Origin: a candidate division Zixibacteria bacterium HGW-Zixibacteria-1 | GTDB lineage: Bacteria; Zixibacteria; MSB-5A5; GN15; PGXB01 | Reading direction: 5' to 3' | NCBI GenBank assembly: GCA_002838945.1 | Contig: PGXB01000023.1 | Location: 1 to 54,979, forward strand | DNA length: 54,979 bases | Shown here: positions 1 through 54,979 of the stretch, piece by piece | Layout of the letters: the number at the start of each line of letters is the position of its first letter | How positions within the stretch are numbered: the stretch's first letter is position 1 | Made by a program: the position numbers and the translations under genes | Notes under the pieces: generated by a model | The model's input: the letters and a program-made list of their open reading frames with translations, nothing else | Told to the model about the DNA's origin: nothing | The model's database searches: none

Positions 1-22
1 AATCCCATTGCCGTCGCTTCAT
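1..22 (-). CDS. IS3-family transposase OrfA, first seven codons only
   Basis: Only MKRRQWD is visible before the window ends. It is preceded by a good AAGGAGAT ribosome-binding site about 5 bases upstream of the ATG. IS3-family OrfA helix-turn-helix proteins frequently start with MKRR(K/R)(W/F/Y). The call rests on this short match plus the IS-like terminal sequence 75 bases upstream; a longer sequence would settle it. Confidence 0.55.
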
Positions 23-98
23 GACTGATCTCCTTTGTGAAATCAGCCACAAGATACTCTCTTAACAATCCTTGTCAATTAATGGGGAGCAGTATACA
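1..98 (-). mobile_element. IS3-family insertion sequence, left end (partial)
   Basis: The minus strand from position 98 begins TGTATACTGCTCCCC. A TG-starting end of this kind is typical of IS3-family elements. About 75 bases further in comes a ribosome-binding site (AAGGAGAT) and an ATG whose product starts MKRRQWD, like IS3 OrfA proteins. The host reading frame of the gene at 99-302 loses sense at this point, which fits an insertion junction. The rest of the element lies outside the window, so the other inverted repeat and the target duplication cannot be checked. Confidence 0.7.
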
Positions 99-302
99 GG
101 TACTCAACACGACCTCCAGCGACTGCAAGTCTTTCACCAACTCCGCGTCATCTGAAGTAACATCCTGAGGGAGATAGGCCCAGATCGGCGAATTTCCGAA
201 TTTCCCGCCAAATGTCCGGATGCTTTCGGCCATGCGCCGGACATCATACAACTGGTCGGCCGACTCGGCATAGGTTGAAAAAATCAAAGCGGCTTCACTC
301 AT
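99..302 (-). pseudogene. Hypothetical protein, 5' part only, cut by the IS3-like element
   Basis: About 68 host codons remain, starting at an ATG with a GAAGAGG ribosome-binding site. The visible protein begins MSEAALIFSTYAE and contains the segment ESIRTFGGKF followed by NSPIWAYLP. Then the frame runs into the insertion-sequence end and stops at a TGA about 8 codons inside it. I do not recognise a named domain in this short piece. The pattern resembles the N-terminus of a longer soluble protein. The break point coincides with the TGTATACTGC element end, so this is an insertional truncation and not a small native gene. Confidence 0.6.
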
Positions 303-625
303 TTATTAACCTCTTCAATCTTGAATAATTATCATTATCTAAATCAAGGTTTATCCAGCATTAATATTATATACCTGCTTAATTATTAATTGTTTCAGCT
401 GCCGGAATTGAATGTTTTCTTCTTTTTTGATTTTCGGGCATTCCAATTTCTCATCAAACAGACCTAAATCATGAACTTTTTTTGTGCGCCCAAATCGCAA
501 TAATTCGACAGCTTCCATGCAAACTATTACTAATCAGCGGATTGCACAATTGGCATACGGTTTGCCATAATTCTGTTTTAGATAAGACGAACATTAACCG
601 GGTGTTTAAAAAGAGGAAAATTACC
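303..625. other. Divergent intergenic region
   Basis: This AT-rich spacer separates the minus-strand truncated gene from the plus-strand barrel gene. It must hold divergent promoters. It also contains upstream in-frame codons of the next gene, but they lack a convincing ribosome-binding site. I see no RNA gene, repeat or clear operator. Confidence 0.5.
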
Positions 626-1378
626 ATGCGTTACTTTAATCACACTAAAATTCTTAGAATCCTGATTCTGGCAATGCTTATGACATTAGTATATCAGGTG
701 TCATTTGCAGTCAATATTCGCGGGCGTGAAAGACGGCACGTTAATAATCCCAAGGATTTGTGGGCCTTCCAGGTTGCCTTTGATGAAAAAATCGATGATG
801 ATAATGACGAGTTTGACGGTATCAGGTTTTCCATGATGCGGCAGTATTCCGACTACAGCGGAGTGCGATTCAATCTGGGATTTATGGAACAAGCTCAAGA
901 TTATTCGCCGGAAAAATTGTATATATCCGATGGCCTGGCCTTTTCTTTTAACAGGAATCATAGTTTTGATTTGTCCGGTGTCAACATGTCCATGCAATAC
1001 ATGTTTACTCCGCGCTCCCATGGCAGTGTGAATTTTTTCTGGGGGCTCGGGCCGAGATTGAGTGTCGAGGAAGCCAGTTCCGATATTGCCATCGCTTATT
1101 ACGACGCATACCCCGATGACTGGTTGACAGGATATGAATGCAAGAGCAATACGCTGGTCGGCCTTGGGGTCGAGGGTTCGGTCGGAATGGAGTGGTTCCT
1201 GGCCCGGAATTTCAGCATGCTTCTGGAGTATGGTTTTACCTTCCAAAATCAGTGGTATATTTTTGATCTGGATTATTACACCGCCGATAATTACGTGATC
1301 TCTGAGGTTACGGCTTTCGACGATGGTGTCCATTTCGACGCCTCAAGAATAAAACTGGGAGTCGCCGTTTACTTTTAA
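626..1378 (+). CDS. Outer-membrane beta-barrel protein (porin-like)
   Basis: The start chosen (ATG at 626) has an AGAGGAAAA ribosome-binding site and gives a signal peptide: positive MRYFNHTK, hydrophobic stretch ILILAMLMTLVYQ, then a cleavable SFA. An upstream in-frame ATG at 482 would add 48 residues ahead of this signal and has no such site. The mature part, about 225 residues, alternates polar and hydrophobic/aromatic residues and ends in GVAVYF. A terminal aromatic residue of this kind is the BAM-targeting signal of outer-membrane barrels. The length fits an 8-10-strand barrel of the OmpA/OmpW type. No substrate can be inferred. A bidirectional terminator follows immediately. Confidence 0.7.
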   Translation: MRYFNHTKILRILILAMLMTLVYQVSFAVNIRGRERRHVNNPKDLWAFQVAFDEKIDDDNDEFDGIRFSMMRQYSDYSGVRFNLGFMEQAQDYSPEKLYISDGLAFSFNRNHSFDLSGVNMSMQYMFTPRSHGSVNFFWGLGPRLSVEEASSDIAIAYYDAYPDDWLTGYECKSNTLVGLGVEGSVGMEWFLARNFSMLLEYGFTFQNQWYIFDLDYYTADNYVISEVTAFDDGVHFDASRIKLGVAVYF

Positions 1379-1387
1379 TATAAAAAA

Positions 1388-1412
1388 AGGCAGGATCTTC
1401 ATGATCCTGCCT
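1388..1412. terminator. Bidirectional intrinsic terminator
   Basis: Perfect 10-bp stem AGGCAGGATC / GATCCTGCCT with a five-base loop, A-run on the left and T-rich sequence on the right. It serves both the barrel gene on the plus strand and mscL converging from the minus strand. Confidence 0.85.
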
Positions 1413-1432
1413 TATAATTTCCCGCACTTACT

Positions 1433-1894
1433 TTATGAGCCGAGAGTCGAGGTGCAATTGGGGCATCGGACAGCTTTGACATGAATTGTCGAAAAACAGT
1501 GCGGACATTCCTTGGTCGACGGCGAAGGCGGGGGCGCTTCTTCCTGCTGCCGCTTCATGCGGTTGATGTTCTTCACAAGGAAAAAGATTGCAAAAGCCAC
1601 AATCAAGAAGCTGATAACGGTGTTAATGAACATCCCATAATTCAGCGTTACGGCGCCGCCGGCTTGGGCATCGGCAAGTGTCGCATACTGGACCACCTCG
1701 GCGCCATGTTTAAGCACGATAAAGAGGTTTGAAAAATCGACATTGCCCAACAAAAGGCCGATCGGGGGCATAATAATATCGGATACGAGCGATTTGACAA
1801 TGGTGCCAAAGGCCGCGCCGATAATAATGCCCACCGCCATATCGACAACATTGCCCTTGACGGCGAAGTCCTTGAATTCCTTCATCATCCCCAT
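1433..1894 (-). CDS. mscL: Large-conductance mechanosensitive channel MscL with C-terminal zinc ribbon
   Basis: MscL opens a wide pore in the inner membrane under osmotic downshock. The N-terminal amphipathic helix ([11 protein letters not shown]), first membrane helix ([18 protein letters not shown], about residues 15-45) and second membrane helix (about 85-110) match the family. The protein has 153 residues. In place of the usual charged C-terminal helix it ends in a zinc-ribbon motif with two CxxC pairs, Cys130/133 and Cys144/147. The ATG at 1894 follows AAAGGAG at 8 bases. The zinc ribbon is unusual for MscL but the frame is continuous, so it is a genuine fusion. It may replace the cytoplasmic bundle or bind a partner; that is inference. 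Confidence 0.93.
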
Positions 1895-2076
1895 CTGGTT
1901 ACTCCTTTGATATATGTGGATATATAATAATATTATTCTGAATTACCAGCGAAAATGCCCCTCTGCTAATCAGATGAAATATTATCTTATCAATGTGTCT
2001 CGTCAAGAGAAATTGGCCATTATTGGACAGAACTACGACGGAATAGGCAATGTTATTTGATTGTATTTTATCTTTC

Positions 2077-3270
2077 TCAGGCGGGAATCAACCGGTGCAC
2101 GGTAATTTCGGAGCGGGCGCCGATACGAATCTGCGGTCCCCAGTAGCCGGTTCCCCGGCTGACATAAATCTGCGTGTTTTCATAACGATGCAGGCCAGAT
2201 ATGTAAGGTTGAGCCAGGGCCGCCAGAAAGTGATATGGAAAATACTGGCCGCCGTGCGTATGCCCCGAAATTACATAATCATAACCGGTTTTGGCCGCCT
2301 CGAAGATACTCTTGGGCTGATGCGCCAGCAGGACTTTTACATCACAGTCAGGAGCGTCGGCGATGGCTTTGTGCGGGTCCGAAATGTGAGCTTTGCTGAA
2401 CTGGCCGCCGCTTAAGTCGGTGACACCGGCCAGCAGCATCCGTGCGCCGCCACGATCGATAACATCATGCTCGTTTAAAAGAACCTTGAATCCAAGCCGG
2501 GCGGTTTCATCGACCCATTGCTCCACCCCGGAATAATATTCATGATTCCCGGTAATAAAATACAACCCATAAGGAGCCCCCAACTTGGCCAACGGCGCCA
2601 CATCTTCGCGAAGCTGATCCACCGAGCCGTCAACCAAGTCGCCGGTCAGGGAAATCAGATCCGGTTTCAGTTCATTCACCTGATCGACCACCGCCTGGAC
2701 GAATTTGCGTTTGATTGTATTACTGACATGAATGTCGGTTATCTGCACTATTCGAAAGCCGCGGAATTCTTCCGGGAGGTTCCTGATGGGGATATCAAGC
2801 TCGACAATCTCCGGTTTGCGCAGAGCCTCAAACATGCCGTAACCGGTCAGGGCGCCGGTGAAGACAAGCAGCCCGGCATTTATGGAATTGGTCAATAATT
2901 GCCGACGGGCTGGGTCGGCAGTCTCGGTGGCCGCCGGGCCGGAATCAAAAATATGGCGGACCAGAAATATCCCTTTCTGGAGGCCCGTCCCAAGAAGAAG
3001 TATCAGATCTTTCGTGACCAGGACGGCAAAAAGCAAAGTGAAGAAACCGAAACTGAGGTAGCCCACCCAGGCCAGTGTATCGACCCAGAAACCGCCGGTT
3101 CCTCGAAAACGCAGCATCACCGGAATAAAAGGCAGTATCACCGAGACGACCAGGATGCCCCACAGGAGAACATTTACCGGAGTGCTGAAAGCGGCCGGGA
3201 TAATCAGCCGCCACCCGATGTATCCGTACATCAGGGATAAAACAATTATGACAATAAATAAGAATATCAT
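2077..3270 (-). CDS. Membrane-anchored calcineurin-like metallophosphoesterase
   Basis: The first 150 residues hold about four hydrophobic segments (1-24, 32-52, 65-95, 131-147). Residues 170-395 form a calcineurin-like phosphoesterase domain. All metal-ligand motifs are visible: DIH (Asp179, His181), GDLVD (Asp211), GNHE (242-243), His317 in LLAHQPK, and GHTHGG (336-341). The layout matches the YkuE/YaeI family, whose members act on phospholipid pyrophosphates or related phosphoesters. The exact substrate here cannot be read from sequence. The gene stands alone, convergent on nothing and divergent from the YiiX-type gene downstream of its start. Confidence 0.9.
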   Translation of the reverse strand: MIFLFIVIIVLSLMYGYIGWRLIIPAAFSTPVNVLLWGILVVSVILPFIPVMLRFRGTGGFWVDTLAWVGYLSFGFFTLLFAVLVTKDLILLLGTGLQKGIFLVRHIFDSGPAATETADPARRQLLTNSINAGLLVFTGALTGYGMFEALRKPEIVELDIPIRNLPEEFRGFRIVQITDIHVSNTIKRKFVQAVVDQVNELKPDLISLTGDLVDGSVDQLREDVAPLAKLGAPYGLYFITGNHEYYSGVEQWVDETARLGFKVLLNEHDVIDRGGARMLLAGVTDLSGGQFSKAHISDPHKAIADAPDCDVKVLLAHQPKSIFEAAKTGYDYVISGHTHGGQYFPYHFLAALAQPYISGLHRYENTQIYVSRGTGYWGPQIRIGARSEITVHRLIPA

Positions 3271-3547
3271 ATCAGGCTCAACGGCTTAAACCAATCCAGC
3301 CAAAACAAGTTCCTTTTAAATCTCAAATATTACTGTTTTCAAACCTCAATAATATGTCATTTGCAGCGGGCACTGGCAATATAAATCGATTCCAGTAATT
3401 GATCTTAATATCATATCAAATTTTGATTCTGAATGGCCTTTATATGCAATTAAGTCGGTTTTATTTTGCCCTTTCGGCACATGTGGTTTAAATTTAGTTT
3501 TATCCAGCCTGATGAAGTTCGGACAGAGAAAGGGGATAAGCAGAAAG

Positions 3548-5017
3548 ATGAAATCACGATTGACAAAATGGTCGTTCGGAATAGTTATCGCTTTATGCAT
3601 TATCTATGCGGTACTGCTTATTCCTGATTCGAGTCGGCCCGTTTCCGTCGCAGGCGAAAAAGAGCCCTTTGCCTGGAACCGCGACGAATACTGGTCGCAT
3701 CTTGAATCAGCTTTCAAGCAAGCCCGACAGACCGATTGCCGTGATCTCGCGCCCCTTATATCCGATCGGTTCGCCGCCATCGACAGCCTGCTTTTACCAT
3801 TAAGAGCGGATACACTCGAACCGGATGCGCCGCTGTTCGCGGCTCTTGAAAATGCCTTTTTCGAACAGGGGGTGCTTCTGGCCGCCTGCCCGGAAAACCT
3901 GAATGAATATATGCGGCGCTTCAGCCAGCTTAGAGGGCTATTGAAGGATCAGTCCATCCGCTGGGATATGAATTCGCCGGCGGCACGCAATTGTCTTTAT
4001 CGTCTCCTTTACGGCGGACGGACGGCTGTAGAGGAAGTGATGATGCAGGCTCCAAAAGAATTGATTCACCAGACTGTTTCCGGTGTCGATGAATCTTCGG
4101 CAACTCCTATGGCGGAAATACTGGGCGTCAAAATTCACAGCGGCGATATCCTGATTTCCCGCGGTGGCGCACCGACTTCTGCCCTGATAGCGCGCGGAAA
4201 TAACTACCCCGGAAATTTCTCGCATGCTGCGCTGGTCTATGTCGATGAAAACACCGGCGGTGTCTCCATCATTGAATCGCATATCGAGAAGGGCGTGGCT
4301 GTCGCGACGATTGATGATTACCTCCGAGATACAAAACTGCGGGTGATGGTGCTCCGGCTTCGTGCGGATTTGCCCTCAATGATCGCTGACCCGATGTTGC
4401 CTCACGAAGCCGCCGAATATGCCCTGCAAAGGGCAGTAAGCGAACATATTTCTTATGATTTCGCCATGGATACCAAAGAGCCGTCACGACTATTTTGCTC
4501 CGAAGTCGTTTCTGATGACTACCGTCATGTCGGTATCAATCTCTGGGCGGCGCTGTCACATATCTCAAGTCCCGGTGCCATATCATGGCTGTCCGCCTTC
4601 GGTGTCAGGAATTTTACGACCGAGGAGCCATCCGATCTCGAGTATGACCCGCAGCTTCGGGTGGTGGCGGAATGGCGGGATTACGAAACGCTGTACAAGG
4701 ACCGGCTCGACAATGCCGTCGTTGACATTATGCTTGAAAGCGCCGATAATGGTGAGCAACTTGATTATGACTGGTATGTGCTGCCTCCGGGAAGAGTTCT
4801 TAAACTGTACAGCATGATTCTAAATCAATTTAATGCGGTTGGCCCGGTTCCCGAGGGCATGAATGCCTCGGCCGCCCTGCGCAATAAGTGGTTCTCCAAT
4901 AAACATTTGGCGGCGAAGGAAAGGCTTATGGTGCTCGCGGATAAATTTAAACAGGAATACGGCTATTTGCCGCCTTACTGGGAATTGATCAAGCTGGCCA
5001 GAGAGGCATATAAATAA
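3548..5017 (+). CDS. YiiX-type permuted NlpC/P60 papain-like enzyme, membrane anchored
   Basis: A single N-terminal hydrophobic segment (WSFGIVIALCIIYAVLLI) anchors an approximately 460-residue periplasmic part. The C-terminal half carries the circularly permuted NlpC/P60 order of YiiX proteins: SGDILISR, then FSHAALVY with the catalytic His (about residue 226), IIESH (Glu), and RLFCSEVV with the catalytic Cys (about 317). This family includes peptidoglycan or lipid amidases and transferases; the substrate is unknown. ATG 3548 is preferred because a GAGAAAGGGGAT stretch lies upstream. An in-frame ATG at 3512 adds 12 residues but has no ribosome-binding site. The gene ends at a strong terminator. 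Confidence 0.8.
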   Translation: MKSRLTKWSFGIVIALCIIYAVLLIPDSSRPVSVAGEKEPFAWNRDEYWSHLESAFKQARQTDCRDLAPLISDRFAAIDSLLLPLRADTLEPDAPLFAALENAFFEQGVLLAACPENLNEYMRRFSQLRGLLKDQSIRWDMNSPAARNCLYRLLYGGRTAVEEVMMQAPKELIHQTVSGVDESSATPMAEILGVKIHSGDILISRGGAPTSALIARGNNYPGNFSHAALVYVDENTGGVSIIESHIEKGVAVATIDDYLRDTKLRVMVLRLRADLPSMIADPMLPHEAAEYALQRAVSEHISYDFAMDTKEPSRLFCSEVVSDDYRHVGINLWAALSHISSPGAISWLSAFGVRNFTTEEPSDLEYDPQLRVVAEWRDYETLYKDRLDNAVVDIMLESADNGEQLDYDWYVLPPGRVLKLYSMILNQFNAVGPVPEGMNASAALRNKWFSNKHLAAKERLMVLADKFKQEYGYLPPYWELIKLAREAYK

Positions 5018-5046
5018 AAAAAGGCCGGTATTGACCGGCCCTTTTT
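5018..5046 (+). terminator. Intrinsic terminator
   Basis: Stem GGCCGGT / ACCGGCC with a four-base loop, preceded by seven A and followed by CTTTTT. It can act in both directions, since the RRM gene converges on it from the minus strand. Confidence 0.85.
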
Positions 5047-5091
5047 GATTCTTCAGATTGCCTTACTGGACAATCAAACCAATAAATTTTC

Positions 5092-5439
5092 TTACCAGCT
5101 ACGACGACCCTGACCGCCGCCGCCGCCACGACCGCCACCGCCGCCACGTCCGCCGCCGCCACCACGGCCGCCACCGCCGCCGCGATCGCCACGGTCGGCG
5201 CGAGGCCGCGCTTCATTAACACTCAGCGTGCGACCATTCATATCCTGCCCATTCAAGCCATTGATGGCTTCAGTGGCCGCGTCCCGATCGGACATCTCTA
5301 CGAAGGCAAACCCTCTCGGCTCCCCGGTGTATCTGTCCTTAATAATGTTGACACTTGAGACCTCACCATAGCTCTCAAACGCCTGACGTAACTGATCTTC
5401 TGTCGTATCGAACGACAGGTTTCCAACATAGATATTCAT
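5092..5439 (-). CDS. RRM-domain RNA-binding protein with glycine/arginine-rich tail
   Basis: A single RNA recognition motif fills residues 1-78. RNP2 is IYVGNL (3-8) and RNP1 is RGFAFVEM (42-49), both with the aromatic residues that stack on RNA. Residues 85-111 are runs of five glycines separated by arginine, an RGG-type tail ending QGRRSW. This architecture is that of bacterial and cyanobacterial cold-inducible RNA-binding proteins, which act as RNA chaperones in the cytoplasm. The start ATG has a CGGAGTG ribosome-binding site. About 120 bases of leader precede it and could carry thermoregulation, but no specific element is seen. The repetitive GC-rich tail is coding, not a microsatellite. 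Confidence 0.93.
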   Translation of the reverse strand: MNIYVGNLSFDTTEDQLRQAFESYGEVSSVNIIKDRYTGEPRGFAFVEMSDRDAATEAINGLNGQDMNGRTLSVNEARPRADRGDRGGGGGRGGGGGRGGGGGRGGGGGQGRRSW

Positions 5440-5810
5440 TCAACACTCCGGTTTTGTTTATCCCTACATAAAACCTCATCCGGCAGGGACTGCGTTCGTC
5501 GAGATAAACCCATTAAGGCGCACCATTGCGCGTGGTTTCTTATGACCCTTTTTTATGAAATTTGATAAAGAACAAAACCTCTAAAAAGCAGTTTTGGAAA
5601 CCAATACTAACGTCTAAATATATTCGCCGATTTCGAAAAAGTCCATATAATTATTGCGATTTTTTCATTTTCTTGGATCTGATCAGGTATAATTTAGTCT
5701 CGGCTCCGAGACCGTCTCTGCCTGTATGGGATGATCCTAAATATATTGTAAGTGCTTGTATTTCCGTAAGTAACGGTTTCGGCCATGGTTCTGGAAAGAG
5801 TTCGCAAAGA

Positions 5811-6521
5811 CTACTCGATGATTTTAAACCGGTACCGGGTCGGCTCCGATTTCGGGTCGGCCGATATATCCCGAATAACCAACCAATAGTCTCCGGGCTT
5901 CATCTGATTGTTGGGGATAACCAGCCTTCCGGTTCCCTGATCATCGAATTCATTGAAATTCTCAAAACGAGCCAATTCATTTCCGGAATCATCGGTGACC
6001 GTAACAAGGCAGGCCTTATCTTCAGATGAGCCGATTGAGACAAAATTGATAACACCTTCGCGGCCGGAACTAATCGAAAAAACTTTGGAACCATTATTGG
6101 ATCGTACCAGCTTGAGGTCGATTTCCTGGGTCAGTCCGATTTGTGGTTTTTCGCTTAATGCCGTATCTTTATCAGCTAATTCTTTTATTCCGTAAAAAGC
6201 CGGTATTGCGAGTATTATCACCAGTATATAAACCAAACCCGGTTTTAACAGCCACGCGCCTTCCGGCCATAGCCTTTTCCAGAACCCATTTGGTGTCTGC
6301 ATTGGTCTTTCCTCCCATCCGAAGCCTTCTCCAAGAGTTGTCTTCAGGGCTTTGCTTTCGAGAATGACACGAGAGTACTTTTCGAATTCCCTGACTTTGT
6401 CAAAACAATGCTCACAATGCAGCAAGTGAATTTCAAACCGCTCCGTCTCTTCATCCGAGAGCGTCTTTAATTCATAGGCATGCAACAGAGCACCGATATT
6501 TTCATCAACACACTTCAGCAT
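5811..6521 (-). CDS. Membrane anti-sigma factor with zf-HC2 domain
   Basis: Residues 1-45 contain a zinc-binding anti-sigma motif, HLLHCEHC (His32, Cys36, Cys39), as in the zf-HC2/ASD family that clamps ECF sigma factors. One membrane segment follows at about residues 88-110 (LVYILVIILAIPAFYGI). The extracytoplasmic C-terminal half (about 115-236) looks like a beta-rich sensor with no named domain recognised. The gene starts 3 bases after the sigma-factor stop codon, so the two are translationally linked. The expected role is to hold the sigma factor at the membrane until an envelope signal releases it. Confidence 0.8.
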   Translation of the reverse strand: MLKCVDENIGALLHAYELKTLSDEETERFEIHLLHCEHCFDKVREFEKYSRVILESKALKTTLGEGFGWEERPMQTPNGFWKRLWPEGAWLLKPGLVYILVIILAIPAFYGIKELADKDTALSEKPQIGLTQEIDLKLVRSNNGSKVFSISSGREGVINFVSIGSSEDKACLVTVTDDSGNELARFENFNEFDDQGTGRLVIPNNQMKPGDYWLVIRDISADPKSEPTRYRFKIIE

Positions 6522-6524
6522 TTG

Positions 6525-7064
6525 CTATTCCGTTCTTCCTTTCAAACATTCCCATAACAGGGAGCGTGCTCTGTTGAGTATGACATAGTAGTTATTTCTC
6601 GTGACTCCCAGCTTCAGGCAGATTTCATCCGCTTTAAATCCCTGATACGCCAGATTCAGAACTCTGGCATATCGTCTATTAATGGCGATTACTTTTTCCA
6701 GACATTTATGCAGTGCCATTTCAGTTGCGGGCTCGATTTCCCCGGTTTGAGGCGCATCATCCATATCCGGCAAAATGGCATTAATTTTTTTTCTGTCCGC
6801 AGTCATACCGTGAAAATAGTTTTTAACTCCCATTTTCAATACGCCATAGGCCCAGGCTTCAAAACCGACCGAGAATTTCTCCGTTTTGTATTTCTCAAGG
6901 ATCGTAATGCACGCCTTCTGGGCAATATCATCGGCAACTTCAACGTCACCAACCTTCTGTCTGACAAAAAGTCGAAATCTTACTGATAAAAAGCGAAAAA
7001 TATCATTTTCGGCCTCTTTGTCACCAGCCAGAGCCCGGCGGACAAGGTCGTTCAAGATGCTCAT
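6525..7064 (-). CDS. ECF-type sigma-70 family RNA polymerase sigma factor
   Basis: The protein has 179 residues. Region 2 is visible as the acidic and aromatic stretch around VADDIAQKACITILEKY and FEAWAYGVLKMGVKNYF, which binds core polymerase and melts the -10 element. Region 4 is ARVLNLAYQGFKADEICLKLGVTRNNYYVILNRARSLL, a helix-turn-helix that reads the -35. A linker of about 30 residues separates them. The downstream anti-sigma gene makes a standard sigma/anti-sigma operon, normally autoregulated. Its regulon cannot be defined from this window. Confidence 0.88.
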   Translation of the reverse strand: MSILNDLVRRALAGDKEAENDIFRFLSVRFRLFVRQKVGDVEVADDIAQKACITILEKYKTEKFSVGFEAWAYGVLKMGVKNYFHGMTADRKKINAILPDMDDAPQTGEIEPATEMALHKCLEKVIAINRRYARVLNLAYQGFKADEICLKLGVTRNNYYVILNRARSLLWECLKGRTE

Positions 7065-7294
7065 TATATATTATAAACAGATAATTCTTAACGGTTTAAT
7101 AATATCCCTCAAATTCAATGTCATTATAGCAAGGATATGACTTTTTCGCAAATTAAATCTGGATGCTATTTGTAAGAATATCGAATTTAAAAACACATTA
7201 CTTGGGAAGCAGTTATGCGTCGCAGGTGGGAGTAAGTTAGTACACTGAGCGGCTGCCGTTTTTATTGGTAATTCCGATCGGTTTGAAGCAGGCT

Positions 7295-7470
7295 AAAGAG
7301 ATCAGCGACTCTTTCGTCCGCTATATAAAATGCGCAGACAACGGGAGAATCCCGTGCCTCCATTGTCTGGATCGACCTAAGGACAACGCTTCTCATGAAA
7401 TAATTGAGAAGCCAGCGGGGGAGGGAAAAAGGGGGGCCGTGCGTAAGCCGGTCCCCCCCTCAATTGGGGC
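7295..7470. ncRNA. Candidate structured RNA in a 544-base intergenic region
   Basis: Four stems follow each other with little spacing between 7065 and 7608. They are AAAGAG/CTCTTT (7295-7314); an extended stem-loop CAGACAA/TTGTCTG enclosing ACGGGA-GAA-TCCCGT (7335-7369); GCTTCTCA/TGAGAAGC (7388-7412); and GGGGGGCCG/CGG-T-CCCCCC (7431-7459). CCCC/GGGG can also pair alternatively at 7454-7468. No convincing protein is encoded here: the short frames overlap on both strands and lack ribosome-binding sites. I found none of the sequence signatures of tmRNA, RNase P RNA, SRP RNA or common riboswitches. The strand is uncertain. It could be an independent small RNA or a leader of the acetyltransferase gene. 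Confidence 0.4.
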
Positions 7471-7608
7471 ATTAAGCAGCTATTTTATTGTTTCTTCAAC
7501 AGCCCCCTATCTATATCAAACTCCGTTAAATAGGGTCGTGTTGCCTCTGCTATCTTGCATTTAACACCATATAAAATTATATTTGGATTATCAGAGGATG
7601 GATAAAGG

Positions 7609-8076
7609 ATGATAAAAATTATAAGAGCCGGAATTGATAAGGCGGAATTCGTGATTGAATATGTCAATCGCCTGCTGGAAGAACTTGGAGATGAGCCACA
7701 GACCTCCGCTGAGGCCGATATTGAAAAGATAGTCGATGCCTGGAGGGAGAATGAGAATCGGTTTACGGTTTTTATTGCCTGTGACATGAATGATCAGCCG
7801 GCGGGTGTGATAACACTGGCTGAATGTTTTGCAATTTATGCCGGTGGTAATTATGGAATTATCAACGAGCTCTATGTCAGTCCGGAATTTCGCTCGCGGG
7901 AAGTCGGCCGAAGGCTGCTTGATACCGTTAAGGAGTATGCTGTTGAAAGAGGCTGGAAGCGGATTGATGTCACCGCCCCGAGCGGCGAGCGCTGGATCCG
8001 CACGGTCAAATTTTATGAAAGGGAAGGATTCATCTTCACCGGCCCCAAGCTTAAATATTATTTGAAAATAGACTGA
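7609..8076 (+). CDS. GNAT-family N-acetyltransferase
   Basis: The protein has 155 residues with the GCN5-related fold order: an N-terminal segment with IRAGIDKAEFVIEYV, a central strand pair AGVITLAECFAIYAGG, and motif A, ELYVSPEFRSREVGRRLLD. Motif A carries the acetyl-CoA pyrophosphate-binding (R/Q)xxGx(G/A)-like loop. A C-terminal FYEREGFIFTG motif B follows. It transfers an acetyl group from acetyl-CoA to an amine of unknown identity in the cytoplasm. The ATG has a GGATAAAGG ribosome-binding site. It sits alone downstream of the hairpin-rich region. Confidence 0.88.
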   Translation: MIKIIRAGIDKAEFVIEYVNRLLEELGDEPQTSAEADIEKIVDAWRENENRFTVFIACDMNDQPAGVITLAECFAIYAGGNYGIINELYVSPEFRSREVGRRLLDTVKEYAVERGWKRIDVTAPSGERWIRTVKFYEREGFIFTGPKLKYYLKID

Positions 8077-8187
8077 CATCAGATAATATTTCCGGCTTTC
8101 TTTTATTGAATAATTTTCGCCCAATATGGTATATTGAGAGAAATTGTTGTGTTTGAATAAACTCCTCAGAATGACATAGGAGGTATT

Positions 8188-8607
8188 ATGCCATTCTGTC
8201 CCAAATGCCGCTACGAATATCTGCCCGAGGTTTTGGTTTGTCCGGATTGTGAAGAACAACTGGTTGATGTTCTTCTTCCCGAAAATGAAAAGGAATCCGA
8301 TGATGTTGCGGACGAGTCGCCTGACGAGAACGCCGAGGGCTGGGTGCCGGTGGCTCTCCTGACTTCGGTGCAATATGCCGACCTGCTTGAAGAAGCCCTG
8401 CGGTCAAAGGGAATTCCCATTATTATCCGATCCGGCGCGGGTCATTTCGGGCCGATCGGCACAACCGGTCCCAGCTCGATATTCCCGATCAGCGCCGGTT
8501 ACCTGGTCCTCATTGGCGAAGATTTCCTTGTTGATGCCGATCGCGAGGCCGCGATCATTCTGGGTGATCTCTGGGATAAATCGAAGCTTATCGATATAGG
8601 AGAGTAG
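8188..8607 (+). CDS. Zinc-ribbon DUF2007-type protein
   Basis: The N-terminus has two CxxC pairs, CPKC and CPDC (residues 4-21), spaced as in a zinc ribbon. After an acidic linker comes a domain of about 80 residues (VPVALLTSVQYADLLEEALRSKGIP and onward) that matches the DUF2007 'putative signal transducing' fold, a ferredoxin-like domain with an xLxSxxxAxxLExxLxxxGI pattern. Function is unknown. A paralogue with the same architecture lies at 50258-50647 on the other strand. An AGGAGG ribosome-binding site precedes the ATG. Confidence 0.8.
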   Translation: MPFCPKCRYEYLPEVLVCPDCEEQLVDVLLPENEKESDDVADESPDENAEGWVPVALLTSVQYADLLEEALRSKGIPIIIRSGAGHFGPIGTTGPSSIFPISAGYLVLIGEDFLVDADREAAIILGDLWDKSKLIDIGE

Positions 8608-8778
8608 TTTTTCCGAAAGTCGAATTAATTAAAAAGGACCGGATTCAAAGTTGGTTGTCATTCTCGGGCAACGCGACATTCTATAGCAAATTTGTATTGA
8701 AATGCCGAATTGCCCACCGCTGTCTAATCACCTCGGAACCCGGCCCCGACAATATTCGACTTTTGTCAAATTTTAGTA

Positions 8779-10056
8779 TTACTGCAAAAAATCACATTCA
8801 AACTGACTGTCGCGATTTGATTCATCAAGCAGGTAGCAGCCTTCGAGCAATATTGATTCATTGCTCTGGAAATTATTCGGTTCCGGAAGTTCCTCCGGTC
8901 CGATCGGATCGACACTCCATATTCCCTTATCCCAGGGAATAGCCAAATAGACCGCTTCCGCACCGGTCTTATCCTCGCACTCGGCGTAAATAATATTACC
9001 GCGGTCGAGAAACATGGTCAGATGACTCCCGCTGCCGGTGATGCTTATTCGAGCCGTTTTCTCGCTCGGCCCCATTGCCTGAATGATATCGATTACATTC
9101 ATGTCCTCAAGAGTGCCGTGTGTCCCCAGATCCTGAATCACACTCAAACGGCGTTTCTTCTCGATTTCCAGGCGGGCTCGAATTCGATTAAGTTTAAGAA
9201 CGATTGTCTGAGGGGTATCCAGCGCTACGACATCTTCAATTCCGATATTAAGCGTGTGCATCAGGCTGTCGATCAGGTGTTCTTCAGAAAGGAGAAGGGA
9301 GGGGGTCTGGTCGATAGACACCCCGCGGGAAATTATACCCCCGACCAGCTCGGTGACATCCCGGACTGTACCGCATTTAATTAATATTATTATTTGCGGG
9401 CGGAGCTGTTCATGCTTTTCGACAAATTCGGATATTGAATATGCCTGAGTACAATCGAACCGGTGCTCCTTTATCGACTGTTCGAGAGATGCTATATCGC
9501 GATGATTATCATTGCAAATGAGCAATCGAGTATGTTTATCATGTTTTTCTGATGGCATGGGGTCGGCCTGGCCCATATCCGATATCTCGGCCATGCGCGT
9601 GTCTTTCCCCGGCGTCGGTATGGCCAGGGAATTCCTGTAGCAGTTTATAATGGCTGCCTTCAGAGCCGGGCCGAGAGCTATATAAAAATCAAAATTTTTA
9701 TCAGGATACAGGGCCGCGAGTTTCTCCGATAGTTGGGCATCGGGCGGTTTTTCACAGGCAAGCATCAACCTGTTTCCGACCGGATCATAGTCAAAGGGCA
9801 GGATAATATATGTAAAGGCAAATTCGGCCGGAATCATGTTCGGAATATTTTCCGGTATCCGGCGAAAACCAAGACTCACGCTCCGGCAGTTGAATTGCCG
9901 GGAAAGGGCTTTCAGGAGCGCGGCTTCATCGGCATATCCGAATCGAAAAAGATGCGTTTCAAGGCGGCCGCCGTATCGCTTCTGATATTCCAGCGCTTCT
10001 TCGATCTGCTGATCGGTCACAAGCTGCTCATCGATGAGAATTCTGTCCAGACGCAC
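8779..10056 (-). CDS. GspE/PilB N-terminal domain - pseudo-receiver - PATAN (DUF4388) protein
   Basis: Three parts are visible. Residues 1-145 (LDRILIDEQLVTDQQIEEAL and onward) match the N-terminal domain of type II secretion/type IV pilus ATPases (T2SSE_N, a c-di-GMP-binding fold in some members). Residues 170-290 (TRLLICNDNHRDIASLEQSI) look like a response-regulator receiver that lacks a clear phospho-acceptor pattern. Residues 300-410 (HGTLEDMNVIDIIQAMGPSEKTARISI, then FLDRGNIIYAE) are a PATAN/DUF4388 domain. There is no ATPase domain. PATAN proteins often act with receivers in motility and gliding control, so a regulatory adaptor role is plausible. It is monocistronic. Confidence 0.8.
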   Translation of the reverse strand: MRLDRILIDEQLVTDQQIEEALEYQKRYGGRLETHLFRFGYADEAALLKALSRQFNCRSVSLGFRRIPENIPNMIPAEFAFTYIILPFDYDPVGNRLMLACEKPPDAQLSEKLAALYPDKNFDFYIALGPALKAAIINCYRNSLAIPTPGKDTRMAEISDMGQADPMPSEKHDKHTRLLICNDNHRDIASLEQSIKEHRFDCTQAYSISEFVEKHEQLRPQIIILIKCGTVRDVTELVGGIISRGVSIDQTPSLLLSEEHLIDSLMHTLNIGIEDVVALDTPQTIVLKLNRIRARLEIEKKRRLSVIQDLGTHGTLEDMNVIDIIQAMGPSEKTARISITGSGSHLTMFLDRGNIIYAECEDKTGAEAVYLAIPWDKGIWSVDPIGPEELPEPNNFQSNESILLEGCYLLDESNRDSQFECDFLQ

Positions 10057-10198
10057 CGTTCCCTCTTCTTATTTACAAGAAAGAAATAGACTTATACATT
10101 GATTTTCGGAAAAGCCGGGCGGATTTGAAGGATTTTACGATAAATTCAGGGAAAATCGGCAAATCGGGGTTAGGGTGTTGGAAAATAGAACAGCATTA

Positions 10199-10624
10199 TT
10201 ACTGCCGAAATTGGAATCCATATGCCGCCAGCGACTTTTTCAACTCCTCTTCCAAAGAGCCTTTTCCGTTGTAATGTATAAAGATAGCCCTGAGATTGTG
10301 TTTTTCATAGAGCTGTCTTTTGAAACCGACCCGGTCAACGTAAAACGGCATATGATTATATCCGCAGATTTCCAGAAAAAGATTTTGATCCGGAAGAAAG
10401 AAGTCCGGTCGGTACTGCTTTCCGGCCAATAAAATCAATGGCTCATATTGAAACTCAATCTTATTCTCGAACAGAAAATCGGCGCATTTTTTCTCATACT
10501 TCGAGCGGACATTAATACCTGACTTGGTGGCGATTGTCGGTTCAAACCGGCGCCGCCGTTCCAATTTAATTCCGCGCGGAGGCGTGTATCGGGGCGATTT
10601 TCTCAGCTTCCTGCGTTCATACAT
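10199..10624 (-). CDS. Small PD-(D/E)XK nuclease-like protein, catalytic Lys replaced
   Basis: The 141-residue protein has a basic N-terminus (MYERRKLRKS) and then a PD-(D/E)XK-like core. Glu44 sits in SKYEKKCADF, RPDFFLP carries Asp74, and LFLEICGYN carries Glu85. In an active nuclease the last motif is ExK; here the residue is Cys87. The C-terminal KRQLYEKHNLRAIFIHY matches the helix and strand that close such folds (DUF559/Vsr-like and phage-type endonucleases). It could be inactive or use a displaced lysine. It is flanked by unrelated genes, so context gives no role. Confidence 0.6.
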   Translation of the reverse strand: MYERRKLRKSPRYTPPRGIKLERRRRFEPTIATKSGINVRSKYEKKCADFLFENKIEFQYEPLILLAGKQYRPDFFLPDQNLFLEICGYNHMPFYVDRVGFKRQLYEKHNLRAIFIHYNGKGSLEEELKKSLAAYGFQFRQ

Positions 10625-10703
10625 ATAAATATAAAATATATCTGTGATATTTGGTAATGCAATACTATATTGGGCAGAATTTTACTAAAATATTTGGAAT
10701 AAT

Positions 10704-11843
10704 ATGACAAGGAATATCGATCCCGACAGGATTCACGAAACCTCATTAGTGGCCGATCTCCATTGCGATACAGTTTTGCAGATGAAGCGGGGTTATGATT
10801 TCTCCAGACGGCATGAGTCATATCATGTCGATATTCCACGCCTGAAAGCGGGCGGTATAAATCTCCAGGCCTTTGCCTGCTGTGCAAGTATATTCACGCC
10901 TGAAGGACAACGGTTTGGCAAAGCCGACAGTATGGTCAAGTGCCTTATAAGTGAAATGGCCAAACACCCCGGTGACATTGCTGTTTGTCGCGATGCCTCC
11001 GATGCCGAGGAGATAATTGCATCAGGCAGGATCGCCGCCCTGTTGGCCATCGAAAACGGCATGGCTATCGAAAACAGCCTGGAAAATCTTGAATATTTCC
11101 ATCATCAGGGAGTCAGGTACATGACTCTGACTCACTGCCAATCGCTGGATTGGTGCCGGTCATGTTCCGACAGCGAGAACGAACCGGCCGGGCTGTCCGA
11201 ATTCGGACGTGAGGTGGTGCGGACGATGAATCGATTGGGGATGATTATTGATGTGTCGCATATCTCGAAGGCTTCATTTTTCGATGTGCTGGAGACCTCA
11301 TCCCAGCCGGTAATTGCCTCGCATTCCAATGTTTACTCCATCAGCCCGCATAACCGTAATCTAAATGATGATCAGATCAGGGCACTGGCCCAAAACGGCG
11401 GCATGATGGGTATCAATTTCTGGGGTGATATCCTTTCAAAAAAATATGCCGAGGCTGCGTCGGCAGTTTACAAAAACTACCTGAAGGAATTGAAGGATAT
11501 CGACGAGCATTACTCTGAGGACATGAATGAGGAAGAATATCAGAGGAGATTCGCTTTTCTTGGCCGGTTTATCGCCGAAGTGTCCGCCGCCGCCGGAGAT
11601 AATATGCCGTCTTCGGCCACGGTCGTCGATCATATCGACTATATTGTCCGGCTCGTCGGGCCGGATCATGTCGGTCTTGGGTCAGGTTTCGACGGGATAT
11701 TCATTCCGCCGTCCGATCTCCGGGACTGCTCCCAGATGCCGAACATAACCCGCGAGATGAATCGGCGGGGCTATGGCGAAAATGACATCAGGAAGATTCT
11801 GGGCGGCAATTTTATGCGGGTTTTTCGGCAGGTTTGCTCATAG
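10704..11843 (+). CDS. Membrane dipeptidase (peptidase family M19)
   Basis: A binuclear zinc hydrolase that cleaves dipeptides, including L-D forms. The family metal ligands are present: HxD in DLHCDT (His20, Asp22), the bridging Glu117 in LAIENG, His186 in DVSH, His207 in ASHSN, and the Asp of GSGFDG near residue 330. The length of 379 is typical for bacterial M19 enzymes. No signal peptide is seen, so a cytoplasmic location is likely. The start is set by the family alignment, as the ribosome-binding site (TTTGGAA) is weak. It is divergent from the nuclease-like gene. Confidence 0.92.
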   Translation: MTRNIDPDRIHETSLVADLHCDTVLQMKRGYDFSRRHESYHVDIPRLKAGGINLQAFACCASIFTPEGQRFGKADSMVKCLISEMAKHPGDIAVCRDASDAEEIIASGRIAALLAIENGMAIENSLENLEYFHHQGVRYMTLTHCQSLDWCRSCSDSENEPAGLSEFGREVVRTMNRLGMIIDVSHISKASFFDVLETSSQPVIASHSNVYSISPHNRNLNDDQIRALAQNGGMMGINFWGDILSKKYAEAASAVYKNYLKELKDIDEHYSEDMNEEEYQRRFAFLGRFIAEVSAAAGDNMPSSATVVDHIDYIVRLVGPDHVGLGSGFDGIFIPPSDLRDCSQMPNITREMNRRGYGENDIRKILGGNFMRVFRQVCS

Positions 11844-11970
11844 TATTGTATTTTTAGGGTAGTTTGCGTATATATTATTGATTATCGAAAGTCTCTGTTG
11901 ACGCCAAATAAGGCGAGAGAGACATATTAGTTTCCATACAAATATATCCTTATGTTTAAGGAGAGTCATC

Positions 11971-12495
11971 ATGACTTTCATAGAACTGCTTCGTTATCAG
12001 ATGGACGATGCCTGGCGGTTTCTGGAGCGGGCGATGGATGGTGTCGATGACAGCATGATTCACTGGGAACCCGCCCCCGGTTCCTGGGGCCTGCGTGACC
12101 GGGAAGGGCATTGGTGCCTCGATTTCCACACCGCCGATAAAACCCCGCCCGGCCCCAAAACCATCGGCTGGCTGGCGGCGCATCTGGGCGCCTGCAAGGA
12201 AATCCATTTCGACATGCTCTTCGGACCGGGAAAAAAGAAATGGGATGAGCTGGTCATTCCGGGAAACGCCGATGAGCTTCGGAAATACTTGAAAGCCATG
12301 CATCGGCTGCTTCGCGAAAAGCTGGACCTGCTTGGCCCGGAGGATCTCAAGAAACCGGCCCCGAAGCCAAGCGATATCGGCAAAGATATAACCGTCTGGC
12401 AGGTTTTGTGGTACGATATCTACCACGATATCGAGCACGCCGGGCAGATTTTTCAGGTCAGGAACGAATATTTGAACCGAAGCGGTTTTTCATGA
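11971..12495 (+). CDS. DinB-family four-helix protein
   Basis: The 174-residue protein begins LLRYQMDDAWRFLERA and shows the DinB/YfiT-like four-helix bundle pattern. Three histidines line up as the likely metal site: His in AAHLGACKEIH, and the DIYHDIEHAGQI motif in the last helix. The W(E/D)PAPGSWG segment after helix 1 is typical of the family. Members include thiol S-transferases and metal-dependent hydrolases; the reaction here is unknown. AAGGAG precedes the ATG. It lies 90 bases ahead of an SDR gene in the same orientation. Confidence 0.85.
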   Translation: MTFIELLRYQMDDAWRFLERAMDGVDDSMIHWEPAPGSWGLRDREGHWCLDFHTADKTPPGPKTIGWLAAHLGACKEIHFDMLFGPGKKKWDELVIPGNADELRKYLKAMHRLLREKLDLLGPEDLKKPAPKPSDIGKDITVWQVLWYDIYHDIEHAGQIFQVRNEYLNRSGFS

Positions 12496-12584
12496 TATCC
12501 GCTGACGCCGCTTGCCAAATCTCCCCGTCGGCGTTAAATTGGTATTTTATATTTTGAAGGAAATATCACAGGGGAGAAATTCGT

Positions 12585-13340
12585 ATGATCAGTCTCAAAA
12601 ATAAGGTGTCATTGATAACCGGCGCCTCGCGCGGAATCGGCCGGGCGGCGGCGATAATGTTTGCGCAAGCCGGAAGCCACGTCATTATAAATTACCGCAA
12701 AGAAGCCACCGCGGCCGAGGAAGTAAAGCGGGAGTGCGAGAAGCATGGTGTCCGGGCGATGACGGTGGCGGCCGATATCGCCGACCGCGGCCAGGTGAAC
12801 CGGATGGTGGATGATGTCATCAGCAAGTTCGGGCGGATCGATGTGCTGGTCAACAATGCCGGTATCTGGGAATACAATGCCATCGACGGCATGGACGAAG
12901 CCCGGCTGAAAGCGACGCTTGATATCAATGTGCTCGGCACTTTCTATCCCACCATGGCGGTGGTGCCGCACATGAAAAAGCAGAAATCGGGCAATATCAT
13001 AAATATCTCCTCGACCGCCGGTCAGCGCGGCGAAGCTTTTCACTCGCCTTACGCCGCTTCCAAAGGGGCCATTATATCCCTGACCAAATCATGGGCGCCG
13101 GAGCTGATCATGCACAATATCCGGGTTAACTGTGTCGCGCCCGGATGGGTCGATACCGACATGAGCCGGGAATCGCTGGAAAGCGATGAGGTCGCTGATA
13201 TTCTGCGACTGATCCCCATGGGCCGGGTGGGCACGCCCGAAGAACTGGCCGGCCCGATATTGTTTTTGGCGTCCGACTTATCGACTTTCGTGGTCGGCGA
13301 GATTCTTAATGTCAACGGCGGCGCCGTCCTCTGCGGGTAG
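12585..13340 (+). CDS. Short-chain dehydrogenase/reductase, FabG-like
   Basis: A classical SDR of 251 residues. The nucleotide-binding motif is TGASRGIG (12-19), the structural motif is NNAG (90-93), and the catalytic set is Ser142/143, Tyr156 and Lys160 (YAASK). The C-terminal VNGGAVLCG is also typical. The residue after the second beta-strand is Arg (NYRKE), which favours NADPH. FabG reduces 3-oxoacyl-ACP, but many SDRs share this look and there are no fatty-acid genes nearby. The substrate is therefore left open. It has a GGGGAGAAA ribosome-binding site. Confidence 0.9.
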   Translation: MISLKNKVSLITGASRGIGRAAAIMFAQAGSHVIINYRKEATAAEEVKRECEKHGVRAMTVAADIADRGQVNRMVDDVISKFGRIDVLVNNAGIWEYNAIDGMDEARLKATLDINVLGTFYPTMAVVPHMKKQKSGNIINISSTAGQRGEAFHSPYAASKGAIISLTKSWAPELIMHNIRVNCVAPGWVDTDMSRESLESDEVADILRLIPMGRVGTPEELAGPILFLASDLSTFVVGEILNVNGGAVLCG

Positions 13341-13676
13341 GGCGCAACGCAACCAGCCGATGGGTGGATGTGGAGCCGCACACAAAATCATCAAGATTGA
13401 CATCAAGTTGTCATTTTGGGGCGACGATTTTCAGGTGAATTTATTTGGACTATATTAACTCTCATCCGCTTATACGAAATTGGCTTTGTTTTTGCTTTTT
13501 TAAAAAATTCAACGGCCCATTCCCCGGCAAAAATTGAAAGACGGTCAACCAGTGTGGGACACTCACGAATATGAGGCTTATTGCCATAGCATACCAACCC
13601 ACAGCCCGCCGAGGCGGGTGGGGCACCCTTGCGATTTGACACACTCATAGCCATAAAAAAGAAACACTCCTCTATA

Positions 13677-13731
13677 ATACCCCCCGGTTGGAATTACCAT
13701 CAAATTGGTAGTGATTTTGTAATGGGGGTAT
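13677..13731. repeat. Nested hairpin: ATACCCCC / GGGGGTAT
   Basis: Outer arms ATACCCCC (13677-13684) and GGGGGTAT (13724-13731) enclose an inner hairpin TACCA-TCAAAT-TGGTA. It sits 14 bases from the next palindromic structure. It could be part of a miniature repeat. Confidence 0.55.
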
Positions 13732-13744
13732 GTTACATGGTATT

Positions 13745-13800
13745 GTGATCGGTCGGTCCTCAGACCGACCGCGGCGTTCGCCGCGGCGAACGCCGATCAC
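13745..13800. repeat. Three-way-junction palindromic repeat
   Basis: Outer arms GTGATCG (13745-13751) and CGATCAC (13794-13800) enclose two perfect hairpins: GTCGGTC-CTCA-GACCGAC (13752-13769) and GGCGTTCGCC-GC-GGCGAACGCC (13773-13794). The unit has the look of a REP-like or MITE-like element that folds as a cruciform. Confidence 0.65.
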
Positions 13801-14031
13801 ATGTACAGCAGTGACATACAAAAGAAGAGGCAGAGCCTTCTCTTGGAAGTTCAGTAGGCCTGTGGATCCGCCGCGGCGGGCCGTGCACGAATTATTTGAG
13901 TAATCAAACCGACGCCAAAGAATTGAAAAAAGTTGTCGAAAGTATAGTGTGGGACGGATATTTTAAATTATTGGCTTTTTAGTTTTTTTTAGTTTTTTTG
14001 ATAATTATTTATTAGATAGTTTTAGAAAGTT

Positions 14032-15270
14032 ATGGAAGATTTAACACTGCCATATTCGCTCAGGTTCTTTATCGCGCTGGGGTTGTCGTTTTTGATCGGT
14101 CTCGAGCGCGAAAGTTCCGGGTTCAAGACCAAGGGGATCGTCTTTGCCGGGGTGCGCACCTATTCGCTGATCGGTGCTTACGGTTTCGGCTGTGCCTGGC
14201 TGGTGCGTGTCAATGTTCCGTGGGCGCTGCCGATGGGCATGCTGGCGCTTGGCGCGCTGGCGCTGGTCGGATATCTGGCCAAACTCAAAACCGGGCATGT
14301 CGGCTGGACCAGCGAAGTGGCCGCCATGATGACCTTTGTTATCGGCGCGCTCTGCCTTCTGGGCGATATCTGGGTGCCGATGGCGCTCGGAATTATCGGG
14401 ACCTTTCTCCTTTCCGAAAAGGCCGAGCTTGAAAGCTATGTGGAGAAGCTGGACAAGGCCGAATTTCTGGCGGTCATCAAATTCCTGTTGGTGTCATTGA
14501 TTATCATGCCGGTTCTGCCGAATCAGGATTACACCGAGTTCCGGCTTAACCCGAGAAATATCTGGCAAATTGTCGTGCTGGTATCGGCCATCGGTTTTGC
14601 CGGTTATTTTCTGACCAAGAAATTCGGCAGCCGGATCGGTTTATGGCTGTCCGGATTGCTCGGCGGGATTGTTTCCAGCACCGCGGTGAGCATTGCGGTC
14701 GGGCGTATCGCCCAGCAGCATCCGAATCAGGCTGTCCGTGCCCTGCAGGCATCGATTCTGGCCGGAAGCGTCATGTATTTGCGGATACTGGTCCTTGTCT
14801 GGCTGATCCGGCCGCAGTTTGTTGAATATATCTGGTGGCAGATGCTGGTATTGTCGGCCATCGGATTTTTGCTCTCCATACAAAAAAGCTCAATTTCGAC
14901 CGGCAAAACCGAAGTGGGCACTCTTCGCAACCCGTTCGAAATCAAGCCGGCGTTGATTTTTGCCACGCTTTTTGTAGTGATGTCGGTGGCGACCATCCTC
15001 ATGCAGCGGTTCTACGGTGATGCCGGAATTCTGGCCCTGGCCGGCCTTATCGGTGTGACCGATATCGATCCTTTTATTCTGTCGCTGGTCGAGCAGTCGA
15101 CGCAGGTGCAGGCATTGATCGTCTCGGCCATTCTGGTTTCGATGATGAGTAATACGATAATGAAGGGTATTTATTTCGGGGCGCTCTCGAAAACCACCAG
15201 GAAGTCAACGGCCGTCCGCTATGGCATCTGGGCGATTTTACATATTCCAATCATAATATTCTGGCGATAA
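14032..15270 (+). CDS. MgtC/SapB-N plus DUF4010 polytopic membrane protein
   Basis: The N-terminal 140 residues (LGLSFLIGLERE, then GVRTYSLIGAYG) match the MgtC/SapB-type membrane domain. The remaining 260 residues, with GLLGGIVSSTAVS and LAGLIGVTDIDPFILSL, match DUF4010. About eleven to twelve hydrophobic segments are visible over 412 residues. The transport substrate is not known. It is monocistronic and ends at a strong terminator. The ribosome-binding site is weak (AGAAAG), but the start matches the family N-terminus. Confidence 0.85.
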   Translation: MEDLTLPYSLRFFIALGLSFLIGLERESSGFKTKGIVFAGVRTYSLIGAYGFGCAWLVRVNVPWALPMGMLALGALALVGYLAKLKTGHVGWTSEVAAMMTFVIGALCLLGDIWVPMALGIIGTFLLSEKAELESYVEKLDKAEFLAVIKFLLVSLIIMPVLPNQDYTEFRLNPRNIWQIVVLVSAIGFAGYFLTKKFGSRIGLWLSGLLGGIVSSTAVSIAVGRIAQQHPNQAVRALQASILAGSVMYLRILVLVWLIRPQFVEYIWWQMLVLSAIGFLLSIQKSSISTGKTEVGTLRNPFEIKPALIFATLFVVMSVATILMQRFYGDAGILALAGLIGVTDIDPFILSLVEQSTQVQALIVSAILVSMMSNTIMKGIYFGALSKTTRKSTAVRYGIWAILHIPIIIFWR

Positions 15271-15281
15271 AAGTATTAAAT

Positions 15282-15310
15282 AAAAAGCCCGTCACGATGA
15301 CGGGCTTTTT
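15282..15310. terminator. Strong bidirectional intrinsic terminator
   Basis: A 13-bp perfect stem, AAAAAGCCCGTCA / TGACGGGCTTTTT, with a three-base loop. It lies between the DUF4010 gene and the convergent caspase-like gene. Confidence 0.92.
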
Positions 15311-15332
15311 ATTTTTAAGCTAAAGGTATTGC

Positions 15333-16217
15333 TTACATATCGAACATACCATCATACATATCGGTATGAATGGGGGTTACTCTGACATGATAAAGCTTGG
15401 CCCAGGCTTTCATTTCGGTTTCGGCATAAACGGCGGCATCCTCGGCAAAAATCTTATTGAGGTCGTTGACCCCGATAAGCCAGAAATATGTCCAGGCGCC
15501 GTGCTCAAATGCGGGAACATCGTACGAATAGGATCCATCCGAAGCGGTCGCCATAAAAGTACCACTTACCACATCATCATGAAAATCCCCGATCACACAG
15601 GCGTCAATCGTGACCAGTTTCTTGCTGCAATTGATGGCATTGAAATAGGACATGACATAGCCATGTGTGACATAGTACAAATCAGCTGAAATCAGGCTTG
15701 ATCCATAGGATGGCGCATTTCCTCCGTGCCCGGAGTAAGAGAACGCGATTTCATCACCCGGCGAAGCGTTATCAATCAGCCACTGCAGGCCGGCAGTGAT
15801 GGCATCGCCGGTGGCATTGAGGTCCAGATCCATCCGGCAAGTAAAGCCCTGGCTCTGGAAATATGCCTTCATATCAATGGCGTCATCGTCGCAGTATTGC
15901 AGATCGTTGGCGGTTCCTTCATAATCGGAAATGCCGACGATATAAGCATATTTATGAGGGGGATTGGGATTAGGATCTGCGCCTGTATCCGGCGGCGGCG
16001 GGGTGGGTTTTTTGTAGATCTGATTCGCCAACTCAGTGTAGTTGAGGGTGAATTGCTCGATCACCGTCTGGGGACGGCTATCAATGAATTGAGGTCTCTG
16101 GACCATTACGCCTATGGTTGCATCACCTGTGGGTTCGGTGATCTGAGGAGTCTCACTGCATCCGAAGATAAGCAGGAGTGAACAACAAAGAGCAAAGAGC
16201 AGAAACAGCTTTTTCAT
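15333..16217 (-). CDS. Caspase-like (peptidase C14 fold) lipoprotein, copy 1
   Basis: A lipoprotein signal (MKKLFLLFALCCSLLLIFGC) ends in Cys20, followed by a proline-rich linker to about residue 88. The domain from HKYAYIVGISDY onward has the caspase/metacaspase order. SYSGHGG carries the catalytic His164 and LVTIDACVIGDF carries the catalytic Cys207. The usual DACHSG is changed to DACVIG. The C-terminal part (residues 225-294) ends GMFDM. It is probably a surface- or periplasm-facing cysteine protease anchored in a membrane. A paralogue of near-equal length lies immediately upstream in the same orientation. Confidence 0.85.
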   Translation of the reverse strand: MKKLFLLFALCCSLLLIFGCSETPQITEPTGDATIGVMVQRPQFIDSRPQTVIEQFTLNYTELANQIYKKPTPPPPDTGADPNPNPPHKYAYIVGISDYEGTANDLQYCDDDAIDMKAYFQSQGFTCRMDLDLNATGDAITAGLQWLIDNASPGDEIAFSYSGHGGNAPSYGSSLISADLYYVTHGYVMSYFNAINCSKKLVTIDACVIGDFHDDVVSGTFMATASDGSYSYDVPAFEHGAWTYFWLIGVNDLNKIFAEDAAVYAETEMKAWAKLYHVRVTPIHTDMYDGMFDM

Positions 16218-16293
16218 TACTTTTACCTCTTCACAGTCAAATTAGGCGGTTTTTGTTTACAAGCTATTGATCCCTTTCGAGCCAATCCCTTTT

Positions 16294-17184
16294 TTACATG
16301 TCAAACATTCCGGTGTATTTATCGGTATGCTTGGGGCTGACATTCAGATTATACTGTGATGCCCAGGCCCTCATACCGTCTTCGGCATAAGTCGCGACAT
16401 CTTCGGCATACGGGTAGCCGAGACCGGCCGCGGCTTCGACGAAGTAATATGTCCAGGCGCCGTTTTTCAAATCGGGGGCATCGTAAGAATTGGTCTTGTT
16501 TGACGCGGTTGCCACAATTGAGCCGATTTGGCAATCGGAATTGAAATCACCGATCACACAGGCGTCAAGCGTAACCAGCTTCTTGGTGCAATTGGCCGAG
16601 TTGAAAATCTGCATGACATAGCCGTGAGTGACATAGTAAAGGTCGGTCGATATAATACTGGAACCGTAACCGGGCGCTTTGCCGCCATGACCGGAATATG
16701 AAAAGAGAATTTCATCGCCCGGCTGGGCCGAAGCCACCAGCCATTGAAGGCCGGCAACAATAGCATCGGCAGTGGCGCTGCGGTTCAGGTCCATTCTTAT
16801 GCTGAAACCCTGGCTCTGGAAATAAGCCTTCATGTCCATCGCGTCATCATCCGGATACTGCAAATCGTTGACAGTCCCGTCATAATCGGCGATACCGACA
16901 ATATAGGCATACTTATGCGCCGGATTGGGATTCGGATCATCACCGGTCGGGGTTGTATCCGGTGGGGGTTTAGGAGGTCTCTTCTCGGCCAGAAGTGAGG
17001 TCGATGTGGCCAGAATGTGCTGCTGAATAACCGATTCAGGGCGGTTTTCAATGAATTGCGGACGTTGGACCAGAGTTCCTAAGGATGTCTGCCCGGTGGG
17101 TTCGGTTACCCGGGGCGATTCGCTACACCCGAAAACCAGCAACAGGACGCAGCAAATGGAAAGAAGCATCAATAGCTTTTTCAT
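16294..17184 (-). CDS. Caspase-like (peptidase C14 fold) lipoprotein, copy 2
   Basis: This gene has the same plan as its neighbour: lipobox VFGC (Cys20), a proline-rich linker, and a caspase-type domain with His166 in SYSGHGG and Cys209 in VTLDACVIGDF. It too ends GMFDM. The two proteins align without large gaps, so this is a tandem duplication, separated by 76 bases. The linker and the region after the catalytic Cys differ most, which may mean different targets. AGGACTT lies upstream of the ATG. The pair probably shares the promoter in the spacer to the right. Confidence 0.85.
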   Translation of the reverse strand: MKKLLMLLSICCVLLLVFGCSESPRVTEPTGQTSLGTLVQRPQFIENRPESVIQQHILATSTSLLAEKRPPKPPPDTTPTGDDPNPNPAHKYAYIVGIADYDGTVNDLQYPDDDAMDMKAYFQSQGFSIRMDLNRSATADAIVAGLQWLVASAQPGDEILFSYSGHGGKAPGYGSSIISTDLYYVTHGYVMQIFNSANCTKKLVTLDACVIGDFNSDCQIGSIVATASNKTNSYDAPDLKNGAWTYYFVEAAAGLGYPYAEDVATYAEDGMRAWASQYNLNVSPKHTDKYTGMFDM

Positions 17185-17722
17185 CTTTAAGTCCTCTCTT
17201 GATATTTGTGGTTTGTGGTTAGAGTCAGGACAGAATCATGCCATTTAAATCCTCCTATATATCAGTTTAAATAATCACTTGCATAGACAATGAAGTCTAT
17301 ATTGTAGATAAATTTAAGAGTCATATTTTTTTAAACCTGCTAACAGCGCGGGCTATAAACAAAGAAGCTTTTTAAGCGATGCAATATCCGGTAATCCAAT
17401 CCCATTAAAGACAAAGTATACATAAATCGTATAAAAGCAACAAAAAAAAGGCTTCGGCCCTCTTTTTAAGCAGCAAGGCATAATATTTCTTCCCGGATGA
17501 ATGCAAATTGTTGCATAAGGAACCAGCCCGGGAGATGGGCTTTTTGGGGTATCGCACCTATTTGAATATTTTTGAATGACCGAGAGTGCATCCCAATTTC
17601 ACTTTTTGTTTAAATAATTTTTGAAAAAATTTTGCGAACTTTATAGGAGAATTACTGTTCCTAGAATATTAGTCCCCGGGGGCCTATGTTGTCCATGCGG
17701 AAAAATTTTAAGGGGTTATAAA
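17185..17722. other. Divergent regulatory spacer, 538 bases
   Basis: It separates the caspase pair (minus) from the RND operon (plus). An AT-rich part (17250-17450) should hold promoters for both. A GGC-TTCG-GCC hairpin with flanking A and T runs lies at 17442-17467, and a second hairpin with a T-run at 17525-17545. In-frame codons from 17621 precede the adaptor gene but have no good start signal. No known riboswitch core was recognised. Confidence 0.5.
17525..17545 (+). terminator. Possible leader attenuator ahead of the RND operon
   Basis: AGCCC / GGGCT stem with a seven-base loop followed by TTTTT, about 180 bases upstream of the adaptor start. It could end an upstream leader transcript. 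The stem is short, so confidence is limited. Confidence 0.35.
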
Positions 17723-18868
17723 ATGAAAAAAAGAGTTATTTTTTTGATTCCCGTTCTTATCCTGGCCGGCGGCTTTGCCGCAATGATGATTCTTATAAGC
17801 ATGCGCTCCGATGTGCCCAGACGGGCGCCGGAAGCTCGCCCGAAGTTTGTTGAGATATTGGTGGCGCACCCGGAGCGAATTGTTACCACTGTTTCCGGGC
17901 TGGGAAAAGTAGTCAGTGCCCAGCCGGTTGATCTTTACAGCGAGGTGGTCGGGACTTTGATGCCCGGAAATATCCCGTTTCGGCCCGCCCAATCATTCAA
18001 AAAGGGCGATCTTTTGTTAAAAATTGATGATCGCCAGATCAGGCTCGATATAAACAGCGCCAAAAGTGATTTCCTCTCCGCCCTTGGAAATGTTCTGGCC
18101 GAGATTAAGTCGGATTTCCCCAGCGAATATCAAGTCTGGCGGGATTATTTCGATGCCTGCGATTTCGAGAGCCGGATGGCGCCACTTCCTGAAACCGATA
18201 ATCAAAGAATCAGACTGCTCCTGTCGCGGTTCAATGTCTATAAATTATACTATTCGATAAAGGACATGGAGATTACCCTTGAAAAACATTATTTCTATGC
18301 CGCCTTCAATGGTTCAATAGTGTCCGCCGATATGCGGGTCGGCTCAACCGCCCGAAGCGGCAGTCATCTGGGACAAATTATCAATCTGGAAAACCTTGAA
18401 GTCGAGCTGCCGGTGACGGTGGATGAAGTCAAATGGCTCAAAGAAGGGACCCCGGTTGCGCTTTCCTCAAGCAGCATAAAAGGAACCTGGAAGGGGACAA
18501 TCAGTCGTATCGGCAGCGTTATCGATCAGCGGACCCAAACCATCCCGATTTATATTGTGGTTCGACAAAATAATGGGACACCCCTATATGACGGGGTATT
18601 TCTTACGGCAACCATCCCCGGTATCGAAATTTATCCCGCAGTCTCGATTCCGCGCCATGCCATATACAGTGACAGCCTGGTCTATCTGATCGAGAATGGA
18701 GCCCTCACCGCCAGAAAAGTCTCCATTGCTCGCAAGGAAGGGGATACTATCATAATCTCCGATGGATTGATAGAAGGCGATACGGTGGTGGTTGATCTTA
18801 TGCAAGGCGTGGCTCCCGGCATGCCGGCACTGCCCAGGGAAGAATTATCGCCGGAGCGGAGTCAGTAA
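17723..18868 (+). CDS. RND efflux periplasmic adaptor (membrane fusion protein)
   Basis: ATG 17723 follows AAGGGG at 8 bases. An in-frame upstream ATG at 17621 would put 34 cysteine-rich residues ahead of the signal anchor and is rejected. The protein (381 residues) has an N-terminal membrane anchor (VIFLIPVLILAGGFAAMMI). Next comes a barrel-sandwich hybrid half-motif VVSAQPVDLYSEVVGTL with the second half FNGSIVSADMRVGSTARSG, a beta-barrel domain (VELPVTVDEVKWLKEGTPV), and a C-terminal membrane-proximal domain. The adaptor links the inner-membrane pump to an outer-membrane channel. Its stop codon overlaps the pump's start (TAATG). No TolC-type channel is encoded next to it. Confidence 0.88.
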   Translation: MKKRVIFLIPVLILAGGFAAMMILISMRSDVPRRAPEARPKFVEILVAHPERIVTTVSGLGKVVSAQPVDLYSEVVGTLMPGNIPFRPAQSFKKGDLLLKIDDRQIRLDINSAKSDFLSALGNVLAEIKSDFPSEYQVWRDYFDACDFESRMAPLPETDNQRIRLLLSRFNVYKLYYSIKDMEITLEKHYFYAAFNGSIVSADMRVGSTARSGSHLGQIINLENLEVELPVTVDEVKWLKEGTPVALSSSSIKGTWKGTISRIGSVIDQRTQTIPIYIVVRQNNGTPLYDGVFLTATIPGIEIYPAVSIPRHAIYSDSLVYLIENGALTARKVSIARKEGDTIIISDGLIEGDTVVVDLMQGVAPGMPALPREELSPERSQ

Positions 18869-21800
18869 TGAATAAAATCATATCGTTTCTGGTTCGCTAT
18901 CCCATCTGGCCGACCGTTCTCCTGTTCAGTATAATGATTTTCGGACTGATAGCCTTCGGTCAAATACGTTATTCCTTTTTCCCGGAAATAAAACCGGATA
19001 CAATTTCGGTCCAGGTTATTTATCCCGGCGCTTCGCCGGATGAAGTCGCCGAGGGGGTCGTCCTCAAAATAGAAGAGCAACTCGACGGCCTTGATGGGGT
19101 CGAGCGGGTGACTTCCGTATCTAAAGAAAATTTTGGATCGGTCACAGTCGAAATAAAATATGGCGCTGATATCGATAAGGTTACCAACGACGTCAAAAAC
19201 GCGATCGATGCCATCAGCTCTTTCCCGATTGGCGCCGAAAAACCGCTTATCTTTGCCCAGAAATTCCGTAGCCGCTCGCTGTCGGTCGTGTTGTCAGGCG
19301 ACACCGATCTCTATAATCTTAAGTATATTGCCGAGGAATTCCGCGACAACCTTCTGGAATCTCCCGAAATCACGCAGGTTTCCATTTCGGGATTACCCGA
19401 TCTGGAATTCTCTATTGAAGTTTCGGAAACGGATATGCGCCGCTATCAATTGACTTTTGATGAAATTAGCGCAGCCGTCAACAATGCCAACATTAATATA
19501 TCAGGCGGGAAATTCGACACCGATAACGAAGAAATATTAATCCGAACCTGGGGGCGGGAATATCATGCCGGCCAGTTGCAGGATATCGTTGTTAGGGGAA
19601 ATCCCGACGGCACGGTTGTGCGTCTTAGGGATGTCGCGAAGGTCAGCGAAAAGTGGGAAGATATTCCCGATAAGACTTATTTCAACAATCGTACCGCCCT
19701 CGTTCTCAATATCGACCAGACCGAGCAGGAAGATATTCTGGGCATCGCCGATGTGGCCAGGGCCGAGGTTGATAATTTTAATGCCACCCACGGGAATGTC
19801 AAAGCCGAGGTTCTTGATGACCGGACCATTCCGTTGCGTCAGCGAATCGAATTGCTGGTCAAGAACGGTATATTTGGATTGATTCTTGTAATGATAGCAC
19901 TGGGGATTTTTCTGAACCTGAGAATGTCGTTCTGGGTGGCCGTCAGTATTCCTTTTTCATTTGCCGGAATGTTTATTATCGCCACCGCGATGGGCATCAC
20001 CATTAATGTCATCTCACTGTTTGGGATGATTATTGTCGTCGGTATTCTGGTTGATGACGGTATTGTGGTCGGTGAGAATATATATGTTCATTACGAGAAG
20101 GGTAAAAATGCTCTGAGAGCGGCGATCGATGGAACACTGGAAATGACCACTCCGGTTATCACCTCGGTGATGACCACGATAGTGGTTTTTGCCGCTTTCT
20201 TTTTCATCCAGGGAATCATGGGCAAATTCATGTGGCAAATGGCGCTGGTGGTAATTGCCTCACTGCTGGTTTCACTCTTTGAAGCCTTTTTTATTCTGCC
20301 CTCGCACCTGGCTCATTCAAAGGCATTGAATCGTGGTCAGAAGGTCTCCGGAGTGAGAGCGAAGATCGAAAAGGGCATCGACTACCTGACCAACAAAATA
20401 TATGCGCCAACATTACGGACAGCTTTGCAGTACAAATGGATTACCGTCGTCCTGCCGGTAGCGATGGTGATGTTGACAATCGGATTGCTCGGAGGCCGCT
20501 TTATAGGCACGACTTTCTTTCCCTATGTCGATTCCGACACCATTCCCATCAATGTAACTCTGGTGGCGGGCCGCCAGGAAGCGGACACCGATTCTCTTCT
20601 GGCAAGGATAGAGCGAGTCTGCTGGCAGGTTAATGAGGAAATGAAGAGCGAGCGTCCCGACGGACAGGATGTTATTTTGGGGATCAAGCGCGAGATCGGC
20701 GCCAATGATTTCGGCGAGACCGGCAGTCATACGGGTAATCTTACCTGTCAGTTGCTTGATGGAGAAGTCCGCAACACTGAAAGTTATGTGATCGCGAACC
20801 GCATCAGGGAAGCGGTCGGCCGGGTACCCGAGGCCGAGGAAATAACATTCGGCGACAGGGGCCGTTTCGGTAAAGCGGTTTCTATCAGCCTGCTGGGTAA
20901 TGACCATGAGCAGTTATTAAAGGCGCGTGATCTGCTCAAGGCAGAATTGCAAAATTTCAGTTCGCTGAAGGATATCACCGACACCGATGAGGAAGGGCGC
21001 CGCGAGGTCAATATCACCCTCAAACCCCGCGCCTTTGCACTTGGTCTTGATCTGGGAGATATCGTGGGACAGGTGCGGCAGGGTTTCTTCGGCAAGGAAA
21101 TCCAGCGTATCCAGCGGGGCCGCGATGAAATCAGGGTCTGGGTGCGTTATCGACCGGAGGATCGCTCATCACTGAGCAATCTCGACAACATGCGAATCAG
21201 AACCCCCAACGGTGCCGAATATCCCTTCAGTGAATTAGCCGAATACACGATTGCACGCGGTGTCACCAGTATCAGCCATCTTGATCGCAAACGCGAAATC
21301 AGGGTGGAGGCCAACCAGACAAATGTCAATGAAGACCTGCCGCCTATCCTGGCCGAAATAAACGAAGATGTCCTGCCCAGAATAATGGGGTTGGTTGACG
21401 GAGTCAGGGCCTCTTTCGAGGGGCAATCCCGCGAAGAAGGGAAAATGCAAAAATCGATGATGATTGCTTTTCCGACCGCACTGCTGATAATGCTTATCAT
21501 GGTCATCCTGGTCTTCCGGTCGCTGGCCCAAGCGCTTATGATCTTCTCGTTGATTCCAATCGGTATTCTTGGAGCCATCTGGGGTCATGGTATTCACGGC
21601 TTTCAGGTCAATATTCTTTCGGCTATCGGGATGATTGCCCTTTCGGGTATTATTGTTAATGACAGCATCGTCTTTGTTGATCAAATCAATCGCAAATTGC
21701 GTGAAGGCAGCAAAGTGGTCGATGCCGTCTATCAGGCCGGATTGGCTCGTCTCCGACCGATTCTGCTGACCACTCTTACGACCGCGTTTGGACTGGCGCC

Positions 21801-22050
21801 GCTGATTCTGGAAACCAGCCGGCAGGCACAATTCCTGATCCCCATGGCGGTTTCAGTGGCTTACGGTTTGATTTTCGGGACATTTATTTTGCTGGTAATT
21901 CTTCCCGCATCGTTCCTCATCTTCAATTCCATCAGGATGAAGTTCAAGGCTTTAATAACCGGGCGGATAGCTTCGCCCGAAGAGGTCGAGCCGGCCATTA
22001 AAGAAATCGAATTTTTGAAGAATAAAGAGTTGCTTGTCGAAAAAACCTGA
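18868..22050 (+). CDS. RND-family efflux permease (AcrB/HAE1-like)
   Basis: A full-length 1,060-residue pump. The first membrane helix (WPTVLLFSIMIFGLIAFG) is followed by the porter motif FFPEIKPDTISVQVIYPGASPDEVAEGV. Six-helix bundles follow, near residues 335-480 and 855-1010. Motifs GILVDDGIVVGENIY in helix 4 (the proton-relay acidic residues) and GIIVNDSIVFVDQ in the second bundle are clear. It exports drugs, lipids or other hydrophobic compounds using proton motive force. The substrate is not deducible. It is translationally coupled to the adaptor and ends at a strong terminator. Confidence 0.93.
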   Translation: MNKIISFLVRYPIWPTVLLFSIMIFGLIAFGQIRYSFFPEIKPDTISVQVIYPGASPDEVAEGVVLKIEEQLDGLDGVERVTSVSKENFGSVTVEIKYGADIDKVTNDVKNAIDAISSFPIGAEKPLIFAQKFRSRSLSVVLSGDTDLYNLKYIAEEFRDNLLESPEITQVSISGLPDLEFSIEVSETDMRRYQLTFDEISAAVNNANINISGGKFDTDNEEILIRTWGREYHAGQLQDIVVRGNPDGTVVRLRDVAKVSEKWEDIPDKTYFNNRTALVLNIDQTEQEDILGIADVARAEVDNFNATHGNVKAEVLDDRTIPLRQRIELLVKNGIFGLILVMIALGIFLNLRMSFWVAVSIPFSFAGMFIIATAMGITINVISLFGMIIVVGILVDDGIVVGENIYVHYEKGKNALRAAIDGTLEMTTPVITSVMTTIVVFAAFFFIQGIMGKFMWQMALVVIASLLVSLFEAFFILPSHLAHSKALNRGQKVSGVRAKIEKGIDYLTNKIYAPTLRTALQYKWITVVLPVAMVMLTIGLLGGRFIGTTFFPYVDSDTIPINVTLVAGRQEADTDSLLARIERVCWQVNEEMKSERPDGQDVILGIKREIGANDFGETGSHTGNLTCQLLDGEVRNTESYVIANRIREAVGRVPEAEEITFGDRGRFGKAVSISLLGNDHEQLLKARDLLKAELQNFSSLKDITDTDEEGRREVNITLKPRAFALGLDLGDIVGQVRQGFFGKEIQRIQRGRDEIRVWVRYRPEDRSSLSNLDNMRIRTPNGAEYPFSELAEYTIARGVTSISHLDRKREIRVEANQTNVNEDLPPILAEINEDVLPRIMGLVDGVRASFEGQSREEGKMQKSMMIAFPTALLIMLIMVILVFRSLAQALMIFSLIPIGILGAIWGHGIHGFQVNILSAIGMIALSGIIVNDSIVFVDQINRKLREGSKVVDAVYQAGLARLRPILLTTLTTAFGLAPLILETSRQAQFLIPMAVSVAYGLIFGTFILLVILPASFLIFNSIRMKFKALITGRIASPEEVEPAIKEIEFLKNKELLVEKT

Positions 22051-22073
22051 TTGATACGGTTGCTCTATTTCGG

Positions 22074-22105
22074 GATCGGGCCTGAACGGGCCCGATCTTT
22101 TTTTT
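22074..22105 (+). terminator. Intrinsic terminator of the RND operon
   Basis: GATCGGGCC / GGCCCGATC stem with a six-base loop and eight T. The porin gene converges on it. Confidence 0.93.
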
Positions 22106-23434
22106 CTACAGGCTGTACATTAATTCCGCCCGAACCCAGCTATAGCTGTCGGCATCATCGAAATAAAAATCGCCCGGATCGAACCATTCCCAGAGAAAAT
22201 GTCCGGTCAGATGTTCATCTACTCGATAATTGAATTTCCCTATAATGAGACGGCCGCGATTTATACCTGCACCAAATACAGATGAGGAAGACGCCGACAT
22301 CGCATGAATCGCCCGCAAATGATGATAATCCAGATTGAAACTAAGATTGTCACCGAATTTATATATCACGCGGCCGTAGATTGATGTCATATTGGTCCAG
22401 TTGGCGACACCGCCCTCATTGATCTGGGTGTAGATATATGACTCGCTCCATTTCGGCCAGCGCGCAAACAACGGGTCCCAGTTTTCATAAGTGGCCGTAC
22501 TCCGGTTATCGCCGCTTAAGTATATTTCGCCCAGCACCAATGTCTGTCGAAATTTTTCATCGAGGTCGATACTGTAATCGACATGGAAGTGGGTACCGAT
22601 CGCACTGCGGTTTCTGCGCCCATCTATTCCAATATATTTGCCGAACTGGAATGCCGCCTCGGCGGCCAATAGCCAATTATCATCCAGCTTTATTTCCCCT
22701 CTCGAACCGACCGTGTTAATTCTTGACTCATAACTTCCGAGAGTTGTTCTTTTGATATTTTTTCGGATATAGTAAGCGTCATAGACAGATTTTCTATTGC
22801 CATCAGGGAATTGACCTGATAAGTAGGCCACAATGCCTTCTTCAGGCTGTTCGATCAAATGCTGATGACGTTCGTTGATTGTCGGCAGGTACTCATCGGT
22901 AGTATCCTGATAAACATAGGCCAATGTCAGATGCCAGTTTTTATTTATATTCCAATCGTAACGGGCGGCGTTGAAATAGATGCAGCGTGAGCCGTCGAGC
23001 GGGCTCCCATCCATAAAGGTGAACCACTCGCCCAGCAGGATATTCTGCCTTCCCAGCGTCAGTGTCCCGGGCAGATAATATTTATTGTGCCACTTTATAT
23101 AAAGCTGATCGATAAATATCTCATCGAGGCCATATTTCCTGGCAGTCTGGACAAAGTAGTAGCGGAATTCATTGGTTAATTTCAGGGCCAGTTCCAAATC
23201 GGGATTAGCATAAAATTGTCCCATCACCGATGTCCGGTGCCGGGTGAAGGCGTTGGTTCCATTGGTTTCTTCGGAAAGAGTAATGGCATTATCCCAGGTG
23301 ACCAGGCGCAATCTTTCAGAGAAACCTAATTTAAATTTCGGATATTCTTTAACTTGTCCGGTATTATCGTCCGCAAAAGATATTGAGCAAACAAAAATAG
23401 CTGTGATAAACAAAACAGACAGGGGCTTAAACAT
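22106..23434 (-). CDS. Alginate-export-like outer-membrane porin
   Basis: A signal peptide (MFKPLSVLFITAIFVCSISFA) leads a 420-residue barrel. The segment from FKLGFSERLRLVTWDNA through TLGRQNILLGEWFTF and AARYDWNINKNWHLTLAYVYQD is the pattern of the alginate-export (AlgE-like) porin family, with alternating strands and a conserved GRQ turn. The protein ends with strand VRAELMYSL. An 18-strand barrel is likely. The transported substrate is not known, and there are no polysaccharide genes beside it. Confidence 0.78.
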   Translation of the reverse strand: MFKPLSVLFITAIFVCSISFADDNTGQVKEYPKFKLGFSERLRLVTWDNAITLSEETNGTNAFTRHRTSVMGQFYANPDLELALKLTNEFRYYFVQTARKYGLDEIFIDQLYIKWHNKYYLPGTLTLGRQNILLGEWFTFMDGSPLDGSRCIYFNAARYDWNINKNWHLTLAYVYQDTTDEYLPTINERHQHLIEQPEEGIVAYLSGQFPDGNRKSVYDAYYIRKNIKRTTLGSYESRINTVGSRGEIKLDDNWLLAAEAAFQFGKYIGIDGRRNRSAIGTHFHVDYSIDLDEKFRQTLVLGEIYLSGDNRSTATYENWDPLFARWPKWSESYIYTQINEGGVANWTNMTSIYGRVIYKFGDNLSFNLDYHHLRAIHAMSASSSSVFGAGINRGRLIIGKFNYRVDEHLTGHFLWEWFDPGDFYFDDADSYSWVRAELMYSL

Positions 23435-23694
23435 AGTGTCCTTCTTACCTCCCGGAATCAGAAATAATACCGCATTTGAATGGAGAAATTAATCACTTAC
23501 CGCGATAAATGCAACTCTTATAATTGAGAAGACGCGATTCTGCCAGATTACCGGTATATTTTGCGGGATATAAATAGTCCGATTTTCATCACCATCGCCC
23601 CATCGGCAATCAAGAAACTGCTTGATAAAGTTAGAAGCTTGGCTTATTTTCTAACTTTGTTTGTTGACAGAGAGCCTAAAGATTGGAGTAAGTT

Positions 23695-24906
23695 TTGGAA
23701 GAATTAATATATCTCGACAACGCCGCGACATCATGGCCAAAACCGACGCAGGTGTATGATTTCATGGTCGAATTTTATCGGCGATGCGGGGTCAATCCGG
23801 GGCGAAGCGGATTCGACATGGCTATTGAGGCCGGAAACATCCTCGAAGAAACCAGAAAACGCCTGGTCGCCTTCTTCGGCGGCGACCATTCCGCCTCACA
23901 AAGATTGTGTTTCAGCTATAATGCCACCGATTCGCTTAACCTGATCATTCAGGGATTGCTCAAATCCGGCGATCATGTTGTGACCACGAATCTCGAACAT
24001 AACTCGGTCATCCGCCCCATCAATGTGCTGGTGCGTGATTCGGGCGTCGAAGTTACTTATGTGCCGTTCAACAAACAGGGTTTTATGGAACCCGATGATA
24101 TCAAGAAGGCCTTCAAGAAAAACACGCGGTTGGTAATGGTCAATCATGGCTCCAATGTTCTCGGGACCGTTCAGCCGATCGGGGAAATCGGCCGGATCTG
24201 CAAAGAAAACGGAATAATCTTCGGTATCGATGTCTCGCAGACCGCCGGCGTTATTCCGATCGATATGAAAAAGATGAATGTCGATGTGCTGGCTTTTACG
24301 GGTCATAAATCGATGATGGGCAGCACCGGCATCGGCGGCATGTGTGTCCGCGAAAAAATTCAGATCCGGCAAACCCGCGCCGGCGGCACCGGTGTCCGCT
24401 CGGCGTATCCGTACCATCTCGAGGAATTCCCGTATCGTTTTGAATTCGGAACCCCCAACGTGGTTGGTATCGCATCGCTGAAAGCAGGGCTGGATTGGAT
24501 CGAAAGCATGGGCGGCCCGGAGAAGATTCATGCCCAGGAAATGAAACTGACCAAAAAACTGCTCGATGGCTTCAGGAACATCGAAGGTGTCATAACCTAT
24601 TGCTGTGACAGCCTCGAAAATCATCTCTCGACTTTGACCGTCAATGTCGATGGTATCGAGGCGGGCAATGTCGGGATTATGCTTGATGTCGATTTCAGCA
24701 TCGCCACCCGAACCGGGCTTCACTGTGCTCCGCTGGTGCATCACCAGCTCGGAATCGACAAGATTCATGGCGGCGTTCGTTTTGCAATCGGAGCTTTTAA
24801 CACCGAAACGCATATTGACAAAGCGATTGCGGCCATGGCCGATATCGCCGAGCGGGCCCGTAAAAAAAGCAAATTCAAGCCCCCATCGGAGCGGGCAGTG
24901 GGCTGA
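23695..24906 (+). CDS. Cysteine-desulfurase-like PLP aminotransferase (class V)
   Basis: The gene starts at TTG 23695 with TTGGAG eight bases upstream. The 403-residue protein opens IYLDNAATSWPKP, the hallmark of the family. Lys205 in FTGHKSMMG binds PLP, Asp179 in FGIDVSQTAG contacts the pyridine nitrogen, and LHCAPLVHHQLG carries the active Cys of the desulfurase subgroup (EF2568-like). It should remove sulfur (or selenium) from cysteine-type substrates. No IscU/SufU scaffold adjoins it, so the downstream use of sulfur is open. A stem-loop terminator follows, and just after that lies the insertion site of the IS1-family element. Confidence 0.88.
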   Translation: MEELIYLDNAATSWPKPTQVYDFMVEFYRRCGVNPGRSGFDMAIEAGNILEETRKRLVAFFGGDHSASQRLCFSYNATDSLNLIIQGLLKSGDHVVTTNLEHNSVIRPINVLVRDSGVEVTYVPFNKQGFMEPDDIKKAFKKNTRLVMVNHGSNVLGTVQPIGEIGRICKENGIIFGIDVSQTAGVIPIDMKKMNVDVLAFTGHKSMMGSTGIGGMCVREKIQIRQTRAGGTGVRSAYPYHLEEFPYRFEFGTPNVVGIASLKAGLDWIESMGGPEKIHAQEMKLTKKLLDGFRNIEGVITYCCDSLENHLSTLTVNVDGIEAGNVGIMLDVDFSIATRTGLHCAPLVHHQLGIDKIHGGVRFAIGAFNTETHIDKAIAAMADIAERARKKSKFKPPSERAVG

Positions 24907-24938
24907 TTAACCGACCCAAAAGTCAATAAATCAAGTAA

Positions 24939-24973
24939 GCGGCTGACATGTAATATGTTAGCCGCCTCTTTTG
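24939..24973 (+). terminator. Intrinsic terminator
   Basis: GCGGCTGACAT / ATGTTAGCCGC stem (one G-T pair), five-base loop, followed by CTCTTTTG. It ends the cysteine-desulfurase-like transcript only 10 bases before the IS1-family element. Confidence 0.8.
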
Positions 24974-24974
24974 T

Positions 24975-24982
24975 TTCCATTC
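24975..24982. repeat. Target-site duplication of the IS1-family element, left copy
   Basis: TTCCATTC directly abuts the left inverted repeat. The identical 8 bases directly abut the right inverted repeat at 27793-27800. An 8-bp duplication fits IS1-family insertion. Confidence 0.9.
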
Positions 24983-25001
24983 GGTAGTGTCCTAATTTGA
25001 G
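24983..25001 (+). repeat. IS1-family left terminal inverted repeat
   Basis: GGTAGTGTCCTAATTTGAG, an exact inverse complement of 27774-27792. It begins GG, as IS1-family ends do. Confidence 0.92.
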
Positions 25002-25084
25002 ATATTGATGTGATTGTTATTTAATATGACGATAAATAATTTAACAAGTTGGCACAAAATATGTTATAACTTATGGAGACAAAA

Positions 25085-25750
25085 ATGTTTTCTTGTATTT
25101 TAAGAAATTTGTTTACAAATGCAAAAAAAGTTTATACTTTTATTATAAGCGAGGCTATGAGACACAAATTTCCAAATCGACAGTTTAGGCAAAACAGTCA
25201 AAAGCTTAAGGAGCTAATATTATATATTAGCCGATCTTATGCAAATGTTCAATATAGTGGCAAAACCAAACTGAACAAACTTCTATTTGCAATTGATTTT
25301 GACGCCTTCGAAAAACTTGGTAATCCAGTGACGGGTGCGCAGTATAAAAAAGGTAAGAATGGACCAATACCATTTTCAATGATTCCCGTTTCAGCAGAAA
25401 TGGTGGAAAATGGGGAACTAAGATTTACTGAAGAAAAATTAGGCAATTTCCCCCAACAAAGACCCATTGCATTGCGTTCACCCGATATGAGTGTTTTTTC
25501 AAAAGAGGAATTGGCAATTATTAACGAATGGGTTGAAACGATGAGAAATGAACGGGCGGTCGATCTCAGTAGATGGTCACATGGATTACCAATTTGGGAA
25601 TATTCCGATAATGAAGGCTTTATTCCATATAATCGTATTTATTGGAAAATACCGCAGAGTAAAGATATCACAGATAGAGATAGGCAAATAGCTGAAGAAA
25701 TATTCAAGATAACGGGTGGAAAACACATTCCACGACCCCGTCAATTGTAA
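25085..25750 (+). CDS. Panacea-domain protein (antitoxin-type, SocA/DUF4065-like), element cargo
   Basis: ATG 25085 is preferred because GGAGA lies just upstream; an ATG four codons earlier is the alternative. The core resembles the Panacea (formerly DUF4065) domain of SocA-like antitoxins: ANVQYSGKTKLNKLLFAIDFDAFEKLGNPVTGAQYKK, with the KLxKLLYxxDxxxxxxxGxxxxGxxYxxxxxGP pattern, then GPIPFSMIP and a LSRWSHGLPIWEYS segment near the end. In known systems Panacea proteins neutralise diverse toxins encoded beside them. Here the only adjacent small gene converges from the opposite strand, with a 10-base overlap of stop ends. The pairing is therefore a suggestion only. Confidence 0.75.
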   Translation: MFSCILRNLFTNAKKVYTFIISEAMRHKFPNRQFRQNSQKLKELILYISRSYANVQYSGKTKLNKLLFAIDFDAFEKLGNPVTGAQYKKGKNGPIPFSMIPVSAEMVENGELRFTEEKLGNFPQQRPIALRSPDMSVFSKEELAIINEWVETMRNERAVDLSRWSHGLPIWEYSDNEGFIPYNRIYWKIPQSKDITDRDRQIAEEIFKITGGKHIPRPRQL

Positions 25751-26046
25751 TCAATATCCTGCAGTATTATGTATTCGCCCTCGTCGTCCTCTTCAACGGT
25801 AAAATATATGACAAATTTATTTAGCCAACGAGGGGTAATGGATTCATATTTAAAAAGATTACTATTATTATGGGGAATGTCTGCGCATTCATGGGCATTT
25901 ACCGTCAAAAATTGCACAACCCCATCCATAAAATACTGGAATTCAGCCCAAGTTACGCCTGACGGTAAATGGCGGTAAAACGCCTTTATCTTACCCTCCA
26001 TGCGTTTGATAGTAATGACATCCCTATCTTTTTTATCAAGTTCCAT
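25741..26046 (-). CDS. Small protein of unknown function, element cargo, possible toxin partner
   Basis: This gene encodes 101 residues, begins MELDKKDRDVITIKRMEGK, and ends with FVIYFTVEEDDEGEYIILQDIDYN-type strands. That last segment faintly resembles the C-terminal strands of RelE/ParE-type toxins, but I do not see the family's basic catalytic residues clearly. It lies 30 bases downstream of the transposase on the same strand, so it could be co-transcribed. Its 3' end overlaps the convergent Panacea gene by 10 bases. Base composition matches the element. Function is unknown. Confidence 0.55.
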   Translation of the reverse strand: MELDKKDRDVITIKRMEGKIKAFYRHLPSGVTWAEFQYFMDGVVQFLTVNAHECADIPHNNSNLFKYESITPRWLNKFVIYFTVEEDDEGEYIILQDIDYN

Positions 26047-26076
26047 AAAAAAATATCTTTCTATTCATCTATAAAG

Positions 26077-26889
26077 TCAACTTAAAACCCAATCCCAGCT
26101 TGCAACAGTTTTAGAAATTCCCGCTTTCATGGCCGGAGTCATTTTCAATGATCCGTGTAAACGCATAAAGTTGTAATGCCAAAAATGGAGATTTAGCGCG
26201 GCCTTAAGGCTGTCAAGACTCTTTGAAAAGGCAATAGTGAGGCGAGAGAAACGGCGCAATTGCATCCGAATTGTTAAATTTTGCCGCTCCACAAACGAAG
26301 TGCAGATTTTTTCAGGTTTGGGTTTTCCGCTTATCACGCTTTTTTCAGTCTTTCTCAATTTACATGGGCTATAACCTTCGCGACGACCATTTTCATCGCC
26401 ATGATAAATCTTTTGCAATACCGCATAATGGATGTTATAACCGAAAGCTGACTTTACCGCTTCTAAATAACCGCGAAACATATCCGTTGTCAACTGGAAT
26501 TGACCATTTACACGCCTTTGCAACTTTTGCATAAACCAATAGGCGGTAAATGTGTTTCGTTTTCCTACCTCAAAGACAGGCACTATTTTGGTTTCCCTAT
26601 CCAAAGCGATAAAGACATATTGGTCGCCCAATTCGTCAGGATCACCAACTTTAAGCTGTTTTTGCTTTTTCCCGACATAAGTCCAAATCTCATCACATTC
26701 GAGATATTTACAGCGGAGTCCCCGCATATTCTGATCCATAAAAGCTTGGCAATTTTCACCGACACGCTTCATAAGTCTAATTATAGTATCCCTGTGGACA
26801 CCAGTAATCCTCTCTATTCCTCTTATGCTGTTTCCTTCGACTAACAAATTCAGCACCATTTCTTGTTTTTCGGCTTTCAGGCAATTCAT
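26077..26889 (-). CDS. IS1-family DDE transposase
   Basis: An intact 270-residue transposase. Residues 8-45 form a helix-turn-helix (GNSIRGIERITGVHRDTIIRLM). The catalytic triad is Asp66 in LECDEIWTYVG, Asp136 in TTDMFRGY and Glu201 in FVERQNLTIR. The terminal HFWHYNFMRLH and TPAMKAGI motifs are typical of single-frame IS1-type transposases, which lack the programmed frameshift of enteric IS1. It catalyses cut-and-paste or copy transposition of the element whose ends are at 24983 and 27792. AGAGGAAA precedes the ATG. A 120-base leader separates it from the tRNA-like gene upstream. Confidence 0.92.
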   Translation of the reverse strand: MNCLKAEKQEMVLNLLVEGNSIRGIERITGVHRDTIIRLMKRVGENCQAFMDQNMRGLRCKYLECDEIWTYVGKKQKQLKVGDPDELGDQYVFIALDRETKIVPVFEVGKRNTFTAYWFMQKLQRRVNGQFQLTTDMFRGYLEAVKSAFGYNIHYAVLQKIYHGDENGRREGYSPCKLRKTEKSVISGKPKPEKICTSFVERQNLTIRMQLRRFSRLTIAFSKSLDSLKAALNLHFWHYNFMRLHGSLKMTPAMKAGISKTVASWDWVLS

Positions 26890-26973
26890 GACTTTCCTCT
26901 TGACTTTTTTGCGGGAAAGCCGATATTTTAGTTGGCTTAACTGTGCGGCTTACCCCGCGCGGTTAGTGTTCAG

Positions 26974-27001
26974 CCTGCCAGGTGTGACCGCACTTGGCAG
27001 G
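26974..27001 (-). other. Strong hairpin between tRNA-like gene and transposase
   Basis: CCTGCCAGGTGTG / CGCACTTGGCAGG pair over 12-13 positions (two G-T pairs) with a tiny loop. It lies 8 bases beyond the tRNA-like 3' end on the minus strand, inside the transposase leader. There is no U-run on the minus strand, so it is not a classical terminator; it could mark the 3' boundary for tRNA processing. Confidence 0.6.
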
Positions 27002-27009
27002 TGTTTCAT

Positions 27010-27082
27010 GCGGGCGGGGGCGATTCGAACGCCCGACGTGGGGATTAGCAATCCCCTGATCTTTCCGCTGATCTACGCCCGC
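27010..27082 (-). tRNA. tRNA-like gene, anticodon GCU (Ser codons) with short variable loop
   Basis: The minus strand folds as a cloverleaf. Acceptor arms are GCGGGCG / CGCCCGC, the D stem GATC/GATC with an 8-base loop, the anticodon stem GGGGA/TCCCC around TTGCTAA (anticodon GCT), a 5-base variable loop ACGTC, and the T arm GGGCG-TTCGAAT-CGCCC. The GCU anticodon reads AGC/AGU serine codons, yet bacterial serine tRNAs carry a long variable arm, which is absent. One extra C sits between the T stem and the acceptor 3' strand. No CCA is encoded. It lies inside the IS1-family element, upstream of and co-directional with the transposase. It may be a divergent, decayed or mimic tRNA; charging by seryl-tRNA synthetase is doubtful. 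Confidence 0.75.
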
Positions 27083-27095
27083 ACAAATTTACCGG

Positions 27096-27123
27096 GGACT
27101 CAGATAGGGAATTATCTGAGTCC
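27096..27123. other. 11-bp perfect hairpin next to the tRNA-like gene
   Basis: GGACTCAGATA / TATCTGAGTCC with a six-base loop. On the plus strand it is followed by TTTTATTTAGTTTTT and so looks like a plus-strand terminator. On the minus strand it lies 13 bases before the tRNA-like 5' end. Confidence 0.6.
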
Positions 27124-27224
27124 TTTTATTTAGTTTTTATCTTGACAGATGGTGGCCCCCGTATTACCTTACAAATGTAAGGGCGATTTCTCATAACATT
27201 GTCCTTACTTGCACGTTAAGTTTC

Positions 27225-27254
27225 GGGGTTATCTTGGTAGCACAAGATAATCCC
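27225..27254 (-). terminator. Hairpin downstream of the winged-helix-like gene
   Basis: GGGGTTATCTTG / CAAGATAATCCC (one G-T pair) with a six-base loop, located 8 bases after the stop codon on the minus strand. There is no strong U-run, so it may act as a weak terminator or a 3' stabiliser. Confidence 0.45.
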
Positions 27255-27261
27255 GTTCTGT

Positions 27262-27618
27262 TTAATCTTCTTTCTTGATCGCCCTCCAAAGACCTCTTTT
27301 CGGAGATTGAAATAGACGACCCTTCCACCGCATAAGAATTTGTCTTACTCTGGCATCAGAGATTTCAATTCCGGTCTTGTGGAGATAATCAAAGAGTTCT
27401 TTCGGTGCCGCTGGCTTTCCAAGAGTCAACATAGCCTCATAGATTTTCTGTGTCGAATCTCCGACGTTGTCATAACCACCAAGCGTGGCAGGTTCGACCA
27501 TAGGTATTTCAAGCTGATCCTTGCCTATTAATGCTGCAATCTCACGCTTAGATTTTTGCAGGCGTTCAATTTTGGCATCAATTAGGGCGATCAATTCTCT
27601 TGCAGTTTCCCTATCCAT
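27262..27618 (-). CDS. Small winged-helix-like DNA-binding protein, element cargo
   Basis: ATG 27618 follows AAAGGTG; an upstream in-frame ATG at 27678 lacks such a site and would run through the operator boxes. Of 118 residues, the first 40 form a charged helix (MDRETARELIALIDAKIERLQKSKREIAALI). The last 60 (KPAAPKELFDYLHKTGIEISDARVRQILMRW, then a FQSPKRGLWRAI wing) look like a winged helix. Three CGTATCAT boxes lie around its promoter, which suggests an autoregulator. It has no named family that I recognise. Confidence 0.6.
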   Translation of the reverse strand: MDRETARELIALIDAKIERLQKSKREIAALIGKDQLEIPMVEPATLGGYDNVGDSTQKIYEAMLTLGKPAAPKELFDYLHKTGIEISDARVRQILMRWKGRLFQSPKRGLWRAIKKED

Positions 27619-27642
27619 ATTTTCACCTTTGTTTGGTTTACT

Positions 27643-27700
27643 CGTATCATAATATATAATTAAGTATTGCCGTATCATTTGTCAACAAAAAAATGATACG
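27643..27700 (-). promoter_or_regulatory. Promoter with three CGTATCAT operator-like boxes
   Basis: Two direct copies of CGTATCAT (27643-27650, 27671-27678) and one inverted copy (27693-27700) lie just upstream of the winged-helix-like gene. The last two form a perfect 10-bp inverted repeat, CGTATCATTT / AAATGATACG. A TTGACA -35 (minus strand, 27685-27680) lies between them, so bound protein would block polymerase. Confidence 0.6.
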
Positions 27701-27773
27701 AAGGACAAATTATTTATTTGGGGTTGTGACTATTCATACAATAAACAAATGTGCAGTATACAAATGAAAAATC

Positions 27774-27792
27774 CTCAAATTAGGACACTACC
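27774..27792 (-). repeat. IS1-family right terminal inverted repeat
   Basis: Exact inverse complement of 24983-25001. Confidence 0.92.
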
Positions 27793-27800
27793 TTCCATTC
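27793..27800. repeat. Target-site duplication, right copy
   Basis: TTCCATTC, identical to 24975-24982. Confidence 0.9.
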
Positions 27801-27901
27801 TCCTAAATTGTAAACAATAATAAACATCAACAAACAATAATATACTTGACATAACAATAATATTAATTAAATTACATAAAAATAAACTTATGGGGGATGT
27901 T

Positions 27902-28702
27902 ATGAGCGGCAAAATATTATCTTTTGAGTTTTTCCCGACCCTTCATAATAAAGAAGAGTTTTTCCAGAAAATAATCAATGAAACCGGCGGCGGACGGCGG
28001 ATTATCAGCCAGTATTTGATGGTCTGCCTCTTTTCGTTTCTCTATGGTGTGGTAATTGGCAGCTATCACAGTTTTATTCAGGCTGTAGCCGCCGGGGTTA
28101 AAGTGACGGTGCTGTTCACGCTGGCCCTGGTCATTTGCTTCCCGGCATTTTTTATAATTCAGTACATTCTCGGCTCCAAGCTTAAACTGCGGCAGATGAT
28201 CTCGATTATCCTGTCCGGCTTTGTCCTGATGACGGCGATCATGATCTCATTCGCGCCGATCGTGATTATCTTTCTTCTGACCGGAAGCAATTATTATTTC
28301 CTGCAGTTGCTCCATATCGCCATCTTTTTCCTGTCGGGCATATTCGGGATGCTGACCGTGGTCGAGGCGCTGAAATATTCCTGCGAAACCAAGTCGATTT
28401 ATCCGCAAACCGGCGTGGTCGTGTTCCGTTTCTGGGTGGTGATACTGGCCTTTGTCGGAATACAGCTGGCCTGGAATTTCCGGCCATTTCTCGGCGACCG
28501 GGGGCAGCCGTTTGAATGGTTCCGGCATTATGAGGGCAATTTCTACACCGCCTTGATTTATTCCGCAGAACAACTGCTGGGGGGCAAAGACAAAGAGCCG
28601 GCCGGTGTGGGTAAAAATAATGAAATCTATAACACCAATGAAGATGTCGTGAATGATTCGCTGATGAAAGCGATTTTCGAGGATGGACAGGGGGGCAAGT
28701 AG
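27902..28702 (+). CDS. Polytopic membrane protein of unknown function (Yip1-like)
   Basis: ATG 27902 has GGGGGAT upstream; ATG 27890 is an in-frame alternative. The 266-residue protein starts with a soluble helix-rich part (FEFFPTLHNKEEFFQKI), followed by about six hydrophobic segments between residues 45 and 205. It ends in a long polar tail after EQLLGG. The pattern resembles Yip1/YIF1-type membrane proteins but no motif is decisive. The IS1-family element lies about 100 bases upstream. An AT-rich stretch with TTGACA near 27845 probably provides the promoter, so the insertion may not have removed it. A small HTH gene follows directly. Confidence 0.6.
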   Translation: MSGKILSFEFFPTLHNKEEFFQKIINETGGGRRIISQYLMVCLFSFLYGVVIGSYHSFIQAVAAGVKVTVLFTLALVICFPAFFIIQYILGSKLKLRQMISIILSGFVLMTAIMISFAPIVIIFLLTGSNYYFLQLLHIAIFFLSGIFGMLTVVEALKYSCETKSIYPQTGVVVFRFWVVILAFVGIQLAWNFRPFLGDRGQPFEWFRHYEGNFYTALIYSAEQLLGGKDKEPAGVGKNNEIYNTNEDVVNDSLMKAIFEDGQGGK

Positions 28703-28703
28703 C

Positions 28704-28931
28704 TTGAAATCGGATATCATGACACTCGAGGAAGTCGCGGCCTATTTGAAGGTCAAGCCGCAGACCATCTACACCTGGGCGCAGGACAAAAAAATGCCGG
28801 CGGCCAAGCTGGGCAAGGAATGGCGTTTCAGAAAATCAATTATCGATATGTGGTTCAATCAGCATATAGACGAAAAGTTCAACGGTGTTCTGGAGAAGTG
28901 GAACGAGAACCGGGAAATGGATGATGAATAA
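28704..28931 (+). CDS. Excisionase/MerR-type small HTH DNA-binding protein
   Basis: TTG 28704 directly follows the upstream stop and has GGGGGG eight bases before it; ATG 28719 is an alternative. MTLEEVAAYLKVKPQTIYTWAQDKKMPAAKLGKEWRF is the DNA-binding domain shared by excisionases and BldC-like regulators (helix-turn-helix plus wing). The product is about 75 residues. The tight coupling to the membrane protein suggests an operon. No phage or integron context is seen, so a transcriptional regulator is more likely than an excisionase. Confidence 0.8.
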   Translation: MKSDIMTLEEVAAYLKVKPQTIYTWAQDKKMPAAKLGKEWRFRKSIIDMWFNQHIDEKFNGVLEKWNENREMDDE

Positions 28932-29010
28932 GGAACCGGATTGTTCTTTCACCGTATAAATCTCGAAGCTGAAGAAATCAAATTGCACCATTAAATATAT
29001 AGTCTGTCAA

Positions 29011-31269
29011 ATGGCCAATATTCAAAAACCAGGGAAAACGCTCTGGGTCGCCTTGGCGGTAATAATAATGGGCATGATCCTTCTCCGGATACCGCCGGTC
29101 GACGGATTCTGGACGATGAATATCGCACCGATTCTGCTGGTGCTGGGATATGTCATCCTGGCTCCAATCGGACTGCTGCCCCGTAAGGCGCCGCCCGGAT
29201 CCTATTACGACTCGCCGGAAGCCGCAGGCGGCCTGAGATATTTGCACTATGGCGCCGCCAGTGTTTTTGTCGCGGCATTCATTGTGTACCTGATTACGCT
29301 GTGGCCGGGGCCGGGATGGTGGGACAGTGCCGATTATATCATCTGCTGCTATAATCTCGGAATCCCCAGCCCCCCGGGATCGTTCCTGTTGGAGCTTATC
29401 GGCCGGACAGCGGCCACGCTGGTGCCGGTTTTTTCGCCCCATACGACCATCAATCTTCTGATGGCGCTGTTTACGGCAATAGCGGCGGCGGTCGTGTACT
29501 ATATTACCGTACGAATAATCCGCAGTTTCGGCAATAATGAGCCGTCCTCGAATTCGGCCGCCATGTTTGCGGGCATAATGGCGGCATTGACGCTGGCCCT
29601 GACGCACAGTGTCTGGTGCAAGGCGACTTTTGCCAATGCTTACACCTTATCCCTCCTGACCGGCGGCATTCTCATATATCTTGTCATTCTCTGGTGGGAG
29701 AAAGCCGATGTCTCCGGCGGCGGGAATTATCTTCTTCTGGCAGCGTTTATTCTGGGACTCGACCTGAGCGTCCACAGGAGCAATCTCCTGCTGGTGCCGT
29801 TTTTCATCGTCCTGATTTTAATAAGAAGGCCGCGGGCCTTTCTCGATTGGAAACTCTGGCTGGGCAGTATTTTGGTTTTTCTTTTGGGAATATCAATGCA
29901 GTTCGGACTCATGTTTCGGGCTCAACTGAACCCTGAAATAAATTTCGGCAACCCCGATAATCTGACGAGCCTGTGGGATTATGTCAATCTTCGCCAGTTC
30001 GACATCTCGATTTTCGGCCTCGATCTGCTCGAGCGCAAGGGGCCGTTCTGGAGCTATCAGGTCAAGGAGATGTATTTGAGATATATCGGCTGGAACTTTA
30101 TCGGACTGGGCTCGGATGGCGCCCGGGTCGGTTTCTCGGGGATGTATGGCATCCCGCTGCTCTTTGGCGCCATCGGTCTGATCGTTCATTTTGCGCGGCG
30201 TTTCAAACAGGCTTTGATGTTTTTTGTCGCTTTTCTGTTCGCTAGTTTCGGGGCCATTTTTTATCTCAATGTTCCGGCCGGATTCTTCAGGGAGATGGAT
30301 CGGCATTTTGTGGTTTCATTCATGATTATTGCCGTCTGGGTCGGAATCGCTGTCTATGTCGCTTTATACTATCTGCCGCGCCTTCTTTCCCGATCACGGC
30401 GTTATACAAAAATTGCCTTCGCTATTATGGTCATTGTGGCCTTCTTGATTCTGCCTTTAAATATGTTCAGGGCGAATTTCCATAATAATGACATGCATGA
30501 TAATTATACGGCCGACTCCTTCGGGCGCAATCTTCTGGAATCATGCGAACCCAATGCTATTTTAATTACCGCCGGAGACAGCGACACCTTTACCGCCTGG
30601 TATGCCCGGATGATTGAAAAAATCAGACCGGATATTACAACAATAAACATTCATCTTTTAAATACCCCCTGGTATCTGAATACCCTGATGACGTATCATC
30701 CTGACATACCCTGGTCCCTTACGAAGGATTCAATAACCGCCCTGTCTCCCCGAATATGGGACGGTGATTCGATTCATGTCGCTGCCTCAGGCAACTATGA
30801 AGCTTCGTTCAGCTTTTTGCCGCAGCCTTCATTTGGGGAGTACCTGATTGTTTCGGATCAAGTGGTGATTGATATCATAAGGACCAATAAATGGAAAAGG
30901 CCAATCTGTTTTTCACTCGGATTCGGCGAGAATGTCCCGCTCGGACTTCGCGAATATTGCCGGCTCGACGGGCTGGTCTGGCGGCTGTGTCCCGATTCGA
31001 TCAGCAGGGAAGATGTCGGCCGTCTTGAAGAAAATATATGGAAGTATGATTACAGGGGGTACGGGGATTATAAGTATCTCGATCGCACCACTGAAAATAT
31101 GGGGCGAAATTACTGGTTTGGCTTTGCAGGGCTGGCCAACCATTATAGAAAAGTGAATGATGAAGAAAGAATGGGTGCATTGAAAGATATCCTGCGTCAT
31201 CATTGGCCGATTGAAGGTCTTCCGGAGATGCTGTTTGGAACGCCGGGAAATGACTCCGGCCCGGACTAA
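29011..31269 (+). CDS. DUF2723 membrane glycosyltransferase (GT-C type)
   Basis: The 752-residue protein has an N-terminal half with about ten to twelve membrane segments. After the second comes YLITLWPGPGWWDSADYI, the DUF2723 acidic-loop signature (the D of WWDSxxY is the presumed catalytic acid), and GIPSPPGSFLLELIGR. The last 270 residues are extracytoplasmic (ESCEPNAILITAGDSDTFTAWY). DUF2723 enzymes are related to protein O-mannosyltransferases and use lipid-linked sugars. No other glycan gene adjoins. Confidence 0.82.
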   Translation: MANIQKPGKTLWVALAVIIMGMILLRIPPVDGFWTMNIAPILLVLGYVILAPIGLLPRKAPPGSYYDSPEAAGGLRYLHYGAASVFVAAFIVYLITLWPGPGWWDSADYIICCYNLGIPSPPGSFLLELIGRTAATLVPVFSPHTTINLLMALFTAIAAAVVYYITVRIIRSFGNNEPSSNSAAMFAGIMAALTLALTHSVWCKATFANAYTLSLLTGGILIYLVILWWEKADVSGGGNYLLLAAFILGLDLSVHRSNLLLVPFFIVLILIRRPRAFLDWKLWLGSILVFLLGISMQFGLMFRAQLNPEINFGNPDNLTSLWDYVNLRQFDISIFGLDLLERKGPFWSYQVKEMYLRYIGWNFIGLGSDGARVGFSGMYGIPLLFGAIGLIVHFARRFKQALMFFVAFLFASFGAIFYLNVPAGFFREMDRHFVVSFMIIAVWVGIAVYVALYYLPRLLSRSRRYTKIAFAIMVIVAFLILPLNMFRANFHNNDMHDNYTADSFGRNLLESCEPNAILITAGDSDTFTAWYARMIEKIRPDITTINIHLLNTPWYLNTLMTYHPDIPWSLTKDSITALSPRIWDGDSIHVAASGNYEASFSFLPQPSFGEYLIVSDQVVIDIIRTNKWKRPICFSLGFGENVPLGLREYCRLDGLVWRLCPDSISREDVGRLEENIWKYDYRGYGDYKYLDRTTENMGRNYWFGFAGLANHYRKVNDEERMGALKDILRHHWPIEGLPEMLFGTPGNDSGPD

Positions 31270-31597
31270 GCCGCACCTGTAAAGAATCCTCTCTGCAGGC
31301 GCAAAAGCGCGCTCTTCCTGTTTTCCCGCCATTTTAACCAATGACGGACGATTTTGGAAAACTTTCCTAAATTTGCTATGTCATTGCTGTGCAATGACAT
31401 GAAATTGCACAAGAATTCCCCTGCGCTCTATTTTTCTTTGTTTTAAGGAAACACTTGACACCTTTTGAATGTTTATATATTATCACGGCTCTATTCTTCG
31501 GGATTGAGCGTATTTAAATTACTGATTCGGACGGTCCGCACAGATTCTGGTTGATTCCATTGAAAAAATGAGGGGCGATCTGACAAGGAGATATTTG
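31270..31597 (+). other. Leader of EF-G gene, 328 bases
   Basis: It contains the promoter listed below and a 5' untranslated region of about 100 bases before the ribosome-binding site. A CTGCAGGCGCAAAAGCGCGC stretch near 31295 can form a small hairpin. Nothing else is seen. Confidence 0.5.
31455..31483 (+). promoter_or_regulatory. Sigma-70 type promoter of the EF-G gene
   Basis: -35 TTGACA (31455-31460), exact consensus; 17-base spacer; -10 TATTAT (31478-31483). The EF-G start codon is about 115 bases downstream. Confidence 0.8.
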
Positions 31598-33679
31598 ATG
31601 GATATGTCGTTAATACATAAGTTAAGGAATATCGGTATCGTAGCGCATATCGACGCCGGCAAAACGACGACAACCGAACGCATATTGTTTTTCACCGGGA
31701 TGATTCACCGGCTGGGCGAAGTGCATGATGGAAACGCGGTGATGGATTTTATGAAACAGGAGCAGGAACGGGGCATCACCATCTCGTCGGCCGCCATTAC
31801 CACCGAATGGAACGGGCACCAGATTAATATTATCGATACTCCGGGACACATCGATTTTACCCTTGAGGTCGAGCGCTCACTGCGGGTACTTGACGGCATT
31901 GTCATGGTTTTCTGTGCCGTCGGCGGCGTGGAGCCGCAGAGTGAAACAGTCTGGCACCAGGCCGACCGCTATAAGGTTCCCCGGATTGCTTTCGTCAATA
32001 AGATGGATCGCCAGGGGGCCGACCTGTTTCACACTTACGAATCAATGAATGAAATGCTCGGCGCCAACGCAGTTTTGTTTCAATTGCCAATGGGCACCGA
32101 AGAGAATTTCGAGGGCATCATCGATCTAGTTAACATGACGGCGGTCATGTACAACGGGCTGGAAAGAATTCCGACCGAAATTCCCGCCGAACATATGCCG
32201 ATAGCAGTCAAGTATCGCGGTGCCATGATTGAAAAGCTGGCCGATTTCGATGACTTACTGATGGAATTATATCTGGGTGAGGGGGAAATTGCGGTTGAAG
32301 ATATCAAGAGGGCGGCCAGGCATGCCGTTTTGAATATCTGCATCACACCGGTTTTTTGCGGTTCGGCTTTCAAGAACAAAGGCATTCAACTGCTTCTCGA
32401 TGCCGTCGTCGATTATCTTCCTTCTCCGACCGATCGCGGCATTATAACCGGCCACGATGCCTCTGACCCGGAGATAATCATCTCACGGAAACCGACCGAC
32501 AAAGATCCGTTTTCTGCTCTTTCGTTCAAGATTATTTCCGATCCTTATGTCGGTCAACAGACCTTTATCCGGGTTTACTCCGGTTATCTTCAGGCCGGCA
32601 GCTACATTTATAATGCAACCAAAGGGAAGCGCGAGCGAATCGGCCGCATTATGCGGGTCCGTGCCGCCGACCGGCAGGATGTTACCGAAATCAAGGCCGG
32701 CGATATCTGTGCCCTGATAGGCTTGAAATACACCACCACCGGAGATACTCTTTGCGTTGAGGACAATCCCATACTGCTGGAAAACATACATTATCCCGAT
32801 ACCGTTCTGGACATGAGCATTCAGCCGGCCGGCAAAAATGACCGGCAAAAACTTGCAATGGCGCTGAATAAAGTCGCTCTGGAGGATCCCTCGTTCAAGA
32901 TTCGTTTTGATGATGAGACCGAAGAGACGGTAATATCCGGGATGGGTGAGCTTCACCTCGAAATAGTGGTTGACCGCCTGAAGACCGAGCATAATGTCGA
33001 AGTCACCGTTGGAAAGCCGTCGGTGGCCTATCGCGAGACCGTTACCGCCGAAGTGCGGCATGATTACAAGTACAAGAAACAAACCGGCGGCAAGGGCCAG
33101 TTTGCGCATATCGTCTTCCGCATTGAACCCAACCCGAACGGAGGCATCGAATTCGTGGACCATGTCAAGGGCGGCAATATCCCGAGAGAATATATTCCTG
33201 CGATTCAAAAAGGATTCAACGATATTGTCGAGAAGGGTCTCATGGCCGGATTCCCCATGGTCGATATGAAATTTACGCTTATTGACGGCAGTTACCATGA
33301 GGTTGACTCGAGCGACATGGCATTTCGGATTTGTACCCAGCAGGCGATGCGCGAAGTTTTCCATAAAGCGATTCCGCAGCTTCTTGAGCCGATAATGAAA
33401 GTGGAAGTGAATACGCCGGATGAGTACATGGGCGATATCATCGGAGATATCAATCGCCGCCGGGGAAAAATATCCAACATGCGCCGCTACCGCAAGGGTT
33501 CGCAAAAACTCAATGGGACGGTTCCTTTGATGGAAATGTTCGGCTATGCCTCCGTGCTGAGAACGCTGTCCAGCGGGCGGGCGAACTACTCGATGGAATT
33601 TCTCAATTATGCTCCTCTGCCGAAAACGCTGGAAGAAAAGGTTATCGAAGATAAGAAGGACAAAGCCAAAGCCGCTTGA
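31598..33679 (+). CDS. fusA: Translation elongation factor G
   Basis: EF-G drives ribosomal translocation using GTP. AAGGAG seven bases before ATG 31598 sets the start; an upstream in-frame ATG at 31568 is rejected. G1 is [12 protein letters not shown], switch I contains [10 protein letters not shown]3 is DTPGH, G4 NKMD and G5 CGSAF. Domains II-V follow to residue 693, with GMGELHLEI in domain III and the domain-IV segment [12 protein letters not shown]. The gene is not beside rpsL/rpsG/tuf, so it is either a relocated fusA or a second copy. The [14 protein letters not shown] wording deviates slightly from canonical DGxATMDWMEQEQE. Confidence 0.95.
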
Positions 33680-33735
33680 GTTTGAGCCGGTCCTTTTTCA
33701 AGCCGGACCGGGGCCATTTTTTGCTGAAATTTATG

Positions 33736-33769
33736 AAGCCCTTTGACATTTCGGTCAAAGGGCTTTATA
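33736..33769 (+). terminator. Intrinsic terminator after EF-G
   Basis: AAGCCCTTTGAC / GTCAAAGGGCTT, a 12-bp perfect stem with a six-base loop. A weaker CCGGTCC/GGACCGG stem lies just before it (about 33688-33714). Confidence 0.85.
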
Positions 33770-33926
33770 TATGTCCCGAGTGTTGAGTTAAAACATGGAT
33801 TCGATATTTTTCGAAGTGGTATTTGGAATAATGGTGTGAAGTTTTCGATTTTGTCCGATAAAATGACCGGCGAATAATGGGTGTTAATAGTGCCCTGATT
33901 TATAAAAGGAGTTTTGATAAATCATT

Positions 33927-35315
33927 ATGAAGACAGTCACTAAACCGGAAGATGTCATAAATCCGGCCATCATAAAACCGGGAAGCATAATATATGCTTC
34001 CGGAAACGCCGCGGCGGCCCAGGAACTTTTGCTGCATCTGGCGAAGGACCTCTCCATTACCGATGTTGAAATGTACAGTATCCTTCTGCTTGGTGAAAGA
34101 TTGAAACCGTTGTTTTCCCGGGAACGCTGCCAGTCCTTGACCCATCGGGTCATCTTCAATAGTTATCTGACCAGGGAAGCCGTAAATCATGGCTGGGCCA
34201 AATATCATCCGATGCATCTTTCGGATGTCCCCAAGTATATGTTGGCGAAGATCAAGCCGGACATCGTTATTCTTACCGTTAGCGGGCCCGACCCAGCCGG
34301 GAATTACAGCCTGGGCACGACTGTCGAAGCGGTCCCGGCCGCCATTCGATCGGCCCGGCGCCAGGGCGGGCTTGTTATCGCCGAGCATAATCGGCAGATG
34401 CCATTTGTTCTGGGAACAACCATTCCGAGTAGTTATATCGATTATCTTCTGGAGACAGATTATCCTCTGCCGGTCAGCCCGGTTCATGATCCGGATGAAG
34501 TTGCACAAAAAATCGGCGACATCATTGCAGCCTTGTATATAAAGGACGGCTCCGGTTCCGAACCCGGTTCGACTTTGCAATATGGGATAGGTGAGGTGCC
34601 CGAAGCAGTGACATCGGCCATCCTTCGCAAAGGTTTTGCGGATCTGGGTATTCATACCGAATTGTTTGCCGGCGCCATGATTAAGCTGGTGCGACAGGGG
34701 ATCGTCACCAACCGATGGAAACCTGATATCAATTTTGCCATCTCATCCATATTCCTGGCCGAAAGTCAGGAAGACTATGACTGGCTGAACTTCAACAGCT
34801 CGGTTCAGAGCCGGCCAAGTGATTTTACCAACAGCGTTTTCGAAATATCAAAGCTTCCCAATATGGTGACTATCAACAGCGCCATCGGGGTCGACCTCCA
34901 CGGGAATATCTGGGCCGATTCACTCGATGCCCGCAAAATATACAGTGGTGTCGGCGGTCAGTCGGATTTTATCAGGGCGGCCCGGTATTCGCAGGATGGC
35001 GTGGCTATTATAGCCATGAAATCCATGACGAAAGACGGAATTTCAAAAATTGTCGATCGCGCACCGGCCGGAATCACCACCACCGCGACACCATCCGACG
35101 CCGTGATTCTTGTTTCGGAAAACGGGGCCTTTGACCCGAGAGGTCTCAGCCTGGGTGAGCGAGCGGTCGGAATAGCCCATCTGGCGGCGCCTAGCGAAAG
35201 GGACGCGCTGCTTCAGACGATTTATAACAATCCCGCTTTCCATAAACCGAGCGAGGCGCTGCGAAAGGGTGTTCCCGGCTTTACTTCTTATGAAAAGGCC
35301 ATGTTGCAGTTTTAG
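33927..35315 (+). CDS. Acetyl-CoA hydrolase / CoA-transferase family (4-hydroxybutyrate CoA-transferase-like)
   Basis: Transfers CoA between acyl-CoA and a carboxylate via a glutamyl-CoA intermediate. The 462-residue length fits the Cat1/4-hydroxybutyrate subgroup. Visible motifs are VSGPDPAGNYSLG in the N domain, LQYGIGEVPEAV, then GIHTELFAGA with the expected catalytic Glu, and GVGGQSDFIRAA in the C domain. AAAGGAG lies 16 bases upstream of the ATG, rather far. The gene precedes the methylmalonyl-CoA-type decarboxylase operon by 380 bases in the same orientation, which fits succinate/propionate or butyrate-type CoA metabolism. Confidence 0.85.
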   Translation: MKTVTKPEDVINPAIIKPGSIIYASGNAAAAQELLLHLAKDLSITDVEMYSILLLGERLKPLFSRERCQSLTHRVIFNSYLTREAVNHGWAKYHPMHLSDVPKYMLAKIKPDIVILTVSGPDPAGNYSLGTTVEAVPAAIRSARRQGGLVIAEHNRQMPFVLGTTIPSSYIDYLLETDYPLPVSPVHDPDEVAQKIGDIIAALYIKDGSGSEPGSTLQYGIGEVPEAVTSAILRKGFADLGIHTELFAGAMIKLVRQGIVTNRWKPDINFAISSIFLAESQEDYDWLNFNSSVQSRPSDFTNSVFEISKLPNMVTINSAIGVDLHGNIWADSLDARKIYSGVGGQSDFIRAARYSQDGVAIIAMKSMTKDGISKIVDRAPAGITTTATPSDAVILVSENGAFDPRGLSLGERAVGIAHLAAPSERDALLQTIYNNPAFHKPSEALRKGVPGFTSYEKAMLQF

Positions 35316-35694
35316 CGAGAGACTATGCCGGAAATGGGCGTGGTCCTTTAAATAAAGCTGCGGTACCCTGCGGAGGGCGTATATTTTGGCCCAAACACCG
35401 CATTCTTTTTTGCTACTTCGGCAAGTCATTGGTATTGATAGTGTTGTCCGCATCTGGCAGTTTTCATTTCAAGCTTAATTAATAATATTTTCGAAAAATA
35501 CGCGGTTATAGATATTAGATTTATATAATCAGACTGCGGAAATAAGACGTAAAGTTATTGTCATTTTGAATTTAGTCAGAATAGATTGTGAAAAAAATAA
35601 CAAATTCGGCGGCATTTACTTGCTTTTTGATGAAAATTTTATACAATGCTGACCGATGATAAAGTGAACTGTTTATTTAGCCGGAGTAGTTTAT
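35316..35694 (+). other. Intergenic region, 379 bases
   Basis: Probably contains the decarboxylase operon promoter in its AT-rich last 200 bases. The first 100 bases are GC-rich with no clear terminator. No gene is seen. Confidence 0.45.
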
Positions 35695-37245
35695 ATGGCG
35701 GAATCAAAAATAGATCGCTTGCGAAAGAAGCGGAACAAACTTGTCCAGGGAGGCGGTGAAAAGCGCATTGCCAAGCAGCATGAACTGGGAAAGCTTACCA
35801 CGCGGGAACGGCTGGGGCTTCTTTATGACGCCGATTCATTTCGCGAATCTTTGTTGTACATGAAGCATCGGTGCACTCATTTCGAAATGGCCGATAAGGA
35901 ATATCCCGGTGAGGGGGTTATTACCGGGATCGGTTTTGTTGACAATCGACCGGTTTATGCCGCCAGTCAGGATTTTACCGTAGCCGGCGGATCGGTCGGT
36001 GAGGCGACCGGCCGGAAAATACAGGAAGCCATGGATGCCGCCTTGAAGACCGGCGATCCGTTTATAATGATTAATGACAGCGGCGGGGCCAGGATACAGG
36101 AAGGCGTCGATTCGCTGTCGGCTTACGGCGGCATTTTTTATCGCAATGTGCTGCTCTCGGGAGTGGTGCCACAGATAAGTATCATTGCCGGACCGTGCGC
36201 CGGCGGCGCCGCCTATTCGCCCGCCCTGACCGATTTTATCATACAGGTACGCCATGAGGGCCAGCTTTATATCACCGGCCCGCTCGTCATCAAGCAGGTG
36301 ACCGGCGAGGATATCTCGGCCGAACAGCTTGGCGGTGTCGAAAGTCACGCCCATTATTCCGGCGTCGTGCATTTTATCGCCGAGGATGATGAGGATGCCA
36401 TCAATATCACCAAGAGACTGCTGTCGTTTCTTCCCAGCAACAATACCGAGGATCCGCCTTTTATAGCCGAACTGCATGATGAAATTCTGGTTCCGGATGA
36501 ATCCATGAACAATATTGTTCCCGATGATTCCAGCGAGCCTTACGACATGCATGATATTATCACGCGCTTTGTCGATAATGGGGATTTTATGGAGGTGCAG
36601 GAACATTTCGCACCCAATATCCTGATAGGTTTCGGACGTCTGACCGGTTACACTATCGGCATTGTTGCCAATCAGCCGATGCACAAAGCAGGCGTGCTGG
36701 ATATAGATTCATCGGACAAGGCCTCACGTTTTATACGCTTCTGCAACGCCTTCAATATTCCCATCGTTACTTTTGTCGATGTTCCCGGGTTCATGCCGGG
36801 TGTCAAGCAGGAGTACGGCGGAATAATCCGTCATGGCGCCAAGATGCTGTTCGCTTATGCCGCAGCGACCGTCCCCAAGATAACGGTTGTGGTTCGCAAG
36901 GCATACGGCGGCGCTTATCTGGCCATGTGTGCCAAGAGCATGGGCGCCGATACGCTGGTGGCCTGGCCGATGGCGGAGATCGCCGTGATGGGCGCCGAAG
37001 GCGCAGTCAGTGTGCTTTATCGCAAAGAGATCGCCGATGCGGCTGATCCCAAGGCGGAAATGGCAAAAAAGCTCGAAGAATACAAAGATGCTTTCGCCAA
37101 TCCGTATTTTGCCGCGAGCCGCGGCCTGGTCGATGAGATTCTCGAACCGGCCGATACACGGCCGTATCTGGCCGCATGTCTGGAAGTGCTCAAGGCCAAG
37201 CGCGAATTACGTCCACAGAAAAAGCACGGTTTAATTCCGCTCTAA
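35695..37245 (+). CDS. Carboxyltransferase subunit of methylmalonyl-CoA decarboxylase / acyl-CoA carboxylase
   Basis: A 516-residue carboxyltransferase (PccB/MmdA type). The crotonase-fold halves show the conserved glycine motifs: NDSGGARIQEGVDSL, GPCAGGAAYSPALTDF, FVDVPGFMPGVKQE, and KAYGGAYLAMCAKSM. It moves the carboxyl group between biotin and a CoA ester. Because it is followed by OadG-like, biotin-carrier and OadB-like genes, decarboxylation of (S)-methylmalonyl-CoA to propionyl-CoA with Na+ export is the favoured role. Carboxylase use is the alternative. Ribosome-binding site CGGAG at 8 bases. Confidence 0.9.
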   Translation: MAESKIDRLRKKRNKLVQGGGEKRIAKQHELGKLTTRERLGLLYDADSFRESLLYMKHRCTHFEMADKEYPGEGVITGIGFVDNRPVYAASQDFTVAGGSVGEATGRKIQEAMDAALKTGDPFIMINDSGGARIQEGVDSLSAYGGIFYRNVLLSGVVPQISIIAGPCAGGAAYSPALTDFIIQVRHEGQLYITGPLVIKQVTGEDISAEQLGGVESHAHYSGVVHFIAEDDEDAINITKRLLSFLPSNNTEDPPFIAELHDEILVPDESMNNIVPDDSSEPYDMHDIITRFVDNGDFMEVQEHFAPNILIGFGRLTGYTIGIVANQPMHKAGVLDIDSSDKASRFIRFCNAFNIPIVTFVDVPGFMPGVKQEYGGIIRHGAKMLFAYAAATVPKITVVVRKAYGGAYLAMCAKSMGADTLVAWPMAEIAVMGAEGAVSVLYRKEIADAADPKAEMAKKLEEYKDAFANPYFAASRGLVDEILEPADTRPYLAACLEVLKAKRELRPQKKHGLIPL

Positions 37246-37261
37246 TCGATGAGGTTCAGTT

Positions 37262-37609
37262 ATGCCGGAGTGGTTAAGTTTTGGTTTGGAACTCGCAGTC
37301 GTCGGGCTGATTATTGTTTTCGCCGCCCTGACTATCATTGCCACTGCCGTTTCATTAATCAGGCGAGGTAATGATGCCTGGCAAAAACATGAAGACGCCC
37401 AAAGCGAGGCTGCGACCGAGAAAGAACAAAACATCGATACCATAACCCTGCTTCTGATATCGACCGCCGCAGCGACCATGATTCAGGGACGGTTTCATAT
37501 AAAAAGTATCCGTCGAATTCTACCAGCCAATGCCCAGCGCGGCCCATGGTCACTGCAGGGGCGGGCGGTCCTGCTTGGTTCGCACGTCGTATCCAAAAAA
37601 AGGCAGTGA
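37262..37609 (+). CDS. OadG-like small membrane subunit of sodium-pumping decarboxylase
   Basis: 115 residues with one membrane helix at the N-terminus (LAVVGLIIVFAALTIIATAVSLI), the OadG/MmdD pattern. A polar linker and a hydrophobic AAATMIQ stretch follow. The tail FHIKSIRRILPANAQRGPWSLQGR is like the C-terminal extension seen in several decarboxylase gamma/delta subunits. It should hold the soluble carboxyltransferase to the membrane beta subunit. It starts 17 bases after the carboxyltransferase stop. Confidence 0.8.
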   Translation: MPEWLSFGLELAVVGLIIVFAALTIIATAVSLIRRGNDAWQKHEDAQSEAATEKEQNIDTITLLLISTAAATMIQGRFHIKSIRRILPANAQRGPWSLQGRAVLLGSHVVSKKRQ

Positions 37610-37659
37610 AAATTTAACGATATTTTTATGTCCGATATAGATTGACTCAGGAGAATAAA

Positions 37660-38052
37660 ATGAAACTTAAGATAACAGTCCATGGTGTTGCATATGAAGT
37701 AGAGGTCGAGGTGCTCGATGCCGGCGAAGGATTTCCGGCGGCATCATCTCTGCCCCGGCCCAGAACCAGATCCCAGCAGCCGACCGGCGCTCCGGTCGCA
37801 CCGCTTCCATCAACTGCCGGTCCGGTCCAAAGCGCGGCCGGCGGCGCCGTTGCCTCGCCGATTGCCGGTACCATCGTCGAGATCAAATGCAAAGCGGGAG
37901 ACACTGTTTCCGAGGGTCAGGTGCTGCTGATTATCGAAGCAATGAAGATGAAAACATCGATAGCCGCTCCAACCTCCGGCAAGGTTAAGAATGTTCCGAT
38001 AGCGGTCGGTGACACGGTTCGCGAAAGCCAGACGCTGGTCGAACTCGAATAA
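37660..38052 (+). CDS. Biotin carboxyl carrier protein of the decarboxylase
   Basis: ATG 37660 has AGGAG eight bases upstream. An N-terminal GxxYEVEVEVL strand pair is followed by a proline/alanine-rich linker (about residues 30-60). Then comes a biotinyl domain (VASPIAGTIVEIKCKAGDTVSEGQVLLI) with the biotin-accepting Lys in IIEAMKMKTSI. Biotin carries CO2 from the carboxyltransferase to the membrane beta subunit. The 130-residue protein is the separate gamma-type subunit seen in methylmalonyl-CoA decarboxylases. Confidence 0.93.
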   Translation: MKLKITVHGVAYEVEVEVLDAGEGFPAASSLPRPRTRSQQPTGAPVAPLPSTAGPVQSAAGGAVASPIAGTIVEIKCKAGDTVSEGQVLLIIEAMKMKTSIAAPTSGKVKNVPIAVGDTVRESQTLVELE

Positions 38053-38077
38053 TGAAACCGATTATCAGGAGCGACCC

Positions 38078-39220
38078 ATGGAAACATTGTTAGAGTTTCT
38101 GCAAAACGGCGCCCTGGGTAATTTTACCTGGGGAAATTTCAGCATGCTCATCATCGGCTGCGTTTTTATTTATCTCGGAATTGTCAAGGACTATGAGCCG
38201 CTGCTTCTCATTCCAATCGGCTTCGGAATGCTCATCGGAAATATCCCTTACGCATCCGGAATGAGTATCGGAATTTATGAAAATGGTTCCGATGGCGGGC
38301 AGGCCAGCGTTTTGTCGATATTATACACCGGCGTGACACAGGGGTGGTATCCGCCGCTGATTTTTCTCGGTATCGGGGCCATGACCGATTTTTCATGCAT
38401 GCTGGCCAACCCGAGATTGATCCTTCTGGGTGCGGCCGCCCAGATCGGTATCTTCCTGACCTTTATAGTTGCCCTGGCGATCGGTTTTACCAAAACCGAA
38501 GCCGCTTCTATCGGCATCATCGGCGGCGCCGACGGCCCCACTGCAATCTTTCTCTCATCTAAACTGGCACCGCATCTTCTCGGCGCCATCGCTGTCTCGG
38601 CTTATTCATATATGGCCCTGGTGCCGGTCATCCAGCCGCCCATAATTAAATTGCTGACCACCCGAAAAGAGCGTCTGATCCGCATGAAGCCGAATAAGCC
38701 TGTCAGTAAACGGTTGCGGGTCTTATTCCCGGTTATTGCTTTTCTCATCACCGGTTTTATTGCCCCCGGTTCCATTAACCTGCTCGGTTTTCTGTTCTTC
38801 GGTAATCTTCTCAAAGAAAGCGGGGTCACCGAACGTCTGGCCGCCACGGCCCGGACCGCCTTTATTGATATTATCACCATTCTTCTCGGGGTGACGGTCG
38901 GTTGTTCGACCGATGCCAGCCGCTTTTTGACGCCGGCCTCGATTAAGATTTTCGTTCTTGGCGCCGCATCATTTATGATTGCCACCGCCTCCGGAGTTCT
39001 GTTTGCCAAGCTGATGAATCTTGTCACGAAAACTAAAATCAATCCAATCATTGGTGCGGCGGGGGTTTCGGCGGTGCCCGATTCGGCCCGCGTCTGCCAG
39101 ATGGTTGGTGCCAGGGAAGATCCTAATAACTTCCTTATTATGCATGCCATGGCGCCGAATGTGGCCGGCGTGATCGGTTCCGCCGTCGCCGCAGGTGTCC
39201 TGCTGGTGACATTCTTGTAG
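38078..39220 (+). CDS. Sodium-translocating decarboxylase beta subunit (OadB/MmdB-like)
   Basis: ATG 38078 has CAGGAG upstream; an in-frame ATG at 38009 would overlap the biotin gene and add a non-membrane head. The 380-residue protein has about ten membrane helices. Family motifs visible are GAMTDFSCMLANPRLILLGAAAQ, with the Asp central to Na+ coupling, and IGIIGGADGPTAIF. Also present are NLLKESGV and AAGVSAVPDSARVCQ. It decarboxylates carboxybiotin and exports Na+. It is the last gene before a terminator. Confidence 0.93.
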   Translation: METLLEFLQNGALGNFTWGNFSMLIIGCVFIYLGIVKDYEPLLLIPIGFGMLIGNIPYASGMSIGIYENGSDGGQASVLSILYTGVTQGWYPPLIFLGIGAMTDFSCMLANPRLILLGAAAQIGIFLTFIVALAIGFTKTEAASIGIIGGADGPTAIFLSSKLAPHLLGAIAVSAYSYMALVPVIQPPIIKLLTTRKERLIRMKPNKPVSKRLRVLFPVIAFLITGFIAPGSINLLGFLFFGNLLKESGVTERLAATARTAFIDIITILLGVTVGCSTDASRFLTPASIKIFVLGAASFMIATASGVLFAKLMNLVTKTKINPIIGAAGVSAVPDSARVCQMVGAREDPNNFLIMHAMAPNVAGVIGSAVAAGVLLVTFL

Positions 39221-39242
39221 CACCTTCTGTATGAATTTGGAG

Positions 39243-39277
39243 GACCGTCCCGTTATCAAAACGAGACGGTCTTTTTT
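39243..39277 (+). terminator. Intrinsic terminator of the decarboxylase operon
   Basis: GACCGTC / GACGGTC stem with an inner CGTT/AACG pairing, followed by TTTTTT. The TamA-type gene converges on it. Confidence 0.9.
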
Positions 39278-39286
39278 GTTCCGTTA

Positions 39287-41074
39287 TTAAAAGGCCTGCC
39301 CCATGCTGAAGAATATCTTGTCGCGCGGTTCGGAGCCGCGGCGGTCGAGATTGGCGCCATAATCGAGACGGACAATTCCAAGCGGCGTGTTGATTCGGAT
39401 TCCGGCTCCGGCAGCCGGGCGAATATCGCCAAAGCTGAAATCCTTCGCTTCACTCCAGACATTACCGATATCGACAAAGATGACTCCGCCGAAAATTTTA
39501 TACAGGGTCCTGCGTACTTCCACCAGATTCCAGACGATTTTAAAATTTCCGCCCAGCGGGACACCGTCGTACTGAAGCGGGCCGGCCAGTTGATAGCCGA
39601 ATCCGCGAATGGTATTGGGACCTCCCGCATAAAAACGCTCATTGAGAGGAATTTCCTCGCCGCTGCGGAAATTATCTATCCAGCCTATTTCCAGCGCCGA
39701 AGCAAGGACCGTCTCACGGTTGAAGGGATAGAATATTTTGAACCTGACTATCGAACGGGCAAAGCTGTTGGTTCCCTGGAGAAACGTCCCGGCCACTTCA
39801 CTGGTCCATTCGGAATACGTGCCGCGCAGGGGATTGAACAGGTTATCACGTGTATCCCGGCTGATGCTGAAGATAAAACTTCGGATTTTCGGTTTGAAAT
39901 CTTTCGGCTGTTCGAGTGTTTCTATATGGCTGAGGCGGGAATCCTCATGACGATATGAGACTGTTATAAAAAACTTTTCGGCAAAATAATGCCCGAAAGT
40001 CATGCGGCCGCCGTAGCGCAGGAAATTGTATCCCGGTTCGATCAGGTACTCCAGCATCATATTGACATCGGTTCGCCAGCGCGTGCCGAGAGTGTACGGT
40101 TCGGTGAATGATGCTTCCGCGGCACGGCGAATAAAACTGCCGCTGATCGCCCCGCCCGCCTTTCGGGCGGTTCCTGCAAGATTGGTGGTCAGCAGTTCTA
40201 CTCGTCCGCGGACCTTATCAACCGAGCCAAATCCGACCGAAGCATTGAATTCGCTCGGTATTGATTCATTCAGATCAATCAGAATGTCTTTTCCGGCGGG
40301 ATCAATGTCGGATGTCGATACCGGTCGGATGAACACGCTTTCGAACAATCCGGTCATGTACAAGCGGCGTTGAGATTTCAAAAGTGCCGAGTAATGAATC
40401 ACTTCGCCTTCCTTAAAAAGTAATTCCCGCATGACGACATTGGGTCGGGTTTCTTTCAATCCCTCAATCGTAATCGATGATATCGCCGCCGGGACTTTTT
40501 CAGTGACCGTAAAGTCGACCACCGCCAGATGCGTTTCGCTGTTAATCCTGATGTCCGGCTTTATTGTGGCATCGAGGTAACCATGCTCGGCGTACAGGGA
40601 TATCATGGCCAGCATTCCGTCCTGAATGTTTATTCTTCGGAAAGGATCACCCTTTTTGAGATTGACGAAAGCCAGAAGCGTGGAATCGTCAAAAGCATAG
40701 TTGCCGAATATCGACAGACCCTCGACTCGTGTAAGTTCCCCTTCATTCAGCGACAAATGAATATCGACTTTGTTTTGCGCCGTATCGGCGATGACAGTTT
40801 TCTCGGGAACCGATGCCTCCAGATAGCCGTTTTGATGATAGAAGTTCAGGATATTTTCGATATCGGTCTCGAGTATTTCAGGGAAAAAATAGGATTTGTG
40901 CATGAATGATGAGGGCCGGCTCAGCATAAGTTTGATCAGGCGGGCGTCATCATATATCTGATTTCCCTCGAATGAAACATTTCCGACCTTAAGCTTCGAT
41001 TTAGCCTGAACAGACGGGTATAGAATCAAAAAGAGGAGGGCCGTACTTAACGTGATTAAGACAATCTTTTTCAT
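39287..41074 (-). CDS. BamA/TamA-type Omp85 outer-membrane protein
   Basis: A signal peptide (MKKIVLITLSTALLFLILYPSVQA) leads three or four POTRA repeats to about residue 290. Each repeat has the beta-alpha-alpha-beta-beta pattern: VGNVSFEGNQIYDD, VEGLSIFGNYAFDD, ISSITIEGLKETRPN. The 300-residue barrel holds the Omp85 hallmark RGFGYQLAGP (the VRGF/Y lock) and ends FFSMGQAF. Its start overlaps the stop of the TamB-like gene by 4 bases (ATGA), so this is the TamA partner and not BamA. It inserts or moves autotransporter-type and lipid cargo at the outer membrane. Confidence 0.88.
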   Translation of the reverse strand: MKKIVLITLSTALLFLILYPSVQAKSKLKVGNVSFEGNQIYDDARLIKLMLSRPSSFMHKSYFFPEILETDIENILNFYHQNGYLEASVPEKTVIADTAQNKVDIHLSLNEGELTRVEGLSIFGNYAFDDSTLLAFVNLKKGDPFRRINIQDGMLAMISLYAEHGYLDATIKPDIRINSETHLAVVDFTVTEKVPAAISSITIEGLKETRPNVVMRELLFKEGEVIHYSALLKSQRRLYMTGLFESVFIRPVSTSDIDPAGKDILIDLNESIPSEFNASVGFGSVDKVRGRVELLTTNLAGTARKAGGAISGSFIRRAAEASFTEPYTLGTRWRTDVNMMLEYLIEPGYNFLRYGGRMTFGHYFAEKFFITVSYRHEDSRLSHIETLEQPKDFKPKIRSFIFSISRDTRDNLFNPLRGTYSEWTSEVAGTFLQGTNSFARSIVRFKIFYPFNRETVLASALEIGWIDNFRSGEEIPLNERFYAGGPNTIRGFGYQLAGPLQYDGVPLGGNFKIVWNLVEVRRTLYKIFGGVIFVDIGNVWSEAKDFSFGDIRPAAGAGIRINTPLGIVRLDYGANLDRRGSEPRDKIFFSMGQAF

Positions 41075-44000
41075 CGGAATCTCAACTTATATTTTAAATC
41101 AAGGGCCGAGCGCCCCAGCCGATCGGTTTGTCCTTCAAGGAAGAACCTCTTTGTCAATTGGTAATCCAGGCGTACACTTTGATCATTGCTCCGGCCAACC
41201 GTTGTCGAGTAGGTCAATTTGGCGCGGTCGGTAATCTTTTTCGAAGCCAGCAATTGCGGGCCGGCCGATTGATTCATGCTGAACAAATTGCCCTGAACCG
41301 AGACCTCATCCAGCCCAAAGACGGTTCCGATCTTGCGCGAAATATAGCCTGATATTTTTTGACTGGTCAGCATTTGCGCCCGTTCGGTCAGGGCGCCTTT
41401 GCTGTCGGAATCCTTACCCATCAATTGCTCCCGCGTTGCACCCAGCGTCAGCAGGGCAATAATATCGGCCTTGTCAAGCGTCGGCTCCGAAATTATATCG
41501 ACGGCCAATTCTCTCAACGGCCCTTTGGCGGAGAAGGTAATAAGATAGGCGGTTGCTTCCATGGCCTGATAGCTCTTTACCGTTGCTTCCGCAGTCAGAT
41601 TTATCTCAGGATTAAATGAGTTGGGGTCGATGAAATATATTGTTCCCTCTTTGACCTGGAATTTTCTGTCGAGATACAACATGTATCCCTCTTCGGCATT
41701 AACCCGCCCGGTGAAGTTGGGCAGCCCGGGACTGCCGATAATGCCCAGCTCGGTACGAAGTTTCAGCCTGGCCAGGTTGTTGTCGATCCAAAGTTCGTTG
41801 CTCTCCCGGATTCGGACATTAAGCCGTGTATTTTCCAGAATAGGAGGCAGTTCGAATCTTGTCTGTTCGACCGATTGCGCCCAGGGGAGAATCGACTGCG
41901 GCCTGAGATTGGCAGTCAACCGCGACTCGCCGAATTCCATGTCACCATCGAAAAGGAAATACTCACCGTCACGCCGGTATGTAAATCGCCCGGATCTAAT
42001 ATTGATAATGTACTCGTCGGGGCTGTCGATTAAAATGCTGTCCAACGAAAGACGCATATTTATGTCGGTTATTTCTCCCATGTCATGGGTCAGATTTCCA
42101 TTGGCCAATATTCTTCCTTTATTAAGGACCATGGCCAGCGTATCGATAAACACTTTATCCTTATCGAACCGCGCATGGATAAAACCGTCTTTAAAAGGAA
42201 CCGGCAATTCCGAAGGCCACAGTAGAATCCTGCTGATATCAACCTGCCCCATTATATCCGGGTCATCGATTTGTCCTTTTATCATCAATTCAGCCTTCAG
42301 AACTCCGCCTATTTCTCTGATGTCCGTAAAAAACGGCCTCAGAAGTGCGATATCGGTGCTGTCGGTCAATATTGTCAGGCCGATGCTGTCAGCCGATAAT
42401 TTCCCCTTCACCGACAACTTCCCAAAATCGGCAAAGCTGACAACAATATCGGTTCTTGCCTCCTTTGATTGCGAGAGGATCATGCTTCCATCGACAGTGA
42501 AATCCTTTGCGAGAATAGTCCCGCCCGATTTTTCTATACTTAATATCGTATCTCTGACGGCGGCTATAATGTGTACATTTTCTACCGGTACGGAATTGGC
42601 TGTCTGTCGGTAATAGCCGTTTTGCAGCTCCAGCCATCCGGTAAGATTGGGATCCGCGATAGACCCGTCCCACTTTAGATCAAGAGAACTGGTCCCGGCC
42701 AGCCCGGAGCCCTCACTCATAAATGGTTCCAACAGGGAGAGGTCAAAGTTATTCATGCCGACGGCCCCGCTTGTACGACTTTTACTGTCTATTGTATAAC
42801 CGGTACTGTCACGCATTAGGGATATCAGTGCATTACCGGTCATACTTTGCTGAAAGCCATAAGCGTTGAAGGATGACAATTTGAATAGATTGCCCTGCAA
42901 ATCGGTATGCACGATAATCGAATCAAGAGCGACATTATTAAATTCGGGCTCTGTCACCGTTGCGGAAAGTTGCACCTCTGGATTTTCGATATTCCCCTTG
43001 AAATCAAGAGTAAAATCCACCGTGCCGCGCAGGTCAAAAGTGCTTGGATAGAAGTAATCAATGAGGGACAGGCGCAGATCATGACCGGATATGTCAACAA
43101 CCATTTTGGCCGTGTCTGAAATATCGAAGACAGCTTCTATTAATCCGGCTGTGCGTGCGTTACTATCGACAACAGTCGAATTATCCAAAAGACCTGCTTT
43201 AAATATCCCCCGCAGATTATCAATATTGATTTTGCCGCTGGAGATGACAGCCAGAGAATCTTTGTAAAGGTGTCCTTCGGTAAGGTAAATGTCCCGTCCA
43301 TTAACATCAACGTTAAGATTCGTAGAATCCAGCTTATACTCTCCGTAACCGGCCTGGCGCAGATTAAACTTCACCGTTCCCACCAATGAATCTATGGTGC
43401 CGGACATGGTGCCGCCGTAATCGACTGAGCCTGACAGCGAATCGATTTCAAATGGGGGAGAAGCCGGGTCGATGGAATCAAGTTTTCCCGAGAAATGCAT
43501 CTCCCGAATATGCAGGACGCTGTCGATGTATTCAACATGCGCATCGAGCGAGTCCAGCGGGAAGTTCCGGTAGTGCATGCGACTCAAATAAATATCGGCC
43601 GTTGCTTTCGGAAATTCCGTTGTTCCCGCAATGTTGCCCCGGCAGAATATTGATCCGTCAAGCTCGGTAATATTAAAGAGTGCCGCCAGCGGGCTTACAT
43701 CTGAAATTGAGGCTTCGAAATTGCCGGACAGCATCTCGCCCCTTATCCGTCCGCGCGCAGCTATCCCGATGTTGCTGTCACCGATATTGATTAAGGCATC
43801 ACCACCGGAGAGTGAAATTGTGCCTATCATTTCAGGAAGGTTTTTGCCTTCGTATGCAAGCCGGGTTGCGCGGAAGTCGGATTTAATCTTCCAATTCTCA
43901 ATATTATATCCCTCCCCGGCTATTTCTGCGACACCACTCAAGATTCCGGTGTTGGAGGTTTCCTCCCCGTAAATAGAGCTCCACATTCCGGGAATATCAA

Positions 44001-45093
44001 ACTGTTCAAACTGCAGTCTGAATTGCACTCCCGGAATTGTGTCCAATGCCGCCATGCCGGATATTCCGATATTCCCTCCGAATAACCGGAGGCGCATCGA
44101 ATCCAAATAAAGTGAATCGCCCAGACGGCGCATGGACAGAGCGCCGTTGTCAATTACGATCTGGTCTATTTTTATGGAAGGAATCACCATATCCGCCGAA
44201 ATATCGGGTGATGCCATTGCACCTGTGACATGGGCAGTCATGCTGAAGCCGTCGGCAATCTCCGGTTTTGAAATGCCGAATCTTGTTACTATTTTATCTA
44301 CGATTGTCCCAGGATTTCCTGACAGGGTAAGATCCGCGTAAATGCTCTCCAATGTGTCGAAGGGAATTATTCCCTGGCCTGTCAGATCAAGGTTGTCAAT
44401 AGATGAACTCAGCGATTTTATTCGCATATCTCTATCAGAAAGATTACCGGCAAGAGAAATGCTCTTTATGGTAAGAGGGATACTATCATAGAAGACCCGG
44501 AAGCTGTCAGCAGAAAGTGTAATGTCATATTTGGAAACCTCGATCTCTTCAAGCCTGATGTTCAGGTTGTCGAGGTATGAGTGCAGAGCCAGACTGTCAT
44601 CGCTATATTCCGCTGAAAATCCCTGCAATTCAAATTTACCAAGGCGAATATTATATGTCGAGCCGGTATCTTCCTTGTTAACGGGGGATTCCCCTGCCGC
44701 CATAATGGAGTCCAGGATAGTGATACCGAATTTTCCCAGGCTGTCACGGCGGGCATGAACCATGACATTTGTTATATTGATTGATTCGATTGTGATGTCC
44801 TTAAATGGAAGACGCCAGAGGTTGTAACGGCAGTCGATATCCTCTATGCTTAACAGCGCGGCATTGTCTTCACCGGGACGTGGGTTTGATATAAGCGTGC
44901 CATGCAGTCTCAATCGCGAAAGAAGATTGGTGTCCAGCCTGTCAATCGAAACCGGTAATTGCAGATATCCACTTATTTTGCTTTCAAGAATTCCTTTTAA
45001 ATAACGTTCCCCTACCGGCGTTGTTAGAATGATAAAAAGCAGAACCACCGCAGCCGCTATGACGGCGATCACATAGGCCGATATTTTCAGCAA
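41071..45093 (-). CDS. TamB-family (DUF490, AsmA-like) translocation/lipid-transport protein
   Basis: 1,340 residues: an N-terminal membrane anchor (AYVIAVIAAAVVLLFIIL), then AsmA/TamB-type beta-taco repeats through the periplasm, full of Ser/Gly/Asp-rich strands. The C-terminal DUF490 domain (about residues 1080-1340) has ALLTLGATREQLMGKD and GTVFGLDEVSVQGN, and it contacts the Omp85 partner. TamB bridges inner and outer membranes and carries phospholipid or helps autotransporter assembly. The following TamA-type gene overlaps it by 4 bases. Confidence 0.88.
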   Translation of the reverse strand: MLKISAYVIAVIAAAVVLLFIILTTPVGERYLKGILESKISGYLQLPVSIDRLDTNLLSRLRLHGTLISNPRPGEDNAALLSIEDIDCRYNLWRLPFKDITIESINITNVMVHARRDSLGKFGITILDSIMAAGESPVNKEDTGSTYNIRLGKFELQGFSAEYSDDSLALHSYLDNLNIRLEEIEVSKYDITLSADSFRVFYDSIPLTIKSISLAGNLSDRDMRIKSLSSSIDNLDLTGQGIIPFDTLESIYADLTLSGNPGTIVDKIVTRFGISKPEIADGFSMTAHVTGAMASPDISADMVIPSIKIDQIVIDNGALSMRRLGDSLYLDSMRLRLFGGNIGISGMAALDTIPGVQFRLQFEQFDIPGMWSSIYGEETSNTGILSGVAEIAGEGYNIENWKIKSDFRATRLAYEGKNLPEMIGTISLSGGDALINIGDSNIGIAARGRIRGEMLSGNFEASISDVSPLAALFNITELDGSIFCRGNIAGTTEFPKATADIYLSRMHYRNFPLDSLDAHVEYIDSVLHIREMHFSGKLDSIDPASPPFEIDSLSGSVDYGGTMSGTIDSLVGTVKFNLRQAGYGEYKLDSTNLNVDVNGRDIYLTEGHLYKDSLAVISSGKINIDNLRGIFKAGLLDNSTVVDSNARTAGLIEAVFDISDTAKMVVDISGHDLRLSLIDYFYPSTFDLRGTVDFTLDFKGNIENPEVQLSATVTEPEFNNVALDSIIVHTDLQGNLFKLSSFNAYGFQQSMTGNALISLMRDSTGYTIDSKSRTSGAVGMNNFDLSLLEPFMSEGSGLAGTSSLDLKWDGSIADPNLTGWLELQNGYYRQTANSVPVENVHIIAAVRDTILSIEKSGGTILAKDFTVDGSMILSQSKEARTDIVVSFADFGKLSVKGKLSADSIGLTILTDSTDIALLRPFFTDIREIGGVLKAELMIKGQIDDPDIMGQVDISRILLWPSELPVPFKDGFIHARFDKDKVFIDTLAMVLNKGRILANGNLTHDMGEITDINMRLSLDSILIDSPDEYIINIRSGRFTYRRDGEYFLFDGDMEFGESRLTANLRPQSILPWAQSVEQTRFELPPILENTRLNVRIRESNELWIDNNLARLKLRTELGIIGSPGLPNFTGRVNAEEGYMLYLDRKFQVKEGTIYFIDPNSFNPEINLTAEATVKSYQAMEATAYLITFSAKGPLRELAVDIISEPTLDKADIIALLTLGATREQLMGKDSDSKGALTERAQMLTSQKISGYISRKIGTVFGLDEVSVQGNLFSMNQSAGPQLLASKKITDRAKLTYSTTVGRSNDQSVRLDYQLTKRFFLEGQTDRLGRSALDLKYKLRFR

Positions 45094-45183
45094 TCGTTTG
45101 ATGGTCGCAAACTCCCGGATTTAGTTACTCTTTCATTACTTTATACAAACGAAAATGACTCCGAATTCAAGAAGAATATTCTG

Positions 45184-46266
45184 CTAAATCCAGCGCTTAC
45201 GTTTGAAGAATATAAAGAGGCCGCCGCCGACAAGCAGCGCCAGACCCCAGAAAAGCAGATATCCATAGGGTAGTCCCAGCTCCGGCATGTTCATCGGGCC
45301 GGCGCCGGTATCGAAATTCATCCCGTAAACTCCGGCCAGGAAACCGAGCGGAATAAAGATTGTGGCTATAATGGTCAGGACCTTCATCACCTCGTTCATT
45401 CTGTTGCTGACACTGGACAAGTAAATGTCAAGCAGCCCCGAAACAGAGTCTCGAAATGTTTCGACGGTGTCGATGACCTGAATCGCATGTTCGTATAAAT
45501 CTCTCAAATATGCCCGGGTGGCGCTGTTGATCAGCGGCGATTCCAGTCTTTCGAGCCCGCCGATAACCTCCCTCAACGGCCAGACCGATTTGCGCATATA
45601 GATCAATTCCCGCTTCAGTTCATGAATCGTTTCCAGACTCTCCGGGGTCGGATTGCCGATGAGCACGTCCTCCATGGCTTCAATCCGCTCTCCGAGTGCT
45701 TCCAGGACCGAGAAGTAACCGTCGACAACGGCGTCCATCAGGCTATAAGCAAGGTAATCGGGATTCATGAAGCGCGCCCTCGGCAGAGTCTTTCGGATGC
45801 GATCTCGGACCGGTCCGAAAACATCACCCTCGCGCTCCTGGAAGGATATTACGAAATTGCGTCCGATGACAAAGCTGAACTGCTCCGATTTCATCTCGCC
45901 GTTATCCGGATTGTTGTAAAGCATCTTCAGGGCAATGAACAGGTACTGATCGGAAACATCAAGCTTGGGCCGCTGTCCGGTATTGGCGATATCTTCCATG
46001 ATCAGCGGGTGGAGATCGAAATGGCTGCCGATTTTCTCGATAGTCTGCACGTCGTGAAGGCCGTCGATATTTATCCACGTCACAGTGGGTGTTTCCTTGA
46101 ATGGAAAACACTCTTCGACCGTCGCAACCTCTTTTTCATCCAGATTGGTTTCATCATAATCAATAATGTGAATCCGGACTGTTTCCACCTTTTGCTCGCC
46201 GACAAATACGACTGCTCCGGGTTTCAGGCCCCTGCTTTTGGAAAGTTTTTTGATCAGGCGAGGCAT
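45184..46266 (-). CDS. corA: CorA magnesium/cobalt transporter
   Basis: 360 residues. A cytoplasmic alpha/beta domain and long stalk helix (about residues 60-300) precede two C-terminal membrane helices. GVYGMNF, the CorA selectivity signature GMN, ends the first. The C-terminus FKRKRWI is basic, as usual for the family. It takes up Mg2+ (or Co2+, Ni2+) through a pentameric pore. The gene is monocistronic between the TamB-type gene and an MscS-type gene on the same strand. Confidence 0.94.
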   Translation of the reverse strand: MPRLIKKLSKSRGLKPGAVVFVGEQKVETVRIHIIDYDETNLDEKEVATVEECFPFKETPTVTWINIDGLHDVQTIEKIGSHFDLHPLIMEDIANTGQRPKLDVSDQYLFIALKMLYNNPDNGEMKSEQFSFVIGRNFVISFQEREGDVFGPVRDRIRKTLPRARFMNPDYLAYSLMDAVVDGYFSVLEALGERIEAMEDVLIGNPTPESLETIHELKRELIYMRKSVWPLREVIGGLERLESPLINSATRAYLRDLYEHAIQVIDTVETFRDSVSGLLDIYLSSVSNRMNEVMKVLTIIATIFIPLGFLAGVYGMNFDTGAGPMNMPELGLPYGYLLFWGLALLVGGGLFIFFKRKRWI

Positions 46267-46302
46267 AATGTCATCCCCCTGCTTTGAAATTTAAGACATC
46301 TT

Positions 46303-47379
46303 TTACTTTGTAGATTCATTCCTGGTTTTAATATATTCCGCCAGGCGTATTCGCCGCGCTTCAAGACGGTCAATTTGATTCTTTATTTTTTCTTTGGCCT
46401 CATCATCTCCGGCTTCTTTCAGCTGTGCCTTCAGGGATTCAATCTCTTTACCGGCTTCTTCGTACTTCCCGCTCAATTTTTCCAGCGACTCGGCTTCCTC
46501 GGCCTTGTCAAAGACTATTTTTTCAGGGGTAGTTGCGGAACCGTTAATTTCGCTTTGAATATTCGATTTATCAGGGATTATAGCTTTATTCACCTGTAAT
46601 GCGCGGGTATTCATGAATGTAGGGGAGACAATCTCGATCCCGTTTTCATGCAGTTTATCCAGCATCATCTGCCGCAATCTTGATCGTGATGAAATTATCT
46701 GCTTAACCTCACTCAGCATTCCGGCGGCACGATAGGTAACCGAAAAATCACCTAATTCCATTACAAAGACAAAGGGATCATTCAATTCGGCGGCCAGTGC
46801 GGCTTCCTTCAGCACCGTCTCAACTTTATCATGCGGGATATCATAGCCGAGTGAAACATCCGCCGATACTATTGTCCCCGAAGAACGGATGACTTTGACC
46901 GGATTGGTGACCAGATAGATATTCGGCAATGTGGTCAAATCTCTGTCTTCGGTCTGTATCTCGATATGAAACAGGCCGCGTTCGGTAACTCTGCCGAAAT
47001 GATCTCCCACCCTGACGAAATCCCCGGTCCGGAAACCTTTGATAATGCGAAGCATCATCCCGGCCATGGCATTGCCGATTAATGTCGTCGATGATAGCGC
47101 GATCGCGGCGCTCAGGAGTATGCCGATGAGGCTGAGAAGCTGGCCGCGGGAGGTCTCGGAAAGAAATTGGTCGGGTATGACCATTATCACCACTATCAGT
47201 CCGATAAATGAAAGCAAGATTGTTATCAACTGGCGTCCGACCTGGCCGCTGGCTTTCGAGGCCGAGCGCCGGTCCAGAAAATACCTGACAGCCAAAACTA
47301 TAAGGATAATTAATATCAGGGTTATTCCGGTGGGAAGCAATTCCCTGATTGACTCGTAAAATGACTCCAACAGGGCCAT
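46303..47379 (-). CDS. MscS-family mechanosensitive channel with C-terminal coiled coil
   Basis: 358 residues with three hydrophobic segments (15-32, 52-70, 80-105). The last carries the pore-lining helix GILLSAAIALSSTTLIGNAMAGMMLRI. A beta domain follows (GFRTGDFVRVGDHFGRVTERGLFHIEI), the MscS sandwich. The C-terminal 75 residues are charged and helical (AEEAESLEKLSGKYEEAGKE), probably a coiled coil. It opens on osmotic downshock. It lies 36 bases upstream of corA, so the two ion-transport genes may be co-transcribed. Confidence 0.9.
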   Translation of the reverse strand: MALLESFYESIRELLPTGITLILIILIVLAVRYFLDRRSASKASGQVGRQLITILLSFIGLIVVIMVIPDQFLSETSRGQLLSLIGILLSAAIALSSTTLIGNAMAGMMLRIIKGFRTGDFVRVGDHFGRVTERGLFHIEIQTEDRDLTTLPNIYLVTNPVKVIRSSGTIVSADVSLGYDIPHDKVETVLKEAALAAELNDPFVFVMELGDFSVTYRAAGMLSEVKQIISSRSRLRQMMLDKLHENGIEIVSPTFMNTRALQVNKAIIPDKSNIQSEINGSATTPEKIVFDKAEEAESLEKLSGKYEEAGKEIESLKAQLKEAGDDEAKEKIKNQIDRLEARRIRLAEYIKTRNESTK

Positions 47380-47575
47380 ATTGTTGTCCTTTCCGGCTTC
47401 GGATATAATCCTGCCCGAAATTTATATTCAGGATTGTCGTTTTGACTCTTAATTAAAATTTAAAGATATATGAAATTGAAATCAAGGCTTTTATTTTATT
47501 GCGCCAAAGGCGTATTTACTCAGGTTGATGCCTGAGGAAGCCGGATTTATTGCAGCCCGATACGGCGCATTTATC

Positions 47576-48604
47576 TCAATAACTGGTTTCGGTCAGCTTT
47601 ACTTTGCCCCGGAATATGTAATATATACTGATCGTATAGGCAATCACCAGCGGCATGCCTATTATAGCTATAATCAGCATGATCTTCAGCGTTTTGGCCG
47701 ATGAGGCCGCATTATAAATATGCAGACTGTTGGCGGGGTCGGGATTCGACAAAATCAGATTGGGAAACATTCCCACGCCAAACAGCGCCATCAGCGCGAT
47801 CACCGAGGCGCACGATGACAGAAACGCCCGGAATTCGCGCCCATGATGAATCTCCCTGGGAATGTTGGCGATGGCCAGCGCGTTGAGAATCGGAACGATA
47901 AACAGGACCGGCGAAGCTTTCAGGTTTGCCGACATGTGCGGCAGGTAAAGCAGGGTCGCCAGGGTGGTCAGGATATAACAAATGATAAAGAAAATGATGG
48001 TCGGGTTGATCCAGCCGCGAAGTTTTGTCTGCAGCTCGCCCTCTGTTTTCATGACGGCGTATATGGCGCCATGCATCATAAACAGCGAAACAGTGGTGAT
48101 TCCCACCAGAAGCGTATACGGATGCAACAGACTCCAGAATGTCCCGATAAACTCTTCGCTGCTGTCCAGCGGGATTCCATAAGCAATGTTTCCGAGTGCC
48201 ACTCCTATCAGCAGCGCCGATACAATTGAACTGACCGAGAAACTGATATCCCAGAACTGCCGCCATACCTTTGACGGCTGTTTCGAGCGAAAATCGATCG
48301 CCACCGCCCTGAAAATAAGTCCAAACAACAGCAGAATCATGGCCATGTAGAATCCGGAAAACGAAGTGGCATACACTTCCGGAAAGGCCGCAAATAGGGC
48401 GCCGCCGCCCGTGACCAGCCAGACCTCGTTGCCGTCCCAGACCGGCCCGATCGAGTTGATCATCAACCGGCGTTCATTATCGGTTTTGGTCAAAAGGTGC
48501 AGGGCGCCGACCCCGAGATCGAATCCGTCAAGCAGGGCGTACCCCGTAAAAAGTACACCTATCAGGAAAAACCATATTGTATTCAGATCAAGTGTGAAAT
48601 TCAT
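47576..48604 (-). CDS. cydB: Cytochrome bd ubiquinol oxidase subunit II
   Basis: 342 residues with about eight or nine membrane helices. Family motifs are LLDGFDLGVG near residue 25, GPVWDGNEVWLVTGGGALFAAFP and FRAVAIDFR. Subunit II stabilises the haem-bearing subunit I. The start overlaps the cydA stop by 4 bases (ATGA). No cydX is seen in the spacer downstream. Confidence 0.95.
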   Translation of the reverse strand: MNFTLDLNTIWFFLIGVLFTGYALLDGFDLGVGALHLLTKTDNERRLMINSIGPVWDGNEVWLVTGGGALFAAFPEVYATSFSGFYMAMILLLFGLIFRAVAIDFRSKQPSKVWRQFWDISFSVSSIVSALLIGVALGNIAYGIPLDSSEEFIGTFWSLLHPYTLLVGITTVSLFMMHGAIYAVMKTEGELQTKLRGWINPTIIFFIICYILTTLATLLYLPHMSANLKASPVLFIVPILNALAIANIPREIHHGREFRAFLSSCASVIALMALFGVGMFPNLILSNPDPANSLHIYNAASSAKTLKIMLIIAIIGMPLVIAYTISIYYIFRGKVKLTETSY

Positions 48605-49947
48605 GCCCGCGCCCCTCCTTCGCTGCCGCTTTCGACCTCAGGTCCCTCCTGTATCTTCTCATTAAGCAAATATATGAACAGTACAAAAAGCAGCATATAT
48701 ATAAGTGAAAACAGTATCAGCGAAATTATCACCTGCCCCGACCCGACACTTTGTGACAAAGCATCGGATGTCCTGAGTAGGCCGTAAACGATCCATGGCT
48801 GTCGGCCGACCTCGGCCGAGAACCAGCCCAGTTGATTGGCCGCCATCGGCAGCAAAACCGAGAAAACCATCACCCACAGCAGCCATCTTTTTTGAAAAAG
48901 AAATCCGCGCCACCAGCCGAGCATACCGATGAGCGACAGTAGAATCAAAAGCATCCCCATGCCGACCATGATATGGTAACTCTGAAATACAATATTGACC
49001 GGCGGGCGATCTTCTTTCGGAAATGCTTTCAGGCCCGTGATCGGTGTTGCCGGATCGAAATCGACCATAAAACTCAGTAACCCGGGAATTTGCAGGCCGA
49101 TGGTTTCTTCTTTTTCTTCATCGACCCAGCCGAAAAGATACATCCCTGCCGGGGCGCTGGCCGGGTAATGTCCCTCGAAGGCGGCCAGCTTGGCCGGCTG
49201 CGTTTGCATAACGGTCTGAGCGCTGCTGTGGCCGGTGACCAGTTGCATTACCGATGCGAACACCGCCACTATCAGGGCGATGCGCATCGATCCAATCGCG
49301 AACTCCCGATGCTTTTTCTTTAACAGGTAAAAGGCCGACACGCTCAAAACAAAAAATGCCGCCGCCTGCCATGCCCCCATATACACATGTGATATCCGGT
49401 CAAGGAATGACGGATTGAATACCACCGCCCAGAAATCGACGATCTCCGCCCTCAGGCCGTCCCCGAATTGCACTATATGGTGTCCCGCCGGTGTTTGCTG
49501 CCATGAGTTGGCCACGACTATCCAGATTGCCGAAAGATGGGCCCCGAAGGCAACCAGGATGGTTGCGATGAAATGCGTCCTGGGTTTGACCTTGTCCCAG
49601 CCGAATAATAAAATGGCGAGAAATCCGGATTCGAGAAAAAAGGCAAAAACTCCCTCGGCGGCCAGAGCCGAACCGAAAACATCGCCGACAAAGCGCGAAT
49701 AAGTGGCCCAGTTGGTTCCGAATTGAAATTCCATGACGATTCCGGTCGCAACGCCAAGAGCGAATATCAACCCGAATATTTTCACCCAGAACCGGGTCAT
49801 GCGGTGATACATCATGTTTTTCGTTTTCATATACATTCCCTCCATGATAACCAGGATCAGGCCGAGCCCGATACTCAATGGGGGAAAGAGGTAATGAAAA
49901 GCGATCGTCACGCCGAACTGGACTCTTGATAGTATCTCCAAATCCAT
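48601..49947 (-). CDS. cydA: Cytochrome bd ubiquinol oxidase subunit I
   Basis: 448 residues, within the range of short-Q-loop bd/CIO oxidases. The N-terminal [14 protein letters not shown] holds the haem-ligand His18. The quinol-loop region is followed by [18 protein letters not shown], the bd signature. The protein reduces O2 to water with quinol electrons and has high oxygen affinity. It suggests growth at low oxygen. The operon cydA-cydB is transcribed leftward. Confidence 0.96.
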
Positions 49948-50257
49948 AATGATAATTTCTCCGCCTTGTGTTACTATGATAAAATTAACTTAGCTTGAGA
50001 GCGAAAACACCCCATGCATTTCAAATGCTGTTGTGTCATGATTATGATTTTTTGAAGTCGATGTCAAGTATTTTTGATTATTGATTGGGCCGGTGGTTTT
50101 TCGAATTCGGCAATTGCCGCCGGAATCACGAATTTTATCTTACCGAAATGGCGATCACGAAATAGACAACTGATCTGTATATTCCCCGAAATAAGTCGGA
50201 ATAAGGGGATATTAAAGAGGTTTGCTTCAAATATTCCCTGGAAGGCGATGAAGGAAA
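49948..50257 (-). other. Promoter region upstream of cydAB, 310 bases
   Basis: No gene. An imperfect inverted repeat TATTCCCC ... GGGGATA (about 50178-50212) encloses repeated GAAATAAGTCGGAATAA text. It could be an operator for oxygen-responsive control, but the role is not established. Confidence 0.4.
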
Positions 50258-50647
50258 TTAATACTCATCCTCCTCGTCATCATAGTCATCATCCAGATCG
50301 TCGTCAAGATCATCCTCGATCAGTCCTGACAGTATTTCCTTGGAATCCTCTTCGTCCTCGACCCTGACTTTGAAATCGACCGCTCCCACGACCGGATTGA
50401 AACCCAGACGACCGACACTGAATAAATCCATGATTCCGTCGCCGCTGGCGTAAAATCTGATGTCGGCATCCTCAAGCAGGGATTTTGCAATCAGTATTTT
50501 GGCCTGGTCGCTGGTCGTATAGACCGTAACCATATCATAATAATCGGGAATGTCCTCGGTCGGCACTGAAGCCACCAGCTTATCGCCACATTCCGGGCAT
50601 TTAACGACACCGTCTTTATACTCATATTTGCAACTCGGACAATACAT
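50258..50647 (-). CDS. Zinc-ribbon DUF2007-type protein with acidic tail
   Basis: 129 residues with two CxxC pairs at the start (CPSC, CPEC), then a DUF2007-like domain (MVTVYTTSDQAKILIAKSLLEDADI). An acidic C-terminus of Asp/Glu runs (EDDLDDDLDDDYDDEEDEY) follows. It shares its architecture with the protein at 8188-8607 but is only distantly similar. The acidic tail may bind metal or a basic partner. Function is unknown. Confidence 0.78.
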   Translation of the reverse strand: MYCPSCKYEYKDGVVKCPECGDKLVASVPTEDIPDYYDMVTVYTTSDQAKILIAKSLLEDADIRFYASGDGIMDLFSVGRLGFNPVVGAVDFKVRVEDEEDSKEILSGLIEDDLDDDLDDDYDDEEDEY

Positions 50648-50752
50648 AAAATTTCCTCCATATTCGGCTCTAATATATTGATAGGGATCGACATGTCAAC
50701 AGCGAAATAAACATGAAAAAGGTAATATTTCCGTCAGGGTTCGAAAATTCGC

Positions 50753-50779
50753 AAAAAAAAGCCGGGTTTTGAACCCGGC
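50753..50779 (-). terminator. Intrinsic terminator of the fasciclin gene
   Basis: GCCGGGTT / AACCCGGC stem with a three-base loop and eight U on the minus strand. Confidence 0.92.
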
Positions 50780-50804
50780 CTCTAAATATGCTGTTTTACA
50801 TTCT

Positions 50805-51329
50805 TTACTTTTCGGCTTTTTCCATTGAGGGAAGAATGACGGCATCGATTACATGAATGACGCCATTGCTGCACTCTATATCAGTCTGGACGACTCTGGC
50901 ATTGTCGATCATGACATTCTTGTCATCTGATTTAATCGAAACTTCCTGGCCATTAAGGGTTTTGGCCGTCTTCAGCTTGGCTACGTCCGAGGACATTACC
51001 TTGCCGGAAACAATATGATAAGTAAGAATGGCGCTCAATTTCTCCTTGTCCTTGAGAAGAGCTTCGACAGTTCCCTTGGGAAGCATTTCAAAAGCGGCAT
51101 CGGTCGGCGCGAAAACGGTGAATGGGCCCTCGCCGCTGAGAGCATCGACCAGGCCGGCCGTCTTGACGGCTGTCACAAGAGTATTAAACGACCCTGCGGC
51201 AACGGCGGTTTCGACAATATTCATTGCCTTCTTTTCAGGCATCTTTGTCTCGTACTGGCCCGCGAAACTGACCACGCTCATCGACAAAATAAATATTGCG
51301 GCTAAAGTGATGATTGTATGCTTCTTCAT
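50805..51329 (-). CDS. Secreted fasciclin-domain protein
   Basis: A signal peptide ([24 protein letters not shown]) precedes one FAS1 domain (residues 35-170). The domain shows the two family boxes: [25 protein letters not shown] (H1) and the C-terminal [14 protein letters not shown] (H2), with TYHIVSGKV between them. FAS1 proteins are adhesion or cell-surface proteins, often in the periplasm or matrix. It is next to a DUF378 gene and a photoreceptor regulator. A link to light control is possible but not shown. Confidence 0.92.
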
Positions 51330-51424
51330 GATCTACTCCTTCTTTGTTTCTTTCTCTGTCCTGACAGTCCATGAGTGTAACGACTGTTCGACCATTGTTT
51401 TCTCTTTATGGTATCCTGCTGCAA

Positions 51425-51640
51425 TTAAGCGTTGACAACGCCCCACCGGCGCTGAATGGCTCTAAGCTGGGTAATTTGAAACATGGCACTCAGGCCGACC
51501 AGAATATAAACCACCCGGCTGACCATACTCATATTGCCAAAAATAGTGGCGACAAGGTCGAAATTAAACAATCCAACCAGCCCCCAGTTCAAGCCGCCGA
51601 TCACCAGCAGCATCGCGAAAATAACGTCAAATGATTTCAT
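51425..51640 (-). CDS. DUF378 small membrane protein
   Basis: 71 residues with two membrane helices. The text FAMLLVIGGLNWGLVGLFNFDLVATIFG and SRVVYILVGLSAMFQI matches DUF378. Function is unknown. AGGAGAATG precedes the ATG. It is co-directional with the fasciclin gene. Confidence 0.9.
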   Translation of the reverse strand: MKSFDVIFAMLLVIGGLNWGLVGLFNFDLVATIFGNMSMVSRVVYILVGLSAMFQITQLRAIQRRWGVVNA

Positions 51641-51910
51641 TTCATTCTCCTTTTTTTGTTTTCAGGTTTCATAAACAAGAACCAAATATGTATAATAAAT
51701 GTTCCCATTATGTATAAATTATGTTGAGATAATGATTATTTATTACTGAAAAATTTATGTAATTTATTTGTATGAAATAGGTTAAGGAATCAAAAGAATT
51801 GACCGAGATAGATAACTAATGAGAATGTTTACGATTAATAGGGAACTTTTTGGTGAATTATTGGTTTAATTATTGACAAAAGTTGAACAAATAGTTTTTT
51901 ATGGAATATA
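51641..51910. promoter_or_regulatory. AT-rich divergent control region of the light operon
   Basis: The 270 bases between the DUF378 gene and the CarH-type gene are very AT-rich. Two ATGTATAA copies lie near 51688 and 51714. A TTGACA at 51873-51878, with TTGAACAAA just after, lies 35 bases before the regulator ATG, but no good -10 follows at 17 bases. CarH-type proteins usually bind AT-rich operators at their own promoters. The exact sites cannot be fixed by eye. Confidence 0.45.
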
Positions 51911-52852
51911 ATGATGACCAAACATCCGATCAGAGTGGTAGCCAAAAAAACCGGTCTTTCCGCCGGTCTTATTAGAATTTGGGAAAGACGACACAATGCC
52001 GTAACCCCGCTCAGAACCGAAACCAATCGGAGGCTCTATTCCGATGAGGACATCGAACGGTTGATTCTTCTTGGGCGCGCTACCAAGGCGGGTGAAAGTA
52101 TCAGTCAAATCGCAAAGCTTTCGACGGACGAACTGCGCAGATTAATAGGATCGGGGAGTGTTGCTGGCCTTCCCGGTTCGCAATCCGCCCACGTCGATCT
52201 TTCCATAAAATCCGGCTCGGAATATCGTGAGCTTTGTCTGGAAGCGGTTAATGACCTTGACGCCGAGCGTCTTGAATCGATGTTGCTAAAAGCATCAGTC
52301 GGCCTTAGCCAGCGTGCTTTACTCGAACAGGTTCTGGGTCCTTTGATGTCTTCCATCGGCGATCTCTGGCGCGAGGGTGAATTAAAAGTCGTGCATGAGC
52401 ATCTGGCATCGGCGGTTGTTCGAACATTTCTGGGAAATATGTCGGGTGCCTTCTCGGCTCATGAATCGGCGCCGCTCGTCATAATAACGACACCTGTCGG
52501 GCAGTTGCATGAGTTCGGTGCCCTGATGGCCAATATAACCGCCGCCGCATCCGGTTGGAAGTCTCTCTATCTGGGGCCCAACATGCCGGCGGGTGACATT
52601 GCCAGCGCCGTTATTCACAACAATGCCAGGGCCGTTGTGCTGAGCGTAATTTATCCTGCCGATGATCCGCGTGTCGGAAATGAATTGGAGCAGTTACACA
52701 ACATTCTTGGAGTCAGAGTGCAGATTATTGTAGGTGGTCGTTCTGCCGAGGGGTATCGGGGAATCATCGAAAAGATCGGAGCCGTTTTGGTCAAAGATCT
52801 CTCGTCGCTTCAATTCCGGCTCGATTCCATTCGTTCCGTCAATGCCGCCTGA
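51911..52852 (+). CDS. B12-dependent MerR-type photoreceptor repressor (CarH/LitR-like)
   Basis: Residues 5-72 are a MerR helix-turn-helix (RVVAKKTGLSAGLIRIWERR, then RRLYSDEDIERL). Residues 100-180 form the four-helix cap with the CarH light-sensing motif W-x9-EH (Trp153, Glu163, His164). Residues 185-310 form a B12-binding Rossmann domain with the lower-axial His200 in GQLHEFG; the Asp of DxHxxG is Gln here. Adenosylcobalamin holds the tetramer on DNA in the dark, and light breaks the Co-C bond and releases it. The next genes include a photolyase, fitting light-induced repair. The ribosome-binding site is weak and two adjacent ATGs are possible. Confidence 0.9.
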   Translation: MMTKHPIRVVAKKTGLSAGLIRIWERRHNAVTPLRTETNRRLYSDEDIERLILLGRATKAGESISQIAKLSTDELRRLIGSGSVAGLPGSQSAHVDLSIKSGSEYRELCLEAVNDLDAERLESMLLKASVGLSQRALLEQVLGPLMSSIGDLWREGELKVVHEHLASAVVRTFLGNMSGAFSAHESAPLVIITTPVGQLHEFGALMANITAAASGWKSLYLGPNMPAGDIASAVIHNNARAVVLSVIYPADDPRVGNELEQLHNILGVRVQIIVGGRSAEGYRGIIEKIGAVLVKDLSSLQFRLDSIRSVNAA

Positions 52853-52905
52853 TTTATATAAACCGCGTTGCCGGCTGTCATTATAGGGGTGCTTCATCTA
52901 ACACC

Positions 52906-54270
52906 ATGAATTCTATAAATAATACGAGGGTTCGTCTCCTGAAAAAAGGCGGACAGATAAATGGCCCGGTGCTGTACTGGATGAGCCGCGATCAGCGAGT
53001 CCATGACAACTGGGCGCTGCTTTTTGCACAACAAATCGCATTGGAACGAAAGACGCCTCTGGCCGTTGTTTTCAATCTGGTGCCGCAATTTCTTGAAGCC
53101 GGTATCAGGCAGTATCGCTTTATGCTGAAAGGGCTTTGGGAAGTAGAAAAAGAATTGGCCAGGTTCAATATCCCCTTTTTCCTGCTTACCGGTGGGCCGA
53201 AGGAGCAAATTCCCGGATTTATCCGCGAACACCGAATTTCGATCGTTGTCACCGACTATTCACCGCTGAAGATCAGCAAGCAATGGAAAAATGACGTTCA
53301 AAGCAAAATAGGCATACCGTTTTATGAGGTCGATGCTCATAATATCGTTCCGGTCTGGCTTGCATCAGATAAACAGGAATATGCCGCCTATACTATTCGT
53401 CCCAAAATTACGAGGCTTCTCCCGGAATATCTGACCGATTTTCCGCCTTTGAAGAAACATCGCCACCCCTGGTCTTCCGGCAATCCTGACAATAACTGGA
53501 ACAACATCGAAAAAAGCCTTAAAGTCAACGCTATCGTTCAAGAGGTTAACTGGATTGAACCCGGGGAAAAAGCGGCGCTGACGGCGCTTAAATTATTTCT
53601 TGACCGAAAACGGCCCCTCTATGATGAAAGGCGCAATGATCCCAATGCCGATGTTTCATCTCACATGTCACCGTATGTGCATTTTGGCATGATTTCGGCC
53701 CAGCGGATTACCCTCGAAGTGCAGCGTTTCGATCAGAATCTGAAGTCTCAGGAAGCATATCTCGAACAACTGATAATCAGGCGCGAACTGGCCGAAAACT
53801 TCTGCGAATATAATTCGAGATATGATTCTTATGACGGCTTTCCGGACTGGGCCAAAATTACTCTCGATGAACATCGCTCCGATCCTCGTGAATACCTTTA
53901 TTCACCGGAGCAACTGGAGAGGGGCGAGACGCATGATGAATTATGGAACGCGGCCCAACTGGAGATGGTTAAACTTGGCCGGATGCATGGTTACATGCGT
54001 ATGTACTGGGCAAAGAAGATTCTCGAATGGTCGGCAACCCCTGAAAAGGCGCTCGATGTTGCCGTGTATTTGAATGACAAATACCAGCTTGATGGCCGGG
54101 ACCCCAATGGTTATACCGGTATCGCCTGGAGTATCGGCGGTGTTCACGACCGGCCGTGGTTCGAAAGAGATATCTTCGGGAAAATACGGTATATGAGTTA
54201 TAACGGCTGTAAGCGTAAATTCGACATTGATAATTATGTTGAGAAAATAGCGGGCATCATAAATGGGTGA
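52906..54270 (+). CDS. phr: Class II CPD photolyase
   Basis: The 454-residue flavoprotein repairs cyclobutane pyrimidine dimers using blue light and FADH-. The class II signature is clear from the start: VLYWMSRDQRVHDNWALL, then the alpha/beta antenna domain with DYSPLKISKQWKND. The helical FAD domain has MSPYVHFGMISAQRI, IIRRELAENFCEYN, MVKLGRMHGYMRMYWAKKILEW and LDGRDPNGYTGIAWSIGG. The last block holds the class II W/R active-site residues. It lies 53 bases after the CarH-like gene, so it is likely co-transcribed and light-induced. Confidence 0.95.
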   Translation: MNSINNTRVRLLKKGGQINGPVLYWMSRDQRVHDNWALLFAQQIALERKTPLAVVFNLVPQFLEAGIRQYRFMLKGLWEVEKELARFNIPFFLLTGGPKEQIPGFIREHRISIVVTDYSPLKISKQWKNDVQSKIGIPFYEVDAHNIVPVWLASDKQEYAAYTIRPKITRLLPEYLTDFPPLKKHRHPWSSGNPDNNWNNIEKSLKVNAIVQEVNWIEPGEKAALTALKLFLDRKRPLYDERRNDPNADVSSHMSPYVHFGMISAQRITLEVQRFDQNLKSQEAYLEQLIIRRELAENFCEYNSRYDSYDGFPDWAKITLDEHRSDPREYLYSPEQLERGETHDELWNAAQLEMVKLGRMHGYMRMYWAKKILEWSATPEKALDVAVYLNDKYQLDGRDPNGYTGIAWSIGGVHDRPWFERDIFGKIRYMSYNGCKRKFDIDNYVEKIAGIING

Positions 54271-54274
54271 GCAG

Positions 54275-54781
54275 ATGAAGGTATTTAATCTTGAGAGAGA
54301 GCAGTTCATCGATTGTCCCCTGCGCGATGTTTTTGCCTTTTTTGAAAGGCCGGAGAATCTCTCAAAAATAACCCCGCCTTCGCTTGGATTTAAAATTCTG
54401 ACTCCGGGGCCGATTCGAATGAAACAGGGAGCGCTTATCGATTACACCATCAGGCTGCTGAGAATACAATTGCACTGGAGAACCTTGATTTCGTCCTATG
54501 AACCGCCTCATCTATTTATCGATGAGCAGCTTAAGGGTCCCTATGCTCTCTGGCATCATACCCACCGCTTTGCTGAAAAAGATGGTGGAACCTTAATAAC
54601 CGATAAAGTCAGATACGCGCTTCCCTTCGGGTTCCTGGGACATCTGATGCACCGGTTTATAGTGAAAGGACAGCTTGATCGAATTTTTGATTATCGGGCA
54701 TCCGTTATAAAGAAAATGTTTGAGAAAAATATCTCCGGGCAGATGAATCATCCCGCTGATATTTCTGGAAAGGCGGGTTGA
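54275..54781 (+). CDS. SRPBCC (START-like) family protein
   Basis: ATG 54275 follows GGGTGAGC; an ATG at 54263 overlapping the photolyase stop is the alternative. The 168-residue protein begins VFNLEREQFIDCPLRDVFAFFERPENLSKITPPSL, the SRPBCC pattern of a hydrophobic ligand-binding cup (CoxG/CDGSH-type single-domain group). PYALWHHTHRF and LPFGFLGHLMHRFIVKGQL follow. Such proteins commonly sit in light- or photolyase-linked operons beside SDR-type proteins. The ligand is unknown. Confidence 0.88.
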   Translation: MKVFNLEREQFIDCPLRDVFAFFERPENLSKITPPSLGFKILTPGPIRMKQGALIDYTIRLLRIQLHWRTLISSYEPPHLFIDEQLKGPYALWHHTHRFAEKDGGTLITDKVRYALPFGFLGHLMHRFIVKGQLDRIFDYRASVIKKMFEKNISGQMNHPADISGKAG

Positions 54782-54786
54782 CAGCG

Positions 54787-54882
54787 ATGGCGTCAATACT
54801 GGTTCTCGGTGCAACCGGCTATGTCGGAGGACGGCTTGTTCCACGATTATTGCAGCGCGGTCATACCGTCAGATGCCTGGTG
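54787..54882 (+). pseudogene. NAD(P)-binding SDR/NmrA-like gene, cut by IS30-like element
   Basis: Only 32 residues remain: MASILVLGATGYVGGRLVP then LLQRGHTVRCLV, an extended-SDR Rossmann start with GATGYVGG. The usual next residues (RDP) are missing. Instead the frame reads VDSHLKCNNC and stops. The loss coincides with the insertion-sequence junction. In related operons this SDR follows the SRPBCC gene. Confidence 0.85.
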
Positions 54883-54979
54883 GTGGATTCACATTTGAAG
54901 TGCAACAATTGCTCTAAAAATACTTCAGACGGTGTTTGAAAGTCCAGACATTTTCTCGGAGTATTATTATAGATTCTCA
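54883..54979 (-). mobile_element. IS30-like insertion sequence, transposase 3' end (partial)
   Basis: From about 54883 to the window end the host frame is replaced by sequence whose minus strand encodes an IS30-type C-terminus. The terminal bases and target duplication cannot be verified because the rest lies outside the window. The contig may simply break in this repeated element. Confidence 0.75.
54889..54977 (-). CDS. IS30-like transposase, C-terminal fragment
   Basis: The minus strand reads RIYNNTPRKCLDFQTPSEVF, close to the conserved IS30 C-terminal motif LNNRPRKCLGFKTPxEVF. Beyond it the same frame continues LEQLLHFKCEST into the host sequence. A different frame ends AIVALQM at a TGA (54891-54889), the ending common in IS30 transposases. 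A frame change or sequencing error near 54915 is therefore possible. Confidence 0.75.

What the first reader, a model, noticed from the sequence alone, without database searches (positions are those of the whole stretch)
27010..27082. Transposon-borne tRNA-like gene with serine anticodon but no long variable arm
All cloverleaf stems are complementary, and the T loop TTCGAAT is canonical. The anticodon GCU specifies serine, yet the 5-base variable loop and an extra C at the acceptor junction do not fit serine tRNA. Such a tRNA might be charged by a different synthetase and mistranslate AGC/AGU codons. It could instead be a mimic used to regulate the transposase leader in which it sits.
Basis: partly seen in the sequence, partly recalled or inferred. 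Interest (0 to 1): 0.85.

Follow-up and report, generated by a model that had tools for sequence, protein, structure and literature searches.

The report
Transposon carrying its own odd tRNA
A small jumping gene in a Zixibacteria-like bacterium carries a real, well-formed tRNA gene whose body looks chargeable with arginine but whose anticodon reads serine codons, and related jumping genes in other phyla carry similar mismatched tRNAs, so this is a recurring and almost undescribed kind of transposon cargo.

Summary
The tRNA-like sequence is real. It lies on the minus strand at 27009-27082 (RF00005, 54.5 bits; ARAGORN tRNA-Ser GCT). It sits inside a precisely bounded 2,810-bp transposon, 24983-27792, with perfect 18-bp inverted repeats and a perfect 8-bp target duplication, TTCCATTC. 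The element holds an IS1-family transposase, a winged-helix gene, a small ORF with the ribosome-arrest motif RGPP, and a Panacea antitoxin-like gene.

Of 53 relatives of the transposase (two phyla), 19 have a tRNA-like gene just upstream on the same strand; about 0.15 expected. Of 25 elements with both ends mapped, 10 hold one, including one without transposase. Stems covary strongly. Two kinds occur: (A) compact tmRNA-like RNAs with G3:U70 and A73 (alanine identity) in 19 of 19, with unrelated anticodons; (B) full cloverleaves with anticodons foreign to their bodies. The window belongs to a B group with A20 (only in Arg tRNAs in the host), C35, U36, but G/A34: ArgRS-type identity reading Ser AGY codons.

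Most likely a transposon-encoded, aminoacylatable, mis-decoding tRNA. Its benefit is unproven: no codon avoidance or required recoding was found. Cis regulation is the main rival. Prior art: allo-tRNAs tentatively linked to transposons.

The parts
24975..24982 (.). target-site duplication, left copy TTCCATTC
   Evidence: 8/8 identical to the right copy
24983..25000 (-). left terminal inverted repeat GGTAGTGTCCTAATTTGA
   Evidence: 0 mismatches; 0.02 matches expected in shuffles
25073..25750 (+). Panacea-domain (SocA-like) antitoxin-type gene, passenger
   Evidence: PF13274, 46.7 bits, above cut-off
25741..26046 (-). 101-aa ORF next to the Panacea gene; small ORFs of about 100 aa also sit beside Panacea-like genes in L061 and L112; possible toxin partner
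   Evidence: position and recurrence; no family match
26077..26889 (-). IS1-type DDE transposase, 270 aa, with the conserved D66, D136, E201
   Evidence: PF03400 34.9 bits; NF033558 77.7 bits, below its cut-off of 100; invariant columns
26911..26960 (-). leader stem GCGGG..AAGCC / GGCTT..CCCGC around AATATC, with matching changes in L033, L036, L037, L088
   Evidence: read in aligned leaders; folds in the MFE of the leader
26974..27001 (-). hairpin with six-base loop after the tRNA-like gene, recurs in L033, L036, L037, L038, L088
27009..27082 (-). tRNA-like gene: anticodon GCU, A20, 5-nt variable loop, extra C before the 3' acceptor strand, A73, no encoded CCA
27096..27123 (-). hairpin GGACTCAGATA/TATCTGAGTCC before the tRNA-like gene, recurs in relatives
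27126..27194 (-). small ORF MRNRPYICKVIRGPPSVKIKTK with the arrest motif RGPP
   Evidence: RxPP small ORFs in 11 of 47 such upstream regions, 1 of 141 control regions; RGPP is the strongest arrest motif tested in PMC12992588
27262..27618 (-). coiled-coil plus winged-helix (HARE-HTH-like) gene; the long ORF runs to 27678 but relatives start at MDRETARE
   Evidence: AlphaFold helix plus wHTH, wHTH part pLDDT above 90
27656..27685 (-). promoter-like site (TTGACA-18-AATTAT) before the winged-helix gene; no comparable site between the tRNA-like gene and the transposase
27775..27792 (+). right terminal inverted repeat TCAAATTAGGACACTACC
27793..27800 (.). target-site duplication, right copy TTCCATTC

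Best explanation
It is a tRNA gene carried as a functional part of an IS1-type transposon. Shown: the transposon borders, the cloverleaf under selection in relatives, and the recurrence with the same transposase family in several phyla. Also shown at sequence level: a systematic mismatch between body identity and anticodon. In the window's group this is ArgRS identity (A20, C35, U36) with a Ser AGY anticodon. Inferred: the operon is transcribed from the promoter before the winged-helix gene; the cloverleaf is cut out by tRNA-processing enzymes, receives CCA, and is charged, with Arg here and with Ala for the compact class. It then acts in trans at the ribosome as a weak missense or nonsense decoder, alongside an arrest-type leader peptide and toxin-antitoxin-like cargo. 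What the transposon gains from this is not known.
For: Borders: perfect TIRs and TSD in the window; 8-bp TSDs in 17 of 21 candidate TIR pairs of the second TIR type and in 5 of 6 elements of the window's TIR type, the sixth matching 7 of 8. Recurrence: 9 of 23 transposase hits in the window's phylum and 10 of 30 in Desulfobacterota have a tRNA-like gene upstream on the same strand; chance about 0.15 in 53. Selection on structure: class A 86% of cells paired, 107 cells with two-sided changes against 38 in shuffles; class B of the window's type 96% paired, 49 against 14. Selection on charging identity: G3:U70 in 19/19 and A73 in 19/19 class A while four other acceptor pairs vary on both sides; A20 in 10/10 of the window's type, Arg-only in the host. 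CCA encoded in several class A genes, e.g. L113, L114, L259, L261, L263. Trans rather than leader: L114 has TIRs, TSD and both tRNA-likes but no transposase; L069 has it on the other strand; a 10-12/12 promoter lies between tRNA-like and transposase in one group. Host has a complete tRNA set including the normal tRNA-Ser(GCT), so it is not needed for decoding.
Against: No transcript or charging data. In the window the extra C, a possible U-1:A73 pair and further pairing of the flanks could hinder processing, and CCA is not encoded. The window's body is nearest to host Thr/Gly tRNAs by overall identity (68-69%), not Arg; only the identity positions point to Arg. Transposase genes of such elements do not avoid AGY codons (0.41 of Ser codons against 0.38 in elements without one), and AGY sits at invariant Ser positions, so efficient mis-decoding would harm the element's own transposase and no recoding is required. 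15 of 25 mapped elements do without a tRNA-like gene.
Confidence: 0.45

Rival explanations
1. Cis-acting leader element. The cloverleaf, with its flanking hairpins and the RGPP leader peptide, is a cut site for RNase P/tRNA maturation or a roadblock that keeps transcripts from the winged-helix promoter or from outside from making transposase.
For: In the window the gene lies between the winged-helix gene and the transposase on one strand with no promoter between; the whole leader folds far better than shuffles, z -5.3; RxPP small ORFs recur.
Against: Does not explain invariant AlaRS identity or encoded CCA in class A, nor elements without transposase (L114), on the other strand (L069) or with a promoter in between.
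Confidence: 0.3
2. Addiction or decoy cargo: the RNAs serve the toxin-antitoxin-like passengers or guard against tRNA-cutting enzymes, so selection is on being a tRNA look-alike rather than on decoding.
For: Panacea-domain protein in the window and similar pairs of ORFs beside related elements; altered anticodon loops would suit nuclease-resistant decoys.
Against: No toxin family recognised in the partner ORFs; several tRNA-bearing elements lack a Panacea gene; invariant charging identity is not needed for a decoy.
Confidence: 0.12
3. A captured host tRNA now decaying inside the element.
For: Extra C at the acceptor junction; some relatives score poorly or fold badly (L075, L066 second gene).
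Against: Paired changes across phyla, recurrent retention, invariant G3:U70, A73 and A20.
Confidence: 0.1
4. Chance fold.
For: None.
Against: 54.5 bits, z -3.5, recurrence at 19/53 against 0.15 expected.
Confidence: 0.01

Closest known systems
Allo-tRNAs and 'irregular tRNA' polycistrons (Mukai et al. 2017, as reviewed in PMC7609411)
   Same: Anticodon unrelated to charging identity; [quoted passage not shown] A Ser-type body with anticodon UAU precedes the transposase in L271.
   Different: The window's RNA has a 7-bp acceptor and 5-bp T stem and no long variable arm, so it is neither 8/4 nor 9/3 nor a SerRS substrate. Here the transposon, its ends and its family are identified.
tRNA-Arg (UCU/CCU)
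   Same: A20, C35, U36, short variable loop; several class B bodies are nearest to host Arg tRNAs.
   Different: Position 34 is G or A, giving Ser AGY decoding; the window's overall body is not closest to Arg.
tmRNA tRNA-like domain (RF00023)
   Same: Class A RNAs match both ends of the model (up to 37 bits), G3:U70, A73, reduced D arm.
   Different: Below the 47-bit cut-off; no mRNA-like domain, a closed 7-nt loop instead. Not present in the window's element.
IS1-family insertion sequences with passenger genes
   Same: IS1-type DDE transposase, short TIRs, 8-bp target duplication.
   Different: 2-3.5 kb elements with a tRNA-like gene, a winged-helix gene and RxPP leader peptide; score below NCBIfam's IS1 cut-off.
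RAPP/RGPP arrest peptides (PMC12992588, PMC10951233)
   Same: Small ORF with RGPP near its C-terminus in a leader.
   Different: Linked to a transposon rather than a protein-localisation gene; arrest not tested.

Membership tests
tRNA gene | Four-stem cloverleaf with canonical T loop and D-loop GG | tested here: met
   RF00005 54.5 bits; fold
tRNA gene | Transcribed, processed, CCA-tailed and charged | not testable with these tools
   no RNA data; CCA not encoded in the window
tRNA-Ser | Long variable arm for SerRS | tested here: not met
   5-nt variable loop; host tRNA-Ser(GCT) has the long arm
tRNA-Arg identity | A20, C35 and U/G36 | tested here: met
   alignment A6; A20 Arg-only in host set
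tRNA-Arg identity | Body closest to tRNA-Arg | tested here: inconclusive
   true for L065, L075, L263, L283, L273; window nearest Thr/Gly
Allo-tRNA | 8/4 or 9/3 acceptor branch with long variable arm | tested here: not met
   7/5 with one extra base
IS1-family element | IS1-type DDE transposase | tested here: met
   PF03400 34.9 bits, above cut-off
IS1-family element | NCBIfam IS1 transposase cut-off | tested here: not met
   77.7 of 100 bits
IS1-family element | Terminal inverted repeats and short target duplication | tested here: met
   18-bp TIRs, 8-bp TSD
RAPP-like arrest peptide | RAPP/RGPP near the C-terminus of a small upstream ORF | tested here: met
   RGPP in the 22-aa ORF
RAPP-like arrest peptide | Ribosome stalling | not testable with these tools
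   needs a translation assay

The most novel reading that the evidence does not exclude
A widespread IS1-type transposon family encodes aminoacylated tRNAs whose anticodons do not match their amino acids (Ala on UUG/UUA, Arg on GCU/ACU, Leu on UGC, Ser on UAU), using deliberate mis-decoding or ribosome occupation as part of its life cycle.
Probability: 0.3. Interest if true: 0.92.

Novelty: new variant of a known kind. Interest (0 to 1): 0.78.

Why it matters
Stray tRNAs with mismatched anticodons in metagenomes have been left as curiosities, with only a suggestion that they go with transposons. Here a defined mobile element, with ends, target duplications, transposase and cargo, is shown to carry them repeatedly and across phyla. 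That makes their purpose testable. If they are charged, transposons would be a natural source of missense and suppressor tRNAs and a route by which decoding could be altered by mobile DNA.

Tried and rejected
Rfam default scan and own-genome RF00005 scan missed the gene; not taken as a negative. Viral contigs: no transposase relative; one compact tRNA-like in a phage-like contig (L130); a broad pattern scan gave 80 loci with no further case. Phage and plasmid DNA searches with the compact tRNA-like found only short matches to tRNA/tmRNA-type 3' halves. Alphaproteobacterial plasmid relatives share transposase and TIRs but no tRNA-like gene was found in the loci. Hypothesis that the element avoids AGY codons: no difference. 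Hypothesis that the tRNA recodes the transposase to restore conserved Arg: none of the AGY codons sits at an Arg position. Empty site in relatives: flanking genes not syntenic, and the ptsH-ptsI site in a sister genus was inconclusive. Anti-phage defence reading: no PADLOC match better than E 0.001. Mukai 2017 itself is not held; only the review was read.

Full report
What is there. The window belongs to a genome whose nearest named relatives are Candidatus Zixiibacteriota. On the minus strand at 27009-27082 lies one tRNA-like gene (ARAGORN; RF00005 54.5 bits). All stems pair, and the fold beats 200 of 200 shuffles. The anticodon is GCU, the variable loop has five bases, and one extra C stands between T stem and acceptor stem. 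Default-filter scans missed it. The host has a full tRNA set, including a proper tRNA-Ser(GCT) with the long arm, so the gene is not needed for ordinary decoding.

The transposon. Perfect 18-bp inverted repeats, GGTAGTGTCCTAATTTGA at 24983-25000 and its complement at 27775-27792, are flanked by a perfect 8-bp duplication TTCCATTC. Chance expectation for the repeats is 0.02. The 2,810-bp element holds a Panacea-domain gene, a 101-aa ORF, an IS1-type transposase (PF03400; D66, D136, E201 conserved), the tRNA-like gene, a small ORF, and a coiled-coil plus winged-helix gene. G+C falls across it relative to both sides. Related elements have TIRs GGTAGTGGGTCAGTTTGA or close variants and mostly perfect 8-bp duplications. 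The TIR pattern gives 42 matches in 30 of the phylum's genomes, against 2 for the reversed control pattern.

Recurrence. Relatives of the transposase were collected from all 132 held genomes of the phylum and from 395 genomes of the phylum of a Desulfobacterales relative. A tRNA-like gene lies just upstream on the same strand in 9 of 23 and 10 of 30 of the loci held. About 0.15 would be expected in 53. Of 25 elements with both ends mapped, ten hold a tRNA-like gene (window, L061, L064, L065, L069, L070, L074, L114, L268, L290) and 15 do not. A covariance model of the compact type found further cases beside other genes in the phylum, in the Desulfobacterales relative's phylum, in three genomes of other groups and in one phage-like contig. 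L260/L282, L261/L280 and L263 are upstream of the same transposase.

Two kinds of RNA. Class A is about 68 nt, with a tiny D arm, a roughly nine-pair anticodon arm, usually loop GUUUGCA, and matches both ends of the tmRNA family below its cut-off. In 19 sequences the pair G3:U70 and A73 never change, although four other acceptor pairs change on both sides. G3:U70 is the AlaRS identity (established knowledge; see also PMC7609411). Some have CCA encoded. Class B is a full cloverleaf. A Ser-anticodon group (window, L065, L075, L263, L268, L272, L290, L283, L069) has anticodon GCU or ACU. Ten aligned class B genes, including two with other anticodons (L273, L067), all have A directly after the D-loop GG. 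In the host this occurs only in Arg tRNAs, once the script's reading of tRNA-Ala is corrected (there the base after G18 G19 is G). C35 and U36 complete the ArgRS set. Other class B genes have a Leu-type body with UGC (L070), a Ser-type body with UAU (L271), or Gly-type bodies with odd loops (L064, L066, L113, L114). Class B stems covary strongly (the window row was left out because its extra C shifts the acceptor columns).

The leader. Small ORFs with R-x-P-P occur upstream in 11 of 47 elements or arrays, 1 of 141 control regions, and 1.45% of random segments (P about 6e-11). The window's ORF, MRNRPYICKVIRGPPSVKIKTK, has RGPP. Fujiwara et al. (PMC12992588) found RGPP to give the most robust, EF-P-resistant arrest and to be the most avoided four-residue sequence in many phyla. 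Hairpins and a stem with matching changes surround the tRNA-like gene.

How it may work. Conserved charging identity, encoded CCA, a complete element without transposase that keeps both RNAs (L114), an element with the gene on the other strand (L069), and a consensus promoter between tRNA-like gene and transposase in one group all favour a charged RNA acting in trans over a leader structure. Against strong mis-decoding, the transposase genes neither avoid AGY codons nor need them recoded; AGY codons sit at invariant Ser. In the window itself the anatomy also fits a cis role. I therefore give the trans reading 0.45 and the cis reading 0.3.

Limits. No RNA, charging or transposition data. Counts of relatives depend on the genomes held and on detection by ARAGORN, a covariance model and reading of sequences, and are lower bounds. 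The shuffle controls for covariation do not remove relatedness among sequences. Anticodon and body assignments for the Gly-type and L067 genes are uncertain. The primary paper on allo-tRNAs could not be read.

Noticed in passing
L130 3449-3516 (+): A compact tmRNA-like tRNA mimic with G3:U70 in a phage-like contig, just before a SprT-like metalloprotease ORF; a partial repeat of it lies near 4224.
   Followed up: partly
L114 2348-4896: A non-autonomous element with TIRs and TSD that carries two tRNA-like genes and a DUF5343-like gene but no transposase.
   Followed up: partly
L337 48-523: A 476-bp miniature element with related TIRs and a perfect 8-bp duplication.
   Followed up: no
L044, L055, L267, L271, L273 upstream of the transposase: A palindrome like TGACCGCTCA/TTGAGCGGTTAA sits in the 17-bp spacer of the transposase promoter, sometimes twice; likely a repressor site.
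   Followed up: partly
L278, L280, L281, L282: Transposase genes next to class A RNAs that mostly have anticodon UUA end in TAG or TGA, never TAA; too few to judge.
   Followed up: no
window 25073-26046; L061; L067; L112: Panacea-type genes next to small unassigned ORFs recur as cargo or neighbours of these elements.
   Followed up: partly
L042/L064 second tRNA-like gene: Gly-type tRNA with an eight-base anticodon loop CUUCCCAC, as in frameshift suppressors (ARAGORN calls anticodon tccc).
   Followed up: no
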